From Chlorobaculum parvum NCIB 8327 (GTDB lineage Bacteria; Bacteroidota; Chlorobiia; Chlorobiales; Chlorobiaceae), in contig NC_011027.1 in the NCBI RefSeq assembly GCF_000020505.1, positions 1,720,001 to 1,784,000 of the forward strand: DNA of 64,000 nt. The letters run 5' to 3'. The translations under genes were made by a program, and so were the position numbers. Position 1 is the first letter of the stretch, and each line of letters starts with the position of its first letter. The notes below the pieces were generated by a model. It saw only the letters and a list, made by a program, of their open reading frames with translations. It searched no databases and was not told the DNA's origin. Below are positions 1-64,000 of this stretch, piece after piece.

Positions 1-248
1 CCACCAAGGAAGCGATCAACGCTGCCATGAAAGCTGCCGCCGAAGGCCCGATGAAGGGCATCCTCGAGTACAACGTCGATCCGATCGTCTCCTGCGACAT
101 CGTCGGCAACGCTCACTCCTGCATCTTCGACTCGCCGCTCACCATGAGCTCCGGCAACCTGATCAAGGTGGTCGGCTGGTACGACAACGAGCTTGGCTAT
201 GCAACCCGCGTGGTTGACCTGCTCAGCATCTACTCGAAGTTCGTCTGA
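1..248 (+). CDS. gap: Glyceraldehyde-3-phosphate dehydrogenase, C-terminal part
   Basis: The reading frame is already open at base 3 and ends at TGA 246-248, so only about the last 81 residues are present. The segment carries GAPDH C-terminal hallmarks: the stretch around [15 protein letters not shown], then [17 protein letters not shown], where the Trp-Tyr-Asn-Glu segment belongs to the catalytic domain. GAPDH interconverts glyceraldehyde-3-phosphate and 1,3-bisphosphoglycerate in cytoplasmic glycolysis/gluconeogenesis, which in a green sulfur bacterium mainly handles carbon fixed by the reverse TCA cycle. A strong intrinsic terminator follows 24 bp after the stop, so this is the last gene of its transcript. 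The NAD(P)-binding half lies outside the window, so cofactor preference cannot be judged. Confidence 0.95.
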
Positions 249-272
249 TTTCTACACGAACAGATGACCATC

Positions 273-300
273 AAAAGGGCGCCCGCAACGGCGCCCTTTT
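273..300 (+). terminator. Rho-independent terminator of gap
   Basis: A perfect 11-bp stem (273-283 paired with 290-300) surrounds a 6-nt loop. The A-run on the left arm and T-run on the right arm make it able to stop transcription in either direction. Confidence 0.85.
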
Positions 301-329
301 GCATTTGTGGGGAGATGGTGGCTGATCTA

Positions 330-410
330 AAGAGGGCAGACACGCAGGTCTTCCCCTACGGAATCAAGGGGACACGAACTGTAGGGGCGAACCTGCGTGT
401 TCGCCCTTCC
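330..410. repeat. REP-like palindrome pair (GTAGGGGCGAAC family)
   Basis: Two REP-type units face each other: a leftward unit at 330-361 ending in CCCCTACGG, and a rightward unit at 379-408 starting CTGTAGGGGCG. Each can fold on itself (GGGCGAAC...GTTCGCCC). The same family recurs at 38.2, 38.6, 38.9-39.0 and 63.5 kb and surrounds the RAYT transposase gene, which probably mobilises it. The gap-to-flavodoxin gap holds nothing else recognisable. Confidence 0.75.
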
Positions 411-484
411 CCCCCCTCCGGATTTTGCCGGGAAAGAGTAATGTCTTATTATTGGATTACACATCACTTTCTGGCTCAACCTAA

Positions 485-970
485 ATGCCAAAGCCGATGA
501 CCAGCACCACCAAAAAGCCCATGAAGGCGATCATCCTCTATGACAGCCAGTCCGTTGGCGGTTCAACCGACAGGCTGATCGACTCGATCGGCAAAAAGCT
601 TGCCGAGTCCGGAGCCTATGTCGAAAAGGCTCGTTGCAAAACCAACGGTGATTTCAGCTTTGTCGAAGAGTTCGATCTGGTGGTTCTCGGAGCCCCGATC
701 TACTACCTGCTCGTCGCCTCGAAACTCAGCGGCGCACTGGGCCAGAGCAGCCTGAGAACGGCGCTCAAAGGCAAAAAAGTGGCCCTCTTCGTCATCTGCG
801 GCAGTCCGGAACCGATGGCGCAGTTCCTCTACCTGCCACAGCTCAAAATGAATCTCGATAACCCGGTGATCCTTGCCGAAAAAGTGTTCGCACCCGATCA
901 GACCGGCGACCAGCAAGTTATTGCTGAATTCGTCAACAGCATCACGGAAGCCTACGGCAAGACACACTGA
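485..970 (+). CDS. Flavodoxin-like protein, first of a tandem pair
   Basis: A 161-residue protein with a flavodoxin-type fold. Strand one, AIILYDS, is followed by the phosphate-binding-like loop SVGGSTDRL, then FDLVVLGAPIYY and KVALFVICGSPEP. It is likely a soluble FMN-binding redox protein or flavodoxin-like reductase of the menaquinone-dependent protoporphyrinogen oxidase type. ATG 485 gives 161 residues; an alternative ATG at 521 aligns exactly with MKAIILYDS of the next gene and would give 149 residues. The neighbour at 987 is a clear paralogue with an extra C-terminal domain, so the pair arose by duplication. FMN binding is inferred from the fold only. Confidence 0.75.
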   Translation: MPKPMTSTTKKPMKAIILYDSQSVGGSTDRLIDSIGKKLAESGAYVEKARCKTNGDFSFVEEFDLVVLGAPIYYLLVASKLSGALGQSSLRTALKGKKVALFVICGSPEPMAQFLYLPQLKMNLDNPVILAEKVFAPDQTGDQQVIAEFVNSITEAYGKTH

Positions 971-986
971 CTCAATACAACTTTTT

Positions 987-1637
987 ATGACGCGCGACAA
1001 CGACCGCCAGATGAAAGCCATCATCCTTTATGACAGCCGCTCCAGCGGAGGCTCAACCGACCGACTGATCGACTCTATCGGCCAGCAGCTCGCCGAAAAC
1101 GGTGCCTATGTCGAAAAAGCCCGCTGCAAGGCGAACGCCGATTACAGCTTTATACGTGAGTTCGATGTGGTAATCATGGGCGCGCCCGTCTATTACATGG
1201 TGGTCTCTTCGCAGTTGCTCGGCGCATTGTTGCAGAGCAACCTGAAGCGCTACCTCAGGCACAAAAATATCGCTCTGTTCCTGACCTGCGGAAGCCCCGA
1301 AGCGATGGCGCAGTCGGTCTATATGCCGCAGCTCAAGATTCACCTGATGCGCAATCGCATTCTGAGCGAAAAGATCATCGCCCCGCATCAGATCGACGAT
1401 GAAGATGTGATTTACGATTTCGTGGAAGAGATCGAAGAGGGTTACCGCAAAAGCTTCAAGCCGCGCGGCGGCGACCTCCAGTGGAGCGATGAGGCGCTCG
1501 AACTGATCGAAAGCGCACCGCCGTTTTTCAGCGACAAAATCAAGGCCGCGCTCGTCGCTTACGCCGAAGAGAACGGCATCAGGTACATCACCCCCGAAGT
1601 GCTCGACGATGCCAGGGCCAGCCCAAAAGGCATGTGA
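987..1637 (+). CDS. Flavodoxin-like protein fused to a PCP_red-type C-terminal domain
   Basis: A 216-residue paralogue of the preceding gene; the shared core starts at MKAIILYDSRSSGGSTDRL. After the flavodoxin part (to about residue 150) comes a ~55-residue tail. Its pattern (Trp-Ser-Asp-Glu-Ala...Ala-Pro-Pro-Phe-Phe...Ala-Glu-Glu-Asn-Gly-Ile...Ile-Thr-Pro-Glu-Val-Leu) resembles the small PCP_red domain found at the C-terminus of the BchB subunit of dark-operative protochlorophyllide reductase. The combination suggests a flavoprotein acting in, or sensing, tetrapyrrole or bacteriochlorophyll metabolism, but no substrate can be deduced. ATG 987 was chosen; ATG 1011 matches the family start better and is a real alternative. 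An intrinsic terminator follows. Confidence 0.75.
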   Translation: MTRDNDRQMKAIILYDSRSSGGSTDRLIDSIGQQLAENGAYVEKARCKANADYSFIREFDVVIMGAPVYYMVVSSQLLGALLQSNLKRYLRHKNIALFLTCGSPEAMAQSVYMPQLKIHLMRNRILSEKIIAPHQIDDEDVIYDFVEEIEEGYRKSFKPRGGDLQWSDEALELIESAPPFFSDKIKAALVAYAEENGIRYITPEVLDDARASPKGM

Positions 1638-1660
1638 GCCTTACCTGAAAAAGAGACACA

Positions 1661-1697
1661 AAAAAGCCGGCGATTTTACAACCGCCGGCTTTTTTAT
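1661..1697. terminator. Bidirectional terminator between flavodoxin gene and dnaJ
   Basis: The stem AAAAGCCGGCG/CGCCGGCTTTT has a short A/T-rich loop, with A-run left and T-run right. It lies between two converging genes and can serve both. Confidence 0.85.
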
Positions 1698-1721
1698 TGA
1701 CAGACCAAAGAGGGCCAGAGA

Positions 1722-2927
1722 TTATCCGAAGATGTCCTTGGCCTTTTCGAAAATGCTCTTCTCGTGATCCTGCTCGCCATGGTTCGGTGAGATGTGCGAA
1801 GATTTTTTCAGCTCTTTCAGCATCTCTTTATCCTTGCCGGAGACATCCTTCGGCACGAATACATTCACCCGGACGTACAGATCGCCCGAGCCGCCACCCT
1901 TGAGGTGACCGATACCCTTGCCACCGATGCGCAGCATGGTGTTCGGCTGGGTGCCCGCAGGAACGGTGAGCTTGACGTGGCCGTCAAGGGTCGGCACATC
2001 GACCTTGGTGCCAAGCACCAGATCGGGGAATCCGACAGCAAGGTCGTAGATAATGTCGTCGCCGTTGCGCTTGAACTGGTCGTGCGGCTTCTCCTCGATG
2101 ATGACGATCAGGTCACCAGGTGCGCCACCTCTCGGTCCGGCGTTACCCTGCCCCTGAAGCGTGAGGTAGTTGCCGTCCTGCACGCCCGCAGGCACGTTGA
2201 TTTTCACAGTCACTTCGCCCTGCTTGATGCCCTCGCCGTAGCAGGAGGTGCAACGATCCTTGACCACCTGGCCTTCACCGCCGCAGGTCGGGCAAGCCAC
2301 GATGTTGACGAACTGGCCGAACATGGTCTTGGAGGCCTGACGAACTTCACCCGAACCGTGGCAGGTCTGACAGGTCTCGGTCTTGCCGCTCTTCGAGCCG
2401 GTGCCATTACACTCCGAACAGACCACCTGCTTCTTGATCTTGAGGGTTTTTTCAACTCCCTTGGCAATCTCTTCGAGCGTGAGCTTGAGGCGAATCTTCA
2501 GATCGGTGCCGTGAATCCCGGTCGAGCGGGCTCGCCGACCACCGCCACCTGAAAAACCACCGCCGAAAATGTCCTCAAAACCACTGAACGGCGAACCGCC
2601 GCCTCGTGCGCGCCCACCGCCGGTGAACATTTCGAAAATATCGTTGATGTCAGCATACCCGCCGCCACCGAAGCCACCGGGGCCCCCGCCCGATGCGGCT
2701 GACGAGCCGACGCCCGCGTGGCCGAACTGGTCGTAGCGGCGACGCTTGTCGTCGTTGCTCAGCACCTCGTACGCCTCGTTGGCCTCCTTGAACTTCTCCT
2801 CGGCCTCCTTGTTGTCGGGATTTTTATCCGGATGGTATTTCAGGGCCAGCTTTCGGTAGGCCTTCTTTATTTCGTCCTTGTCAGCCGAGCGGCTCACGCC
2901 AAGGATTTCATAGTAATCTCTTTTCAT
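1722..2927 (-). CDS. dnaJ: Chaperone DnaJ (Hsp40)
   Basis: A 401-residue type I J-protein that stimulates the DnaK ATPase and delivers unfolded substrates. The J domain (1-70) has His32-Pro33-Asp34. A Gly/Phe-rich linker spans about 75-140, and the zinc-finger region holds four CxxCxGxG-type motifs ([32 protein letters not shown]). C-terminal substrate-binding domains follow. It is the last gene of hrcA-grpE-dnaJ, transcribed leftward, 36 bp after grpE. Complete and ordinary; dnaK is not in the window. Confidence 0.97.
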
Positions 2928-2963
2928 CGTGTATTCTCTCTTCTCTATCTGTAAATCTGATGG

Positions 2964-3545
2964 TTATTTGGCAACGATCACCTTCGCATGACGGATCACC
3001 CGGTCACCCAGCGTATAGCCGGTCTGGTACTCCTGAACGATAGTGTCGGGTTCGGTATCGGGCACATCGATCTGGGTGATCGCCTCGTGGAAATTCACGT
3101 CGAGCACTTTGCCGAGAGCCTCGATCTCCTTGACCCCTTTGCTTTCCAGCAGGGACTTGAAATTCTTGCGAATCAGCTCCACACCTTCGACAAAGGGCTT
3201 TGCCTCGGCCATCTCCTGCAGTTCTGCCGGGATGTGCTCCATGAGGCGCTTCAGGTCGTCAAGCAACGGCAGCAAGTCGCGCACCGTATTTTCAAGCATC
3301 CGCTTGCCCGACTGAGCAGCTTCGCGCTCTTTCTGCTTGCGGAAGTTCTCGAACTCGGCCGCGCGGCGCATCACCTCGTCGCGAAGCTTCTGAATCTCCG
3401 CGTCGCGAGCCGCAATTTCAGCCTCTATATCGGACTCGGTCGCCGCCGGAATGGCTACGGTCTCGTCGCCCACATTTTCTTCAGCAGCTTCGGTCTTGAT
3501 CGTCTCCTGTATCTCTTCCTGTTCTTTGTGATGCTTTTTGGTCAT
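2964..3545 (-). CDS. grpE: Nucleotide exchange factor GrpE
   Basis: A 193-residue cytoplasmic co-chaperone that releases ADP from DnaK. An acidic N-terminus of about 45 residues leads into a long coiled coil ([28 protein letters not shown]). The C-terminal beta domain ends [18 protein letters not shown], the usual GrpE signature. It sits between hrcA (23 bp upstream) and dnaJ in one leftward operon. Confidence 0.96.
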
Positions 3546-3568
3546 GATTGCAAGAAAGTCGTTTAGAA

Positions 3569-4639
3569 TTAGTTGTTTCCGGAAAGCGCCTCCGACAGGC
3601 AGCCCGCCATGTAGTTCACCACGCGCACGGCGTGTTCGTAATCCATCCGTTTCGGACCCATGATGCCCACCTTGCCGACCATTTTGCCCGCATAGTAGGG
3701 TGACGAAACGATAGTCAGATCGATAGCGTTGTCCGTCCGGTTCTCGGTGCCGATGCTAATGGCCACCTCGCGATCACGCCCTTGGTACGCACCCGAAGGC
3801 AAGGCGTTATCGACCAACCGGGCGATGCCGAACTTGTCCTCGATCATGGTAATAATATTGCGAACCTTCTGAGGCTGTTTGAACTCGGGCTGATCGACGA
3901 TGTTCTCCGTACCCGAAACGTAGAGCCGATCCAGAATCGACGATTCGTCGAAGAGCGTATCGGCCGCGCCGACGATGCTGTTCATCAACCCCTCGCGGCT
4001 CTGGCAATCTGACAGGCGCTTGCCGATGGTGCTGCGAATCTCTTCGAGCGTCAGCCCCGACAGGCGTTCGTTCAGAATGTTGACCACATCATCGATCTTC
4101 TGGCGGGAGATTTCCGCCGTCAGTTCCATGACGATCGTCTTGACAAAGAGCGACTGGATGGCGATGACCACCATAATCCGCGTCGAAGCGAGCTGCACGA
4201 TGTCGAGTCGCTCGAAAACGGCATTGGAAAGCCTCGGCGGCAGAACCACGCCAAGCTGGCGGGAGATGCTGCCCAGCACCTTGGCCGCCGCACCGAGCAC
4301 TTCAGCCGACGTGCCCTTCAGCTCCGAACTGCGCGTGCTGAAGCGAGCGTCGATCATCTGCTTCTCCTGCTCGTCGATGCCGCTGACGTTCATGAGCAGA
4401 TCGACATAATAGCGATACCCCTTGTCGGTCGGCACGCGTCCGGCCGAGGTGTGGGGCTGGCTGATGAAGCCGTCAGCCTCCAGATCGGCCATCACGTTGC
4501 GGATGGTCGCGTCCGACAGGCCGAGATTATAGTTACGAGCGATGGTGCGGGAACCAACCGGCGTCGCCGAAACGACAAAGGACTGTATGATGATGCCCAG
4601 AACCTGACGCTCACGCAGGGTCAAATCACGATATAACAT
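3569..4639 (-). CDS. hrcA: Heat-inducible transcription repressor HrcA
   Basis: A 356-residue repressor. The N-terminal winged helix ([36 protein letters not shown]) is followed by the HrcA core, with the conserved end [18 protein letters not shown]-type segment near the C-terminus. HrcA binds CIRCE operators and represses chaperone operons. It heads hrcA-grpE-dnaJ. I looked for a CIRCE inverted repeat (TTAGCACTC-N9-GAGTGCTAA) in the 190 bp before it and saw none, so this operon may be controlled otherwise. Confidence 0.96.
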
Positions 4640-4828
4640 CTGCTTACAACCTGAACTTGAACTGGTAATGCACCGAAAAATCTGACGGCGATGAAGAGAA
4701 TTTCACTTCTGAACAGCCGCCAAATACTACGAAAGTCAACAACGGCGGAGCCCCAATAGTTGCCATGTCAGGAGGCCCAATCCGACCTTTAATATACATA
4801 AATTTAACGCAGAATGAACCACAGGGCT

Positions 4829-5713
4829 TCAACCGACGATGCAGGAAAGGGCGCGATCCAGGCGGCTGTAATCCTGCATAACCTGAACGTCGCGGAACTC
4901 GTGGCCGAGCAATTTTTTCACTCCCTCCGCGCCATCGGCATGAAGCTCGAAGCAGAGCACACCGCCCTTCCGGAGCAGCGCCGGTGCGGTTGCGACGATG
5001 CTTCGGTAGAACTCGAAGCCGGTAGGCGACACCAGTGCCAGACGCGGCTCGTAACCCTTCACCTCCTTCTGCAACGTCGCCCACTCGGATTCAGGAATGT
5101 AGGGGGGATTCGAAATGACAAGATCGAACGGCCCGCCAGCTTTTTGAGCAAACGCTAGATCAAGCGCATCGGCTTGCACGAAACGGATGCGGTCGCTCAC
5201 GCCATGCTCTTCGGCATTGCGCCGGGCAACCTCAAGCGCATCGGCGGAAACATCGAGCGCCGTAACCTGCGCGCCGGGCAACCGCAGAGCCAGCGTAATG
5301 GCAATGCAACCGCTGCCGGTGCCAATGTCGAGAATAGAAGGAGTATCGACCGAATCGAGGCCACTCGCCGCCAGTCGCTCAATGGCGTGTTCAAGCACCA
5401 GCTCGGTCTCCGGACGCGGAATCAGCACTCGTTCATCGACGAAAAAGCGGTAGCCGTAAAAAAACGACTCGCCCGCTATGTACTGCACCGGCCTGCCCTG
5501 CAACCGCTCCCGGCAGGCCGCACGGAACGCCCCCAGTTCCGAGGGCGTCACCGGGCGCTCGTGATCGAGGTAGAGCTGAAGCCGCTGCAAACCAAGCACC
5601 TGCCCAAGCAGCAACTCCGCCGACAAGCGAGGCTCGTCGATCTTCTTCTCGCTAAAAAACACGATCGTCGTCTTCAGCAACTCAACGACGCTCCACACTT
5701 TCTCTTCGGACAT
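4829..5713 (-). CDS. prmC: Peptide chain release factor N5-glutamine methyltransferase
   Basis: PrmC (HemK) methylates the Gln of the GGQ motif of release factors RF1/RF2 using SAM. The 294-residue protein has an N-terminal helical domain, the SAM-binding loop DIGTGSG (129-135) and the catalytic NPPY motif (202-205), typical for the family. ATG at 5713 was chosen (MSEEKVWSVVELLK); an upstream TTG at 5734 would add seven residues but is a weaker start. It is transcribed leftward about 190 bp upstream of hrcA. Confidence 0.94.
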   Translation of the reverse strand: MSEEKVWSVVELLKTTIVFFSEKKIDEPRLSAELLLGQVLGLQRLQLYLDHERPVTPSELGAFRAACRERLQGRPVQYIAGESFFYGYRFFVDERVLIPRPETELVLEHAIERLAASGLDSVDTPSILDIGTGSGCIAITLALRLPGAQVTALDVSADALEVARRNAEEHGVSDRIRFVQADALDLAFAQKAGGPFDLVISNPPYIPESEWATLQKEVKGYEPRLALVSPTGFEFYRSIVATAPALLRKGGVLCFELHADGAEGVKKLLGHEFRDVQVMQDYSRLDRALSCIVG

Positions 5714-5953
5714 GTAACTTGGTTTGGTTATCAATGGCTGCGTTCAGTATACAACCTTTGCACCAGCGAGGCAACGCCTGACAGAGCCGATATTCTTGTT
5801 GACAAAAACACAGCCGCTGCCCCCTGCAAAAGAATCGGTCACGCACAGCGTCAGACAAAAAAAGATGCGATGCTTTCCGGCTCTGTTTTTATTGCGATAT
5901 TGTCCCGAACGTTGCGGCAAATGAGCCCTACCACCAGCAACCGATACTGACCG

Positions 5954-6694
5954 ATGAAACGACCACTCAGCTTTTTTGCAACCCTGCTCCTTATCATCCT
6001 CGCCATCCCGACGAGCGCACGTGCGGCGTTCACCGGCGAAATGGAGATGGCGCTCACCATGCCTAACGGCACCTCGGAGATCACCTATCTTTTCGGCAAG
6101 CGTGACCAGAAGATGGACATGACCATGCACCTCGACCGAATCCCCGAGCCGCTCAAAACGACGGTGATTACCCGAAGTTCCCGGCCTGATGAGGCGATCA
6201 TCATCAACCACAAAGCCAGAACCTGGAGCGCGGTGAACCTGCGAACAGCCGCCGAAAGCGCCACGCTGCTCGACTTCGACAGCAACTACCGCTTCAGCCG
6301 CATCGGCACCGAAACCGTCAAAGGCTACCCGTGCGAGCATGTGCGGCTCCAGAGCAGCACCGAACAGCTCAATCTCTGGGTTTCCCGCGGGCTGGCCGAC
6401 TTTTCAACCTTCCGGCTCCTGCAATCGCAGAACCCGCGCCTGTCGAACACCTCGCTCTCGAAAGCGCTCGAGCAGAACGGCATCGACGGCTTCCCGGTCA
6501 GAATTGTCCAGAACAACGACAACGGTCGCTATGCCATGGAGCTGGTGCGGGTGAAAGCGGAACAGGTTCCGGAATCGGCGTTCTCCATACCCTCCGGCTA
6601 CCAGAAAACCGAGCCCGGCCGCGTCAGCATCGACAGCGACCAGAAAAAGCATCTGCGCCAGCTCATGGAAAAGATGAAAGCGTTCGAGCAGTAA
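5954..6694 (+). CDS. Exported DUF4412-type protein
   Basis: A 246-residue protein with a clear signal peptide: basic start, hydrophobic core FFATLLLIILAIPT, cleavage near ARA-AFT at about residue 25. The mature part (GEMEMALTMPNGTSEITYLF; KGYPCEHVRLQSS; LNLWVSRGLADF; IPSGYQKTE) looks like the DUF4412 family of periplasmic proteins with a LolA-like fold. No function is established. It appears to be transcribed alone, divergent from prmC. Confidence 0.7.
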   Translation: MKRPLSFFATLLLIILAIPTSARAAFTGEMEMALTMPNGTSEITYLFGKRDQKMDMTMHLDRIPEPLKTTVITRSSRPDEAIIINHKARTWSAVNLRTAAESATLLDFDSNYRFSRIGTETVKGYPCEHVRLQSSTEQLNLWVSRGLADFSTFRLLQSQNPRLSNTSLSKALEQNGIDGFPVRIVQNNDNGRYAMELVRVKAEQVPESAFSIPSGYQKTEPGRVSIDSDQKKHLRQLMEKMKAFEQ

Positions 6695-6858
6695 CGCCTG
6701 ATCCGGCAGCTATCGGGATGAAACCATCCTCTGTTTTCCTCGCGATAGTTGCTTACTTTTCCACCTCGCATTATTACTTTACAGGTTTACCGTCATAACC
6801 TTATGGCGCCCGGCGACTCCGGGCTCATTTCCCGTCAAACGAAAACACAAGCATTACC

Positions 6859-8304
6859 GTGGCTGATAAAATCACTTCGAGGCAGCAGGACTATTCTCAA
6901 TGGTATATCGACCTGGTCAGGTCGGCCAAACTTGCCGACTATTCGGACGTGCGTGGCTGCATGGTCATCCGACCGAACGGCTACGCCATCTGGGAGAAGA
7001 TGCAGGCCGCGCTCGACGGCATGTTCAAGGAAACCGGCCATGTGAACGCCTATTTCCCGATGTTCATCCCCGAAAGCTTCATCGCCAAAGAGGCCGAGCA
7101 CATCGAAGGATTCGCGCCGGAGTGCGCCGTGGTGACGCATGGCGGCGGCGAGGAGCTTGCCGAAAAACTCTACGTCCGCCCGACTTCGGAGACCATCATC
7201 TGGTCGTCGTATAAAAAATGGATCCAATCCTACCGCGACCTGCCACTCCTTATCAACCAGTGGGCCAACGTCGTGCGCTGGGAGATGCGCACCCGCCTGT
7301 TCCTGCGGACGACCGAGTTCCTCTGGCAGGAGGGGCACACGGCCCACGCCGATCCGGAAGAGGCGCAGGAAGAGGTGATCCGCATGATTAACGTGTACCG
7401 CACCTTCGCCGAAGAGTACATGGCGATGCCGGTGATCGTCGGCAAAAAGAGCGAGAGCGAGAAGTTCGCCGGTGCGGACGCGACCTACTGCATCGAAGCG
7501 ATGATGCAGGACGGCAAGGCGTTGCAGGCAGGCACCTCGCACAACCTCGGCCAGAACTTCGCCAAGGCGTTCGACTGCCAGTTCCAGACCAAAGAGGGCG
7601 TGCTGGACTACGTCTGGGCCACGAGCTGGGGCGTTTCGACTCGGCTGATCGGCGCGCTCATCATGGCGCACTCCGACGACAAGGGCCTCGTGCTGCCGCC
7701 GAAACTCGCGTCGCGCCAGGTGGTGATTATTCCGATCCTCAAGGGCGACAAGGAGGAGGTTCGCGCGCACGCGCGCTTTATCGCCAAGGCGCTCAACAAG
7801 CACGGCATCTCGACCTTCGTCGATGACAGCGAGAACAACTCGCCCGGCTGGAAATTCGCCGAGTACGAGCTGCAGGGCATTCCGGTCAGGATCGAACTCG
7901 GCCCGCGCGACATCGCAGAGGGCAAATGCATCGTCGCCCGCCGCGACACCTTCGAAAAAACCGAAGTGCTGCTCGACGCAGAGATGACCGAAAACATCGA
8001 GGAAATCCTGAACAACATCCAGCAGAACCTCTACGAACGCGCCCTGCAGTTCAGGCAGGACAACACGGTTGAAGCGACAACCTGGGAGGAGTTCAAAGCA
8101 GGCGTGGAGAAAGGATTCGTCATCGCCCACTGGGACGGCACGGATGAAACCGAAGCGCTCATCAAGGAGGAAACCAAAGCCACGATCCGTGTGATGCCAA
8201 CTGATGAAGAGTACCGCAAACAGTACAACATGGACGAGCCGGGCACCTGCATCCGCAGCGGCAACCCCGCCACGCAGAAGGTGGTGTTCGCCAAGGCGTA
8301 CTGA
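6859..8304 (+). CDS. proS: Prolyl-tRNA synthetase, archaeal/eukaryal type
   Basis: A 481-residue class II synthetase that charges tRNA-Pro. The start is GTG ([20 protein letters not shown]). Motif 2 is [24 protein letters not shown], and the anticodon-binding domain begins near residue 275. The C-terminal extension ends FAKAY, which with the length marks the eukaryal/archaeal class; there is no INS editing insertion between motifs 2 and 3. Monocistronic, followed by a good terminator. Confidence 0.95.
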
Positions 8305-8334
8305 TCAGTTGAAAATGGATAGTTAGTAATTATG

Positions 8335-8361
8335 GGGCGATCGGTTGATCGCCCTTTTTTT
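8335..8361 (+). terminator. Terminator of proS
   Basis: An 8-bp perfect stem GGGCGATC/GATCGCCC (8335-8342 with 8347-8354) with a 4-nt loop, followed by seven T. Confidence 0.9.
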
Positions 8362-8389
8362 GTCCACCGCGCCCACAATTCCTCACCAC

Positions 8390-8435
8390 AAAAAAATGCC
8401 GGGAGAGTGCAGCGGCTATAACACTCTTCCGGCAT
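8390..8435 (-). terminator. Terminator of the peroxiredoxin gene
   Basis: A 14-bp stem with one G-T wobble (8396-8409 with 8422-8435). On the minus strand it is followed by a run of T, as expected for a terminator of the leftward gene ending at 8516. Confidence 0.85.
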
Positions 8436-8483
8436 AACTGAACTCTCTGTCAAACGGCAAGCAAAGAGTTCTTTTCAAAAATG

Positions 8484-8514
8484 GTAAGGACAGTCCGCAG
8501 ACCGCCCCTACGAA
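8484..8514. repeat. Degenerate REP-like unit
   Basis: A decayed single REP unit (GGACAGTCCGCAGACCGCCC...CTACG) directly abuts the stop codon of the peroxiredoxin gene. Its relation to the other copies rests on the CCCCTACG end only. Confidence 0.4.
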
Positions 8515-8515
8515 A

Positions 8516-9103
8516 TCACTCGGCGAAGTACTCTTTCAGACCTTCGTCGGTCGGCTTCATGGTTTTGTCGCCCTTGTTCCAGTTGGCCGGGCAGACCTCA
8601 CCGAACTCTTCGGTGAACTGAAGCGCATCGACGATCCGGATCACCTCATCGATATTCCTGCCGAGGCCAAGATCGTTAACCACCTGGTGGCGAACGATGC
8701 CCTCCTTGTCGATCAGGAACAGACCCCTCAGCGCCACACTGCCGTCAGCAGTCAACACATCGTAATCTTTCGCGATGGTCTTGTTGATATCGGAGATCAG
8801 CGGATAGGTCACGCCCTGAATGCCACCCTTGTTGCGCGGAGTATTGAGCCAGGCGAAGTGCGAAAACTTGGAGTCCACCGAACAGCCAAGCACCTCGACG
8901 TTGCGCTTTTTGAACTCCTCGAGCTTCTCTTCAAAAGCGTGGAGCTCGGTCGGGCACACAAAAGTGAAGTCGAGCGGATAGAAAAACAGCACGACATACT
9001 TGCCGCGATATGCCGAAAGCTGGCAGGAATCCACGAAGGTCGAACCATTGACAACGGCTTCTGCGTTGAAATCGGGTGCCGGACGGCCTACAAGTACACT
9101 CAT
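8516..9103 (-). CDS. Typical 2-Cys peroxiredoxin (AhpC/Prx1 type)
   Basis: A 195-residue thiol peroxidase that reduces H2O2 and organic peroxides. The peroxidatic Cys50 lies in FTFVCPTEL and the resolving Cys171 in EVCPANWNKG. An eukaryotic-like YF tail (EYFAE) is present, a feature associated with sensitivity to over-oxidation. No AhpF lies beside it, so electrons probably come from thioredoxin. Transcribed alone, with its own terminator; useful for a strict anaerobe exposed to oxygen. Confidence 0.95.
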   Translation of the reverse strand: MSVLVGRPAPDFNAEAVVNGSTFVDSCQLSAYRGKYVVLFFYPLDFTFVCPTELHAFEEKLEEFKKRNVEVLGCSVDSKFSHFAWLNTPRNKGGIQGVTYPLISDINKTIAKDYDVLTADGSVALRGLFLIDKEGIVRHQVVNDLGLGRNIDEVIRIVDALQFTEEFGEVCPANWNKGDKTMKPTDEGLKEYFAE

Positions 9104-9317
9104 GATTTTGTATCTCCTCTTACTGGTTGCGTTTGTTTGATGATCCTTAAATAAGACTTAATTAGTCCAATATAAAAAACCGGCGACAAGCCTCCAACAC
9201 CTATTTGACTTTTTTGTCTGAAACGAATCGAGACCAAGCGGAATGGTTAACGGTAAAGATTCTATCGCATTATTCGTATTTTTCGCCATACCCGTAACTT
9301 GACAGCTTACAACGTTC

Positions 9318-10619
9318 ATGCGGAACTTCTTCGAATTCGAACGGCTCGGAACCGGTTACCGCCAGGAGTTTCTGGCGGGGCTGACCACCTTTTTCACCCT
9401 TTCCTACATCATCGTGGTCAATCCGGCCATCCTCGAAGCTGCGGGAATGCCGCGTGAGGCTTCGATGACCGCCACCATCCTGACGGCCATTTTTGGAACG
9501 GTGCTGATGGGCTTGTATGCCAAGCGCCCGTTCGCCGTCGCGCCGTACATGGGTGAGAACGCCTTCATCGCCTACACGGTGGTCAAGACGCTCGGCTATT
9601 CGTGGCAGACGGCGCTCGGCGCGATTCTGATCAGCGGCGTGCTCTTCACGCTCATTACGCTGACGGGCACGCGCAAATGGCTGGCCGAGGCAATTCCGAT
9701 GACCCTGAAGCACAGCTTCGCGGTGGGCATCGGACTGTTCCTCGCCTTCCTCGGTCTCTCGGACATGGGCGTCGTGGCGCTTGGCGTACCCGGCGCTCCG
9801 GTGAAGCTCGGTGACCTGACAACCATTCCGGTACTCTGCGGACTTGGCGGACTCGTGCTGACAAGTGCGCTGCTCGTGCGCAGAGTCACCGGCGCCCTGA
9901 TGATCGGCATTGCCGCCACGACGCTGCTGATGCTCGCCCTCGGCCTGCTGAACGTTCCGGCAAAGCCCTTCAGCCTACCCCCATCGCTTGCACCTCTTTT
10001 TTTGCAGATCGATATTGCCGGCGCCCTCACCTGGGGCTTCATCGGGGTGATCCTGAGCGTGCTGGTCATGGACTTCGTCGATACAATGGGCACCCTCATC
10101 GGCCTGTCGGCCCGCGCTGGCCTGCTGGACGAAAACGGTAACCTGCCGGAAATCGAGAAGCCAATGCTGGTCGATGCGCTTTCGACCACCGCCGCGGCGC
10201 TTTTCGGCACCACCACCGCCGGCGTGTACATCGAGTCAGCATCGGGCATCGAGCAGGGCGGCAAGACCGGTTTCACAGCACTCGTGGTCGCGGCGTTTTT
10301 CGCCCTCGCACTCTTCTTCTCGCCGATCCTGACCATCGTGCCGCCGCAGGCTTACGGGCCGGTGCTCGTGCTGGTGGGCATGTTCATGATCGAGTCGGCG
10401 GGCCACTTCGATTTCGCCGACTACACCGAGCTGCTGCCCGCGTTCTTGACCATCGTTATGATGCTCTTTACCTTCAACATCGGCGTCGGCATCACGATGG
10501 GCTTCATCAGCTGGGTGCTCATCAAGGCGCTCTCGGGCAGGTTCAGCGAAATCAACACAGGCATGGCGGTGCTGGCCGCGCTGTCGCTGACCTTCTACCT
10601 CTTCTATCCCTACCACTAA
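9318..10619 (+). CDS. Purine permease, NCS2/AzgA family
   Basis: A 433-residue inner-membrane protein with about 12-14 hydrophobic segments. The AzgA-type start is FERLGTGYRQEFLAGLTTFFTLSYIIVVNP, followed by VAPYMGENAFIAYTVV and, late, ALFGTTTAGVYIESASGIEQGGKTG, the family substrate-site segment. AzgA proteins import adenine, guanine or hypoxanthine with protons. The next gene follows after 11 bp, probably in one operon. The exact purine cannot be read from the sequence. Confidence 0.9.
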   Translation: MRNFFEFERLGTGYRQEFLAGLTTFFTLSYIIVVNPAILEAAGMPREASMTATILTAIFGTVLMGLYAKRPFAVAPYMGENAFIAYTVVKTLGYSWQTALGAILISGVLFTLITLTGTRKWLAEAIPMTLKHSFAVGIGLFLAFLGLSDMGVVALGVPGAPVKLGDLTTIPVLCGLGGLVLTSALLVRRVTGALMIGIAATTLLMLALGLLNVPAKPFSLPPSLAPLFLQIDIAGALTWGFIGVILSVLVMDFVDTMGTLIGLSARAGLLDENGNLPEIEKPMLVDALSTTAAALFGTTTAGVYIESASGIEQGGKTGFTALVVAAFFALALFFSPILTIVPPQAYGPVLVLVGMFMIESAGHFDFADYTELLPAFLTIVMMLFTFNIGVGITMGFISWVLIKALSGRFSEINTGMAVLAALSLTFYLFYPYH

Positions 10620-10630
10620 GACCTGAAACC

Positions 10631-11491
10631 ATGCTCAAAGCCAAGCTCAGAATCGTTCAGTCGGACTGCACGCTCGCCAATTTCGACGAGAACCTCGAAA
10701 GCCACGTCAAGGCGATCGAACAGGCCATCAGGGATGGAGTCGAGGCGATCGTTTTTCCTGAACTCTCACTCACCGGCTATAACGTGCAGGATGCCGCACA
10801 GGACATGGCGATGCACATCGAGGACCACAGGCTCGCCCCGCTTCGGGAGCTGAGCCGCGAAATTACGGTTATCTGTGGGGGAATCGAGCTGAGTGACGAC
10901 TACGGAGTCTATAATTCGGCATTCATGTTCGAGGACGGAATAGGCAAGAGCGTGCACCGCAAAATCTACCTGCCGACCTACGGCATGTTCGAGGAGCTGC
11001 GCTATTTTTCGGCGGGACGTCAGGTCGAGGCTGTGCCGTCACGGCGGCTCGGAAAAATCGGCGTGGCAATCTGCGAGGATTTCTGGCATATGTCGGTGCC
11101 CTATCTGCTGGCCCATCAGGGCGCGAAGCTGCTGCTGGTGCTGATGTCGAGCCCGCTCCGGCTTTCGCCCGGCGAGGGTATGCCCTCCATCGTCTCGCAG
11201 TGGCAAACCATCGCTTCGACCAGCGCGTTTTTGTTCAGCTGCTACGTGGCCTGCGTCAACCGGGTGGGCAACGAAGACAGCTTCACCTACTGGGGCAACT
11301 CTGCACTCACCGCGCCGGACGGTTCAAACGTTGCCAGCGCACCGATGTTCAGCGAACACCAGCTTGACGCACTGATCGACTATTCACTGGTCAAGCGGGT
11401 ACGCCTCCAGTCCTCGCACTTCCTCGACGAGGACATCAAGCTGTTTGCCTCGGAGCTGGAAGATCTGATGAGCGCGAAGCGACGGGGGTGA
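10631..11491 (+). CDS. Carbon-nitrogen hydrolase (nitrilase superfamily)
   Basis: A 286-residue amidase-like enzyme with the Glu-Lys-Cys triad: Glu44 in FPELSLTGY, Lys111 in HRKIYLPTYGMFEE and Cys148 in VAICEDFWH. The region resembles the glutaminase-like domain of glutamine-dependent NAD synthetases, but no synthetase domain is attached. It is probably co-transcribed with the purine permease 11 bp upstream. The substrate is unknown; a nitrogen-salvage role is an inference from the neighbour. Confidence 0.85.
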   Translation: MLKAKLRIVQSDCTLANFDENLESHVKAIEQAIRDGVEAIVFPELSLTGYNVQDAAQDMAMHIEDHRLAPLRELSREITVICGGIELSDDYGVYNSAFMFEDGIGKSVHRKIYLPTYGMFEELRYFSAGRQVEAVPSRRLGKIGVAICEDFWHMSVPYLLAHQGAKLLLVLMSSPLRLSPGEGMPSIVSQWQTIASTSAFLFSCYVACVNRVGNEDSFTYWGNSALTAPDGSNVASAPMFSEHQLDALIDYSLVKRVRLQSSHFLDEDIKLFASELEDLMSAKRRG

Positions 11492-11530
11492 ATACCTGGA
11501 CTATTGCTCAGACGATTAAATATCTTGAAC

Positions 11531-11720
11531 AATTGCCCCGGACTTCAGTCCGGGGTTCATGGATAAACAAAAAAAATCAGGGCTTCAGCCCAATTTCTTA
11601 TTATGGTTGCTGGAGTAATAAGGATTGGCGACCTCTACCCCCGGCTTGAAAGCCGGGGCAACGTAAATATGAGACAGAATAATGTCCGACGGGCTGAAGC
11701 CTGCCGGAATGCAAGAGGGC
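11531..11720. repeat. Cluster of small stem-loops (bipartite repeat, copy 1)
   Basis: The region between two converging genes holds a hairpin CCCCGGAC/GTCCGGGG (11536-11555), then CCCCGGCTT/AAGCCGGGG (11639-11658). About 25-45 bp later comes a second arm with GGGCTGAAGCC and GGAATGCAAGAG. The same two-part arrangement recurs at 34744-34830 and 59213-59295. No protein is encoded here. Confidence 0.6.
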
Positions 11721-11733
11721 TTCTGCTCTGACC

Positions 11734-12594
11734 TCACTCCATCCGGAAACCTGCAGGGGTAACATTGACACGGAACTTACCGGCCATCTCCTCGGCGGTT
11801 TCATCGGCCAAAGCCCGATTCTCGAACAGCGCGTAGACCGCCGAGCCGCTGCCGGAGAGCGAGACGAACTGCGCTCCGGATGCCTCAAGCGTGTCACGCA
11901 CCTGGCTCACCACCGGATAGTTCTCGAACACCACAGAACCGAAGTCGTTCTCGAACGCATCGAGCACAGACAGATCACGGTCATCGCAGAGGCGGCGAAC
12001 GAGCGCTTTCAGATCAGGCACTGGCCGCTCGAACTGGCGATGGAAATTCTTGTAAGCCCAGGCGGTCGGCACCTGCACCTCTGGAAACACGGTGACCACA
12101 TGCCACGGCAGGGCGAGAGACAGATCCTCCAGCTCCTCGCCTATTCCGGATGCGTAAGCCAGTCCCTTCATCTCAAGAAAATAGGGCACATCAGCACCGA
12201 GCTTCACGGCAAGGCGGTGCAACACTGCCGAGGGCACGTCGATTTCCCAGAGGCGGCAGAGCGCGTTCAGCGTCGCCGCAGCATCGCTGCTGCCGCCGCC
12301 GAGGCCAGCGCCGAAGGGCACGCGCTTGACGAGCTTCATCGACACGCCCTTGCTGATCCCGGCATAATCCTGCAACGCTTTGGCCGCGCGGATGCAGAGG
12401 TTGGTGTCATCAACCGGCAGATCGAGGTTGGTGCATTCCATGCCGATTTTATCCGATTCGGTGAACTCGAGCGTATCGTGCCACTCGATAGGCGCAAAGA
12501 TCGTTTCAAGGGTGTGGTAGCCATCATCCCGGCGGCTGGTAATGAGCAGACCGAGATTGATTTTAGCGCAGGCTTTGACCGAAAAATGCTTCAT
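11734..12594 (-). CDS. ispE: 4-diphosphocytidyl-2-C-methyl-D-erythritol kinase
   Basis: A GHMP kinase that phosphorylates CDP-ME in the MEP pathway, which supplies isoprenoids for carotenoids, menaquinone and bacteriochlorophyll tails. The 286 residues include Lys11 in CAKINLGL, the ATP loop PFGAGLGGGSSDAA (93-106) and the late SLSGSGSAVYALF. Length and motifs are normal. The promoter region is shared with the divergent SPOR gene, 101 bp away. Confidence 0.95.
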   Translation of the reverse strand: MKHFSVKACAKINLGLLITSRRDDGYHTLETIFAPIEWHDTLEFTESDKIGMECTNLDLPVDDTNLCIRAAKALQDYAGISKGVSMKLVKRVPFGAGLGGGSSDAAATLNALCRLWEIDVPSAVLHRLAVKLGADVPYFLEMKGLAYASGIGEELEDLSLALPWHVVTVFPEVQVPTAWAYKNFHRQFERPVPDLKALVRRLCDDRDLSVLDAFENDFGSVVFENYPVVSQVRDTLEASGAQFVSLSGSGSAVYALFENRALADETAEEMAGKFRVNVTPAGFRME

Positions 12595-12695
12595 GGAACA
12601 GGAATTGATTTAATCGTAAAATATTTCCCATATTCACGTAAAGGCAGCGGCAGCAGAGTTGCCTATTCTCAACGACCAGACTATCGAATCGAACC

Positions 12696-13409
12696 ATGCT
12701 CAAGCTCCGTAGCCTTCCGCTGACTGTTTTGCTCCTCATGGCAGGGATGTTGACAGGCCGTCCAAACACGGCGGTTTTGGCCGAAGAAGTTTCGCACGCA
12801 TCTGAAATTGTTCAGTACGTGAAGGAAGATAAGGTTTATTTACTGGAAAAAATCCGCGGCCAGATAACAAAGCCCTCGGAAAAGCTGCTGGTTCGGGCGT
12901 TGCTGACCGAAGACGGCCCTCAAGCCGCTGCGCTCTATCGCGAGCAGCTCGAGAAGTATCCCGACCCCCAGCTCGACCCGATCAGCCGCCGCAGACTGAA
13001 CGCCTACCAGCAGGCAGTCGCTACATCGGCGGGCTTGCCGGTCATGCCAATCAAAGGCTCGGTCGCCCCGAAGCCAGTGGTAACAGCAGCTCCACTGCCG
13101 ACGCAACCGAACGTCAGCGCACTCCCGGCAGCTGCACCTGCCACCGCACCTGCGGACTCTGTTGTGCCGAAGCCGAGCGCTCCGGCCGCAAGCGATGGCC
13201 CCTTTACGCTCCAGTTTGGAAGCTTCGACAGCATCACCAACGCCGATCAGCTCGTCGCGCAACTCGCCTCCAGAGCCCCGGCTTCGGTGCGGCTGATCAA
13301 CGGCATTTACAAAGTCCGGATGAACCGTACCTTTAACTCACGCCAGGAGGCTGCGGCGTTCGGGCGCACGATGCCAATTGAGTCGATCGTGGTTCCCGCC
13401 CAGCCATGA
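12696..13409 (+). CDS. Exported SPOR-domain protein
   Basis: A 237-residue protein with an N-terminal signal sequence ([13 protein letters not shown]; cleavage near VLA-EE, about residue 29). A helical region is followed by a Pro/Ala-rich linker (about 110-165) and a C-terminal SPOR domain ([21 protein letters not shown]...). SPOR domains bind denuded septal peptidoglycan, so a cell-division or cell-wall role in the periplasm is likely. It is followed after 34 bp by a sigma-54 activator and may share its transcript. Confidence 0.8.
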
Positions 13410-13443
13410 TCCGGCACACCATTTCGCATCAGACCGCAGGTTC

Positions 13444-14562
13444 ATGAAGAAGGAATTCGATATCATCGGCCGTTCTCAGGCAATTCTTCAGCTTAAAGAG
13501 CTCGCTTTGCAGGTAGCCGCGACCGACGTTACGGTGCTCATCACCGGCGAAACCGGTTCGGGCAAGGAGGTGCTCTCGCGCTTTATCCACGAGCACAGCC
13601 GGCGGGTTGGCAAGAGCTTTATTCCGGTCAACTGCGGCGCGATTCCATCGGGCATTCTCGAATCGGAGCTGTTCGGCCACGAGAAGGGCGCGTTCACCGG
13701 GGCGGTGCAGGCACGAAAGGGCTATTTCGAAAGCGCCGACAAGGGCACGATCTTTCTGGATGAAATCGGTGAAATGCCGCTTGAAACACAGGTAAAACTC
13801 CTGCGCATCATCGAAACCGGTCAGTTCCAGCGGGTTGGCTCCTCTGAAACGATCTCCATCGATACCCGTATCATCGCGGCCACGAACCGGAACCTTACGC
13901 AGGAGGTCACCGAAAAGAATTTCAGGGAGGATCTTTACTACCGCCTGCGAAGCGTCGAACTGCATCTTCCGCCGCTCAGGGAGAGGGGCAGCGATATTCT
14001 GATGCTGGCCGAGCATTTCGTGCACGAGTTCGAACGCAAGCACGGCATTGCGTTTCAGGGGTTCAGCCACGATTCGGGCGAACTGCTGTTGCGTTACCCG
14101 TGGCCGGGTAATGTCAGGGAGCTGCGCAACCTGATCGAATCGCTGCTTATTCTTGAAAGGGGCAAAGAGATCACGCCTGACCTCCTCGAAAAGCACCTGA
14201 TTCAGCGAAGCCGCCACAAAAGCCTGGTCCACGACCCTGGCAAATCGGACAAAAACGAGATGCACCTCATTTACAGCAGCCTCATTCAGCTGCGGCAGGA
14301 GATCGGTGAAATCCGGCAGATGCTGCAACAGACGCTCATGTCGCGCCCGGCGACGAGCAGTCCCCTGCTCCTGCCCCCATCATCCGCCCAAGCTCCTACG
14401 CCAGCCGCGCCAGCCGCCGAGGTGATGCCGCTTGAAGAAATTGAAAAGCGCGCCATTGCCGAAGCTCTTGCAACCTTCGAAGGCAACAAACGCAGAACAG
14501 CCCAGGCCCTCGGAATCAACGAGCGGACGCTCTATCGCAAGATCAAGGAATATGGATTGTAG
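13444..14562 (+). CDS. Sigma-54-dependent activator without sensor domain
   Basis: A 372-residue AAA+ regulator. Walker A is GETGSGKE (35-42), the sigma-54 contact loop is GAFTGA (82-87), and Walker B is [13 protein letters not shown]-terminal Fis-type helix-turn-helix follows ([24 protein letters not shown]). The AAA+ domain begins at residue 5, so there is no receiver, GAF or PAS domain, as in PspF. ATG 13444 was preferred because the upstream in-frame starts overlap the SPOR gene. A Pro/Ala-rich linker separates the two domains. It could be controlled by a partner protein; targets are unknown. Confidence 0.88.
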
Positions 14563-14633
14563 GGAAGATATGGAGGTCATAGGCAAGAAAGTGCTGCACA
14601 CCGACCAATCGACCAATCATTTCAAACCATCCC

Positions 14634-16253
14634 TCAGACCACCCTTTTTCGAACTACCGCCACCAGCAAAAACATACCTGAGATTCCCAGGCAGGCGTAT
14701 GGCACCAGATCGGGATGCTGCGTGTAGAAGGTTAACCCGGTTTCGAGGGGAACATCAGCGGTTGTCACCGAAAGCTGCCACCACGGAATCTGCCCGTAAC
14801 TCCGCCCGCAATCATCATAAAAAAGCGTGACGCCGGTGTTGGCGCAACGGGCCATCGCCCGGCGGTTTTCGATGCAACGAAGCCGTCCGATAGCTGCGTG
14901 CTGCCACGGGCCGTACGATGTGCCATACCAGCCATCGTTGGTCACCAGCGTCAGGAATTGCGCGCCGTTCCTTACAAAACGGCTGACCAGACCGGGAAAA
15001 ATCGATTCATAGCAGATAATATTGGCCATCCTGACGGGGCGCCCCTGTACCGTTGTGAAGGTCATAACCGTAGCCTTCTGCCCTTTTTGCCAGCTCGAAA
15101 TGCCGGAAAGGGAAAAACTAAGCTTCTCCAGCCAGGGCAGATATTCCGAGTAAGGAACCCGCTCCCCGAAAGGCACAAGCCGCATTTTCCGATAGATCTG
15201 CACTGGCTCGTCGCCGGGCAGCAAAAGCATCGAAGCATTATACGTGGCATAAGCTTCTGGCTGACTGTCGTCGGCAGCAGCTGCGTCTCCCGAACCATAC
15301 CGGGTGTCAAGAGGCTCCGCATCGGGCACCCCGGTCAGCAAGGGTGTCTGCCAGCGCTCGACCATGCGCCGGAGAGAATTCATGTACGGCTTGTTGAGCG
15401 GATCGAGAATGTAAAACGGAATTGCCGTCTCCGGCCAAATGACCAGATCGGGACGAGAAGCAGTATCCATAACCTGACCGGTCTGGCTGTAGAGACGAAA
15501 AAGGGTCTGACTCCAGCCAATCTCTCCCCACTTTTCATGCGGATCGATATCGGGCTGAACCAACGCCACCCGAACTGTGGAAATATCTTTCTGGCTATCA
15601 GCTTCATCGAAGGCGTACCGTGCGTAGATGAGCGGTGCAGCAATCATGGCTGCCATGAGCAGGATAATGCTGGCGCGCACCGGGCGGGTGGAGTTTGCTC
15701 TGAAAAGCAACAAGACGCAAACATTGAAGGTCACCACCCAAAAGCTGATGCCCCATACGCCGAACAAGTCAGCATACTGCACCATCCAGAGCAGGTTGGC
15801 CTGCGTATTACCGAGCGTCAGCCATCCGAGTGACAGATCCTGCTGCATGTAGGCCCACTCCCAACCCGTCCAGACGAACGGTAGCGCCAGCAAAGCAAAA
15901 CGGTAGCCCGCCCGCTTTTGCAAATAATAAAACAGCAGGAGCGGCAAGGTTGAAAAAAGAGACTGGGCAAAAACGGTCAGAACGCCCCCGACGAAAGTGG
16001 CAAGGCACACCCACCAGAGACTGACAAGGCAGAACAGCAGCATCGCAGCCCAAACCTTTCGGAAATAGAGACCGAAACGCTCCTCGTGCTCCAGCGACAA
16101 GAGCAGCGGCACGAGCGCGATCCAGGCTAACGGCTCAAGATGAACCGACGGCCAGGTAGGAAACGAAATGCCGAGAAGAAGACCGCTCAGGAGCGGCAGG
16201 GAAAAGTTTCTGAAAAACGGGTGATGCATAATCTCCCGGCCAGCAGCATTCAT
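14634..16253 (-). CDS. lnt: Apolipoprotein N-acyltransferase
   Basis: Lnt transfers an acyl chain to the N-terminal Cys of outer-membrane lipoproteins at the periplasmic face of the inner membrane. The 539-residue protein has about six to seven N-terminal membrane segments, then a nitrilase-like domain with the triad Glu in WPETAIP, Lys in YRKMRLVPFGERVPY and Cys in IICYESIFPGLV, and a final membrane segment. ATG 16253 and ATG 16229 (MHHPFF) are both possible starts. A lipoprotein substrate candidate in the window is the DUF4136 protein at 37218. Confidence 0.94.
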   Translation of the reverse strand: MNAAGREIMHHPFFRNFSLPLLSGLLLGISFPTWPSVHLEPLAWIALVPLLLSLEHEERFGLYFRKVWAAMLLFCLVSLWWVCLATFVGGVLTVFAQSLFSTLPLLLFYYLQKRAGYRFALLALPFVWTGWEWAYMQQDLSLGWLTLGNTQANLLWMVQYADLFGVWGISFWVVTFNVCVLLLFRANSTRPVRASIILLMAAMIAAPLIYARYAFDEADSQKDISTVRVALVQPDIDPHEKWGEIGWSQTLFRLYSQTGQVMDTASRPDLVIWPETAIPFYILDPLNKPYMNSLRRMVERWQTPLLTGVPDAEPLDTRYGSGDAAAADDSQPEAYATYNASMLLLPGDEPVQIYRKMRLVPFGERVPYSEYLPWLEKLSFSLSGISSWQKGQKATVMTFTTVQGRPVRMANIICYESIFPGLVSRFVRNGAQFLTLVTNDGWYGTSYGPWQHAAIGRLRCIENRRAMARCANTGVTLFYDDCGRSYGQIPWWQLSVTTADVPLETGLTFYTQHPDLVPYACLGISGMFLLVAVVRKRVV

Positions 16254-16369
16254 GGCAGCAAGGAGTTCGTTGCCAACCGGGAAAAGCGGTCAGAAAAGAT
16301 TTCCTGAACAGCAGAAAACAGGATTGCAGGAAATGGAAACGGATGTCGCCGGAAGCCGGGAAGAGACAT

Positions 16370-16492
16370 ATTTTACTTTACTTATTAATATTTATTCTTT
16401 AAATTTGTTTCAAGCTGTTATTTAACAGGAAGCAACCCAGTGTTTTTCCTGAAAATACCATTTTAAACGCCACCAGAAAAAGGAGAATCATT
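16370..16492 (+). promoter_or_regulatory. AT-rich leader of fmoA with strong ribosome-binding site
   Basis: A markedly AT-rich stretch (16370-16430) precedes fmoA, and AAAAGGAGAA sits about 6 nt before the ATG, one of the best Shine-Dalgarno sequences in the window. This suits a very abundant protein. Exact promoter boxes were not assigned. Confidence 0.45.
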
Positions 16493-17590
16493 ATGGCTCT
16501 TTTCGGCTCAAACGACGTGACGACCGCCCATTCCGATTACGAAATCGTACTTGAAGGCGGTTCAAGCTCCTGGGGGAAGGTGAAGGCTCGGGCGAAGGTA
16601 AATGTTCCTCCTGCCAGCCCGTTGCTTCCTGCAGACTGCAATGTCAAGCTGAATGTAAAACCGCTCGATCCCGCAAAAGGTTTCGTCCGCATCTCGGCCG
16701 TCATCGAATCGATCGTTGACAGCACCAAGAACAAGCTGACCATCGAAGCCGACATCGCCAACGAAACCAAGGAGAGAAGAATCTCCGTCGGTGAAGGTAT
16801 GGTATCGGTTGGCGACTTCAGCCACACCTTCTCATTCGAAGGTTCCGTCGTGAACATGTACTACTACCGTTCAGACGCCGTCCGCCGCAACGTGCCCAAC
16901 CCGATCTACATGCAGGGCCGTCAGTTCCATGACATCCTCATGAAAGTTCCGCTCGAAAACAACGACCTTATCGACACTTGGGAAGGTACCAGGCAGTCGA
17001 TGGGAACCGGGGCTTTTGGTGATTGGATCCGTGAGTTCTGGTTCATCGGTCCCGCCTTTACCGCACTGAACGAAGGTGGTCAGAGGATTTCCAAGATCGA
17101 GGTCAATGGCATGAACACCGAGAGCGGCCCCAAAGGTCCGGTTGGCGTTTCCAGGTGGCGTTTCTCGCACGGCGGTTCCGGTATGGTTGACTCCATCTCC
17201 CGCTGGGCAGAGCTCTTCCCGGCCGACAAACTCAACAGGCCGGCATCGGTCGAAGCTGGATTCCGTTCCGACTCGCAGGGTATCGAAGTCAAGGTTGACG
17301 GCGACTTCCCAGGCGTATCGGTAGATGCTGGAGGCGGCCTCCGCAGAATCCTCAACCACCCGCTCATTCCGCTGGTTCACCACGGCATGGTCGGCAAGTT
17401 CAACAACTTCAACGTTGACGCACAGCTCAAAGTTGTGCTGCCGAAGGGTTACAAAGTGCGCTATGCAGCTCCTCAGTTCCGCTCGCAAAACCTTGAAGAG
17501 TATCGCTGGAGCGGTGGTGCTTATGCCCGTTGGGTTGAGCACGTCTGCAAAGGTGGCGTCGGCCAGTTCGAAGTCCTTTACGCTCAGTAA
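16493..17590 (+). CDS. fmoA: Fenna-Matthews-Olson bacteriochlorophyll a protein
   Basis: A 365-residue water-soluble antenna protein that forms trimers between the chlorosome baseplate and the type I reaction centre and passes excitation energy on. Recognisable family segments include MALFGSNDVTTAHSDYEIVL, NVPNPIYMQGRQFHDILMKV, the His-rich chlorophyll-binding segment NHPLIPLVHHGM, and the C-terminal WVEHVCKGGVGQFEVLYAQ. No signal peptide, as expected. Compared with C. tepidum FMO as I remember it, differences cluster near GTRQSMGTGAFGDW, where this protein seems one residue shorter. Single gene with its own terminator; FMO is found in green sulfur bacteria and a few chlorophototrophic Acidobacteria. 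Confidence 0.99.
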   Translation: MALFGSNDVTTAHSDYEIVLEGGSSSWGKVKARAKVNVPPASPLLPADCNVKLNVKPLDPAKGFVRISAVIESIVDSTKNKLTIEADIANETKERRISVGEGMVSVGDFSHTFSFEGSVVNMYYYRSDAVRRNVPNPIYMQGRQFHDILMKVPLENNDLIDTWEGTRQSMGTGAFGDWIREFWFIGPAFTALNEGGQRISKIEVNGMNTESGPKGPVGVSRWRFSHGGSGMVDSISRWAELFPADKLNRPASVEAGFRSDSQGIEVKVDGDFPGVSVDAGGGLRRILNHPLIPLVHHGMVGKFNNFNVDAQLKVVLPKGYKVRYAAPQFRSQNLEEYRWSGGAYARWVEHVCKGGVGQFEVLYAQ

Positions 17591-17618
17591 GCTCGAACCC
17601 AACAGTTTCGAATGCAAA

Positions 17619-17650
17619 AAAAAGACCGGTCTTAGTACCGGTCTTTTTTT
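17619..17650 (+). terminator. Terminator of fmoA
   Basis: A perfect stem AAAAAGACCGGT/ACCGGTCTTTTT with the 6-nt loop CTTAGT, ending in a run of T. It may also serve the converging MerR-like gene. Confidence 0.92.
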
Positions 17651-17702
17651 GTTAACGCGAAAGCAAGAATCGAGCAAGTGAAACGGTAGCCAACCGTTCA
17701 CC

Positions 17703-18107
17703 TCACCCCATTAGCTCCAGAATCTCTTCGATTTCGTCCTTGATTTCAAGCAAAAGCGTGCGACGCCGCTCGTCACTGATTTCAAATTGCTGCTGCTCTC
17801 TGGAAAGCTGTTTCTGAAGCTTGAGAATCTCGTTGGTTTTATGATCTGCCCCCTGATCAGCTCCCTTACCGTTCTTGATCATCTGGCTTGCCTTGTTGAG
17901 CTTGAAGCCTTTTTCGTATACCAGCTCCTTGATATTGAGCACCATTGCAATATCGCGGTTGGTGTATCGACGGTTACCTCTGGTATCCCTTGCTGGAGCA
18001 AGCTCGCTGAAAAACTCCTCCCAATAGCGGAGCAGGTAGGCGGGAATGCCGGAAATCCGGCTCACTTCACCGATCGAGTAATAACTTTTTGATGATTCAA
18101 AGGCCAT
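17703..18107 (-). CDS. MerR-family transcriptional regulator
   Basis: A 134-residue protein with an N-terminal MerR-type winged helix (YSIGEVSRISGIPAYLLRYWEEFF...RGNRRYTNRDIAMVLNIKELV) and a C-terminal coiled coil (about 85-134). There are no metal-binding cysteines, so it is not a metal sensor of the MerR/CueR kind; it resembles the small MerR-like regulators seen near housekeeping genes. The effector and targets are unknown. It converges with fmoA, 112 bp away, and diverges from the ABC exporter, whose promoter it might read. Confidence 0.85.
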   Translation of the reverse strand: MAFESSKSYYSIGEVSRISGIPAYLLRYWEEFFSELAPARDTRGNRRYTNRDIAMVLNIKELVYEKGFKLNKASQMIKNGKGADQGADHKTNEILKLQKQLSREQQQFEISDERRRTLLLEIKDEIEEILELMG

Positions 18108-18173
18108 GTCTGAACGCTGTTTTGTTTTCTGTTCACTTATTATACATTAAGTCGTCACATCAAAAAAGGACGG

Positions 18174-19931
18174 ATGAAAAATCTGCTGGCCCTGCGCCCA
18201 TATCTTTTTCGCTACCGCAAATCTCTTGCTGCAGGGATCGTGTGCGTCATCATCACCAACTTCTTCGCGGTGGCGGCTCCCCGCTATCTCGGCGAAGCGA
18301 TCGACCTGATGGGCCGTCCGTTCGAGATGCATGAAATTCTCCACAAGACCGGCCTCTACCTGCTGTTCGCCGCCCTCAGCGGACTATTCCTCTATCTGGT
18401 TCGCCAGCTCATTATCGTAACGTCGAGACATATCGAGTTCGATCTGAAAAACGACTACTACAGCCACCTGCAAACTCTTTCGAGCTCGTTTTACGACAAC
18501 ACCGGTTCGGGCGAACTGATCTCGCGGGGTACCAACGACCTGAACGCTGTACGCGACTTTCTCGGACCCGGCATCATGTACTCGATCAACACGCTCTTCC
18601 GATTGCTCTTCGCCGTAGGAGCCATGATCTCGATCTCGCCCGTTCTGACCCTGCTTGCGCTGCTGCCCGCACCGCTCTTGAGCTGGTCTGTCTATCGGAC
18701 AGGCGTGTCGATCCAGAAGCGCTCGCGTGAGATTCAGGAAAACTACGCGGCCATCACCAATCTCGTGCAGGAGAACATCTCGGGAATCCGGGTGGTGCGC
18801 AACTACAATCGCGAGGAGTACGAAACCGGTCGGTTCGAGAAGTTCAACAAGAGCTATTACGACAAAAACCTTCAGCTCGGCAGAATCCAGGCCCGCTTCA
18901 TGGCGCTGCTGACCGCGCTCACCGCCCTGTCGCTCATTCCGGTTATCTGGTTTGGCGGCTTCAAGGTGATGCAAGGCAACATGAGCATTGGAAACATCGC
19001 TCAGTTCCTTATCTACGTTACGATGCTGAGCTGGCCGATCATTTCGATCGGCTGGGTGACCAACATCATCCAGAAAGCCGCCGCCGCACAAGGCCGATTG
19101 CAGGAGATTTTCGATACAAAGCCGGACATCAACGAGCCGCAAAAAACTGCCACGAAGCCTGCACCCGTATCATCGCTGAAAGGCGAGCTTGTGTTCGAGC
19201 ATGTGCGCTTCGCCTATCCGTCGCAGCCGGACAAAGCGGTGCTCGAAGATATTTCGTTCACAGTGCGGCCCGGCACCAAGCTGGCCATCGTCGGTGCGAC
19301 CGGAAGCGGAAAATCGACGCTGGTCAACCTCATCCCTCGCCTGTACGATCCGGCGGAAGGGCGGATTTTGATCGACGGGCACGACATCAAAACGCTGTCG
19401 CTTGCCGACATCCGGCGCACCATCGGCTTCGTGCCGCAGTCGAACTTCCTTTTCTCGGACACCATCCGCAACAACATCGATTTCGGCAGCAACGCGGTAG
19501 GGGTTGACGTCATCGAGGCGAGCCGCATCGCAATGCTGCACGACGATGTCGAAGATTTTCCAGACGGTTTCGAGACGATGCTCGGCGAGAAGGGCATCAA
19601 TCTCTCGGGCGGCCAGAAACAGCGCGCCTGCATCGCACGGGCGCTCCGCTGGAATCCGTCAATCCTCGTGCTCGACGACGCCCTTTCAGCGGTCGATACC
19701 TCCACAGAAGCCCGCATCTTCGACGGCCTGCTCGAAAAGCTGCCGGACACCACCGTGGTGCTCATCAGCCACCGCATTTCGACAGTCCGGAACTGTGACC
19801 GCATCATCGTGCTGCACGATGGCAAAATCGCCGAAAGCGGCACCCATGAAGAGCTGCTTGCCAACGGCCGCTATTACGCCGACCTCTACATACAGCAAAT
19901 GCTCGAAGAAGAGATCAGTGCTCTGAGCTGA
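18174..19931 (+). CDS. ABC exporter, MsbA-like half-transporter
   Basis: A 585-residue protein with an N-terminal six-helix membrane domain (about 1-310) and a C-terminal ATPase domain. The ATPase carries Walker A GATGSGKST, signature LSGGQ, Walker B ILVLDDALSAVD and the switch His in LISHR. Homodimeric exporters of this type move lipids (MsbA) or drugs. Lipid A-core flipping would be a reasonable role in this diderm bacterium, but the substrate cannot be proved. The last 17 bp overlap the converging radical SAM gene. Confidence 0.88.
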   Translation: MKNLLALRPYLFRYRKSLAAGIVCVIITNFFAVAAPRYLGEAIDLMGRPFEMHEILHKTGLYLLFAALSGLFLYLVRQLIIVTSRHIEFDLKNDYYSHLQTLSSSFYDNTGSGELISRGTNDLNAVRDFLGPGIMYSINTLFRLLFAVGAMISISPVLTLLALLPAPLLSWSVYRTGVSIQKRSREIQENYAAITNLVQENISGIRVVRNYNREEYETGRFEKFNKSYYDKNLQLGRIQARFMALLTALTALSLIPVIWFGGFKVMQGNMSIGNIAQFLIYVTMLSWPIISIGWVTNIIQKAAAAQGRLQEIFDTKPDINEPQKTATKPAPVSSLKGELVFEHVRFAYPSQPDKAVLEDISFTVRPGTKLAIVGATGSGKSTLVNLIPRLYDPAEGRILIDGHDIKTLSLADIRRTIGFVPQSNFLFSDTIRNNIDFGSNAVGVDVIEASRIAMLHDDVEDFPDGFETMLGEKGINLSGGQKQRACIARALRWNPSILVLDDALSAVDTSTEARIFDGLLEKLPDTTVVLISHRISTVRNCDRIIVLHDGKIAESGTHEELLANGRYYADLYIQQMLEEEISALS

Positions 19932-21345
19932 GTTCGGCAAGCTGCCGCCGCAAGTCCTTCCTCGACAGCCCGTACATGTGCACGTAGAGCATGTTGAACA
20001 TCAGCACTGCCGAGCGTAGCGTAGGGGCGCGCATGGCCCGCTCGATGGCCCGGCGCGGGGTGAAAACTTTCGAGGTCAGCTCAGTGTAGCTTGGAATGAA
20101 TTCGTCGAGGCTCATCTGCTTGGGCAGGTAGAGCATCTCCTGGCCCCACGAAAAGCGGAAAGCGTCGTGGTCGTAACTCGGGTGCAGCAACCGTCCCTCG
20201 GTAGCGAGACGGTCGAACACCCCAGTGCCAGGAATCGGGCGCAAAAGGTTGATGCCCGGTACGTCAACGCCCGCCTCATCGATGAAGGCGTCGATCCGCT
20301 CCGGCATGGCGAGCGTGTCGCCGTCGAGGCCGTAGATGAAGCTGCCATAGACGCAGATGCCTGCCTTGCGAATCTCCTGGATGCAGCGCACCTGCCGCTC
20401 GGCGGGGTTGTGGAATTTGTGGTGCGCGCGGTTGCTCTCGTCGGCAAGGCTCTCGATGCCGACCAGCAGCGCCCCGCAGCCGGAGCGGGCGAAAATGTCG
20501 AGCAGCTTCGGATTCTCGCCAAGCAGCGTGGTAGCTTGGCCGACCCATTTGATGTTGAACGGAATGAGCTTCGAGAACAGCTCCGAAGCATAGGCCTCAT
20601 CGGCATTGACCGTGTCGTCGAGGAAGAAGAAGATGCGGCGATCCTGCTTGAGAAATTGCTCCACCTCGCGCACCACTTCCGCGACCGGACGGTGGCGCAG
20701 CTTGTGACCGTTCATGACATGCACGTTGCAGAAATCGCAACTGTAGGGGCAACCGCGCGTGGTCTGCACGACGTTGGTCGTGAAGTAGCGGTTGATCTGG
20801 AGCGCGGATTTATCGACCGGGCGCGGTGCGGAGAGATCGGGAAACGCCCCCTGCCGATACTCCGGCTTGAGCGCGCCACGACGCAAATCTTCGAGCACCT
20901 CGCGCCACAGGTCGTCGGCCTCGCCGATCACCAGCGTATCGCCGTGCTCGCGGCAACGGTCGGGGAAAATCGAGACGTACGGCCCACCGAGCACCACCGG
21001 CACGCCGCGCTCACGAAACAGCGAGGCGACCTCGATAGCAGGTTTGACCGCGCCGGTCTGGACGCTGATGCCGACCAGATCCCACGGCTTGTCGAGCGGT
21101 AGCTTGTCGAAACGCAAATCACAAATCTCCTGCCGGATGCCGGGCACTTCAACCGAGCTGAGAATCATGAGCGAGAGCGGCGGAATGGCAAACTGCGCCC
21201 GCTTGATGACGGCGCTCATAGCTCGATCTTTCAGGAGAGCGAGTCCGGATTTGGGCGTCCCTTCGAGCGAAGCCGCGCCATCCACGCCGCTGGAGGCCTG
21301 CACGAAGATGAGGAGAACCGAACGGGTTCGAGACGTGTCGCTCAT
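19915..21345 (-). CDS. B12-binding radical SAM protein
   Basis: A 476-residue protein. An N-terminal cobalamin-binding-like domain (LVGISVQTGAVKPAIEVASLFRERG...VVLGGPYVS) is followed by a radical SAM core with the 4Fe-4S motif CxxxCxxC in GCPYSCDFCNVH, then a DUF4070-like tail. Enzymes of this class methylate unreactive carbons or rearrange tetrapyrroles, lipids or hopanoids; BchE and BchQ/R-type enzymes of chlorophyll synthesis are relatives. I cannot assign the substrate. The stop overlaps the end of the exporter gene; mutS ends 5 bp downstream of its start codon side, so mutS may lie upstream in the same leftward transcript. Confidence 0.85.
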   Translation of the reverse strand: MSDTSRTRSVLLIFVQASSGVDGAASLEGTPKSGLALLKDRAMSAVIKRAQFAIPPLSLMILSSVEVPGIRQEICDLRFDKLPLDKPWDLVGISVQTGAVKPAIEVASLFRERGVPVVLGGPYVSIFPDRCREHGDTLVIGEADDLWREVLEDLRRGALKPEYRQGAFPDLSAPRPVDKSALQINRYFTTNVVQTTRGCPYSCDFCNVHVMNGHKLRHRPVAEVVREVEQFLKQDRRIFFFLDDTVNADEAYASELFSKLIPFNIKWVGQATTLLGENPKLLDIFARSGCGALLVGIESLADESNRAHHKFHNPAERQVRCIQEIRKAGICVYGSFIYGLDGDTLAMPERIDAFIDEAGVDVPGINLLRPIPGTGVFDRLATEGRLLHPSYDHDAFRFSWGQEMLYLPKQMSLDEFIPSYTELTSKVFTPRRAIERAMRAPTLRSAVLMFNMLYVHMYGLSRKDLRRQLAELSSEH

Positions 21346-21349
21346 GGGC

Positions 21350-23980
21350 TCAGGCCTTCGATTTGCCGAGGGCGATGTCCTGCAACCGCTTCAGCTCCAT
21401 CATCGCGTCGAGCGGCGTCAGACGGTTGATGTCGATGCCGGACAGCGCCTTGCGCAGGCGGCTTTCCTCCTCCTCGAAGAGCGAAATCTGCTGCGAAACA
21501 ACCCTCGGCGGAGCCTCGCGCTGCGTCGGCACCTCGACCTCGCGCCTCTCCATTCCGGCCAGAATCTCCCTCGCCCGCTCGATCACCTCCGGCGGCATTC
21601 CGGCCATTTTAGCCACCTCGATGCCGTAGCTGTTGTCCGACGCGCCGCGCACGATCTTGCGCAGAAAGATCACCGTGTCGGCGGTCTCGACCACCGTGGC
21701 GTTGAAGTTGACAATGCGCTCGAAGCGCGACTCCAGCTCGGCCAGCTCGTGGTAGTGCGTGGCGAAGAGCGTACGGGCGCGGAGCCGGTCGTGGATGAAC
21801 TCGCACATCGACCAGGCGATCGACATGCCATCGAAAGTGCTGGTGCCGCGCCCGATCTCATCGAGCAACAGCAGGCTTCGTTCGGTCGCATTGTTGAGGA
21901 TGCTCGCCGCCTCGTTCATCTCCACGAGGAAGGTGCTCTCGCCGGAGGTGAGGTTATCCGACGCGCCGACGCGGGTGAAAATCCGATCAACAAGACCGAT
22001 CTCGGCAGACTCGGCGGGCACGAAACTGCCCACCTGCGCGAGCAGCACCACGAGGCCTGCCTGCCGCAGGTACGAGCTTTTACCGGCCATGTTCGGGCCG
22101 GTGATGATGAGCAGTTGCTGGTCGGAACCGACCCGGCAGTCGTTGGCGACGTACGGTTCGTCCGCGCCGAGAATGCGTTCGAGCACCGGATGGCGTCCGC
22201 CAGTGATCGACAGCTCCGTCCCCTCGTTCATCGCCGGACGGCAGTAGCGGTACTCGTCGGCGCAACTGGCGAAGCAGGCAAGGCAGTCCAGCTCGGCCAG
22301 CGCGGCGGCGGTTTTCTGGATCGAGGCCGCCTCGGCGGCAACCGCGGCGCACAGCTCCTGAAACAGCCGGTGTTCGAGGAACTGGCTCTTCTCCTCGGCG
22401 GTCAGGATTTTCTCCTCGTACTCCTTCAGCGCCGGAATCGTGTAGCGCTCGGCGTTGACCAGCGTCTGCTTCTTTTCGTAATACTCCGGCACCTTGTCGC
22501 TGTTGGCGCGGCTCACCTCGATGTAGTAGCCGAACACCTTGTTGTACTGCACCTTCAACGTCGAAATCGAGGTCTTGCTCCGTTCCGCCTGCTGAATTTC
22601 GAGCAGCCGGTCACGCGCCCCGGACGAGATCGCCCGCAGCTCGTCGAGCTCCTCGTGGTACCCGGCGCGGATGTAGCCGCCGTCACGTAACGTCCCCGAC
22701 GCCTCGGGATCGAGCGCCCGCTCGATGGTTTCGGCCAGCTCCGGCAGTGAATCGAGTCGGTCGGCGAGATGGCGCAACCGCTGCGCCTCACACGATGCAA
22801 GCATCGCCTTGAGCTGCGGAATCAGTGCGAACGAGGAGCCGAGCAAACGCACCTCACGCGGCATCGCCCGCGACGTGGCGATACGCGCCAGCGCGCGCTC
22901 CAGATCAATGATCCCGCCGAGCAACTGACGTGACTCCTCGCGCATCGAATCCGACTCCAGCAACTCCTCGACCGCGTCGTGCCGCTGCACGACCGCCTCG
23001 AGCTTCCGGAGCGGATGCAACAGCCAGCGCCTTAACAGCCGCGCCCCCATCGGGTTTTTCGTCCGGTCGATCACTTCGAGCAGGCTTCCGTTCAGCGAAC
23101 CATCCTGCATCGAGGAGATGATTTCGAGATTCCGCCGCGTCTGGATGTCGAGCGTCATGGTCTCCGCACTCTCGACCAGGCCGATCCGCACAAGGTACTT
23201 CAGACTCCCCTGTTTCGCCTCTTCGAGGTATTGCAGGATAGCGCCCGCCGCGATCCGTCCGCCCTCAACACCGTCAATACCGAACCCCTTGAGCGAGTGC
23301 GTTTTAAAATGATTTTCCAGGACTTGGGAAGCCTGCTCGGCGCTGAACATCCACTCATCGAGCACCGTAAAAAGCGTGTTCATGCTCTTGGCCAAGCTGT
23401 CGCGCAGCTCTTTGTCACGTGAGGAAATAAGGATTTCGGAAGGATGGAGCGACTGAAGAAAATCCTTCAGCTCGGCCACCGGCAGCTCGGTCATCCGGAA
23501 CTCGGCGGTGGTCACATCGACAAACGCCACGCCCGCCAGATGCTCGCGCCCCCGCTTGAACAGCGCCACCGCGCAGAGGTAGTTGTTATGGCGGTCGTCG
23601 AGAATTTTGTCGCTGTAGGTTATGCCTGGCGTCACAATGTCGGTGATCTCCCGCTTGACAATCCCCTTGGCGAGCGCCGGGTCTTCAACCTGATCGCACA
23701 CCGCCACCTTGAACCCTTTTGTCACCAGCTTGGCGATATACCCCTCGCTGGCATGATGCGGAAACCCGGCCAGCGGAATCTCGCCAGCGCTGCCGTTCGA
23801 GCGCTTCGTCAGCACGATATTCAGCGCCGCCGAAACCGTCACGGCATCGTCAAGAAAGGTTTCGTAGAAATCACCCACGCGGAACAGCAGTACATACTCG
23901 GGATAACGCTCCTTGACCTCGAGATACTGGCGCATCATCGGTGTCGGTTCTTTTTTACGGCCCTGAGCGCTTTTTGCCAT
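21350..23980 (-). CDS. mutS: DNA mismatch repair protein MutS
   Basis: An 876-residue mismatch sensor. The N-terminal mismatch-binding domain has the Phe-x-Glu motif ([12 protein letters not shown]). The connector and lever domains precede the ATPase with Walker [14 protein letters not shown], Walker [17 protein letters not shown] and [13 protein letters not shown] 23980 ([10 protein letters not shown]) was chosen: the open frame continues to 24049 but would then start inside the MITE-like repeat. Complete; mutL is not in the window. Confidence 0.97.
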
Positions 23981-24021
23981 GGCGAAATCGCGGGTTGAAA
24001 TTGTCAGATACTGCCGAACAA

Positions 24022-24172
24022 GGAGAAGGACGCCTATAAAAAGTGTCATGAGAGAACCGAATGCAAGGCGGCTGGAGCGGAAAAACCGGAGCGTACACGT
24101 AGTACGTGAGGATTTTGAGCACCACCCAACGCAGCAATCGGGGCTCGTAATAAGTTTTTAGAGGCGTCCTTA
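24022..24172 (-). repeat. MITE-like ~130-bp repeat, copy 1
   Basis: The sequence from GCCTATAAAAAGTGTCATGA to TTTTTAGAGGCG matches, in inverted orientation and with scattered differences, the element at 34258-34402. The ends form an imperfect terminal inverted repeat (GCCTATAAAAAG / GCCTCTAAAAAC). It encodes no protein and lies just upstream of mutS. Confidence 0.75.
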
Positions 24173-24267
24173 AACTAAAGCAGCGACCATAAATATACAA
24201 GTCTACAAGACGGCTTGAAAAGCTGGCCCTGGCGCAATATCTTGAAACAGATTTTTTCTGACAACCA

Positions 24268-24717
24268 ATGCCCCCGCACATGGACTTTCATGCTCTTCTG
24301 CGCGTCATACACATCACGGGTTTCGCCGCCTGGTTCGGCACGATTTTCGCCTCGTTCTTTTTGCTCAAAACCCTCGAACCGGGCCTGACCGGCAACAAGC
24401 AGCAGGCCGACGACTATTCGCTGTTGCTGCGCCGCTTCATCAAGCTCGAAACGAAAGTAGCCGATGTGGCCGTCATTTCAGTCATCCTCTCCGGCCTCCT
24501 GCTGGCGCACTTCTACGCGGGCTGGACGCCGTGGGTCTTCGCCAAAATCGGCCTGCTCGTCCTCCAGATCGCCCTCACGATGGGCTATATTGTCAAGGCG
24601 ATCCAGCCGATCACCTACCCCTGCGAAACTTCGCGCTACACGGCATGGTACAAACTGTTCACGATCTCGTTCAGCATGTTCGGCATCATTCTCATCGTCA
24701 CCTTTTTCCTTCGCTGA
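24268..24717 (+). CDS. Small integral membrane protein, CopD/DUF2269-like
   Basis: A 149-residue protein with four predicted membrane helices: HITGFAAWFGTIFASFFLL, ADVAVISVILSGLLLAHFY, VFAKIGLLVLQIALTMGYIV, LFTISFSMFGIILIVTFFL. A His in the first helix (RVIHITGFAAWFG) recalls CopD/DUF2269 and HemJ-like proteins, which bind haem or copper. Too short to be sure. A single gene just before rplU. Confidence 0.6.
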   Translation: MPPHMDFHALLRVIHITGFAAWFGTIFASFFLLKTLEPGLTGNKQQADDYSLLLRRFIKLETKVADVAVISVILSGLLLAHFYAGWTPWVFAKIGLLVLQIALTMGYIVKAIQPITYPCETSRYTAWYKLFTISFSMFGIILIVTFFLR

Positions 24718-24802
24718 ACTTCATTTGTGAAAGATCACGGCAACGATTTGAAAAACGGTTTCTTTCTCGTATATTCATGCTCTTTATCACCAAACCATTA
24801 CA

Positions 24803-25093
24803 ATGATGCAGGCGCTGATCGAGATTTCCGACAAACAGTTTTTGGTACAAGAGGGTGACAAGATTTTTGTCCCCAAGCAGAAGGCCGTTGCAGGCGACGT
24901 TATTGAAGTTAAGAGTCTCATGAAGGTCGGTCAGGCAGATTCGGCTTTGAGCGAAGGCACCGCAAAGGTCAAGGTGCTCGACCACGTCAGAGACGAAACC
25001 ATCATCGTTTTCAGGAAGAAACGCCGCAAGCGTTTCCAGAGACGTAACGGGCACCGTCAGCACATGACCCAGGTCGAAGTGATGTCGATCTGA
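24803..25093 (+). CDS. rplU: 50S ribosomal protein L21
   Basis: A 96-residue large-subunit protein that binds 23S rRNA. The family pattern is clear: [23 protein letters not shown] near the N-terminus and [24 protein letters not shown] at the C-terminus. It is followed by rpmA after 36 bp, the standard pair in bacteria. Confidence 0.95.
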
Positions 25094-25129
25094 TTCAACA
25101 GGAATTGATAACACAAATTTTTTTGTCTC

Positions 25130-25384
25130 ATGGCACATAAAAAAGGCGGCGGCTCAACCAAAAACGGCCGCGATAGCAATCCGAAATACCTCGGCGTGAA
25201 AGCCGCAGGCGGTTCGACCGTGAACGCGGGAACCATCATTCTCCGTCAGCGTGGCACGGCCATCAAGCCTGGTGACAACGCCGGTCTTGGCAAGGATCAT
25301 ACCATCTTCGCCCTTGTCGATGGCACCGTTCATTTCAGGAACGGCCGCAACAACAAAAAACAGGTCGATATCATCCCCTCCTGA
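25130..25384 (+). CDS. rpmA: 50S ribosomal protein L27
   Basis: An 84-residue large-subunit protein whose N-terminus reaches the peptidyl-transferase centre. It begins [27 protein letters not shown], without the cleavable N-terminal extension known in Firmicutes. Second gene of rplU-rpmA, with a strong terminator behind it. Confidence 0.97.
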
Positions 25385-25413
25385 TTTGGGCGGAGATGCA
25401 TTACGCTTATATT

Positions 25414-25457
25414 AAAAGCAAGCCGGCTCACGAGCATTAACGGCTTGCTTTTTTTAT
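25414..25457 (+). terminator. Terminator of rplU-rpmA
   Basis: A 12-bp perfect stem AAAAGCAAGCCG/CGGCTTGCTTTT (25414-25425 with 25441-25452) followed by more T. Confidence 0.9.
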
Positions 25458-25688
25458 GCGCACCTTGAAACACGACATTTCTCAAGGTGCCCTTTTGCTC
25501 TTCCTTGGAGCACCTCTCAACATCGCCGACTGAAACGCAACTACGGAGCTGAACGCGGCAGCTTGCCTGCCCACCTCCAATTCGAGCGTTTCTCCACGCG
25601 CTCCCGTGCTGAGCGGAAGCGACCGGGGCATTTGCGCGGCTTTACGGAGGATCGGCTCCATTGAAAGCAGGTCAGGCTTCGCTCCTGA

Positions 25689-26717
<1,029 letters not shown>

Positions 26718-26725
26718 TGTCCTGA

Positions 26726-26750
26726 CAAGGCGACATGTTTCGTCGCCTTG
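26726..26750 (+). terminator. Stem-loop behind mdh
   Basis: A 9-bp perfect stem CAAGGCGAC/GTCGCCTTG with a 7-nt loop begins 9 bp after the mdh stop. There is no T-run, so it may act as an mRNA-stabilising or weak termination hairpin. Confidence 0.55.
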
Positions 26751-26912
26751 CAGACAAAACAAATGAAATGGCAAGAGGCTGTCTCGGAAACTAAACCGCG
26801 ACAGTCTCTTGATGTTTTAGCGCTTTTGAAGGTCAGTGAGGTGTCTTGGACCCGATGGCATCGCCGACGTTCCTCTCAGCACACGCGCAACTCTCCATGC
26901 CGAAAATCGCTA

Positions 26913-27107
26913 TCAGAGACCGTTTTCAGCCTTGAACTGGTTGGCCTCCTGCACGGCGACCACAAGCTTTTCGGCAAGCCCGGGCATCTTGTTGTAGTCT
27001 ACCCAAAGCGAATCTTCGACGATATCATGAATCTCCGATGCAATATCGATTGCCATCCGTTTACGCTTCGCCAGCTCTTTTTTCAGTTCTTTGGCCTCTT
27101 CTGACAT
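26913..27107 (-). CDS. Small helical protein, possibly of the Rop-like nif-associated family
   Basis: A 64-residue protein, start ATG 27107 (MSEEAKELKKELAKRKR). It should fold as a helical hairpin. The pattern LKKELAKRKRMAIDIASEIHDIVED...MPGLAEKLVVAVQEAN recalls the Rop-like family (CCE_0567 type), whose members carry HDLAED in the same place and often occur beside nif genes. Here it lies 17 kb from nifV and its role is unknown. The assignment rests on pattern memory only and could be a chance resemblance of two short helical proteins. Confidence 0.55.
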   Translation of the reverse strand: MSEEAKELKKELAKRKRMAIDIASEIHDIVEDSLWVDYNKMPGLAEKLVVAVQEANQFKAENGL

Positions 27108-27289
27108 GGTGTTACTCCCTGGATTTACTATGGATAAAAAATATGCTACGTTGTGGAATTCGATATCGCTCTTTTCATTGCCGCACAACACAAAAAAGAG
27201 AAAGCGAATAGTTGCCCTTAATTAATTAAGAAAGCAATCTGATATTCCGAATATCCAGCAAGTAAAATCCAGTTTGAGCAACAAAAAGT

Positions 27290-28219
27290 TCACACCGACG
27301 TTTTCCCCGTCGTTTTAAGCATAGTCGTCAACGCGCCAACCATTCCCCCGACATCACTGAGCGTAGACGGAATGATGACCGTGTTGTTCTCTTTAGCCAG
27401 ATTGCCAAACTCCTTGATATACTGTTCGGCAACTCTCAAGTTGACAGCATCCTGCCCGCCAGGCTCCTTGATCGCCTCGGCAATTTTACGAATCCCCTCG
27501 GCAGTCGCAATGGCCACAAGCTCGATCTCCTTCGCCCGGCCTTCAGCTTCATTGATTCTTTTCTGTTTTTCACCCTCCGACAGCGCAATCGCCTGCTGCT
27601 TTTCACCCTCGGCGACATTGATCTTTGACTGCCTCGCGCCCTCGGATTCAGCAATGGCTGCGCGCTTTTCCCTCTCCGCGCGCATCTGCTTTTCAAGGGC
27701 GTCCCTGACGCTCTGCGGCGGGGTGATGTTCTTTATTTCGTAGCGGGTGATTTTCACGCCCCAGGGATCCGAAGCCTTGTCCACCGCTGAGATGATTGCG
27801 GCGTTAATGGCCTCCCGCTCTTCAAAGGTTCTGTCAAGCTCCAGCTTTCCGATTTCCGATCGCATGGTTGTCTGCGCAAGCTGCGATGAAGCGAAGAGAT
27901 AGTCTTCGATGCCGTAGCTCGCTTTTTTCGCATCCATCACCTGCATGTAGAGCACGCCATCCACTTCAACCGCAATGTTATCCTTGGTGATGCAGGTTTG
28001 CGCCGGTACGTCCACGGCAACCTCTTTCAGGGAGTGCTTGTACGCCACTTTGTCCATAAAAGGGATAAGGATATGGAATCCAGCATCCAACGTCGTAGAG
28101 TATTTTCCCAGGCGCTCGATGATGAAGGCTGTCTTTTGCGGAACGATACGCGCGGTCTGGAAAACCGTAACGACCACAAGCACAACAAAGACAAATGCTA
28201 TAAACGTTGAGATATCCAT
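27290..28219 (-). CDS. Stomatin-like SPFH protein (paraslipin/QmcA type)
   Basis: A 309-residue protein with one N-terminal membrane helix (FIAFVFVVLVVVTVFQTARIV), the SPFH/band-7 domain (KTAFIIERLGKYSTTLDAGFHILIPF...) and a long Ala/Glu-rich coiled coil (EKRAAIAESEGARQSKINVAEGEKQ in part), where subunits assemble into cage-like oligomers. Such proteins organise membrane microdomains and control membrane proteases. It is the downstream partner of the nfeD gene, 3 bp away. Confidence 0.92.
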   Translation of the reverse strand: MDISTFIAFVFVVLVVVTVFQTARIVPQKTAFIIERLGKYSTTLDAGFHILIPFMDKVAYKHSLKEVAVDVPAQTCITKDNIAVEVDGVLYMQVMDAKKASYGIEDYLFASSQLAQTTMRSEIGKLELDRTFEEREAINAAIISAVDKASDPWGVKITRYEIKNITPPQSVRDALEKQMRAEREKRAAIAESEGARQSKINVAEGEKQQAIALSEGEKQKRINEAEGRAKEIELVAIATAEGIRKIAEAIKEPGGQDAVNLRVAEQYIKEFGNLAKENNTVIIPSTLSDVGGMVGALTTMLKTTGKTSV

Positions 28220-28222
28220 AGC

Positions 28223-28672
28223 TTAAGCTCCTCGTTTTTTAATGATGAGTGTCAATCCTTCTGCTTTTTCGATAAGACCGATCTCGCCCGACTTAAACGT
28301 CTCATTAGATTCTGCATGCCAGGGCGCACCTTTGAATTCGACTTTGCCGGGCTTCATAGGGGTGATCTCTTCCAGCACGACAACCGATTTGCCGGTAAAT
28401 TCATCCAGATTCTGTTCCGGCGACTGACTATCGCTCACAAATCCTGAAAATCGGGATCGGATATGGCTCCGCAGGAAAAACAGGAGAATAACTGAGGTGC
28501 TGGCAAAAACCAGAAGCTGGGAAGCGGTGCTTTCGGTCAGCCCCAAATAGGTCGTCAGGGCGGTGATCCACGCTCCTACTCCGAAAAAGACAAGGATCAC
28601 TCCCGGCACGGCGAACTCCAGCAAAGCCAGCACCACACCGCAAATGAACCATATGAGTTCAGGTGTAAACAT
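28223..28672 (-). CDS. NfeD-family membrane protein
   Basis: A 149-residue protein with two to three membrane helices (LIWFICGVVLALLEFAVPGVILVFFG; ALTTYLGL...LLVFASTSVILLFFL) and a C-terminal OB-fold NfeD domain (GKSVVVLEEITPMKPGKVEFKGAPWHAES). It is the short form, without the ClpP-like protease domain. NfeD and stomatin-like genes form a conserved pair; here nfeD is first and the two nearly touch. Confidence 0.9.
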   Translation of the reverse strand: MFTPELIWFICGVVLALLEFAVPGVILVFFGVGAWITALTTYLGLTESTASQLLVFASTSVILLFFLRSHIRSRFSGFVSDSQSPEQNLDEFTGKSVVVLEEITPMKPGKVEFKGAPWHAESNETFKSGEIGLIEKAEGLTLIIKKRGA

Positions 28673-29013
28673 CAGGTTACCTCTTTAGTCAATCGTGAAC
28701 GAACGCCTGTTTTCATTCAATGTAAACAGGATGGCAGAATATCCCTTAACTACTCTAACTCTTTTAATATAAAGGGATGTCCTGTTTTCTCACGTAAACT
28801 TCGGGAAACTTCAGAGAAGCTGAAGAGTTACCAACAACGCTCAGAATCCACAGGGAAACTTGGCTGTCGGGGCTGTTTTTCAGCAGAATGTTGAATGAGC
28901 AGCGCGTTGAGGAAATGGCGTGTTCGATATAGCAAATCCTGGCAGTCATATCAGGAATCGCTATCGAAAATCAATCCGATCTCGATCTCGATAGCGATGT
29001 CAACCTGAATAAC
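28673..29013. other. Gap without gene; one 11-bp inverted repeat
   Basis: The gap holds the upstream region of nfeD and, at 28957-28967 and 28988-28998, a perfect inverted repeat ATCGCTATCGA/TCGATAGCGAT with a 20-nt loop containing GATCTCGATCTCG. It lies 16 bp beyond the aguA stop and could be its 3' hairpin. Nothing else recognised. Confidence 0.5.
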
Positions 29014-30057
29014 TCACCCCGCCGGTTCTTCGTGCGTCACGCAGTGAATCGCACCCAGCCCCCAGATCAGATCACTGCAATCGATGCCGATGACCTTGCG
29101 ATCAAGGAAATATTCTTGCAGGATGTCAATGGCCTGCTGATCGCGTGAGCAGCGGTAGGTCGGCACCAGCACGACGCTGTTGGCAATGTAGAAATTGGCG
29201 TAGCTGGCGGGGAGGCGCTCGCCGTCGTAGAACACTGGTTCAGGCATGGGGAGCTTGACGACGTTGAGCGGCTCTTCGTCGAGGCCAGTCATGGTTTTGA
29301 GGAGCTCGTAGTTCTCCTGAAGCGGCTTGTAGTTTTCGTCCTCCGGATCATCCTCGACAGCGATGACGACGGTGTTCTCGTTGACGAAGCGAGCCATGTC
29401 ATCGACGTGGCCATCGGTGTCGTCGCCTGCGATGCCATCGCCGAGCCAGAGCACTTTGCGGATGCCGAGGTAGCGCGAGAGCTGCGCTTCAATCTCGGCT
29501 TTGCTCAGCGAGGGGTTGCGGTTGGGGTTGAGCAGGCACGCTTCGGTGGTGAGCAGAAGGCCCGCACCGTTGACGTCGATCGCGCCGCCTTCGAGCACCA
29601 TGCCAGTCGAAACCATCGGCAGGCCCTGAATCTTCGCCACGCGCTCCGGAACGGCGTTGTCGTCGTCGTACGGCTCGTACTTACCGCCCCAGGCGTTGTA
29701 CTCCCAATTCATGATGACTTTATCACGCTCTTCACCGCGAATGCGGATGACGTAGTTCGGACCGTGGTCACGGCACCAGGCGTCGTTGGTCGGAATCCGG
29801 TGAAAGACGATGCGGTCGGCGTATTGCTCTTCGGGGTCGCGCTCCTTCAGCAAGGCGCGCGCCTGCGCTTCCATCGCATCGTCGAGCACGTTGATGTTGA
29901 CCGTTTCGGAGCGGCTGAGCTGATACGCAAGTTCAGCAAAGACTGCCGGAACCGGCTCGAACTTGCCGGGCCACGATTCGAGCTTGTGCGGCCACGAAAG
30001 CCAGGTCGAGGCGTGCGGCGCCCACTCGGGCGGCATGAAGTAGGTCGGTTCGCTCAT
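29014..30057 (-). CDS. aguA: Agmatine deiminase (peptidyl-arginine deiminase family)
   Basis: A 347-residue enzyme converting agmatine to N-carbamoylputrescine and ammonia. The start PPEWAPHASTWLSWPH is typical. Catalytic candidates are the Asp in NDAWCRDHGP, the His-Asp region in GDDTDGHVDDMARF, and the nucleophile Cys near the end in GLGAIHCVTHEEPA. The product is the substrate of the AguB-type enzyme two genes upstream in the same leftward operon, giving a complete two-step route to putrescine; arginine decarboxylase is not in the window. Confidence 0.93.
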   Translation of the reverse strand: MSEPTYFMPPEWAPHASTWLSWPHKLESWPGKFEPVPAVFAELAYQLSRSETVNINVLDDAMEAQARALLKERDPEEQYADRIVFHRIPTNDAWCRDHGPNYVIRIRGEERDKVIMNWEYNAWGGKYEPYDDDNAVPERVAKIQGLPMVSTGMVLEGGAIDVNGAGLLLTTEACLLNPNRNPSLSKAEIEAQLSRYLGIRKVLWLGDGIAGDDTDGHVDDMARFVNENTVVIAVEDDPEDENYKPLQENYELLKTMTGLDEEPLNVVKLPMPEPVFYDGERLPASYANFYIANSVVLVPTYRCSRDQQAIDILQEYFLDRKVIGIDCSDLIWGLGAIHCVTHEEPAG

Positions 30058-30091
30058 CGGTGCGTTATGACAGGAATGGGTTGGATGGTGT

Positions 30092-31339
30092 TTAGTGCCG
30101 GGCTGCCGCTTCGATCCTTTCGACGCGCTGCAAGACCGGCGGATGGGAGTAGTTCAGGAACACGTTGAACGGATGCGGCGTCAGGTTCGAGAGGTTCTGC
30201 CGCGAAAGCTTCTTGAGCGCGTCAGCCAGCAGAGCGCCATTCCGATAGGTCGTGACGGCGTAGTTGTCGGCCTCGAATTCGTTGCGCCGCGAGAGCATCT
30301 GCATCAGAATCGAAATGATGAACTCCACCGGATTGTAGAGCAGCATGAAAAAGAGCAGGCTTGCATAGACCGAAGTCTGCTGCATGTCGAAGGCGTCGAA
30401 GAGCATCCGGTTATTCATGAAGAGCGAGAGCAGGTAGAAAACCACGCCGAGGTTGAGCATACTGAGCACCATCGACATGAGGATGTGCTTCTTTTTGAAG
30501 TGGCCGATTTCGTGCGCGAGGACGGCCACCAGCTCACCGGTCGAGTGGTTCTTGATGAGCGTGTCGAACAGCGCGATGCGCTTGTTCTTGCCGAATCCGG
30601 TGAAAAAGGCGTTACCCTTCGCCGAGCGCTTCGAGCCGTCCATGACGTAGATTCCGGTGAGCGGAAAGCGTACCTCGGCGGCGTAATCCATGATCGACTT
30701 CCGCAGCTCGCCATCTTCGAGCGGCTCGAACTTGTTGAACATCGGCATGATCCAGGTCGGCGCAACATATTGCAGAAGCAGACTGAACGCGGTCACGCCA
30801 CCCCACGCCCAGAGCCAGCCGAGCGGCCCAGCGCTCTGGAAGAACCAGAGAATCGCCGCCAGCACCGGCGCACCGATGACGGCAGAGAGCAGCACTGTTT
30901 TGATAAGGTCGGCGGCGAACACCTTCGGCGTGGTCTGGTTGAAGCCGAACTTCTCTTCGAGCACGAAGGTGTGCCAGATGCTGAACGGCAGGTTGATGAC
31001 GCCCTGGAAGAGTAGCAGCGCTCCGATGTAGAGCACGCCGTTGACGACGGGATCAAAGCCCAACGCCCGGATGAGCTGGTCGAGCCAGTTGAAGCCGCCC
31101 GCGAACCAGAAAACGAGCAGCAGCGCGAGATCGAAGGTCGAGCTGATGAGCGAGAATTTCGTGTTGGCCCGGAGATATTCCTGCGAACGACGGTACTCCG
31201 CTGGATCATAGATGTCGCGGAACGCCTCGGGAAGCGTCGGCGAGGCGGCGCGGAGGTTCAGCAGGTCGGCGGCAAGTTTGATGAGCCAGGTGCCGATGAG
31301 CGTGAAGAGAATGATTTGGCCAAACAGGTTCATCGTCAA
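30092..31339 (-). CDS. M48-family membrane metalloprotease (Ste24/CAAX protease type)
   Basis: A 415-residue integral membrane protease with several hydrophobic segments, the zinc motif HEIGH in VAVLAHEIGHFKKKH, and a third ligand Glu in RRNEFEADNYAV. It resembles Ste24p-type CAAX proteases in size and layout. Bacterial members probably degrade or mature membrane proteins. It sits between aguB and aguA (gaps of 6 and 34 bp) with no evident link to polyamines. Confidence 0.9.
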   Translation of the reverse strand: MTMNLFGQIILFTLIGTWLIKLAADLLNLRAASPTLPEAFRDIYDPAEYRRSQEYLRANTKFSLISSTFDLALLLVFWFAGGFNWLDQLIRALGFDPVVNGVLYIGALLLFQGVINLPFSIWHTFVLEEKFGFNQTTPKVFAADLIKTVLLSAVIGAPVLAAILWFFQSAGPLGWLWAWGGVTAFSLLLQYVAPTWIMPMFNKFEPLEDGELRKSIMDYAAEVRFPLTGIYVMDGSKRSAKGNAFFTGFGKNKRIALFDTLIKNHSTGELVAVLAHEIGHFKKKHILMSMVLSMLNLGVVFYLLSLFMNNRMLFDAFDMQQTSVYASLLFFMLLYNPVEFIISILMQMLSRRNEFEADNYAVTTYRNGALLADALKKLSRQNLSNLTPHPFNVFLNYSHPPVLQRVERIEAAARH

Positions 31340-31345
31340 AACAGT

Positions 31346-32221
31346 TTATTCGTCAATCCAGCGCCGCGTGATGTCGCCGTACGAGTCGATCCGGCGGTCG
31401 CGCATAAAAGGCCAGTGCGAGCGGTAGAAGCCGATCTTCGAGAAGTCGCAGTCGGCGTAGAGAATCTCTTCGTTGCTGTGCGCGGCTTCAGCAATCACCT
31501 GCCCAAAAGGGTCGGAGACGAAGCTGTTGCCCCAGAACTCCAGCTCGCCCTCCGTGCCCGCGCGGTTGGCCGCCGCCACGTAAACGCCGTTCGCCACGGA
31601 ATGGCCGAGCTGCACGGTTTTCCACGCCTGCTGCTGGCTCGCGCGAACCTCCTGTGAAGTCTCGGAGGTCGCCCAGCCGATAGCCGTTGGATAAAAGATG
31701 ATGTCCGCTCCGCGAAGCGCCGTAAGCCGCGCCGCTTCGGGATACCACTGATCCCAGCAGATCAGTACGCCAATGTTGCCAAAGCGCGTCTTGAAAATCC
31801 TGTAGCCGAGGTCGCCGGGAATGAAGTAGAACTTTTCGTAAAAGCCGGGGTCATCCGGGATGTGCATCTTACGGTACTTGCCGAGGTAGCTGCCGTCGGC
31901 GTCGATCACCGCTGCCGTGTTGTGATGCACGCCACGGGCGCGAATCTCGAACAGCGATGCCACAATCACCACGCCGAGTTCGGCGGCAAGCTCCTGCAAT
32001 GCGGCGGTCGAGGGGCCGGGAATCGGCTCGGCATACGCGAACGGCTCGTACTCCTCGGTCTGGCAGAAGTAGAGCGTGGTGAACAGCTCTTGCAGGCAGA
32101 CGATGTTCGCCCCGCCCGCCGCAGCCTCACGGATGCACTTCTCGGCTTTTGCAAGATTCTCCTGCGGGTTTTCAACGCAGCTCATCTGGACGAGCGCAAC
32201 GCGAACCTGATCGGTGTTCAT
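31346..32221 (-). CDS. aguB: N-carbamoylputrescine amidohydrolase
   Basis: A 291-residue nitrilase-family enzyme that releases CO2 and ammonia from N-carbamoylputrescine to give putrescine. The triad is visible: Glu in VCLQELFTTLYFCQ, Lys in KYRKMHIPDDPGFYEKFYF and Cys in VLICWDQWYPEAA; the segment PDDPGFYEKFYF is a marker of AguB. ATG 32221 overlaps the stop of menA (ATGA), showing translational coupling. Confidence 0.92.
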   Translation of the reverse strand: MNTDQVRVALVQMSCVENPQENLAKAEKCIREAAAGGANIVCLQELFTTLYFCQTEEYEPFAYAEPIPGPSTAALQELAAELGVVIVASLFEIRARGVHHNTAAVIDADGSYLGKYRKMHIPDDPGFYEKFYFIPGDLGYRIFKTRFGNIGVLICWDQWYPEAARLTALRGADIIFYPTAIGWATSETSQEVRASQQQAWKTVQLGHSVANGVYVAAANRAGTEGELEFWGNSFVSDPFGQVIAEAAHSNEEILYADCDFSKIGFYRSHWPFMRDRRIDSYGDITRRWIDE

Positions 32222-33144
32222 GAACGAAAAATCGAAATGATGTTGGGAATGACAAGCCCGGCGGAAAAGAGCACGCCGTGCACGGTCAGCACCTTGCCGG
32301 TACCGGCAAGCACCGCATTCAGCGCCTGACCTTCGGAGGCGTACAGCGTGCGCACCTGGCCGATGGCGAGCGGCAGGCTGACGAGACTCGCGAGACACCA
32401 CGGCGAATATCCGGCACTGACGACGAGCCAGACCGGCACGGCATAAGCGAGCACGGTCAGCGCAACGTAGAACGCGCGGGCCGCCGGAGCACCGATGCGG
32501 GCCGGAAGCGTCATCTTGCCGACTTTGCGGTCGGTGGCAATGTCGCGGATATTGTTCACCAAAAGGATGCAGACCGAAAACGCGCCGGGCGCGGCGGCGG
32601 CCACGAGCACCGCCGTCGGCAGCGAAAGCGCCTGCACGTAGTAGGTGCCGCCAACCGCCACGAGGCCGAAAAAGATGAAAACGAACACGTCGCCCAAACC
32701 GGAGTAGGCGATGGGAAACGGCCCTCCGGTGTATGCCCAGGCGAAGAGCAGCGAGAGCACGCCGATCAAGAAGATCGGCCAGCCGCCGATGGCGACAAGG
32801 TACAAGCCGAGCACGAACACCGAAATGCCGAGCGCGATGGAGACCCGCGTCATCGTCTGCTCGGTGATGATTCCTGCAGCGACCGTGCGCGTCGGGCCGA
32901 GGCGCTCAGCGGTATCGGCCCCTTTGCGGAAGTCGTAAATCTCGTTGATGAAGTTGGTGGCAATCTGGATGCCGAGCGCACAGATAAGCGCCACCAGCGC
33001 GGGAAGTGGGCGGAAAACGCCGTCAGCCGCTGCGAGCGCCGAACCGATCACCACCGGCATCGCGCCCGCCGGTAGCGTCTTCGGTCGGATGGCCAGCATC
33101 CATGCCTGAAACGCCGAGGGCTGTGAAGAGGTCGAAACGGACAT
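32218..33144 (-). CDS. menA: 1,4-dihydroxy-2-naphthoate polyprenyltransferase
   Basis: A 308-residue UbiA-family enzyme with about eight to nine membrane helices. It attaches the isoprenoid chain to DHNA in menaquinone synthesis; menaquinone-7 and chlorobiumquinone serve the photosynthetic chain. The Asp motifs are NFINEIYDFRKGAD and NNIRDIATDRKVGK, and the start AWMLAIRPKTLPAGAMPVVIGSALA is typical for MenA. Its stop overlaps aguB by 4 bp and it follows the FNR gene by 5 bp. Confidence 0.95.
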   Translation of the reverse strand: MSVSTSSQPSAFQAWMLAIRPKTLPAGAMPVVIGSALAAADGVFRPLPALVALICALGIQIATNFINEIYDFRKGADTAERLGPTRTVAAGIITEQTMTRVSIALGISVFVLGLYLVAIGGWPIFLIGVLSLLFAWAYTGGPFPIAYSGLGDVFVFIFFGLVAVGGTYYVQALSLPTAVLVAAAAPGAFSVCILLVNNIRDIATDRKVGKMTLPARIGAPAARAFYVALTVLAYAVPVWLVVSAGYSPWCLASLVSLPLAIGQVRTLYASEGQALNAVLAGTGKVLTVHGVLFSAGLVIPNIISIFRS

Positions 33145-33149
33145 GAACG

Positions 33150-34402
<1,253 letters not shown>

Positions 34403-34723
34403 TTAGCTGTCGGACTTTTTCAGGTAGATCATCCCTTCAGGATCGACCATGCCGTACAGAATGGCGAGCAGGGCATCCTGATCGTCAAACTCATGGATTT
34501 CGACGTGGATAGCCTCCTGCTTGGCCACCTGATTACCCGCATCATTCTTGAAATAAAAAATCGCCCTGACACCGCCGTGAGGGGTTTCGCCGACGAACTC
34601 GTAGGTGCCGTCCTGAAGCTCGCAAAGAGCGCATCCGGCCTGGTCGGCTTCAATGGGGCAACTGGCGCATTGGGAGTAGAATCCCTCTTCGGATTCCGCG
34701 AAATCGCAAACGGGAAATTTCAT
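34403..34723 (-). CDS. Small Cys-containing protein of unknown function
   Basis: A 106-residue protein, start ATG 34723 (MKFPVCDFAESEEGF), supported by AAAGGAG 9 nt upstream. The N-terminal part has six cysteines: Cys6, then FYSQCASCPIEADQAGCALCEL, which could bind zinc or an Fe-S cluster. A beta-rich part with EFVGETPHGGVRAIFYFKND and an acidic tail follows. No family recognised. Single gene between two repeats. Confidence 0.65.
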   Translation of the reverse strand: MKFPVCDFAESEEGFYSQCASCPIEADQAGCALCELQDGTYEFVGETPHGGVRAIFYFKNDAGNQVAKQEAIHVEIHEFDDQDALLAILYGMVDPEGMIYLKKSDS

Positions 34724-34743
34724 AACAGATTCTCCTTTTCTGG

Positions 34744-34830
34744 CTCCCCTCGGCTTGAAAGTCGAGGCTACATGAATATAAGAGTTCAGAATGTCCAAAG
34801 GGTTAAAACCCTTCTGAATGTAAGATCGGC
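34744..34830. repeat. Bipartite stem-loop repeat, copy 2
   Basis: First stem CCTCGGCTT/AAGTCGAGG (34748-34767), then about 30 nt, then AAGGGTTAAAACCCTTCTGAATGTAAGA-type second part (split here: AAAGGGTTAAAACCC then TTCTGAATGTAAGA). Same architecture as 11639-11712 and 59213-59295. Confidence 0.65.
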
Positions 34831-35000
34831 TTGCGCGATCCAGACGCCTATACAATCGGGTCGCTTTTCGGATGCGCCCCGGAAGAGCGGCTCAATATAA
34901 GAAGACTTTAATATATTAGTTGCAGATTCAAAGTTTTGTGATTTCTTGAGTCAGGCACCGGCTCTACGACCGGATTTTCCGACTCCCAAATTCTGCCAAG

Positions 35001-35756
35001 ATGTTAGCCAAACGAATCATCCCCTGCCTCGACGTCCGCGACGGACGGGTTGTGAAAGGAATCAATTTCGAAGGTCTCCGTGACGCGGGTTCGATTCTCG
35101 AACAGGCCCGGTTTTACAACAATGAAATGGCCGACGAACTGGTCTTTCTCGATATTTCCGCATCCATCGAATCGAGAAGGACAACGCTTGAGGAGGTGCT
35201 GAAAGTTTCAGGCGAGGTGTTCATTCCACTGACGGTCGGCGGAGGCATCAGCTCGGTCGAGCGGGCGCGCGACGCCTTTTTGCACGGTGCAGACAAGGTG
35301 TCGGTCAATACCGCTGCGGTGAACGATCCAGTGCTGATTTCGCGCATCGCCGAGCGCTTCGGCTCGCAGGCTGTAGTGGTGGCGATTGACGTCAAGAAGG
35401 TGAATGGTGAGTACATCGTGCACACCCATTCAGGCAAAACGCCGACGCAGTACGAGGCGCTGGAGTGGGCACACCGGGTGCAGGAGCTTGGCGCGGGGGA
35501 AATTCTCTTGACCAGCATGGATCGCGACGGCACGCAGGAGGGCTACGACAACGAGATTCTCAAACGCATCTCGACCTCGGTGCACATTCCGGTGATCGCT
35601 TCAGGCGGCGCGGGCAACCTCGAACATCTTTACGAAGGTTTCACCAAAGGCCACGCCGATGCGGCGCTTGCGGCTTCGATCTTCCACTTCCGCACCTACT
35701 CCATCAGAGAGGCAAAAGAGTACCTTCGCGACAAGGGTATTGCGGTCAGGCTTTGA
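35001..35756 (+). CDS. hisF: Imidazole glycerol phosphate synthase, cyclase subunit
   Basis: A 251-residue TIM-barrel enzyme that, with HisH, forms imidazole glycerol phosphate and AICAR in histidine synthesis. The start is [20 protein letters not shown]; catalytic Asp residues are in PCLDVRDG and [14 protein letters not shown], and phosphate loops in TVGGGI and ASGGAG. Complete. It overlaps the converging CIA30-like gene by 11 bp; other his genes are not in the window. Confidence 0.97.
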
Positions 35757-36263
35757 CCGCCTTGATCCAGTCGATCTGAAGGTTGAAATTGCCCTTCTGC
35801 TGCTCGGCCACAAGGAAGCAGATCTGAATCACGCTCGACGAGTCGAACGGCGCGTCACCAACATCCTCATCCTCACGCCCTCCAGCCAAAGGGTGCAGTT
35901 CGGAAAAAGGCAGATCGACCTCCTGCCAATCGCCAGCCTCGGTATCGAAGCCGCAGCCATAAACAAGGCCATCGGCATCGGCGCTGTTTCTGACCCGGAA
36001 GTCGTAGCGACGGCCATCACCCTTCAGGCGTACCTTGAAGCTGTCGTACCCGCTGAAATCCTGCGCATCGAACACGGTGCGCACCGAAGCGAATCCGCCC
36101 TTGCGGTCCGACGAAAGGCGCCCGGCAAAAACAGCCAGACCTGAATCGTCCACATCGAGGGTGCTTTTCGAACCGCCCCCATCACCGTGTCATCTACATT
36201 GCGCCACTCAAGGCACTGATTCTCAAAATCACAGATAATATGCTCTTCAGCCATATCAGTCAT
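35746..36263 (-). pseudogene. CIA30-family protein, interrupted by a frameshift
   Basis: Two overlapping minus-strand frames make one CIA30 (complex I intermediate-associated protein 30-like) domain. The N-terminal part, from ATG 36263 or 36254, reads MAEEHIICDFENQCLEWRNVDDTVMG; the rest, after the shift, reads DDSGLAVFAGRLSSDRKGG, FASVRT, KVRLKGDGRRYDFRV, QEVDLPFSEL and IDWIKAVKA. The frames would join with one extra G in the G5 run (C5 on the plus strand at 36176-36180), giving DDTVMGGGSKSTLDVDDSG. The gene is either recently broken, phase-variable, or carries a sequencing error. The intact protein would be about 170 residues of unknown function, non-secreted. Confidence 0.75.
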
Positions 36264-36273
36264 TCGAACTAAG

Positions 36274-36420
36274 AAACGTGTTAACAAACCCGGCTCATCC
36301 GACCTTGCCGTCACCCAATCACAATACGTACAGCCGGACGGAGTGAAAACCGGATACATCATCATCCCGAAGCCTCAGGAGTGGAACGTGCCGCTTCCGA
36401 AGGAGTTTCAGGGAAGGTAA
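36274..36420 (+). pseudogene. Possible remnant of a C-terminal coding segment
   Basis: An open frame without start codon ends at TAA 36418-36420. Its end, GYIIIPKPQEWNVPLPKEF, has the composition of a real protein and is preceded by VTQSQYVQPDGVKT. No family recognised. It could be the tail of a deleted gene; a chance open frame is the alternative. Confidence 0.25.
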
Positions 36421-36668
36421 ACCTGCACCAATTGATTGAATATTCCAAACAAAAGCCATTCTAACCGCGAAACACGGTTTTACGATAAGGCCATATCCGC
36501 ACGAACAAAAAGAAGATAAAAGGTCAGAAGAGGTGCCCGTTGTGGCCATTATTTTTTTACAAAACATTGACAAGACGCTTGGGCAGCGCCTAATGAAACG
36601 AAGAATAAAGGTAAACAACTGAGCATAACCGACAGGAAGTCAGCTCCTGAACGGTTCGAGAGCCTTGA

Positions 36669-36881
36669 TCAGTCAGAAACGCTGGAGTTTTTTGACGGTT
36701 TGCTACTATCAGATACCGTATCGACCGCCTTATTGAATTCCGACTCAATGTCGGCCTGAGCTTTCTTGAACTCCCTGATACCCTTGCCAAGGCCGCGAGC
36801 CAGTTCAGGAATTTTCTGCCCGCCAAACAGAATCAGAATAACCGCAAGAACAAGCAGTAACTCCGGACCACCGATATCCAT
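36669..36881 (-). CDS. tatA: Sec-independent translocase subunit TatA/E
   Basis: A 70-residue protein with a short N-terminal membrane helix ([16 protein letters not shown]), the hinge and the amphipathic helix [19 protein letters not shown], then a polar tail. TatA forms the channel part of the twin-arginine export pathway for folded proteins. Single gene here; tatC is not in the window. Confidence 0.93.
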
Positions 36882-37217
36882 AACTATTACTCCTGGTTGA
36901 AGATAAAAAGAGATACATTACTGATAATCACCATCCACGGCAAGCAGGGTCATGCCCGATCTCTGGAGGGAACTGGGGAACCGGTACTCTGCAGAGAAAA
37001 ATGCCTCTTTCTGTCTGACGTCCATCTTGTCGAGTTCCTGCGTTTTTTTCAGCGCAGCGGGAAAAATTTATGGCCTCGGCAGGAAGCAATATCATGGCTC
37101 AGAGCAGGGCGATTAGCGACTTCTTTTCCGAGCCATTGCTACATGATCCGTTTGTGCCTGACGTCTTACTTTATAGTGACAAAGGTTTCGATTGCATCCA
37201 TTCCGGGAGAACAGATC
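36882..37217. other. Gap without recognised gene
   Basis: The open frame of the next gene continues upstream, but without lipobox or composition support. The gap holds the promoter region of tatA (left side) and of the lipoprotein gene. No repeat or hairpin of note. Confidence 0.4.
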
Positions 37218-37811
37218 ATGAAACACTCATTCTGGATTTTTTCGATTTTCAGCCTGCTGATGCTTGCGGGCTGCTCGTCGTACACGGTGGTCAGCGACTA
37301 CGACCGCTTGATGCCGTTCTACGATTACAAAACCTACCGCTGGACGGATCAGGCTCGCCCGGGGGCAGAGGACGACATTCTGGTGAGCAATCCTTTGGTC
37401 TACAAACGAATCAAGACGGATGTGGACCGTGAACTCGCGGCCAAAGGCTTTATCCTCAAAGAGAGAGGGCCGGTCGATTTCACCATCTACGCCCATGCCG
37501 GCATCAGAGAGCGGGTCGTCGTCGGGCCACCACCTTCCGGCTTCATCTATCACAGTGGTTACTATCGGGGCTGGCGGCGCGGAGGTTATGCCGCATTCTG
37601 GTACGATCCGTACGGTGCCTGGCCAAACGTACGTTACTTTGAAGAGGGCACACTCATCATCGACATCTTCAACAGCACCAGCAACGACATCGCCTGGCGA
37701 GGAGTAGCGCGAGGCATTCTGAAGGACTATCGTTCAGCCGAAAGCCTGCACCGCGACATCGACGAAGTGGTTGGGAAAATCATGGCCCAGTTCCCGCCGG
37801 TGGTGAAATAA
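37218..37811 (+). CDS. DUF4136-type outer-membrane or periplasmic lipoprotein
   Basis: A 197-residue protein, start ATG 37218. A lipoprotein signal (FWIFSIFSLLMLAGC) with lipobox LAGC puts the lipid-carrying Cys at about residue 18. The mature part (FYDYKTYRWTD...RIKTDVDRELAAKGFIL...VDFTIYAHAGIRERV...GTLIIDIFNSTSNDIAWRGVARG) matches the DUF4136 pattern. A Gly/Tyr/Arg-rich loop lies in the middle. Function unknown. Confidence 0.85.
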   Translation: MKHSFWIFSIFSLLMLAGCSSYTVVSDYDRLMPFYDYKTYRWTDQARPGAEDDILVSNPLVYKRIKTDVDRELAAKGFILKERGPVDFTIYAHAGIRERVVVGPPPSGFIYHSGYYRGWRRGGYAAFWYDPYGAWPNVRYFEEGTLIIDIFNSTSNDIAWRGVARGILKDYRSAESLHRDIDEVVGKIMAQFPPVVK

Positions 37812-37880
37812 GAGGTGACGACATCTCGAACGGCCTGATTTGAAGTTTGATGGTTCGTTGGATATGTTTCATTTGCTTGA

Positions 37881-38138
37881 ATGAAAATACCTGAAGACAA
37901 ACAGAAATACGATATGAGAGCAAGCGCTGAAAAAATAATGCAGGATGCCCTCGACCTGACCCCAGTCGAAAGGGCAAAGATGATTGAGCGACTCTGTCAA
38001 GGCTTCAACAATCCCCGCGAAGCCGAGATCGATACCGCATGGGCTGCTGAATTCGAGTCAAGGCTCGACGCCTACAAAGAAGGCAAAATCAAAGCGTCGC
38101 CAGTCGAAGAGGTAATGGAAAGGATCAACAGGAGATGA
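37881..38138 (+). CDS. Addiction-module antitoxin (TIGR02574 / Unstab_antitox type)
   Basis: An 85-residue protein with the family pattern: ASAEKIMQDALDLTPVERAKMIERL near the N-terminus and WAAEFESRLDAYKEGKIKASPVEEVMERI at the end. Such antitoxins neutralise RelE/ParE-like toxins encoded immediately downstream. Here the stop overlaps an ATG (38135, ATGA) preceded by AGGAG, so a coupled downstream gene once existed, but that frame runs into a REP element within about 15 codons. Confidence 0.8.
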   Translation: MKIPEDKQKYDMRASAEKIMQDALDLTPVERAKMIERLCQGFNNPREAEIDTAWAAEFESRLDAYKEGKIKASPVEEVMERINRR

Positions 38139-38239
38139 ATCTCTTGGTATTATCCTACCGGTACAACAATACAATCCCTGTAGGGGCAGACCTCTGTGTC
38201 TGCCCTTCTTCCAGCTCAATTACTCTGTGAACTAATATA
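38135..38239 (+). pseudogene. Truncated start of the cognate toxin gene
   Basis: ATG 38135 overlaps the antitoxin stop and has a Shine-Dalgarno AGGAG. Translation begins MNLLVLSYRYNNTI and then reads into the REP unit at 38178 (VGADLCV...), stopping soon after. The original toxin was probably cut off when the REP/RAYT block arrived. Toxin identity cannot be told from so few residues. Confidence 0.4.
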
Positions 38240-38271
38240 AGAAAGGGCGAACACGCAGGTTCGCCCCTACG
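38178..38271. repeat. REP pair left of the RAYT gene
   Basis: A rightward unit (38178-38207, CTGTAGGGGCAGACC...) and a leftward unit (38243-38271, ...TTCGCCCCTACG) in the head-to-head arrangement typical of REP doublets, 30 bp before the RAYT start codon. Confidence 0.85.
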
Positions 38272-38300
38272 AATATGAAAACACTTCTCAACCTTGTCGA

Positions 38301-38891
38301 ATGACCGGAAAAAACGAAAATACAGGAAACCGCCGAAGCATTCGACTCAGGAATTATGATTATGCTCAGAGCGGATGGTATTTCGTAACAATCTGTATAA
38401 ACGAACGCCGCTGTCTGTTCGGCAACATCACTGACGATGTCATGCAATTGAACGATGCCGGAGCTATGACTCGTCGATGGTTTAACGAACTGGAAAATAA
38501 ATTCTCAAATTTACAATGCGATGAATTTGTCTGTATGCCTAACCATATTCATTTCATCGTTGCCAACACTGGTAAACCAGAGCATCAACAAACCGTAGGG
38601 GCGGACCTATGTGTCCGCCCTTCCCCATCTGAATCAACACAAAAGGGTGATCCTGACATTTCGGGATCACCCCTACGGAATATTGTGCAATGGTATAAAA
38701 CCATGACAACAAACGAGTATATCCGTGGAGTAAAACATAATCGATGGGAAGCATTCAGTAAACGTTTATGGCAACGCAATTATTGGGAGCATGTGATTCG
38801 CAGCGAAAAGGATCTCTGCGAAATCCGTGAATACATTTGCAACAATCCTATCAGATGGTCGACGGATGAGCTGTATATCCCGAAGCGATAA
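38301..38891 (+). CDS. REP-associated tyrosine transposase (RAYT, Y1 HUH family)
   Basis: A 196-residue single-domain HUH enzyme. The metal-binding HxH is His82-Ile-His84 in VCMPNHIHFIV, and candidate nucleophile tyrosines lie in WYKTMTTNEYIRGV (Tyr132, Tyr140). The C-terminal part QRNYWEHVIRSEKDL and YICNNPIRW is typical. RAYTs are thought to copy or move REP palindromes. The gene sits between two REP pairs, and a third pair lies inside the gene in frame, encoding residues 98-126 (TVGADLCVRPSPSES and KGDPDISGSPLR). The insert lies between the HUH motif and the Tyr region, so activity is uncertain. Confidence 0.9.
   Translation: MTGKNENTGNRRSIRLRNYDYAQSGWYFVTICINERRCLFGNITDDVMQLNDAGAMTRRWFNELENKFSNLQCDEFVCMPNHIHFIVANTGKPEHQQTVGADLCVRPSPSESTQKGDPDISGSPLRNIVQWYKTMTTNEYIRGVKHNRWEAFSKRLWQRNYWEHVIRSEKDLCEIREYICNNPIRWSTDELYIPKR
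38593..38678. repeat. REP pair inside the RAYT coding sequence
   Basis: A rightward unit at 38593-38624 (CCGTAGGGGCGGACC...) and a leftward unit at 38642-38678 (...GATCACCCCTACGG), together a multiple of three in effect, so the frame is kept. Confidence 0.85.
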
Positions 38892-38917
38892 ATAAAACAT
38901 GTCTTACAACATGACAA

Positions 38918-39013
38918 CCCGTAGGGGCGAACACCTGCGTGTTCGCCCTCAGCCAACACAATTATCCTGCGATATGGAATAAAAAGGGCAGACACACAGG
39001 TCTGCCCCTACGG
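38918..39013. repeat. REP pair right of the RAYT gene
   Basis: A rightward unit (38918-38949) and a leftward unit (38984-39013, ...TCTGCCCCTACGG). It lies between the RAYT stop and the end of the phosphoketolase gene and could also act as a 3' hairpin for the latter. Confidence 0.85.
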
Positions 39014-39049
39014 AAGAATTGAAATGTTCGTTTACTATCATCCCAAACG

Positions 39050-41458
39050 TCAATCCTCCCATCTCCAATCCCTCACTTCCGGCATATCCTCACCGTACTT
39101 CCTGATGTACTCCTTGTGCTCGATCAGGCGGTCGCGGACGTATTGTTTGATGTACGCCGCCTTCGGCCTGAGGCTTGAGACGCGGTTGACCACGTCGGCG
39201 ACGAGGTGGAAGCGGTCGAGGTCGTTCATCACGACCATGTCGAACGGCGTTGTCGTCGTGCCCTCCTCCTTGTAGCCGCGCACGTGCAGGTTGCGATGGT
39301 TAGTGCGGCGGTACGTCAGGCGGTGAATCAGCCATGGGTAGCCATGATAGGCAAAGATGATCGGCTTGTCAGTGGTAAACATGTCATCGAAATCGCGGTC
39401 GTCGAGGCCGTGCGGATGCTCCTCCTTCGGTTGCAACGTCATGAGATCGACCACGTTGACCACCCTGATCTTCAGCTCCGGCGCGAGCTTGCGCAGAATC
39501 TTGACGGCGGCCAGCGTTTCGAGCGTCGGCACGTCACCCGCGCAGGCCATCACCACGTCCGGCTCACCCTCACCCGCGTCGTTCGAGGCCCACTCCCAGA
39601 TGCCGATGCCACTGGTGCAGTGCCGCAAGGCGGACTCCATGTCGAGCCACTGCCACGCGGGCTGCTTGCCTGCCACGATCACGTTGATGTAGTTACGCGA
39701 GCGCAGACAGTGGTTCGTCACCGACAGCAACGAGTTGGCGTCCGGCGGCAGATAGACGCGAATCACGCTCGACTTCTTGTTGACCACGTGGTCGATAAAG
39801 CCCGGATCCTGATGCGAAAAGCCGTTGTGATCCTGCCGCCACACGTGCGAGGTCAGGAAATAGTTGAGCGAGGCGATGGGCCGCCGCCACGGAATTTCGG
39901 TGTCGGTCACCTTGAGCCACTTGGCGTGCTGGTTGAACATCGAATCGATGATGTGGATGAACGCCTCGTAGCAGGAGAAAAAGCCGTGGCGTCCGGTGAG
40001 CAGGTAGCCTTCGAGCCACCCCTGACAGGTGTGTTCGGAAAGAATTTCCATCACGCGGCCATTGTGCGAAAGATGATCGTCGGACGGAATCATCTCGGCC
40101 ATCCAGGTGCGATTGGTCTCCTCGAACAGCTCGCCGAGACGGTTCGAGGCGGTCTCGTCCGGCCCGAAAACGCGGAAGTTGGCCGCCTTCTCGTTCATTT
40201 TCATGATGTCGCGCAGAAAGCGGGCCATCGGCTTGGGCGCTTCGGCTTCCACGGAACCGGGCTTCGGCACATCGATTCCATACTCCCGGAAGTCCGGCAT
40301 ACGCAACTCCTTGAGCAACAGGCCGCCGTTAGCGTGAGGAATGTCGCCCATGCGCTTCTTGCCTTGCGGAGCCAGCTCCTGAAGCTCCGGCAGAAGCACG
40401 CCGTCGGGCGTGAACAGCTCCTCGGCCTTGTAGCTTTTCAGCCACGATTCGAGCAGCGCCATGTGCTCCGGATTGTCGCGCACCGTGCTGAACGGCACCT
40501 GGTGCGAGCGCCAGTTCCCCTCGGCGGGCTTGCCGTCAACCACCTTCGGCCCCGTCCACCCTTTCGGCGAGCGAAACACGATCATCGGCCAGATCGGACG
40601 TTCGTCCACGCCCTCGACCCTCGCCCGGCGCTGGATTTCGGCGATCTCATCGAAGCAGCGATCCATCGTCGCAGCCATCATCTGGTGCATCGTCGCCGGG
40701 TCGTCGCCCTCGACGAAGTACGGTTTGTAGCCGTAACCGATCATGAGCTGCTCCAGCTCCTCGTGTGAAATGCGCGCCAGCACGGTCGGGTTGGCGATCT
40801 TGTAACCGTTCAAATGCAGAATCGGCAGCACCGCCCCGTCGCGCTTCGGGTTCAGGAACTTGTTGCTGTGCCACGCTGTGGCGAGCGGGCCGGTCTCCGC
40901 TTCGCCGTCGCCGACCACGCAGGCCGTAACGAGGTCGGGGTTGTCGAATACCGCGCCATAGGCGTGCGAAATCGAGTAGCCCAGCTCGCCGCCTTCGTGG
41001 ATCGATCCCGGGGTCTCCGGCGCGACGTGACTCGGAATGCCACCCGGAAACGAAAACTGCCGGAACAGCCGCTTCATGCCCGACTCGTCGAACGACACGT
41101 CCGGATAGTACTCGCTGTACGTCCCCTCCATCCATACGTTCGCCACCAGCGCAGGCCCGCCATGGCCCGGCCCGGCGATATAGACGATGTCGAGATCGCG
41201 GTTACGGATGATGCGGTTCAGGTGCACGTAGAGAAAATTGAGGCCGGGAGTGGTTCCCCAGTGGCCGAGCAGGCGGGGCTTGATATGTTCTTTGGAAAGC
41301 GGCTGCTTCAGAAGCGGATTATCCATCAGGTAGATCTGACCAACGGATAGATAATTTGCCGCCCTCCAGTACGCATTCATCAATTCAAGTTCCTGTTCAG
41401 AGAGCGGGGTTGTCATTTCAGTCATAGCTTGTTCTTTTGATTTCATTGTTTCAGTCAT
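39050..41458 (-). CDS. xfp: Xylulose-5-phosphate/fructose-6-phosphate phosphoketolase
   Basis: An 802-residue thiamine-diphosphate enzyme that splits xylulose-5-P or fructose-6-P into acetyl-phosphate plus an aldose phosphate. The family hallmarks are visible: [36 protein letters not shown], the ThDP motif [22 protein letters not shown], and late [16 protein letters not shown]. The first 15 residues are uncertain (several Met). The acetate kinase gene lies upstream on the same strand (222-bp gap), giving a route acetyl-P to acetate plus ATP. Confidence 0.95.
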
Positions 41459-41680
41459 GCAGTGTCAATCCGATAATTCTCAAAATCATGCTGGTTCTTC
41501 ATGTCAAGCCAGGGATAGCGAAAAATCCGGTTTTTCTGGCAAGTCATAGTAAGCAAATGCCCTGCAATATCTTACGAGTTTCTCCAGGATTCTTTACCTG
41601 ACAACTCCGGGCCAAGAATGAGCGGCAACACAAGCGGATTTTCCCAACAAGATTAATCCGGCTCAACGCTTGAGACCGAC

Positions 41681-42874
41681 TTACCGCCCCTCGAGCACCC
41701 GCCTCGTCTGCCTGACGATCATAACCTCTTCGTTGGTCTCCATCACTTTGACGACAACCCGGCTGCTGTCTGTCGAAATCACCCCGGCAGGTTTGAGATT
41801 TTTTTCCGGATCGACCATAACGCCGAGGAAGCCAAGGCCCGCACAGATGCGCTCGCGAATCTCGGGCGAGTGCAAGCCGATGCCGCCGGTGAAGACAATC
41901 ATGTCGAGCCCGCCGAGCGCCGCCGTGAGCGCGCCAATGTGCTTGCGGGCGGAGTAGCAGAACAGCTCCGCGGCCAGATGCGCCTGCGGATTTTCCGCTT
42001 CGGCGTCGAGAAGATCGCGCATGTCGTCGCTCACGCCTGAAACACCGAGGAGACCCGACTTTTTGTTCACCATGTCCCGAAGCCCGTCCGAATCGAGATG
42101 CCCCTGCTGCAACAGGAACAGCACCACGCCGGGATCGAGATCGCCCGTGCGCGTGCTCATGACGAGGCCACCCGCAGGCGAAAAGCCCATCGTCGTCTCG
42201 ACGCTCTGCCCGTCCAGCACCGCCGCCATGCTCGCCCCGTGGCCAAGATGCGCGATGATGACACGCCCCTTGCGGGCGAGTGGATCGCCGTCGGCTTCCA
42301 GTTGGCTGAGGATGTACTGGTAGGAAAGGCCATGAAAACCGTAGCGCTGCACGCCCTGTTTCCGAAACTGTTCAGGAATGGGACAGAGCTTCGCCAGCGG
42401 AGGCATCGTACTGTGGAAGGCGGTATCGAAGCAGGCGACCTGGAACACGCCCGGCAGCTCGGTAGTGGCGTAACGGATAGCGTTCAGAGCCTGCGGCAGA
42501 TGCTCGGGAGCATAGGGGACGAGTTCGGTGACGGAATCGATCAGCTCGGGCGTCACCTTTTCGGGCGCGGTGTGGCGCGGCCCGCCGTGCACAACCCGGT
42601 GCCCCACCGCGTCCGGCATACCGGGGCCGTGCTGCGTGAGCCACGAGAACACATGCCGGCACGCTGCCGCGTGATCTGCCGCCTCGACTTTCTCGCAATC
42701 GATGTACCGACCCTGCGGATCATTGACCGAAAAAGTGGCATCAGTCAACCCGATCCGCGTCAGCGAACCGGAAAACAGCAACTCCTCGGTCTGCCCGCTC
42801 TCGTAGAGTGAAAACTTGATGCTCGACGAACCGGTATTGACGGCAAGAATCGTAATCACAGGCTTGGGTTTCAT
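41681..42874 (-). CDS. ackA: Acetate kinase
   Basis: A 397-residue ASKHA-fold enzyme that converts acetyl-phosphate and ADP to acetate and ATP, or the reverse. Motifs: AVNTGSSSIKFSLY, GHRVVHGG, FDTAFHSTMPPLA, HLGHGASMAAV and TGGIGLHSPEIRE. It precedes xfp on the same strand and supplies the second step of a phosphoketolase shunt. Phosphotransacetylase is not in the window. Confidence 0.96.
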   Translation of the reverse strand: MKPKPVITILAVNTGSSSIKFSLYESGQTEELLFSGSLTRIGLTDATFSVNDPQGRYIDCEKVEAADHAAACRHVFSWLTQHGPGMPDAVGHRVVHGGPRHTAPEKVTPELIDSVTELVPYAPEHLPQALNAIRYATTELPGVFQVACFDTAFHSTMPPLAKLCPIPEQFRKQGVQRYGFHGLSYQYILSQLEADGDPLARKGRVIIAHLGHGASMAAVLDGQSVETTMGFSPAGGLVMSTRTGDLDPGVVLFLLQQGHLDSDGLRDMVNKKSGLLGVSGVSDDMRDLLDAEAENPQAHLAAELFCYSARKHIGALTAALGGLDMIVFTGGIGLHSPEIRERICAGLGFLGVMVDPEKNLKPAGVISTDSSRVVVKVMETNEEVMIVRQTRRVLEGR

Positions 42875-43100
42875 GGCACAACCTCCTCGGCAAATTTCAG
42901 GACAACCAGCATGAAACGCTACCGGCCTCCGGATTCAAACAAAGATACACGACACTGAATCCAACCCTACCCACCTGTCGTTACGTTCCTGAAAAATCGG
43001 GGGCGTGAGCATTGTCGGCACTGCAAGCAACATTAACGAAAAACAATGGTAAACGAGCTATATTCTGTGAAGCCCCATCGAACCACTACCATCCGGAATC

Positions 43101-43628
43101 ATGATGACGTTGCCCCAAAAAGAGCTCATCTCCGCCGAACGGCTTCAAGAGCGCGTCGCTGAGCTGGCTCGGGAGATTTCCGACGATCTGGAAGGGATTG
43201 ATCTGCTGACGGTGGTTTGCGTGCTGAAGGGGGCGTTCATCTTCACAGCCGATCTGGTGCGTCACCTGACCCTGCCCTGCCGCATCGAGTTCATCCGGGC
43301 TTCGAGTTATGGCGAAGGGCGCACCTCATCCGGCAAGGTCAAGCTCGAACATCATGAAACCATCGAGCTTGAAGGCAAGCACGTGCTGCTGGTGGAGGAT
43401 ATTCTCGACACGGGGCGCACCCTCTCGCGCATCGTAGCCGAACTGGAACAGCAGCGACCGGCCTCCATGCGCGTCTGCGCCCTGCTCGACAAGCCCTCGC
43501 GCCGGAGCGTCCTATTCGAAGCGAACTATACGGGCTTCACGATTCCTGACCACTTCGTCGTCGGCTACGGCCTCGACGCTGACGAGCGGTATCGCGAACT
43601 GCCGTTCATCGCCATCGAAAACCGCTGA
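43101..43628 (+). CDS. hpt: Hypoxanthine phosphoribosyltransferase
   Basis: A 175-residue purine-salvage enzyme that makes IMP (or GMP) from the base and PRPP. The PRPP-binding motif is VLLVEDILDTGRTL, preceded by SSYGEGRTSSGKV and followed by DHFVVGYGLDADERYRELPFIAI, the HPRT signature. It would act on bases taken up by the AzgA-type permease at 9.3 kb. Single gene. Confidence 0.95.
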   Translation: MMTLPQKELISAERLQERVAELAREISDDLEGIDLLTVVCVLKGAFIFTADLVRHLTLPCRIEFIRASSYGEGRTSSGKVKLEHHETIELEGKHVLLVEDILDTGRTLSRIVAELEQQRPASMRVCALLDKPSRRSVLFEANYTGFTIPDHFVVGYGLDADERYRELPFIAIENR

Positions 43629-43951
43629 AGGGTGGGGCCGAGAAGCAGTCCTTATTTCGAGCCACTCGTATCCAGCCCGCTACCGGAAATGAAGCCTTGA
43701 ACAACGTCACTACCCTATCCGTCATTCCCGCGAAGGCGGGAATGACCAGGTGCAATGTAATGGCGGCCTGACTCGTCAGGACCGCCCTCCGCTCTCACCC
43801 TTTCCTCCCCTTCCTGCACCGGACAAATTACAATTATGTCTTTTTTTTCAACCCAAAACCCTTTTACACCCTAATTATTTTAGGATTTGTTTTATATTCA
43901 CCTTAATCAAAAGACTCGAAAAGGTCGAAAAGCCAGAAAAAAAAGACGTCC
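43629..43951. other. Gap upstream of nifV with repeat element
   Basis: It contains the ~95-bp repeat listed separately (43652-43747). The remaining 200 bp before nifV are pyrimidine- and then AT-rich. I found no convincing -24/-12 sequence (TGGCAC-N5-TTGC) here. Confidence 0.45.
43652..43747. repeat. ~95-bp repeat ending in a perfect palindrome, copy 1
   Basis: It ends in GTCATTCCCGCG...CGGGAATGAC (43721-43746). The upstream part (TTATTTCGAGCC, TATCCAGCCCGCTA, CTTGAACAACGTC, CTATCC) is shared with 49501-49595. Confidence 0.7.
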
Positions 43952-45112
43952 ATGCCAGCCCAAACCACATCCGATACCGGATCGATCCTCAAGCCGTGGA
44001 TCATCGATACGACCCTCCGGGACGGAGAGCAGGCGCCGGGCGTGGTGTTCAATCCGCATGAGAAAACACGCATCGCGGAGCTGCTGGCCGAAGCCGGGGT
44101 TGACGAAATCGAGATCGGCTATCCGGCAATCAGCGAAGCTGAGCGCAAGGTAATCCGCGAGATCGCCGCCCTGAACCTGCCCGTGCGGCTGACCGCGTGG
44201 TCGCGCGCCAACATGAACGACATCGAACTGGCCGCAAAGAGTGGAACCGGTGCGGTGCACATCAGCTTCCCGATTTCGCAGCTCTACATGGAGCTGATGA
44301 AAAAGGAGTACGACTGGGTGCAGGAGCAGCTCCACGCAATGATTTCGAAAGCTCGCGGCCTGTTCGACTTCGTGAGCGTCGGCGGGCAGGATGCCACGCG
44401 AGCCGATCTTTCGCTGCTGCAACGATTCATGAGCGACGCGGAAGCCGCCGGAGCTGAACGATTGCGCATCGCCGACACGGTGGGCATTTCAACGCCCGGC
44501 ACGGTGATGGCGCTTGGCGCGGCGTTGCGCGAGCACTCTGCGCTGCCGCTTGAATTCCACGCGCACAACGACCTCGGCATGGCGACCGCCAACGCCTTCA
44601 CGGCGCTCGAAGCGGGGTTCGAAGCCGTCAGCGTGTCGGTAACCGGTCTCGGCGAAAGGGCGGGCAACGCGGCGCTCGAAGAGCTGGCGATGGCGCTTGC
44701 GCTTTCCGGCCGATTCGAGTCTCGGCTCGACACCGCGATGCTTTCGACACTGTGCGATACGGTCGCCCTGGCCGCGGGGCGGGCGATTCAGGATCAGAAA
44801 CCGGTCGTTGGGCGCTCGGCGTTCCAGCACGAATCGGGCATCCATTGCGCGGCCTTGCTGCAAGACCCGCTCTCCTACCAGCCATTCCTGCCGTCACAGG
44901 TCGGACGTGGCGACTTCGAGATGGTCATCGGCAAGCATTCGGGCACGGCGGCTATCATGGAGCACTTCCGGAGAAAAGGGATCGAGATGTCGCGTGACGA
45001 AGCGCGGGCACTGCTCGAACTGATCAGAAATCACGCCGACCGCCTCAAACGCTCGCTCAGGACGGACGAAATCGATGCCATCCGCGAAGGCACACTCATC
45101 AAGCAAGCTTAA
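43952..45112 (+). CDS. nifV: Homocitrate synthase NifV
   Basis: A 386-residue DRE-TIM enzyme condensing acetyl-CoA with 2-oxoglutarate to homocitrate, the organic part of the nitrogenase FeMo-cofactor. The start motif IIDTTLRDGEQAPGVVF and the metal-binding ELPLEFHAHNDLGMATANAF are clear; SEAERKVIREIAAL and LGERAGNAALEELAMAL fit NifV. It lies 20 bp before nifA, so the two are probably one transcript. Confidence 0.93.
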   Translation: MPAQTTSDTGSILKPWIIDTTLRDGEQAPGVVFNPHEKTRIAELLAEAGVDEIEIGYPAISEAERKVIREIAALNLPVRLTAWSRANMNDIELAAKSGTGAVHISFPISQLYMELMKKEYDWVQEQLHAMISKARGLFDFVSVGGQDATRADLSLLQRFMSDAEAAGAERLRIADTVGISTPGTVMALGAALREHSALPLEFHAHNDLGMATANAFTALEAGFEAVSVSVTGLGERAGNAALEELAMALALSGRFESRLDTAMLSTLCDTVALAAGRAIQDQKPVVGRSAFQHESGIHCAALLQDPLSYQPFLPSQVGRGDFEMVIGKHSGTAAIMEHFRRKGIEMSRDEARALLELIRNHADRLKRSLRTDEIDAIREGTLIKQA

Positions 45113-45132
45113 CTATCGAATAACAAGTCTTC

Positions 45133-46752
45133 ATGCTCATAGCGCACGAACAGGAACAGAGCAGCATCAGCCTTCTTGCCGAAGTAAGCAGGACCGTCAA
45201 CAACGAAGAGGACATCAGCAAGGTGCTCCGACTGGTACTGTTCATCCTGTCGGAACACATGAACATGCTCCGCGGCATGGTGACCATTCTCGACAAAAGC
45301 ACCGGTGAAATGGTCATCAACGAATCGTTCGGACTGAGCGAGGAGCAGAGCCAGCTTGGACGCTACAAAATCGGTGAAGGCATTATCGGGCAGGTGGTTG
45401 AAACCGGCAAACCCAATGTGGTACCCCGTCTCGACGAAGAGCCGCTGTTCCTTGACCGCACCCAGTCGAGAGTCGAAGAGAACAAAGAGGAGCTTTGCTT
45501 CATCTGCGTACCAATCATGGTGGGCAGCGAGGTCATCGGCACGCTGAGCGCCGACCGCAGGATTTCCGTTCCCACAGAAAATGGCAACAAGCGGCGCAAA
45601 AGCGATCGGATCGATATTCTGCAATACTATGTCGATCTGCTCTCCATCATCGCGGCCATGATTGCCCAGGCGGTTCGCATCAAGCAGCTCGATAACGAGG
45701 AGAAGAGCACGGACGCGCCCGAACACCCGAGCCACCCCGAGCATTCGGGCTACCCGATTGCGGAAGGCGAATTCGTTGAAGACGTTCCCGACGCCGACCG
45801 CCCGGCCAACATCATCGGCAACACCAAGCCCATGATGAGCCTTTTCAGGATGATCGACAAGATCTCCAAGACCAACGCCACAGCCCTGATTCTCGGCGAG
45901 AGCGGCGTCGGCAAGGAGCTGGTTGCCAATGCGATCCACTACAAAAGCATGCGCAACGGCAAGCCGTTCATCAAGTTCAACTGCGCGGCGCTGCCGGAAA
46001 GTATCGTCGAAAGCGAGCTGTTCGGCCACGAGAAAGGGGCCTTCACCGGAGCCGCCTCACTGCGGCGCGGACGCTTCGAGCTGGCCGATACCGGCACGAT
46101 TTTTCTGGACGAAGTGGGCGAGCTGAGCCTCTCCACGCAGGCCAAGCTGCTGCGGATCATTCAGGAGAAGGAGTTCGAACGGCTCGGCGGCGCCAAGACC
46201 GTCAAGACCGACGTGCGCATCATCGCGGCCACCAACAGGAACCTCGAAGAACAGATTCAGCAGGGATCGTTCCGCGAGGATTTATACTACCGGCTCAACA
46301 TTTTTCCGATCACCGTGCCGCCGCTTCGCGAGCGCAAAACCGACATTCTGCTGCTGGCAGACTACTTTGTGGAAAAATTCAACACGGCCAACCACAAAGG
46401 GATTCGGCGGATTTCAACCACGGCCATCGACATGCTGATGCGCTACCACTGGCCCGGCAACGTGCGCGAGTTGCAGAACTGCATCGAGCGCGCGGTCATC
46501 CTGAGCGAAGACAACGTCATCCACGGCTACCACCTGCCGCCCTCGCTCCAGACCGCCGAATCAAGCGGTACGCCCTACATCGGCGACCTGCAGCAGAAGC
46601 TCGATTCGATCGAAAAGGAGATGATAATCGAAGCACTCAAACGCACCAAAGGCAACATGACCAAAGCCGCTGCTCAACTCGGCTTGTCGGACAGAATCAT
46701 GGGATTGAGGATGAAGAAGTTCAATATCGACTACAAGAAATTCCGACCTTGA
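45133..46752 (+). CDS. nifA: Nitrogen fixation activator NifA
   Basis: A 539-residue sigma-54 activator. The N-terminal GAF domain (about 15-180) is followed by a His/Pro-rich linker, then the AAA+ domain (Walker A GESGVGKE, 255-262; sigma-54 loop GAFTGA, 302-307) and a Fis-type DNA-binding helix-turn-helix at the C-terminus (MTKAAAQLGLSDRIMGLRMKKF). The interdomain linker lacks the Cys cluster of oxygen-sensitive rhizobial NifA, and no nifL is visible. It should drive the consensus -24/-12 promoter before nifH. Confidence 0.93.
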   Translation: MLIAHEQEQSSISLLAEVSRTVNNEEDISKVLRLVLFILSEHMNMLRGMVTILDKSTGEMVINESFGLSEEQSQLGRYKIGEGIIGQVVETGKPNVVPRLDEEPLFLDRTQSRVEENKEELCFICVPIMVGSEVIGTLSADRRISVPTENGNKRRKSDRIDILQYYVDLLSIIAAMIAQAVRIKQLDNEEKSTDAPEHPSHPEHSGYPIAEGEFVEDVPDADRPANIIGNTKPMMSLFRMIDKISKTNATALILGESGVGKELVANAIHYKSMRNGKPFIKFNCAALPESIVESELFGHEKGAFTGAASLRRGRFELADTGTIFLDEVGELSLSTQAKLLRIIQEKEFERLGGAKTVKTDVRIIAATNRNLEEQIQQGSFREDLYYRLNIFPITVPPLRERKTDILLLADYFVEKFNTANHKGIRRISTTAIDMLMRYHWPGNVRELQNCIERAVILSEDNVIHGYHLPPSLQTAESSGTPYIGDLQQKLDSIEKEMIIEALKRTKGNMTKAAAQLGLSDRIMGLRMKKFNIDYKKFRP

Positions 46753-47127
46753 TGGTAAAGGTTGGACGGATTCTGGAATGATCAGAATCGGGATGAAACA
46801 GAGGACGCCATTCATTTGATTTACTCCACGCTCATGCGGTGAATCAGGTGAATGGCGTTTCCTGTTGAGGTCTGAATTTTGCTTGTAAAAATCCAGTAAT
46901 CTTCGTAGATAGAAATCGTAAGCCTCGCCGTCGAGCTTATGCAGTACCCCTCCCAAGACGGCCTTCCGAATGAGCAGTGCAGGCATGATACAAGACGAGC
47001 GACGGAATTGCTGATAAGGTCTTTGATTGAAGCCGTATTTATTGCCGAATTATACAGAAAAAAGCTTTCTGCTTTTTCAGAATTAGGTAGATCAGTCTAA
47101 ACGTTGTTAAACCAATAAGGAAATCAC
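46753..47127. other. Gap between nifA and the OLD-like gene
   Basis: A hairpin with arms CGCCATTCA (46806-46814) and TGAATGGCG (46849-46857), extended inward by TTGATT/AATCA, lies about 55 bp after nifA and may stabilise or end its mRNA. A minus-strand open frame (46821-47096) has protein-like composition but no start codon. AT content rises toward 47.1 kb. Confidence 0.45.
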
Positions 47128-48860
47128 ATGGCCGTGAAGAAGAAAATAGAGGAAGTTATTGCTCTTGTTGGAGATGATGAAAATGCACCTCGCCCCCGAC
47201 TCCATAGGCTTATTATCCAAAATTTCCGCTCCATCGGAGTGGAAAAGGTAGAAATAGAGCTAGATGATATTGTTGTCCTTGTTGGCCCAAACAATGTTGG
47301 AAAAAGCAGCATCCTAAGAGCGTATGAGACTGTGATGTCGCATGGATCGAAAGATGGAAAACTAACAATTAACGATTTTCCAAATGGCCAAGTTGACCCA
47401 GAAAACCTTCCAACGATTGAACTTCATACGATCGTGTTCAGTGAAGCGCCAGGCGAGAGATGGCTCTACGCCACTTCTGATGGTGAATGGCTAATTCGCG
47501 AAAAATGGGTATGGGACAGCCCGAACAAAGATCCAAAACGACAGGGGTTTGATGTTCAAAAGAATGACTGGGATGACCAGGTCCCATGGGGGGCCCCGAA
47601 TGTGGCAAATTCACGCCGCCCACTGCCTCATAGAATAGATGCCTTCGCAACGCCCGATAAACAAGCAACTGAAATCACCAAACTAATAACCAGTCTACTA
47701 AAAGAAAAGCTGGCTGATATCAAAACAAATCCCGAGCAAGAAAAGTCTGATTACGAGCTTATTCTAGATAAGATCAAGGATCTCCAAACAAAGGTTGTAC
47801 AAGCAACAGAAGAGGAAATTAAAGTTATAGAAAATGAAGTATCAGAATATTTAGGAAGTTATTCCCGAAACATAAAATAAAGTTTGACGCAAAGCCTGAT
47901 GCTGAACTAGAAAGCGCATACCAGCCGTTTAAGAGTAATGCAGACTTATTAATGGGTCCAGAGGACGGTTATTTTTCATCTATTGAACATCAAGGCAGTG
48001 GAGCGAGAAGAACTCTCTTATGGGCCACGTTGAAATATCTTTCAGAGTCACAAGATAAGAAAGGCTCTCGCCCTCACGTGTTGCTGCTGGATGAACCAGA
48101 GATTTGCTTGCATCCATCCGCCATTCGCGAAGCAAGAGCGGTGTTATATGACCTACCCACTAGTGGAAATTGGCAAGTAATGATAACATCTCACTCTCCA
48201 ATCTTTATAGACCTATCCAAAGATAACACAACCATTGTTAGAGTTTTCAGAGACGGTGATAGTGAAGTAAAAAGCACTACTCTATATAGACCTGAAAGAG
48301 CAAAGTTAGATAAAGATGACAAGAAAAATTTGAAGTTGATGAATATATGTGATCCATATGTTCATGAGTTTTTCTTTGGGGGTCGCCAAGTAATAGTTGA
48401 AGGCGATACAGAATTCACAGCTTTTTCAATGCTAAAAGAGATGTACCCTGATCAATATAGTGACGTGCAAATCATAAGAGCCAGAGGGAAGGGAATAATT
48501 CCCTCTGTAGCCAAAGTGTTAAAGCAGTTTTCAAAATCGTTTTTTATACTTCACGACACAGATGAAGAGTTGACCTCTAAAGGAAAGAAGAATCCCGCAT
48601 GGGGCATGAACAACACTATCGCTGAACTACTGGATACAGACGGAAGAGTTAATCTGGTTGCTTGTAAAACCTGCTTTGAAACGGCTTTATTTGGCGAAGA
48701 GGTCAAAGACGAGAAACCATATAATGCATTAATACGAATCAGAAATGATAACGAAGCACGAGATCGGGTTAAATCGCTACTTGATTACCTTATTGGAGTT
48801 CATGGTGCAACCCTCCCAGAAAATTGTGTCCATTGGAACAAAGTTCAGCAACTGGTTTAA
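47128..48860 (+). pseudogene. OLD-family ATPase/TOPRIM nuclease, frameshifted
   Basis: Two frames form one protein. Frame one (47128-47880) has the SMC-like start LHRLIIQNFRSIGVEKVEIEL and Walker A GPNNVGKSS (53-61). Frame two, open from just before 47859 to 48860, has SGARRTLLWATLKYL, Walker B VLLLDEPEICLHP and a TOPRIM domain with QVIVEGDTEF and FILHDTDEE. The frames join if one A is restored near 47855-47857 (then LGKLFPKHKIKF). OLD proteins are nucleases used by phages, plasmids and defence systems such as Gabija. Base composition is much more AT-rich than the neighbours, pointing to transfer. Inactive unless the shift is an error or programmed. Confidence 0.8.
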
Positions 48861-48937
48861 CAAAGTATTTCTACGGACAATCCACTGAATGCCGCGTTAG
48901 CCATAGGAAATGAAACCATCGATAGCCATAATTTGCC

Positions 48938-49276
48938 TTACTCGCCATCAGCCTCTTTCGACACCACCCCACTTCCCGCACTCTCCACAACCTTCAGCTT
49001 TCCGACCTTCAACTCACCAATTTCAAGCGAATCGATTTTCGACTTCCCTACAAACAACCGCTTGATAACAAGCCGTCCGATGGCCAACGCGCCAATCGCT
49101 AAAGCCCCGATGCTGAGTGCCCCAATGGCAAGCGCACCGATTGCCGCCGCGCCTGACGAAACAGCTGGAAATGCCAGTGGCCTGCCGGGCACTGCTGTCA
49201 GTTCTGGGCTTTGACCTGCTGACAGATGCTTATGCTCACTGCCAAGCGTTGGGCGACGATGAAGAAAAGTTTTCAT
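48938..49276 (-). CDS. Pentapeptide-like beta-helix protein
   Basis: A 112-residue protein. From about residue 42 a five-residue period runs through the rest: AIGAL AIGAL SIGAL AIGAL AIGRL VIKRL FVGKS KIDSL EIGEL KVGKL. Large hydrophobic residues fall at two of each five places, as in a right-handed quadrilateral beta-helix, but the consensus is not the usual A(D/N)LxX pentapeptide. The N-terminal 40 residues are polar. Function unknown. It converges with the OLD-like gene and lies on the minus strand within the nif region. Confidence 0.55.
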   Translation of the reverse strand: MKTFLHRRPTLGSEHKHLSAGQSPELTAVPGRPLAFPAVSSGAAAIGALAIGALSIGALAIGALAIGRLVIKRLFVGKSKIDSLEIGELKVGKLKVVESAGSGVVSKEADGE

Positions 49277-49500
49277 GGCAAGTCCCTCCTGCTAAGTCCA
49301 CACAAAAAGATTTTCAGTGAAGCGCTTCGGGTATATCTATAGTCAACACCCGCGCGGAAACAACGGTTCCGGCTCAGAACCGGACAAAAAACCACAAAAA
49401 TGCACTTTTCTACATTTTTGTAATTTTCTTACCAACCCCCAAAATCACCTTTCTGCCAAACACTACGAAGCCTATCGGAGTTTATCAATTCTGTCTATCA

Positions 49501-49598
49501 TTATTGCGAGCCTCCCTTATCCAGTCCGCTAACGCACACGGAGCTTGAACATCGTCGCTGCTCTATCCGTCATTCCCGCGCAAGCGGGAATGACGAGT
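49501..49598. repeat. ~95-bp repeat ending in a perfect palindrome, copy 2
   Basis: TTATTGCGAGCC, TTATCCAGTCCGCTA, GCTTGAACATCGTC and CTATCC, then GTCATTCCCGCG...CGGGAATGAC (49569-49594), in the same order as in copy 1. Confidence 0.7.
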
Positions 49599-49963
49599 GA
49601 ACATAGTAATTGATGCATTCACGATCTGAAATTGAATACATGGTGCTTTTTCCGGCAAGTCCGACGGCCTGCCAGGAAGACCGTCAATTCCGGAAAATCC
49701 CCTGTAAACAAGCATCGAAAGCTCTTTTCTCCTCTCCCCGCCCTCGTACTTATCCTGAAAATTTCCCGTCTTGTCCATAGCTGGTAGCCGTTGATACCGC
49801 TGAATGCTGCTCTTCCGACAAACCTGTAGAAACATAACCCCCACAATTCTACCGAATGGTAGGAAAACCGGCTTTACTACAGGCATGTAGCTTTGCATTC
49901 ATCCCATTTCAGCCACTTCATAAAAAAAAGAGGCGCGTGAAACTGGATCGAACCAGTCCGCCG

Positions 49964-50004
49964 AAAACTTTTAAATCATTTCCAATCAATGACTTAAAAG
50001 TTTT
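49964..50004. promoter_or_regulatory. Inverted repeat upstream of the nifH promoter
   Basis: Perfect 11-bp arms AAAACTTTTAA (49964-49974) and TTAAAAGTTTT (49994-50004), 19 nt apart, ending 42 bp before the -24 box. Next to it TTTCAAGAAA occurs twice, 11-12 bp apart (about 50003-50024). It may bind a regulator; it could also act as a terminator hairpin for readthrough from the left. Confidence 0.45.
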
Positions 50005-50046
50005 TCAAGAAATATTTCAAGAAAAACACCCCCAGCAACCACACTT

Positions 50047-50062
50047 TGGCACACCAATTGCA
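50047..50062 (+). promoter_or_regulatory. Sigma-54 (-24/-12) promoter of nifH
   Basis: TGGCAC-ACCAA-TTGCA matches the consensus TGGCAC-N5-TTGCA with GG at 50048-50049 and GC at 50060-50061. Expected transcription start is near 50073, leaving a leader of about 80 nt. NifA (45133) is the obvious activator. No TGT-N10-ACA upstream activating site was found in the 250 bp before it. Confidence 0.85.
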
Positions 50063-50098
50063 GCATATTCTTTAATTATTCAGGAAACAGAAAATTAA

Positions 50099-50977
<879 letters not shown>

Positions 50978-51048
50978 TCGGCCAAAGCAGTCAAAAGAAC
51001 CAGTAATCTCTTGAAATTATAGCCTTTAACAAGAAGGAGAACACACAC

Positions 51049-51393
51049 ATGTTAATGATCAGAACCATCGTCAGGCCGGAAAAAGTACAGGACGTTATGC
51101 AGGGCCTGCTCGACGCCGGATACCCGGCAGTCACCAAAGTCTCGGTTGTTGGCCGGGGTAAACAGCGCGGTCTGCGCGTCGGCGATGTGGTCTATGACGA
51201 ACTGCCGAAAGAGATGCTCTTCCTCGTCGTGCCTGATGCCGACAAGGATTTCGTCATCCGTGCCATTATGGACAACGCCAAGACTGGCGAGGGTAAGTTC
51301 GGTGACGGTAAAATCTTCGTCTCTGCTGTCGAAGAGGTCTACACGATCAGCTCCGGCATCAAAGAAGGCGAGCTTGAAGCGAAGGAGGCCTGA
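51049..51393 (+). CDS. nifI1: Nitrogenase-regulating PII-like protein NifI1
   Basis: A 114-residue PII-superfamily protein (MLMIRTIVRPEKVQDVMQGLLDAGYPAVTKVSVVGRGKQRG...; GDGKIFVSAVEEVYTISSG). Its place between nifH and nifD marks it as NifI1. In methanogens the NifI1-NifI2 complex binds nitrogenase and switches it off with ammonium, relieved by 2-oxoglutarate. The same order is known in Chlorobiaceae. The stop overlaps nifI2 by one base and AAGGAG precedes the start. Confidence 0.93.
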   Translation: MLMIRTIVRPEKVQDVMQGLLDAGYPAVTKVSVVGRGKQRGLRVGDVVYDELPKEMLFLVVPDADKDFVIRAIMDNAKTGEGKFGDGKIFVSAVEEVYTISSGIKEGELEAKEA

Positions 51394-51770
51394 TGAAAGA
51401 GATCATTTCAGTTATTCGCATCAACAAGGTGAACGAAACCAAGCAAGCGCTCATCGATGCCGGCATCTCCGCCTTCACGGCGACCGGCCGGGTTATGGGA
51501 CGCGGCAAAGGCCAGGTTCACTATGACATCCTCCAGGGCGCCGAAGCCGGCCATCCGGAGGCAATCGCTCAGCTCGGTAACGCACCGAGGCTTGTTGCCA
51601 AAAGAATCCTGACCGTGGTTGTGCCCGATGAGCTTGCCCAGACGGCTATCGATACGATCATCAAGACCAACCAGACCGGCAAACCGGGAGACGGCAAGAT
51701 TTTCGTCACGCCGATTCTCGATACCATCAGGGTCAGAACCGGTGAAGAAGGCGACGTGGCTCTGAACTGA
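51393..51770 (+). CDS. nifI2: Nitrogenase-regulating PII-like protein NifI2
   Basis: A 125-residue second PII-like protein (MKEIISVIRINKVNETKQALIDAGISAFTATGRVMGRGKGQVHY...; GDGKIFVTPILDTIRVRTGEEG). The longer T-loop region fits NifI2, which binds 2-oxoglutarate and ATP. It is translationally coupled to nifI1 and precedes nifD by 46 bp. It makes nitrogenase activity responsive to the carbon/nitrogen balance after translation. Confidence 0.93.
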   Translation: MKEIISVIRINKVNETKQALIDAGISAFTATGRVMGRGKGQVHYDILQGAEAGHPEAIAQLGNAPRLVAKRILTVVVPDELAQTAIDTIIKTNQTGKPGDGKIFVTPILDTIRVRTGEEGDVALN

Positions 51771-51816
51771 AGCTGAACTGAGATAACTACTAAAGGTGTA
51801 AACGGAGAACGCTACA

Positions 51817-53445
51817 ATGCCAGCGAAAGTAAACTTACCAGATCCGGCCTCGATTACCGAGGAGCTGATCAATAAATACCCGGCCAAGGTCGCCAAAAAG
51901 CGCAGGAAGTCGATCGTGGCCAACGACCCGGATACCATTCCCGAGGTACAGGCCAACGTCCGCACCGTGCCGGGCATCATCACGCAGCGCGGCTGCTCCT
52001 ACGCAGGTTGTAAGGGTGTGGTTCTCGGACCGACGCGTGACATCGTCAACATCGTGCACGGCCCGATCGGTTGCAGCTTCTACGCATGGCTGACCCGCCG
52101 CAACCAGACCAGACCGGAGACCCCGGAGCATGAAAACTACATCACCTACTGCTTCTCGACCGACATGCAGGAAGAGCACGTGGTGTTCGGTGGTGAAAAG
52201 AAACTGAAGGTTGCAATCCAGGAGGCTTATGACCTCTTCCACCCGAAGGCCATCGCGATCTTCTCGACCTGCCCGGTCGGCCTGATCGGTGATGACGTGC
52301 ACGCCGTTTCGAGAGAGATGAAAGAGAAGCTCGGCGACTGCAACGTCTTCGGCTTCAGCTGCGAAGGCTACCGCGGCGTCAGCCAGTCGGCTGGTCACCA
52401 CATCGCCAACAACGGTGTGTTCAAGCACATGGTCGGCAACAACAACGAAATCAAGCCCGGCAAGTTCAAAATCAACCTGCTCGGCGAGTACAACATCGGT
52501 GGCGACGCCTTCGAAATCGAGCGACTGCTTGAGAAGAGCGGCATCACGCTGATTGCCTCTTTCAGCGGCAACTCGACGGTCGGAGCCATGGAAAACGCAC
52601 ACACCGCCGACCTCAACATCGTGCAGTGCCACCGCTCGATCAACTACATGGGCGACATGATGGAAACCAAGTACGGTATTCCATGGATGAAGGTCAACTT
52701 CGTCGGCGTCGAGTCCACTGCCAAGTCGCTGCGCAAGATCGCCGAGTACTTCGGTGATGCAGAGCTGAAAGCGAAGGTCGAAGAGGTGATTGCCGAAGAG
52801 ATGCCTGCCGTCAAGGAGATCATCGAAGAGATTCGCCCGCGCACCGAAGGCAAAACCGCCATGCTGTTCGTCGGTGGATCGCGTGCTCACCACTACCAGG
52901 ATCTGTTCAACGAGCTTGGCATGACGACCCTCTCCGCCGGTTACGAGTTCGCTCACCGCGATGACTACGAAGGTCGCGAAGTGCTGCCGAACATCAAGAT
53001 CGACGCCGACAGCAAGAACATCGAAGAGCTGAAGGTCACCGCCGATCCTGAGCTGTACAACCCGCGCAAGAGCCCGGAAGAGATCGAGGAGCTGAAAGCC
53101 AAAGGCCTCGAAATGAACGGTTACACCGGCATGATGAAGCAGATGGTCCACAAGAGCCTGGTGATCGATGACGTCAGCCACTACGAGTCTGAAAAGCTCA
53201 TCGAGATCTACAAGCCCGATATCTTCTGCGCCGGTATCAAAAAGAAGTACGTCGTCCAGAAGATGGGTGTACCGCTCAAGCAGCTCCACAGCTACGACTA
53301 CGGCGGTCCTTACACCGGCTTCAAAGGTGCAGTCAACTTCTACAAGGATATCGACCGCATGGTCAACAACCCTGTCTGGAAGATGATCAAGGCCCCCTGG
53401 GAGAAGGCTGAATCGGAATCGCTGGAAGCCAGCTACGTCGCCTGA
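51817..53445 (+). CDS. nifD: Nitrogenase molybdenum-iron protein alpha chain
   Basis: A 542-residue catalytic subunit. P-cluster cysteines: Cys60 (QRGCSYAGCKG), Cys86 (HGPIGCSFYAW) and the Cys in FSTCPVGLIGDD. FeMo-cofactor ligands: the Cys in NIVQCHRSINYM and the His in LKQLHSYDYGGPYTGF. An insert is visible around TADPELYNPRKSPEEIEELKAKGLEMNGYTG, a feature of the longer group of NifD proteins of anaerobes. All key residues present. Confidence 0.99.
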   Translation: MPAKVNLPDPASITEELINKYPAKVAKKRRKSIVANDPDTIPEVQANVRTVPGIITQRGCSYAGCKGVVLGPTRDIVNIVHGPIGCSFYAWLTRRNQTRPETPEHENYITYCFSTDMQEEHVVFGGEKKLKVAIQEAYDLFHPKAIAIFSTCPVGLIGDDVHAVSREMKEKLGDCNVFGFSCEGYRGVSQSAGHHIANNGVFKHMVGNNNEIKPGKFKINLLGEYNIGGDAFEIERLLEKSGITLIASFSGNSTVGAMENAHTADLNIVQCHRSINYMGDMMETKYGIPWMKVNFVGVESTAKSLRKIAEYFGDAELKAKVEEVIAEEMPAVKEIIEEIRPRTEGKTAMLFVGGSRAHHYQDLFNELGMTTLSAGYEFAHRDDYEGREVLPNIKIDADSKNIEELKVTADPELYNPRKSPEEIEELKAKGLEMNGYTGMMKQMVHKSLVIDDVSHYESEKLIEIYKPDIFCAGIKKKYVVQKMGVPLKQLHSYDYGGPYTGFKGAVNFYKDIDRMVNNPVWKMIKAPWEKAESESLEASYVA

Positions 53446-53522
53446 ACAAGCACGGGCGTCCCTGAGATGCGCAAGAGGTTTTCAGAGACGCCCGCATAAA
53501 AAAATTAACGAGGAGATTATTG

Positions 53523-54902
53523 ATGTTATTACGTCACACAAGCAAAGAGGTCAAAGAGCGCGAGGGGCTGACGATCAATCCGGCAAAGACCTGCCAGCCG
53601 ATCGGCGCCATGTACGCTGCGCTCGGCATACACGGCTGCCTGCCCCACAGCCACGGCTCGCAGGGCTGCTGCTCCTACCACCGCAGCACCCTGACCCGCC
53701 ACTACAAAGAGCCCGTCATGGCCGCAACCAGTTCGTTCACCGAGGGCGCTTCGGTGTTCGGCGGCCAGGCAAACCTGCTTTCGGCTATCGAGACCATCTT
53801 TTCGGTCTATGATCCGGAGGTGATCGCGGTGCACTCCACCTGCCTGTCCGAAACCATCGGCGACGACTTGCAGCAGATCACCAAGAAGGCCAGCGACGAC
53901 GGCAAGATTCCTGAAGGCAAATACGTTATCTACGCCAGCACCCCGAGCTTCGTCGGCTCGCACGTCACCGGCTACGCCAACATGGTCGTCGGCATGACCG
54001 AGCAGTTCGCCGTCTCCACCGGAGAGAAGAACGACAAGGTCAACATCATCGCCGGCTGGATGGAGCCTTCCGACATGAGGGAGATCAAATCGCTCGCCTC
54101 GCGTCTCGGCGTCAAGATCGTGCTCTTCCCCGACACCTCCGACGTGCTCGACGCACCGCAGACCGGCAAGCACGAGTTCTACCCGAAAGGCGGCATCACC
54201 ATCGACGAGCTGAAGACTGTTGGCGACAGCAAGTCCTCGATCGCCGTGGGCTGCATCACCGCCGAGCCAGCAGCCGTCGCGCTCGACAAGAAGTGCAAGG
54301 TTCCGTTCGAGACGGTTGACATGCCGATCGGCCTGTCCGCCACCGACCGCTTCATCATGGCCCTCAGCAAGGCTGGCGGCGTCGAGGTTCCCGCAGAACT
54401 CACCGCCGAGCGTGGCCGCCTGGTGGACGTCATGGCCGACATGGAGCAGTACTTCTACGGCAAGAAAGTCGCGCTGTTCGGCGACCCCGACCAGCTCATG
54501 CCGCTCACCGAGTTCCTGCTCGACCTCGGCATGGTGCCGAAGCACATCGTCAGCGGCACGCCGGGTCTGCGGTTCGAGAAACGCATGAAGGAGATCCTTG
54601 AAAGAGCTCCGGGCGCGAACTTCAAGAATGGCCCGCAGGCTGACATGTTCCTGATGCACCAGTGGATCAAGAACGAGCCTGTCGATCTGCTCATCGGCAA
54701 CACCTACGGCAAGTACATCGCACGTGACGAAGACATCCCGTTCGTGCGCTTCGGCTTCCCGATCCTCGACCGCATCGGCCACAGCTACTTCCCGAACATC
54801 GGGTATGCCGGCTCGCTCAGGCTGGTCGAGAAAATCCTCGGCGTGCTCATGGATCAGCAGGATCGCACGGCGCTGGAAGAGAAGTTCGAGTTGGTTATGT
54901 GA
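53523..54902 (+). CDS. nifK: Nitrogenase molybdenum-iron protein beta chain
   Basis: A 459-residue subunit sharing the P-cluster with NifD: CQPIGAMYAALG, HGSQGCCSYHRS and the Cys in HSTCLSETIGDD. It lacks the ~50-residue N-terminal extension of the Azotobacter/Klebsiella protein, as in the short NifK of anaerobes. ATG 53523 with GAGGAG upstream; a TTG at 53520 is not needed. A structured 150-bp spacer separates it from nifE. Confidence 0.98.
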   Translation: MLLRHTSKEVKEREGLTINPAKTCQPIGAMYAALGIHGCLPHSHGSQGCCSYHRSTLTRHYKEPVMAATSSFTEGASVFGGQANLLSAIETIFSVYDPEVIAVHSTCLSETIGDDLQQITKKASDDGKIPEGKYVIYASTPSFVGSHVTGYANMVVGMTEQFAVSTGEKNDKVNIIAGWMEPSDMREIKSLASRLGVKIVLFPDTSDVLDAPQTGKHEFYPKGGITIDELKTVGDSKSSIAVGCITAEPAAVALDKKCKVPFETVDMPIGLSATDRFIMALSKAGGVEVPAELTAERGRLVDVMADMEQYFYGKKVALFGDPDQLMPLTEFLLDLGMVPKHIVSGTPGLRFEKRMKEILERAPGANFKNGPQADMFLMHQWIKNEPVDLLIGNTYGKYIARDEDIPFVRFGFPILDRIGHSYFPNIGYAGSLRLVEKILGVLMDQQDRTALEEKFELVM

Positions 54903-54912
54903 TGCGCTGTCG

Positions 54913-54987
54913 GAGCCGGTTCGCGATCCAGAGGCTTGCCCGGACGGTGAAATCCAGAACACTGTCCGGCTCGTCCGCGAACCGCTC
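54913..54987 (+). ncRNA. Two-tier stem-loop between nifK and nifE
   Basis: Outer arms GGTTCGCG (54918-54925) and CGCGAACC (54976-54983), flanked by GAG.../...CTC; inner arms CCGGAC (54940-54945) and GTCCGG (54964-54969), with GTG/CAC closing the loop. It is probably an mRNA-processing or stability element that sets unequal amounts of NifHDK and NifEN. No T-run, so it is not an intrinsic terminator. Confidence 0.5.
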
Positions 54988-55055
54988 TCGACGACAACGT
55001 ATCGACAAGTTGACAACACAACCATTCCCCTTCGCCAAAACGGAGGGGGATGACA

Positions 55056-56441
55056 ATGAAGGGAAAGGAAGTAATGGATACGCAGAACATCAGTCTGCTT
55101 GAGGGCAGGCAAAAACAGGTCTACGAGAAGACCGCGGGTGCTCCGGAAGGTGACATCGCGTGCGAAAAGACCAGCCTCTCCGGCTCGGTCAGCCAGCGGG
55201 CCTGCGTCTTCTGCGGCTCACGTGTCGTGCTCTATCCGGTAGCCGACGCTATTCACATCGTACACGGCCCGATCGGTTGCGCCGCCTACACCTGGGACAT
55301 CCGGGGAGCGGTTTCGTCGGGACCCGAACTGCACAGGCTCAGCTTTTCATCCGACCTCCAGGAGATGGACGTCATCTACGGCGGCGAAAAGAAGCTCTAC
55401 AAATCTCTGATCGAACTGATCGATCAATACCAACCCAAAGCGGCATTCATCTACTCGACCTGCATCATCGGCCTCATCGGAGACGATATCGATGCGGTCT
55501 GCAAGAAAGTTGCCAAAGAGAAAGGAATCCCGGTGCTTCCGGTGCATTCCGAAGGATTCAAGGGCACCAAGAAGGATGGCTACAAAGCCGCCTGCAACGC
55601 CCTCATGAAGCTGATCGGCCAGGGTTCGACCGAAGGCATCAGCAAATACAGCATTAACATTCTCGGCGAATTCAACCTCGCCGGAGAAGCCTGGATCATC
55701 CGGGAATATTACGAGAAAATGGGCATCCAGGTGGTCGCCACCATGACCGGCGACGGCCGCATCGACGACATCCGCCGCTCGCACGGCGCTTCGCTGAACG
55801 TGGTGCAGTGCTCCGGCTCGATGACCACCCTTGCCAAAGAGATGGAAGAGAAGTACGGCATTCCCTACATCAGGGTCTCCTACTTCGGCTTCGAGGATAT
55901 GTCCAAATCACTCTACGACGTAGCCCAGCACTTCCCCGAAAGGCCCGACATTATGGAGAAGGCCAAGGAGATCGTGCGTGACGAGATCAAGCAATACTAC
56001 CCCGAGATGCAGAAGTTCAAAGCTGCCCTGACCGGGAAGAAAGCCGCGATCTACGTCGGCGGAGCCTTCAAGACCTTCTCGCTCATCAAAGCCCTGCGCA
56101 CCGTCGGCATGTCGGTGGTGCTGGCCGGTTCGCAGACCGGCAACAAGCAGGACTACAAAAACCTCAAGGAGATGTGCGACGAGGGCACCGTCATCGTTGA
56201 CGACTCCAACCCGGTCGAGCTCTCCAAGTTCATCCTTGAAAAAGAGGCTGACCTGCTCATCGGCGGCGTCAAGGAGCGCCCTATCGCCTTCAAGCTCGGC
56301 GTCGCTTTCTGCGACCACAACCACGAGCGCAAGATTCCGCTCGCCGGATTCATCGGCATGTACTATTTCGCCAAGGAGGTTTACGAATCGGTGATGAGCC
56401 CCGTGTGGCAGTTCGCCCCGAGAAAAGGAGGTGTCAAATGA
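55056..56441 (+). CDS. nifE: FeMo-cofactor scaffold protein NifE
   Basis: A 461-residue NifD-like scaffold subunit on which the NifB product is matured to FeMo-cofactor. Cys residues: QRACVFCGSRVVLYPV, VHGPIGCAAYTWD and STCIIGLIGDDIDAV. ATG 55056 has GGAGGGGG 6 nt upstream; ATG 55050 and 55074 are alternatives. Its stop overlaps the nifN start (ATGA), so the partners are translationally coupled. Confidence 0.96.
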   Translation: MKGKEVMDTQNISLLEGRQKQVYEKTAGAPEGDIACEKTSLSGSVSQRACVFCGSRVVLYPVADAIHIVHGPIGCAAYTWDIRGAVSSGPELHRLSFSSDLQEMDVIYGGEKKLYKSLIELIDQYQPKAAFIYSTCIIGLIGDDIDAVCKKVAKEKGIPVLPVHSEGFKGTKKDGYKAACNALMKLIGQGSTEGISKYSINILGEFNLAGEAWIIREYYEKMGIQVVATMTGDGRIDDIRRSHGASLNVVQCSGSMTTLAKEMEEKYGIPYIRVSYFGFEDMSKSLYDVAQHFPERPDIMEKAKEIVRDEIKQYYPEMQKFKAALTGKKAAIYVGGAFKTFSLIKALRTVGMSVVLAGSQTGNKQDYKNLKEMCDEGTVIVDDSNPVELSKFILEKEADLLIGGVKERPIAFKLGVAFCDHNHERKIPLAGFIGMYYFAKEVYESVMSPVWQFAPRKGGVK

Positions 56442-57805
56442 CCACGAACGCTTCGACCATGACGGCCAAAACGGCCACGCAGAACGCATGCAAGCTCTGC
56501 ACTCCGCTCGGCGCGTGCCTGGCCTTCCGCGGCATCGAAAAGTGCGTACCGTTCCTGCACGGCTCGCAGGGGTGTGCCACCTACATCCGCCGCTACCTCA
56601 TCAGCCACTACAAGGAGCCGATCGACATCGCCTCATCCAACTTCAACGAAGAGACGGCGGTCTTCGGCGGCAGCCACAACCTGAAGCTGGGGCTGAAAAA
56701 CGTCACCCAGCAGTACAAGCCGCAGGTGATCGGCATCGCGACGACCTGCCTGTCGGAGACCATCGGCGACGACGTGCCGATGATTCTGAAGGACTACAAG
56801 GCGATCATGGGTGAGGCCGATCTGCCGACCATGATCTTCGCCTCGACGCCGAGCTACACCGGCAGCCACATCGACGGCTTCCACACCGCCGTACGCTCCG
56901 CCGTGCAGACCTTCGCCACCGGCGGCGCGAAGAAGAACATGCTCAACCTCTTTTCGGGAATGATTTCGCCGGCGGACATCCGCTACCTGAAGGAGATTCT
57001 CAAGGAGTTCGGAATGCCGTTCATGCTGCTGCCGGACTACTCGCAGACGCTCGACGGCGGCCCGTGGGGCGAATACCACCGCATTCCGCCCGGCGGCACG
57101 CCGACCAGCGCCATCGCCGACAGCGGCAGCGCGGCAGCCAGCATCGAGTTCGGCTCGACGCTCGAAGCTAAAAAATCGGCGGCAGGCTACCTCGAAGAGA
57201 CCTTCGGAGTTCCACGCCACAGCATGCCCCTGCCGATCGGCATCAAGGCAACCGACCGCTTCTTCGCGCTGCTCGAAGAGCTGACCGAGAAACCGATGCC
57301 TGAAAAGTATGAAGATGAGCGCCGCCGCCTGGTTGACGCCTACGCCGACGGACACAAGTACGTCTTCGGCAGAAAGGCGATCCTCTACGGCGAGGAGGAT
57401 CTGGTGATTTCGATGGCCGCCTTCCTGCGCGAAATCGGCGTCGTGCCAGTGCTCTGCGCCTCGGGCGGCAAGAGCGGGCTGATGAAAAAGCGGATGCTGG
57501 AGCTGATTCCCGATCTTGAAGAGCTTGAAATCCAGGTGCGCGAAGGCGTTGACTTCGTGGACATCGAAAACGAGGCCAAGGTGCTCAAGCCGGACTTTCT
57601 CATCGGCAACAGCAAAGGGTTCACGATGTCGCGCAAGAACGAGCTTCAGCTCATCAGGATCGGCTTCCCGATTCACGATCGCTTCGGCGGCCAGCGCCTA
57701 CACCACCTCGGCTACAAAGGCACGCAGGAGCTGTTCGACCGCATCGTCAACACCGTCATCGAGTATCGCCAGAACTCGTCACCGGTAGGCTACACGTACA
57801 TCTAA
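56438..57805 (+). CDS. nifN: FeMo-cofactor scaffold protein NifN
   Basis: A 455-residue NifK-like partner of NifE: CKLCTPLGACLAFRGI, FLHGSQGCATYIRRYL and TTCLSETIGDDVPMI. ATG 56438 is preceded by AAAGGAGGTG, an excellent ribosome-binding site, and overlaps the nifE stop. It forms the alpha2-beta2 scaffold with NifE. Confidence 0.96.
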   Translation: MTTNASTMTAKTATQNACKLCTPLGACLAFRGIEKCVPFLHGSQGCATYIRRYLISHYKEPIDIASSNFNEETAVFGGSHNLKLGLKNVTQQYKPQVIGIATTCLSETIGDDVPMILKDYKAIMGEADLPTMIFASTPSYTGSHIDGFHTAVRSAVQTFATGGAKKNMLNLFSGMISPADIRYLKEILKEFGMPFMLLPDYSQTLDGGPWGEYHRIPPGGTPTSAIADSGSAAASIEFGSTLEAKKSAAGYLEETFGVPRHSMPLPIGIKATDRFFALLEELTEKPMPEKYEDERRRLVDAYADGHKYVFGRKAILYGEEDLVISMAAFLREIGVVPVLCASGGKSGLMKKRMLELIPDLEELEIQVREGVDFVDIENEAKVLKPDFLIGNSKGFTMSRKNELQLIRIGFPIHDRFGGQRLHHLGYKGTQELFDRIVNTVIEYRQNSSPVGYTYI

Positions 57806-57886
57806 AGGAAAACGCATGAAGTAATCACCCGGCATCTCGATCCAGAAAACGGAGACGCCGGAAAAGTCTGAAGGGAGCAATAGATC

Positions 57887-59161
57887 ATGACACTCAACAT
57901 CCAGAACCACCCGTGCTTCAACGACTCCGCGAGGCACACCTTCGGAAGAATCCACCTGCCGGTCGCGCCGAAATGCAACATCCAGTGCAACTACTGCAAC
58001 CGGAAGTTCGACTGCATGAACGAGAACCGCCCCGGCGTGTCGAGCAAGGTGCTCTCGCCGAAGCAGGCGCTCTACTACCTCGACAACGCCATCAAGCTCT
58101 CGCCGAACATCTCGGTGGTGGGCATCGCAGGCCCCGGTGACCCGTTCGCTAACCCGGAGGAGACGATGGAGACCCTGCGGCTGGTGCGCGAAAAGTACCC
58201 CGACATGCTGCTCTGCGTCGCCACCAACGGCCTCGACGTGCTGCCCTACATCGAAGAACTTGCCGAGCTGAAGGTGAGCCACGTAACGCTCACGATCAAC
58301 GCCATCGATCCGGAGATCGGCCAGGAGATCTACGCCTGGGTACGCTACCAGAAGCGCATGTACCGCGACCGTCAGGCTGCCGAACTGCTGCTCGAAAACC
58401 AGCTTGCCGCCCTGCAGAAGCTCAAGAGGTTCGGTGTCACGGCCAAGGTGAACTCGATCATCATCCCCGGCATCAACGACAAGCACGTGGTCGAAGTGGC
58501 CCGCCAGGTCGCCTCGATGGGCGCGGACATCCTGAACGCCCTGCCCTACTACAACACCACTGAGACGGTCTTCGAGAACATTCCCGAACCCGATCCGATG
58601 ATGGTCAGGGAGATTCAGGACGAAGCTGGCAAACTGCTGCCGCAGATGAAGCACTGCGCCCGCTGCCGAGCTGACGCGGCTGGAATCATCGGCGAAATCA
58701 ACAGCGACGAGATGATGCAGAAGCTCGCCGAAGCCTCGCTCATGCCGAAAAATCCCGACGAGCACCGCCCCTACATCGCCGTTGCCAGCCTTGAAGGCGT
58801 GCTCATCAACCAGCACCTCGGCGAAGCTGACAGGTTTTTGATCTACGAGCTTAACGAGGACAAAAAAGGCTGCACACTGGTCGATTCGCGCCCGGCCCCG
58901 CCCGCCGGTGGCGGCAAGGCTCGCTGGGAAGCGCTCGCCGCGAAGCTCTCCGACTGCCGCGCCGTGCTGGTCAACAGCGCAGGCGACGCCCCGCAAATGG
59001 TGCTCAAAGCCAGTGGCGTCGATGTGATGTCGCTCGAAGGGGTGATCGAAGAGGCGGTGTACGGCGTCTTCACCGGTCAGGATCTCAAGCACCTGATGAA
59101 AAGCAGCCAGATCCACGCCTGCAAAACAAGCTGCAGCGGCGACGGCAACGGGTGCGATTAA
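57887..59161 (+). CDS. nifB: FeMo-cofactor synthesis protein NifB with C-terminal NifX-like domain
   Basis: A 424-residue radical SAM enzyme that builds NifB-co, the 8Fe-9S-carbide core. The radical SAM motif is in PKCNIQCNYCNRKFDC, followed by GIAGPGDPFANPEETMETL and the extra Cys pair HCARCRADAAGIIGE. From about residue 285 a NifX/NafY-type domain follows (RPYIAVASLEGVLINQHLGEADRF...), which holds cofactor intermediates; this fusion replaces a separate nifX. The tail ends in several Cys (HACKTSCSGDGNGC). Confidence 0.97.
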   Translation: MTLNIQNHPCFNDSARHTFGRIHLPVAPKCNIQCNYCNRKFDCMNENRPGVSSKVLSPKQALYYLDNAIKLSPNISVVGIAGPGDPFANPEETMETLRLVREKYPDMLLCVATNGLDVLPYIEELAELKVSHVTLTINAIDPEIGQEIYAWVRYQKRMYRDRQAAELLLENQLAALQKLKRFGVTAKVNSIIIPGINDKHVVEVARQVASMGADILNALPYYNTTETVFENIPEPDPMMVREIQDEAGKLLPQMKHCARCRADAAGIIGEINSDEMMQKLAEASLMPKNPDEHRPYIAVASLEGVLINQHLGEADRFLIYELNEDKKGCTLVDSRPAPPAGGGKARWEALAAKLSDCRAVLVNSAGDAPQMVLKASGVDVMSLEGVIEEAVYGVFTGQDLKHLMKSSQIHACKTSCSGDGNGCD

Positions 59162-59169
59162 CAATAAAA

Positions 59170-59211
59170 AGATCAGTCGGATCAGTCAGATCTGAGCGAT
59201 TCGACTGATCT
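59170..59211. terminator. Inverted repeat after nifB
   Basis: Perfect 10-bp arms AGATCAGTCG (59170-59179) and CGACTGATCT (59202-59211). There is no T-run; probably a 3' stabilising hairpin or attenuator before the ferredoxin gene. Confidence 0.45.
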
Positions 59212-59212
59212 G

Positions 59213-59295
59213 GCCCCCGTTTTAAAAACCGGGGCAACTGAAAAAAATGTAAGAGCAAATATCCGCAGGGTTAAAACCCTGCTGAATATGGGACA
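59213..59295. repeat. Bipartite stem-loop repeat, copy 3
   Basis: CCCCCGTTTTAAAAACCGGGG, then about 40 nt, then GCAGGGTTAAAACCCTGC and TGAATATGGGA. It has the same two-part plan as the copies at 11.6 and 34.7 kb and lies inside the nif transcript between nifB and the ferredoxin gene. Confidence 0.65.
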
Positions 59296-59328
59296 ACCCA
59301 ACCACAACAATCAGAAAAAACCACTATC

Positions 59329-59637
59329 ATGGACAAACCGAAACATCACATCTTCGTCTGCGCAAGCTTCCGCGCCGCGGGCGCTCCTCAGGGCATCTGC
59401 CACAAGAAAGAGGCGCTCGGACTCATCCCCTACCTTGAGAGCGAGCTTGCCGACCGCGGCATGAGCGACACAGCCGTCTCGGCCACGGCCTGCCTGAACC
59501 TGTGCGAAAAAGGCCCGGTTGTGGTCGTCTATCCCGAAAATTTCTGGTACGGCGAGATCGACAGCGAGGACAAGATTGATGAAATCCTCGACGCACTCGA
59601 AGAGGGCGAAGCTTGTGAAGATCACCTGATCAACTGA
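59329..59637 (+). CDS. Thioredoxin-like [2Fe-2S] ferredoxin (Shethna type)
   Basis: A 102-residue protein with the four-Cys pattern Cys11, Cys24, Cys55 and Cys59 (FVCASFRAAG...GICHKKEA...ATACLNLCEKGP), characteristic of thioredoxin-like 2Fe-2S ferredoxins. A member of this family protects Azotobacter nitrogenase from oxygen by binding it, and others occur in nif clusters. An electron-transfer or protective role with nitrogenase is inferred from the position after nifB. A strong terminator follows. Confidence 0.9.
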   Translation: MDKPKHHIFVCASFRAAGAPQGICHKKEALGLIPYLESELADRGMSDTAVSATACLNLCEKGPVVVVYPENFWYGEIDSEDKIDEILDALEEGEACEDHLIN

Positions 59638-59661
59638 TTTCTTCCTTCCCTTCAGGAAGCC

Positions 59662-59713
59662 GGGGGGCTCTGCGTTGTGTTAACTGGAGACACAAAGTAT
59701 CCCCCCTTTTTTT
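59662..59713 (+). terminator. Terminator of the nif operon
   Basis: GGGGGG (59662-59667) pairs with CCCCCC (59701-59706), and TTGTGT (59675-59680) with ACACAA (59690-59695), followed by seven T. It separates the nif operon from the molybdenum genes. Confidence 0.85.
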
Positions 59714-59798
59714 CGAAAATCGTTATTACCTTACGTACATATCGACAGACATTTTGATCCTGTCGATGCAAACAGATTGCCTGTTTTTTTGTGCCTTT

Positions 59799-59822
59799 CG
59801 TTATAACCTGAAATACAAAACG
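59799..59822. promoter_or_regulatory. ModE-like operator 1 (before the cytochrome c gene)
   Basis: CGTTATAACC-TGAAA-TACAAAACG, 24 bp, ending 9 nt before ATG 59832. The TATAAC inside it could be a -10 box. The element recurs before the receptor gene and modA at nearly the same distance from the start codon. Confidence 0.65.
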
Positions 59823-59831
59823 ATCAGACTG

Positions 59832-60230
59832 ATGAAACCATTGACAACACTGCTTCTTGGAAGCGCACTGATTGCTGCCTCGCCTGAAGCTGCGCACTCA
59901 TCAGAGTCCCCATCGAAGGGCCAGGAGCTCTACCTGCAACACTGCAGCAGTTGCCACACCATGACGCCCCCGCCGGCAACAGCCCCGCCGATCATTGGGC
60001 TCGCGCACTTCTACCATAAAGCATTCGATGACCGCGAGGCTGGCGTCCGCCATATCATGGATTTCATAGCCAACCCCGAACCCGGCAAATCGAAGCTCCG
60101 CGCCCCGGCCATTTCCCGGTTCGGGCTGATGCCGTCCGTCGAACTCACCGAAACAGAACTCAGGACGGTGGCGGAATGGATGTGGAACCAGTATGACCCG
60201 GCTTTCACTCCGCCGGACTGCCCTGAATGA
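59832..60230 (+). CDS. Small periplasmic c-type cytochrome
   Basis: A 132-residue protein with a signal peptide (PLTTLLLGSALIAASPEAAHS; cleavage near residue 22-24), one haem motif CSSCH (38-42) and a candidate distal Met in ISRFGLMPSVELTE. A class I monohaem cytochrome of unknown partner. ATG 59832 was chosen because the upstream frame would disrupt the signal sequence. The operator-like element before it and the receptor gene 68 bp after it tie it to the molybdenum genes; its role there is not obvious. Confidence 0.85.
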   Translation: MKPLTTLLLGSALIAASPEAAHSSESPSKGQELYLQHCSSCHTMTPPPATAPPIIGLAHFYHKAFDDREAGVRHIMDFIANPEPGKSKLRAPAISRFGLMPSVELTETELRTVAEWMWNQYDPAFTPPDCPE

Positions 60231-60267
60231 GAAGAGCAAAAGAGCATAACGGCATTTTTTTGTCCCC

Positions 60268-60291
60268 CGTTATAACCAGAAATACACAACA
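60268..60291. promoter_or_regulatory. ModE-like operator 2 (before the TonB-dependent receptor)
   Basis: CGTTATAACC-AGAAA-TACACAACA, 24 bp, ending 7 nt before ATG 60299. It differs from operator 1 at three positions. Confidence 0.65.
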
Positions 60292-60298
60292 CACAACC

Positions 60299-62500
60299 AT
60301 GAAAAAAACATCACTCATAGCCCTCCTTGCGCTGCTTTCCGCTACGGCAAAGGCAGAGGAAGAACCGACCCTGCTGGCGCTCAACGTCTGGACGGGCCCG
60401 GAAATTACCGTCTCCGGCAAGAAAGGCGATCTGCTCAACAAGATCGCCGGAAAGGAGTCCGAAGTGCTCAATCCGTCTCAAATGTCGGTTTATAAAATCA
60501 TCAACATGATGCCATCGGTCAGCCAGCAGAGCGTCGATCCGTACGGACTGGCCGATACCGTGAACTACCACGAGGCGTTCCGCTTCCGCGGCGTCGAAGC
60601 GACCGCCGGCGGCGTTCCGGCCACCACGGCCAACGTCGAGGGGCTGCCGGTCACCGGGCGGCCGGGCGGCGGCGCGACAATCTATGACCTCGAAAACATG
60701 GAGAACGTCGCGGTTTACAGCGGCGTCATGCCCGCGAACGTCGGCCTCGGCATCGCCGACGTGGGCGGCAAGATCGACATGGAGATCAAGCGCCCCGAAA
60801 GTGAGTTCGGCGTGGCCTTCAAGCAGAGCATCGGCAGCCACAACTTCAGCCGCACCTACCTGCGCGTCGACACCGGCGATCTCGGCAGCGGCCTGAAAGC
60901 GTTCGTCTCGGGATCGACGAGCTATGCCGAAAAATGGAAAGGATACGGCGCGAGCAACCGCAACAACCTGATGTTCGGCCTGACCGAGCAGTTCAGCGAC
61001 AAGGTGAAACTCGAAGCCTTCGCCACGTGGAGCAAGGGCAACATTCATCCATACAGAGCGCTGAGCTACGCGCAGATTCAGGATCTGGACAGCGCTTACG
61101 ACACCGATTACAGCAACGACCCGACCGCCTACGACTACTACGGCTACAACAAAAACGAGTTCGAGGACTGGATGGTGATGGCCAACCTTGAAATCAAAAC
61201 CGGCGAAAAGTCGAAGCTGAACGTCAAGCCCTACTACTGGAGCGACAAGGGCTACTACATGGAAACCATCACGCTGCCGAACGGCTCGCCCAACATCCGC
61301 CGCTGGGACATCGACCACGACCTGAAGGGCATTCTGGCCGAATACACCACCACCGTCGGCAACGTCGATCTCGACTTCGGCTACCTCTACCATACGCAGA
61401 AACGCCCCGGCCCGCCGAACTCGTGGAAGAACTACACGCTCAGCGGCAACACGCTCGTGTTCAGCAAATGGGCGATTCTCTCCAACGACTCCAGCCACGA
61501 GCTGCACGAGCCGTTCATCGAAGCGAAGTACCGTGTTGGCGACTGGACGCTCGAAGGCGGCGTAAAGTATGTCAACTACGCCCTGCCCTCGATCCTCACC
61601 TACACCACGACGGCAGGTGATGTCAGCTACGACGAAGCGATGGAATCGGCTACGCTCGTCCCCTTCAAAAGCGCTGAAAGTACCAAAACCTTCAGCCGCC
61701 TGTTTCCCGATGCCCGGCTCACGCGCATGATCGGCAACAACACGTCACTCCACCTGGCTTATGGCGAGAGCTACGTCACGCACGTCGATATCTACCCCTA
61801 CTACATCTCGCAGGCCGCGCTGAACACGGTCATTCCGTTCGAGGAGCTGTGGGACAAGCGAGCCATGGAGATTTCCAGAAACGTCGAGCTCGGCATGAAA
61901 ATCACCGGCAACACCTGGAGTATCTCGCCCACGATTTACTACTCCAAACACAGCAACAAGCAGGCCGTCTTGTATGATACTGACCTCGACGCGACCTACC
62001 CGATGAACAGCGCCGACGCCACCGGCTACGGCTTCGAGCTGGAGGGTGAATACAAGCCGTCGAGCAAGCTCAAATGCTACGGATCGTTCTCGTGGAACCG
62101 CTTCTCGTTCGATCAGGCGATCTACTCCGACGCTACAGGCTCGCTCATCGACGTCAAGGGAATGCAGGTACCCGACGCGCCGGAGTTCATGGCCAAGGGG
62201 CTGGTGAGCTACACGGTCGGTGACGTCACCATCTCGCCGGTCGTGCGGTACATGTCATCGCGCTATGGCGACGTGCAGCACACCCAGAAGATCGACGGCA
62301 CGACGCTTTTCGACCTCGACCTCACCTGGAGCCGCCCGATTGCCGGACTGCGCAACGTGGACTGCTCGCTGTCGTTCATCAACCTGTTCGACACGAAATA
62401 TGTCAGCATGATCAGCGCCTCCGACTACAAAACCCTGAAGACCTCCTACCAGCCCGGAGCGCCCTTCACGGTGGTAGCATCGGTAGCGATCCATTACTGA
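60299..62500 (+). CDS. TonB-dependent outer-membrane receptor, candidate molybdate/tungstate receptor
   Basis: A 733-residue protein with a signal peptide (KKTSLIALLALLSATAKA), an N-terminal plug domain (about 30-170: EITVSGKKGDLL, SVYKIINMMPSVSQQSVDPYG, FRFRGVEATAGG, VAVYSGVMPANVGLG), and a beta-barrel rich in alternating aromatic residues, with a final strand ending VVASVAIHY. ATG 60299 was chosen from the signal peptide. TonB-dependent receptors import metal chelates, cobalamin or other scarce solutes. Position between nif and modE/modA plus the shared operator suggest molybdate (or a molybdenum chelate) as substrate; this is inference. No exbB, exbD or tonB nearby. Confidence 0.85.
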   Translation: MKKTSLIALLALLSATAKAEEEPTLLALNVWTGPEITVSGKKGDLLNKIAGKESEVLNPSQMSVYKIINMMPSVSQQSVDPYGLADTVNYHEAFRFRGVEATAGGVPATTANVEGLPVTGRPGGGATIYDLENMENVAVYSGVMPANVGLGIADVGGKIDMEIKRPESEFGVAFKQSIGSHNFSRTYLRVDTGDLGSGLKAFVSGSTSYAEKWKGYGASNRNNLMFGLTEQFSDKVKLEAFATWSKGNIHPYRALSYAQIQDLDSAYDTDYSNDPTAYDYYGYNKNEFEDWMVMANLEIKTGEKSKLNVKPYYWSDKGYYMETITLPNGSPNIRRWDIDHDLKGILAEYTTTVGNVDLDFGYLYHTQKRPGPPNSWKNYTLSGNTLVFSKWAILSNDSSHELHEPFIEAKYRVGDWTLEGGVKYVNYALPSILTYTTTAGDVSYDEAMESATLVPFKSAESTKTFSRLFPDARLTRMIGNNTSLHLAYGESYVTHVDIYPYYISQAALNTVIPFEELWDKRAMEISRNVELGMKITGNTWSISPTIYYSKHSNKQAVLYDTDLDATYPMNSADATGYGFELEGEYKPSSKLKCYGSFSWNRFSFDQAIYSDATGSLIDVKGMQVPDAPEFMAKGLVSYTVGDVTISPVVRYMSSRYGDVQHTQKIDGTTLFDLDLTWSRPIAGLRNVDCSLSFINLFDTKYVSMISASDYKTLKTSYQPGAPFTVVASVAIHY

Positions 62501-62552
62501 TCGACGAACTTTTTTCGATGTGTTCTCCCCTGTTCTTTCTCCGTTACACTGC

Positions 62553-62584
62553 ATCCCGGCGGCTGGTTCCCGCCGGGATTTTAT
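62553..62584 (+). terminator. Terminator of the receptor gene
   Basis: A 10-bp stem ATCCCGGCGG/CCGCCGGGAT (62553-62562 with 62570-62579) followed by TTTTAT. Confidence 0.8.
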
Positions 62585-62640
62585 GCTTGAGGGTTCTATA
62601 TTACCACATGACCATTTATGAACAGTAACGGACTTTACCC

Positions 62641-63450
62641 GTGAGCAAAACCAAAGACCCCATCGGAATCGAAGGCTCGATCTGGTTCCAGAAATCGCAG
62701 AACCGCTTTCTCGGCGGCGACCGCATCGAACTGCTTGAACGGATCGAGGAGCTGGGCTCGATCAACAGCGCGGCCAAAGCGGTCGGCATCAGCTACAAAA
62801 CCGCGTGGCATCTGGTGAACATGATGAACAACCTCTCCGACAAACCGCTCGTCGAGCGCATGACCGGCGGAAAGGGCGGCGGCGGCACCGTGCTCACGCG
62901 CGAAGGCCGGCAGGTGGTCGAAAAGTACCGCATCGTGCAGGACGAGCACCGCAAGTTCCTCGAAAACCTTGAAGAGCGGCTGGGCGAAACCGGCAACCTC
63001 TACCAGTTTTTGAGGAGGATTTCAATGCGGATCAGCGCGCGCAATACCTTTGCCGGAACCATCGCCGACATCGTCAAGGGCGCGGTCAATTCTGAAATCA
63101 CCATCACGCTCAACGGCGGCCAGCACATCGTCTCGGTCATCACCAATGGCGCAGTCGACAACCTCGGCCTCAAAGAGGGCATGAGCGCCTACGCCATCAT
63201 CAAGTCCAACGCAGTCATCGTGGGCCGCGATCTGCACAACACGAAGCTCAGCACCCGCAACATCATGTGCGGCACCGTGCAGCGCGTCATCGACGGCCCC
63301 GTCAGCAGCGAAGTGGATATCGACATCGGCGGAGGCAACATCATCTCGGCCATCATCACCAAAACCAGCTCCCGCAAACTCGGCTTCAAAGAGGGCGAAC
63401 ACGCCTGCACCATTTTCAAAGCCTCAGACGTCATTATCGGGGTGAATTAA
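62641..63450 (+). CDS. modE: Molybdate-responsive regulator ModE
   Basis: A 269-residue repressor/activator. The N-terminal winged helix is LLERIEELGSINSAAKAVGISYKTAWHLVNMMNNL with the typical wing TGGKGGGGTVLT; two TOBE (Mop) domains follow (ISARNTFAGTIADIVKGAVNSE; LSTRNIMCGTVQRVIDGPVSSE), which bind molybdate or tungstate. The start is GTG 62641. Full-length ModE with Mo bound represses molybdate-uptake genes. It is followed by modA after 97 bp, and the three ModE-like boxes around it are its likely targets. Confidence 0.95.
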   Translation: MSKTKDPIGIEGSIWFQKSQNRFLGGDRIELLERIEELGSINSAAKAVGISYKTAWHLVNMMNNLSDKPLVERMTGGKGGGGTVLTREGRQVVEKYRIVQDEHRKFLENLEERLGETGNLYQFLRRISMRISARNTFAGTIADIVKGAVNSEITITLNGGQHIVSVITNGAVDNLGLKEGMSAYAIIKSNAVIVGRDLHNTKLSTRNIMCGTVQRVIDGPVSSEVDIDIGGGNIISAIITKTSSRKLGFKEGEHACTIFKASDVIIGVN

Positions 63451-63458
63451 TGGATAAT

Positions 63459-63490
63459 TGTAGGGGCAGTCCCGACTTGCCGGGATGCCC
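63459..63490. repeat. REP-like unit between modE and modA
   Basis: TTGTAGGGGCAGTCCCGACT...GGGATGCCC is a single REP-type unit, head matching the other copies (TGTAGGGGCAG). It lies just upstream of operator 3. Confidence 0.6.
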
Positions 63491-63516
63491 ATCCACGCAT
63501 GCCTATGAACGCCTAG

Positions 63517-63540
63517 CGCTATAACCACACAGAAACAACG
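63517..63540. promoter_or_regulatory. ModE-like operator 3 (before modA)
   Basis: CGCTATAACC-ACACA-GAAACAACG, 24 bp, ending 7 nt before ATG 63548. Compared with operator 1 it keeps CG-TATAACC and the AACG end but varies in the middle. Confidence 0.6.
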
Positions 63541-63547
63541 AATTCTA

Positions 63548-64000
63548 ATGCTCCGACAGATAAAACCCCTGCTCATCGCACTCCTGCTCGCCCTGACCGC
63601 CACCCCGGCACTTGCTGGTGAAATCCGACTCGCGGCAGGCATGGGCATGAAAGAAGTGCTGAACGTGCTCACGACCGATTTCACGAAAGCGCACCCCGGC
63701 ACGACCTTCATCAAAACCTACGCGGCGGCGGGCGCGCTGGCCATGCAGATCGAAAACGGTGCACCGATCGACCTGTACATTTCAGCCGATACCAAGTGGG
63801 TGAACTATCTGCAAAAGAAAAACCTGATTGACGGAAAATGGGTCGCGCCCTTCGCCTGGAACGACATCGTTGTGGTCGGCAGACCGTCGCTGAAGATTGG
63901 ATCGATGCAGGATCTAACGAAGCTCAAACGAATCGCCATCGGCAACCCCACCAGCGCCCCTGCCGGTGAATCGGCGATGGAAGCGTTCCGAAACGCTGGC
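63548..64000 (+). CDS. modA: Molybdate-binding periplasmic protein, N-terminal part
   Basis: The first 151 codons are present; the gene runs off the window. A signal peptide (PLLIALLLALTATPALA; cleavage at ALA-GEIR, about residue 23) is followed by the ModA core: LAAGMGMKEVLNVLTTDFTKAHPG, YAAAGALAMQIENGAPIDLYISAD, and VGRPSLKI. ModA hands molybdate or tungstate to the ModBC importer, whose genes presumably follow. It lies behind a ModE-like box. Confidence 0.93.
   Translation, partial: MLRQIKPLLIALLLALTATPALAGEIRLAAGMGMKEVLNVLTTDFTKAHPGTTFIKTYAAAGALAMQIENGAPIDLYISADTKWVNYLQKKNLIDGKWVAPFAWNDIVVVGRPSLKIGSMQDLTKLKRIAIGNPTSAPAGESAMEAFRNAG

Follow-up and report, generated by a model that had tools for sequence, protein, structure and literature searches.

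A pair of GTAG-type REPs in frame inside a RAYT gene of Chlorobaculum parvum NCIB 8327

A pair of cognate GTAG-type REPs lies in frame within a gene for a REP-associated tyrosine transposase (RAYT) of the green sulphur bacterium Chlorobaculum parvum NCIB 8327. We think it probable (about 0.72) that the pair is tolerated there in a permissive loop of this subclass 2.4 RAYT, and that the peptide it encodes is incidental. The window, a stretch of 64,000 nucleotides, covers positions 1,720,001-1,784,000 of a single-contig genome of 2,289,249 bp.

The RAYT gene and its REP pairs

The RAYT (TnpAREP) gene occupies positions 38301-38891 of the window on the forward strand and encodes a protein of 196 amino acids. 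This protein matches Y1_Tnp above the cut-off and TnpAREP 4er8 both by sequence and by fold, with IS200/IS605 TnpA transposases as further fold matches. Its match to NF047646 (REP_Tyr_transpos; E-value 2e-17) is split into two stretches and scores 63.5 bits, below the curated cut-off of 80 bits. The HUH motif (His-Ile-His, residues 82-84; 38544-38552, forward strand) and the putative catalytic tyrosine, Tyr178 of YICNNP (38832-38834, forward strand), were located, and H82, H84 and Y178 were invariant in 50 aligned RAYTs. A putative antitoxin-like gene (37881-38138, forward strand; PF09720 Unstab_antitox, E-value 5.6e-14) lies close to the RAYT gene on its 5' side.

Head-to-head REP pairs flank the gene at 38178-38271 (REPs at 38180-38205 on the forward and 38245-38270 on the reverse strand) and at 38918-39013 (38921-38948 forward and 38986-39011 reverse). 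The internal pair spans 38593-38678 and is translated from the forward strand as codons 98-126, between the HUH motif and Tyr178. Its forward REP (GTAGGGGCGGACCTATGTGTCCGCCC; 38595-38620) is an exact pattern match, while its reverse REP (38645-38676, with the foot CTAC at 38673-38676) was delimited by a hairpin scan and single-stranded DNA folding. The stem sequences of the two arms differ. A preliminary description made from the sequence had placed the open reading frame, the HUH motif and all three REP pairs at these same positions. Folded as single-stranded DNA, the internal pair had a z-score of -4.9, compared to -4.6 and -5.2 for the flanking pairs, and none of 200 shuffled sequences folded as well. 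The internal REP is of the same type as the REPs flanking its own gene.

These REPs belong to a larger genomic family. The window contains 11 copies of GTAGGGGC where 0.58 would be expected, and a 26-nt REP pattern had 43 matches in the genome, whereas the reversed control pattern had none. Roughly 30 genomic copies follow the form GTAGGGGCRRAC...GTYYGCCC, and a second REP type (GTAGGGGCRRTCCCTTGCGG...) accounts for about a dozen more. The preliminary description had further proposed that the same pattern would account for peptides of the VGADLCVRP type in other proteins, a proposal that found no support in this genome: a Pfam scan of ten REP-containing ORFs elsewhere in the genome, chosen among the larger ones, returned no match, and these ORFs are probably chance frames.

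Neither the 86 bp of the internal pair nor the 82 bp from GTAG to CTAC can be divided by three. Additional junction bases must therefore have preserved the frame, and the precise limits of the insertion cannot be specified. Comparison does not fix them either: the insert is also present in the closest relative at this site, and L048, a RAYT without it, shares only 46% identity. L048 has the same VQWYKTMTTNEYIRGV helix, and its lack of the segment speaks against residues 98-126 being an ancestral part of the protein. AlphaFold, given a 50-sequence alignment of the window protein and fetched loci, predicted most of the core with a pLDDT above 90. The values dropped to about 46-55 over residues 91-120, which connect strand 82-89 with helix 124-147. 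Such low values suggest that the loop is likely a disordered peripheral linker, as in the model of Quentin et al. (2018). The idea that a RAYT gene tolerates, in frame and within a predicted disordered linker, a REP that its own product presumably mobilises is supported, and self-targeting of the RAYT gene is plausible.

Internal REPs in related RAYTs

We next surveyed 124 RAYTs of this type from relatives, which come from the phylum of the window and include a few loci of other phyla. They were found with a profile of our own, used in place of the NCBIfam model, which mainly catches other subclasses. A Chlorobiaceae MAG (L046) was the closest named relative in this search. Viral contigs, phages and plasmids yielded few relatives and nothing decisive.

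Strict REP-like hairpins, defined by a GT[AG]G foot and a stem score of 8 or more, were present in the loop between HUH motif and helix in 80 of the 124 RAYTs, compared to seven in the N-terminal and three in the C-terminal part. Loop hairpins fell to 0 after shuffling and to 2.6 after synonymous recoding of the same RAYTs. In five of the seven N-terminal cases the hairpin is formed by nearly the same REP, located at a second site within the first loop; this group includes the other RAYT of the genome (G000:C1:1552991-1553632), whose copy resembles the second REP type. That second RAYT (G000:C1:1552991-1553660; L015:292-960) contains two other REP-like inserts: the one in its first loop encodes VGVALAATHP, and the one in its HUH-Tyr loop encodes RVGARPTPT. 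Several congeners possess close homologs with the same inserts.

To compare internal with flanking REPs, we used 28 loci with REPs both inside and outside the gene, after removal of tandem RAYT arrays and near duplicates. When the flanks of 45 loci were ranked by resemblance to a given internal REP, the flank of that REP's own gene fell within the top 10% in 24 of the 28 cases and came first in 16. REP density was compared across 102 non-redundant loci between the loop, roughly 143 nt, and two 450-nt flanks (900 nt). REPs were found in the loop of 61 loci versus the flanks of 43, with 34 loci having them only in the loop and 16 only in the flanks.

Several further RAYT architectures were observed. 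The HUH-Tyr loops of L033, L124, L180 and L125 contain tandem expansions of GVGGMND, AVAPNN, VQTGHALSQLSQPTPESP and KYHSPQQIPIN, some of which have apparently grown out of REP-derived sequence. At L019 (G054:C2:2300423-2302062), three RAYT genes lie in tandem, and their loop REPs are of different types (VGAIHELP, VGAGSEPAPT). RAYTs with the same VQW(Y/F)KTMTTN helix (L101/L105 and L048/L051/L050) occur in several phyla; their REPs stand in other orders or are absent, a pattern suggesting that this subgroup has spread horizontally.

DNA, peptide and the possible role of the insert

Of the forward REP feet in the loop, 52 were read in frame 0 and 19 in frame 1. The remaining forward frame had none; it is barred because the foot GTAG would there be read with the stop codon TAG. 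On the core tree, a minimum of 14 switches between the two forward frames is needed, but the tree has few columns and many weak forks and this count is given no weight. At corresponding positions in L103 and L116 lie identical 28-bp REPs that are shifted by two bases relative to each other, and the frame is regained further on. Because of this offset the encoded peptides differ (GRGTACRAPT and VGARHAVPL). L107 and L115, which share 89% nucleotide identity, are told apart by a clean 60-bp segment that contains the REP and may be a gain or a loss; a direct-repeat footprint sought by eye at this junction was not convincing. We conclude that the REP is a DNA-level element and that the peptide VGADLCVRP... 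is incidental. Selection on the peptide itself, as a functional linker or a recognition loop, is very unlikely. Peptides of the form VGA...P do recur among RAYTs, as such selection would predict, but related RAYTs translate the same REP in different frames, the loop is predicted to be disordered, and the distance from HUH to Trp varies from about 50 to 136 residues. The rate of change in the insert, described below, points the same way.

The same insert is present in an ortholog (L017/L046) that occupies the corresponding chromosomal position in a different Chlorobiaceae genome. Between it and the window gene, the core has a dS of 0.50 and a dN/dS of 0.22, versus a dS of 0.11 and a dN/dS of 1.4 in the insert, where sites are few. 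By this comparison the core is under purifying selection and the insert, on its few sites, is not. Synonymous changes numbered 2.5 in 24.7 sites of the insert compared to 34 in 93 of the core, a difference that is nominally significant in this one ortholog pair (Fisher 0.006-0.027 according to the rounding used) and may point to constraint or gene conversion at the DNA level. The purifying selection on the core makes it scarcely credible that the gene is a decaying pseudogene in which a REP arrived by chance. RAYTs are indeed patchy among the relatives (28 of 61 genomes), but here the frame is open, every signature residue is present, and dozens of other RAYTs have a REP at the same location.

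In the tolerance reading that we prefer, the disordered loop would accept almost any peptide, so that a REP placed there could persist as long as the frame is kept and no stop is shown. The RAYT itself would have placed the REP in its gene, and the protein with the insert would still cleave REP DNA; we infer that the RAYT acts on these REPs from what is well established for TnpAREP and from the association between the two. Two results sit uneasily with pure tolerance, which leaves unexplained both the higher frequency of REPs in the short loop than in the much longer flanks and the low synonymous change of the insert relative to the core. These same results, together with the match of internal REPs to their own flanks, would be expected if the internal REP were kept by selection for a role in cis, for example as a site that the RAYT binds to control its gene or its mRNA, or as a donor copy that, being physically linked, would hold each RAYT and its cognate REP together. 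Furthermore, REP identity exceeded core third-position identity in 59 of 77 close pairs, which are not independent of each other. Conversely, the internal hairpins of the ortholog are partly decayed (z-score -2.3 versus -4.9 in the window gene), about a third of the surveyed RAYTs have no recognisable internal REP, and gene conversion among REP copies could yield the same conservation. Such a cis role seems to us possible but rather unlikely. Also rather unlikely is the proposal that subclass 2.4 RAYTs retain an internal cognate REP as a useful preferred site, cis-regulatory target or master donor, which the frame merely accommodates. If it were true, the internal copy would tie each transposase to its own substrate.

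The locus is a clear example from nature of a mobile DNA element housed in the gene of its presumed mobiliser, with evidence that the conserved thing is the DNA and not the peptide. The persistence of REPs beside their RAYTs, and a possible cis action of the internal copy, thereby become accessible to experiment.

Comparison with known REP systems

Inverted REP pairs beside a RAYT of the same fold are also found in the REPIN/REPtron of Pseudomonas and with TnpAREP of E. coli (PDB 4er8). These belong to other subclasses, and Quentin et al. (2018; PMC6006769) describe REPs within the tnpAREP gene as predominant in and unique to subclass 2.4. GTAG/CGTC REPs have been reported inside the ORFs of unrelated genes, many of them DNA repair genes, without breaking these ORFs (Di Nocera et al. 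2013; PMC3733652). The window locus shares GTAG REPs within an unbroken ORF, but here the host is the presumed mobiliser. The same paper recalls the Rickettsia palindromic elements, and in its survey CGTC repeats were not linked to transposase genes. Those elements are likewise in-frame palindromic repeats, found in many proteins, but they are CGTC-tagged, whereas the REPs in the window are tagged with GTAG and a RAYT is present.

The closest likeness is to TnpAY1 subclass 2.4, which Quentin et al. (2018; PMC6006769) equate with RAYT group 4 of Bertels et al. According to Quentin et al., tnpAREP genes of this subclass hold in-frame REPs, generally between HUH and Tyr, and the REP-bearing loop was modelled as peripheral. 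Judged by its signatures, the window gene is a member: it has the motifs NH[IFV]H (NHIH, residues 81-84), WQ (W157-Q158) and YIxNNP (YICNNP, residues 178-183), a variable HUH-Tyr insertion of REP sequence with the frame kept, and GT[AG]G-tagged REPs on both sides. Since these signatures coincide with the published description, the locus is another instance of a phenomenon already known, from which it differs in nothing of kind. To the main text of PMC6006769 the present analysis adds the match of internal REPs to their own flanks, their reading in two frames and their density in the loop relative to the flanks.
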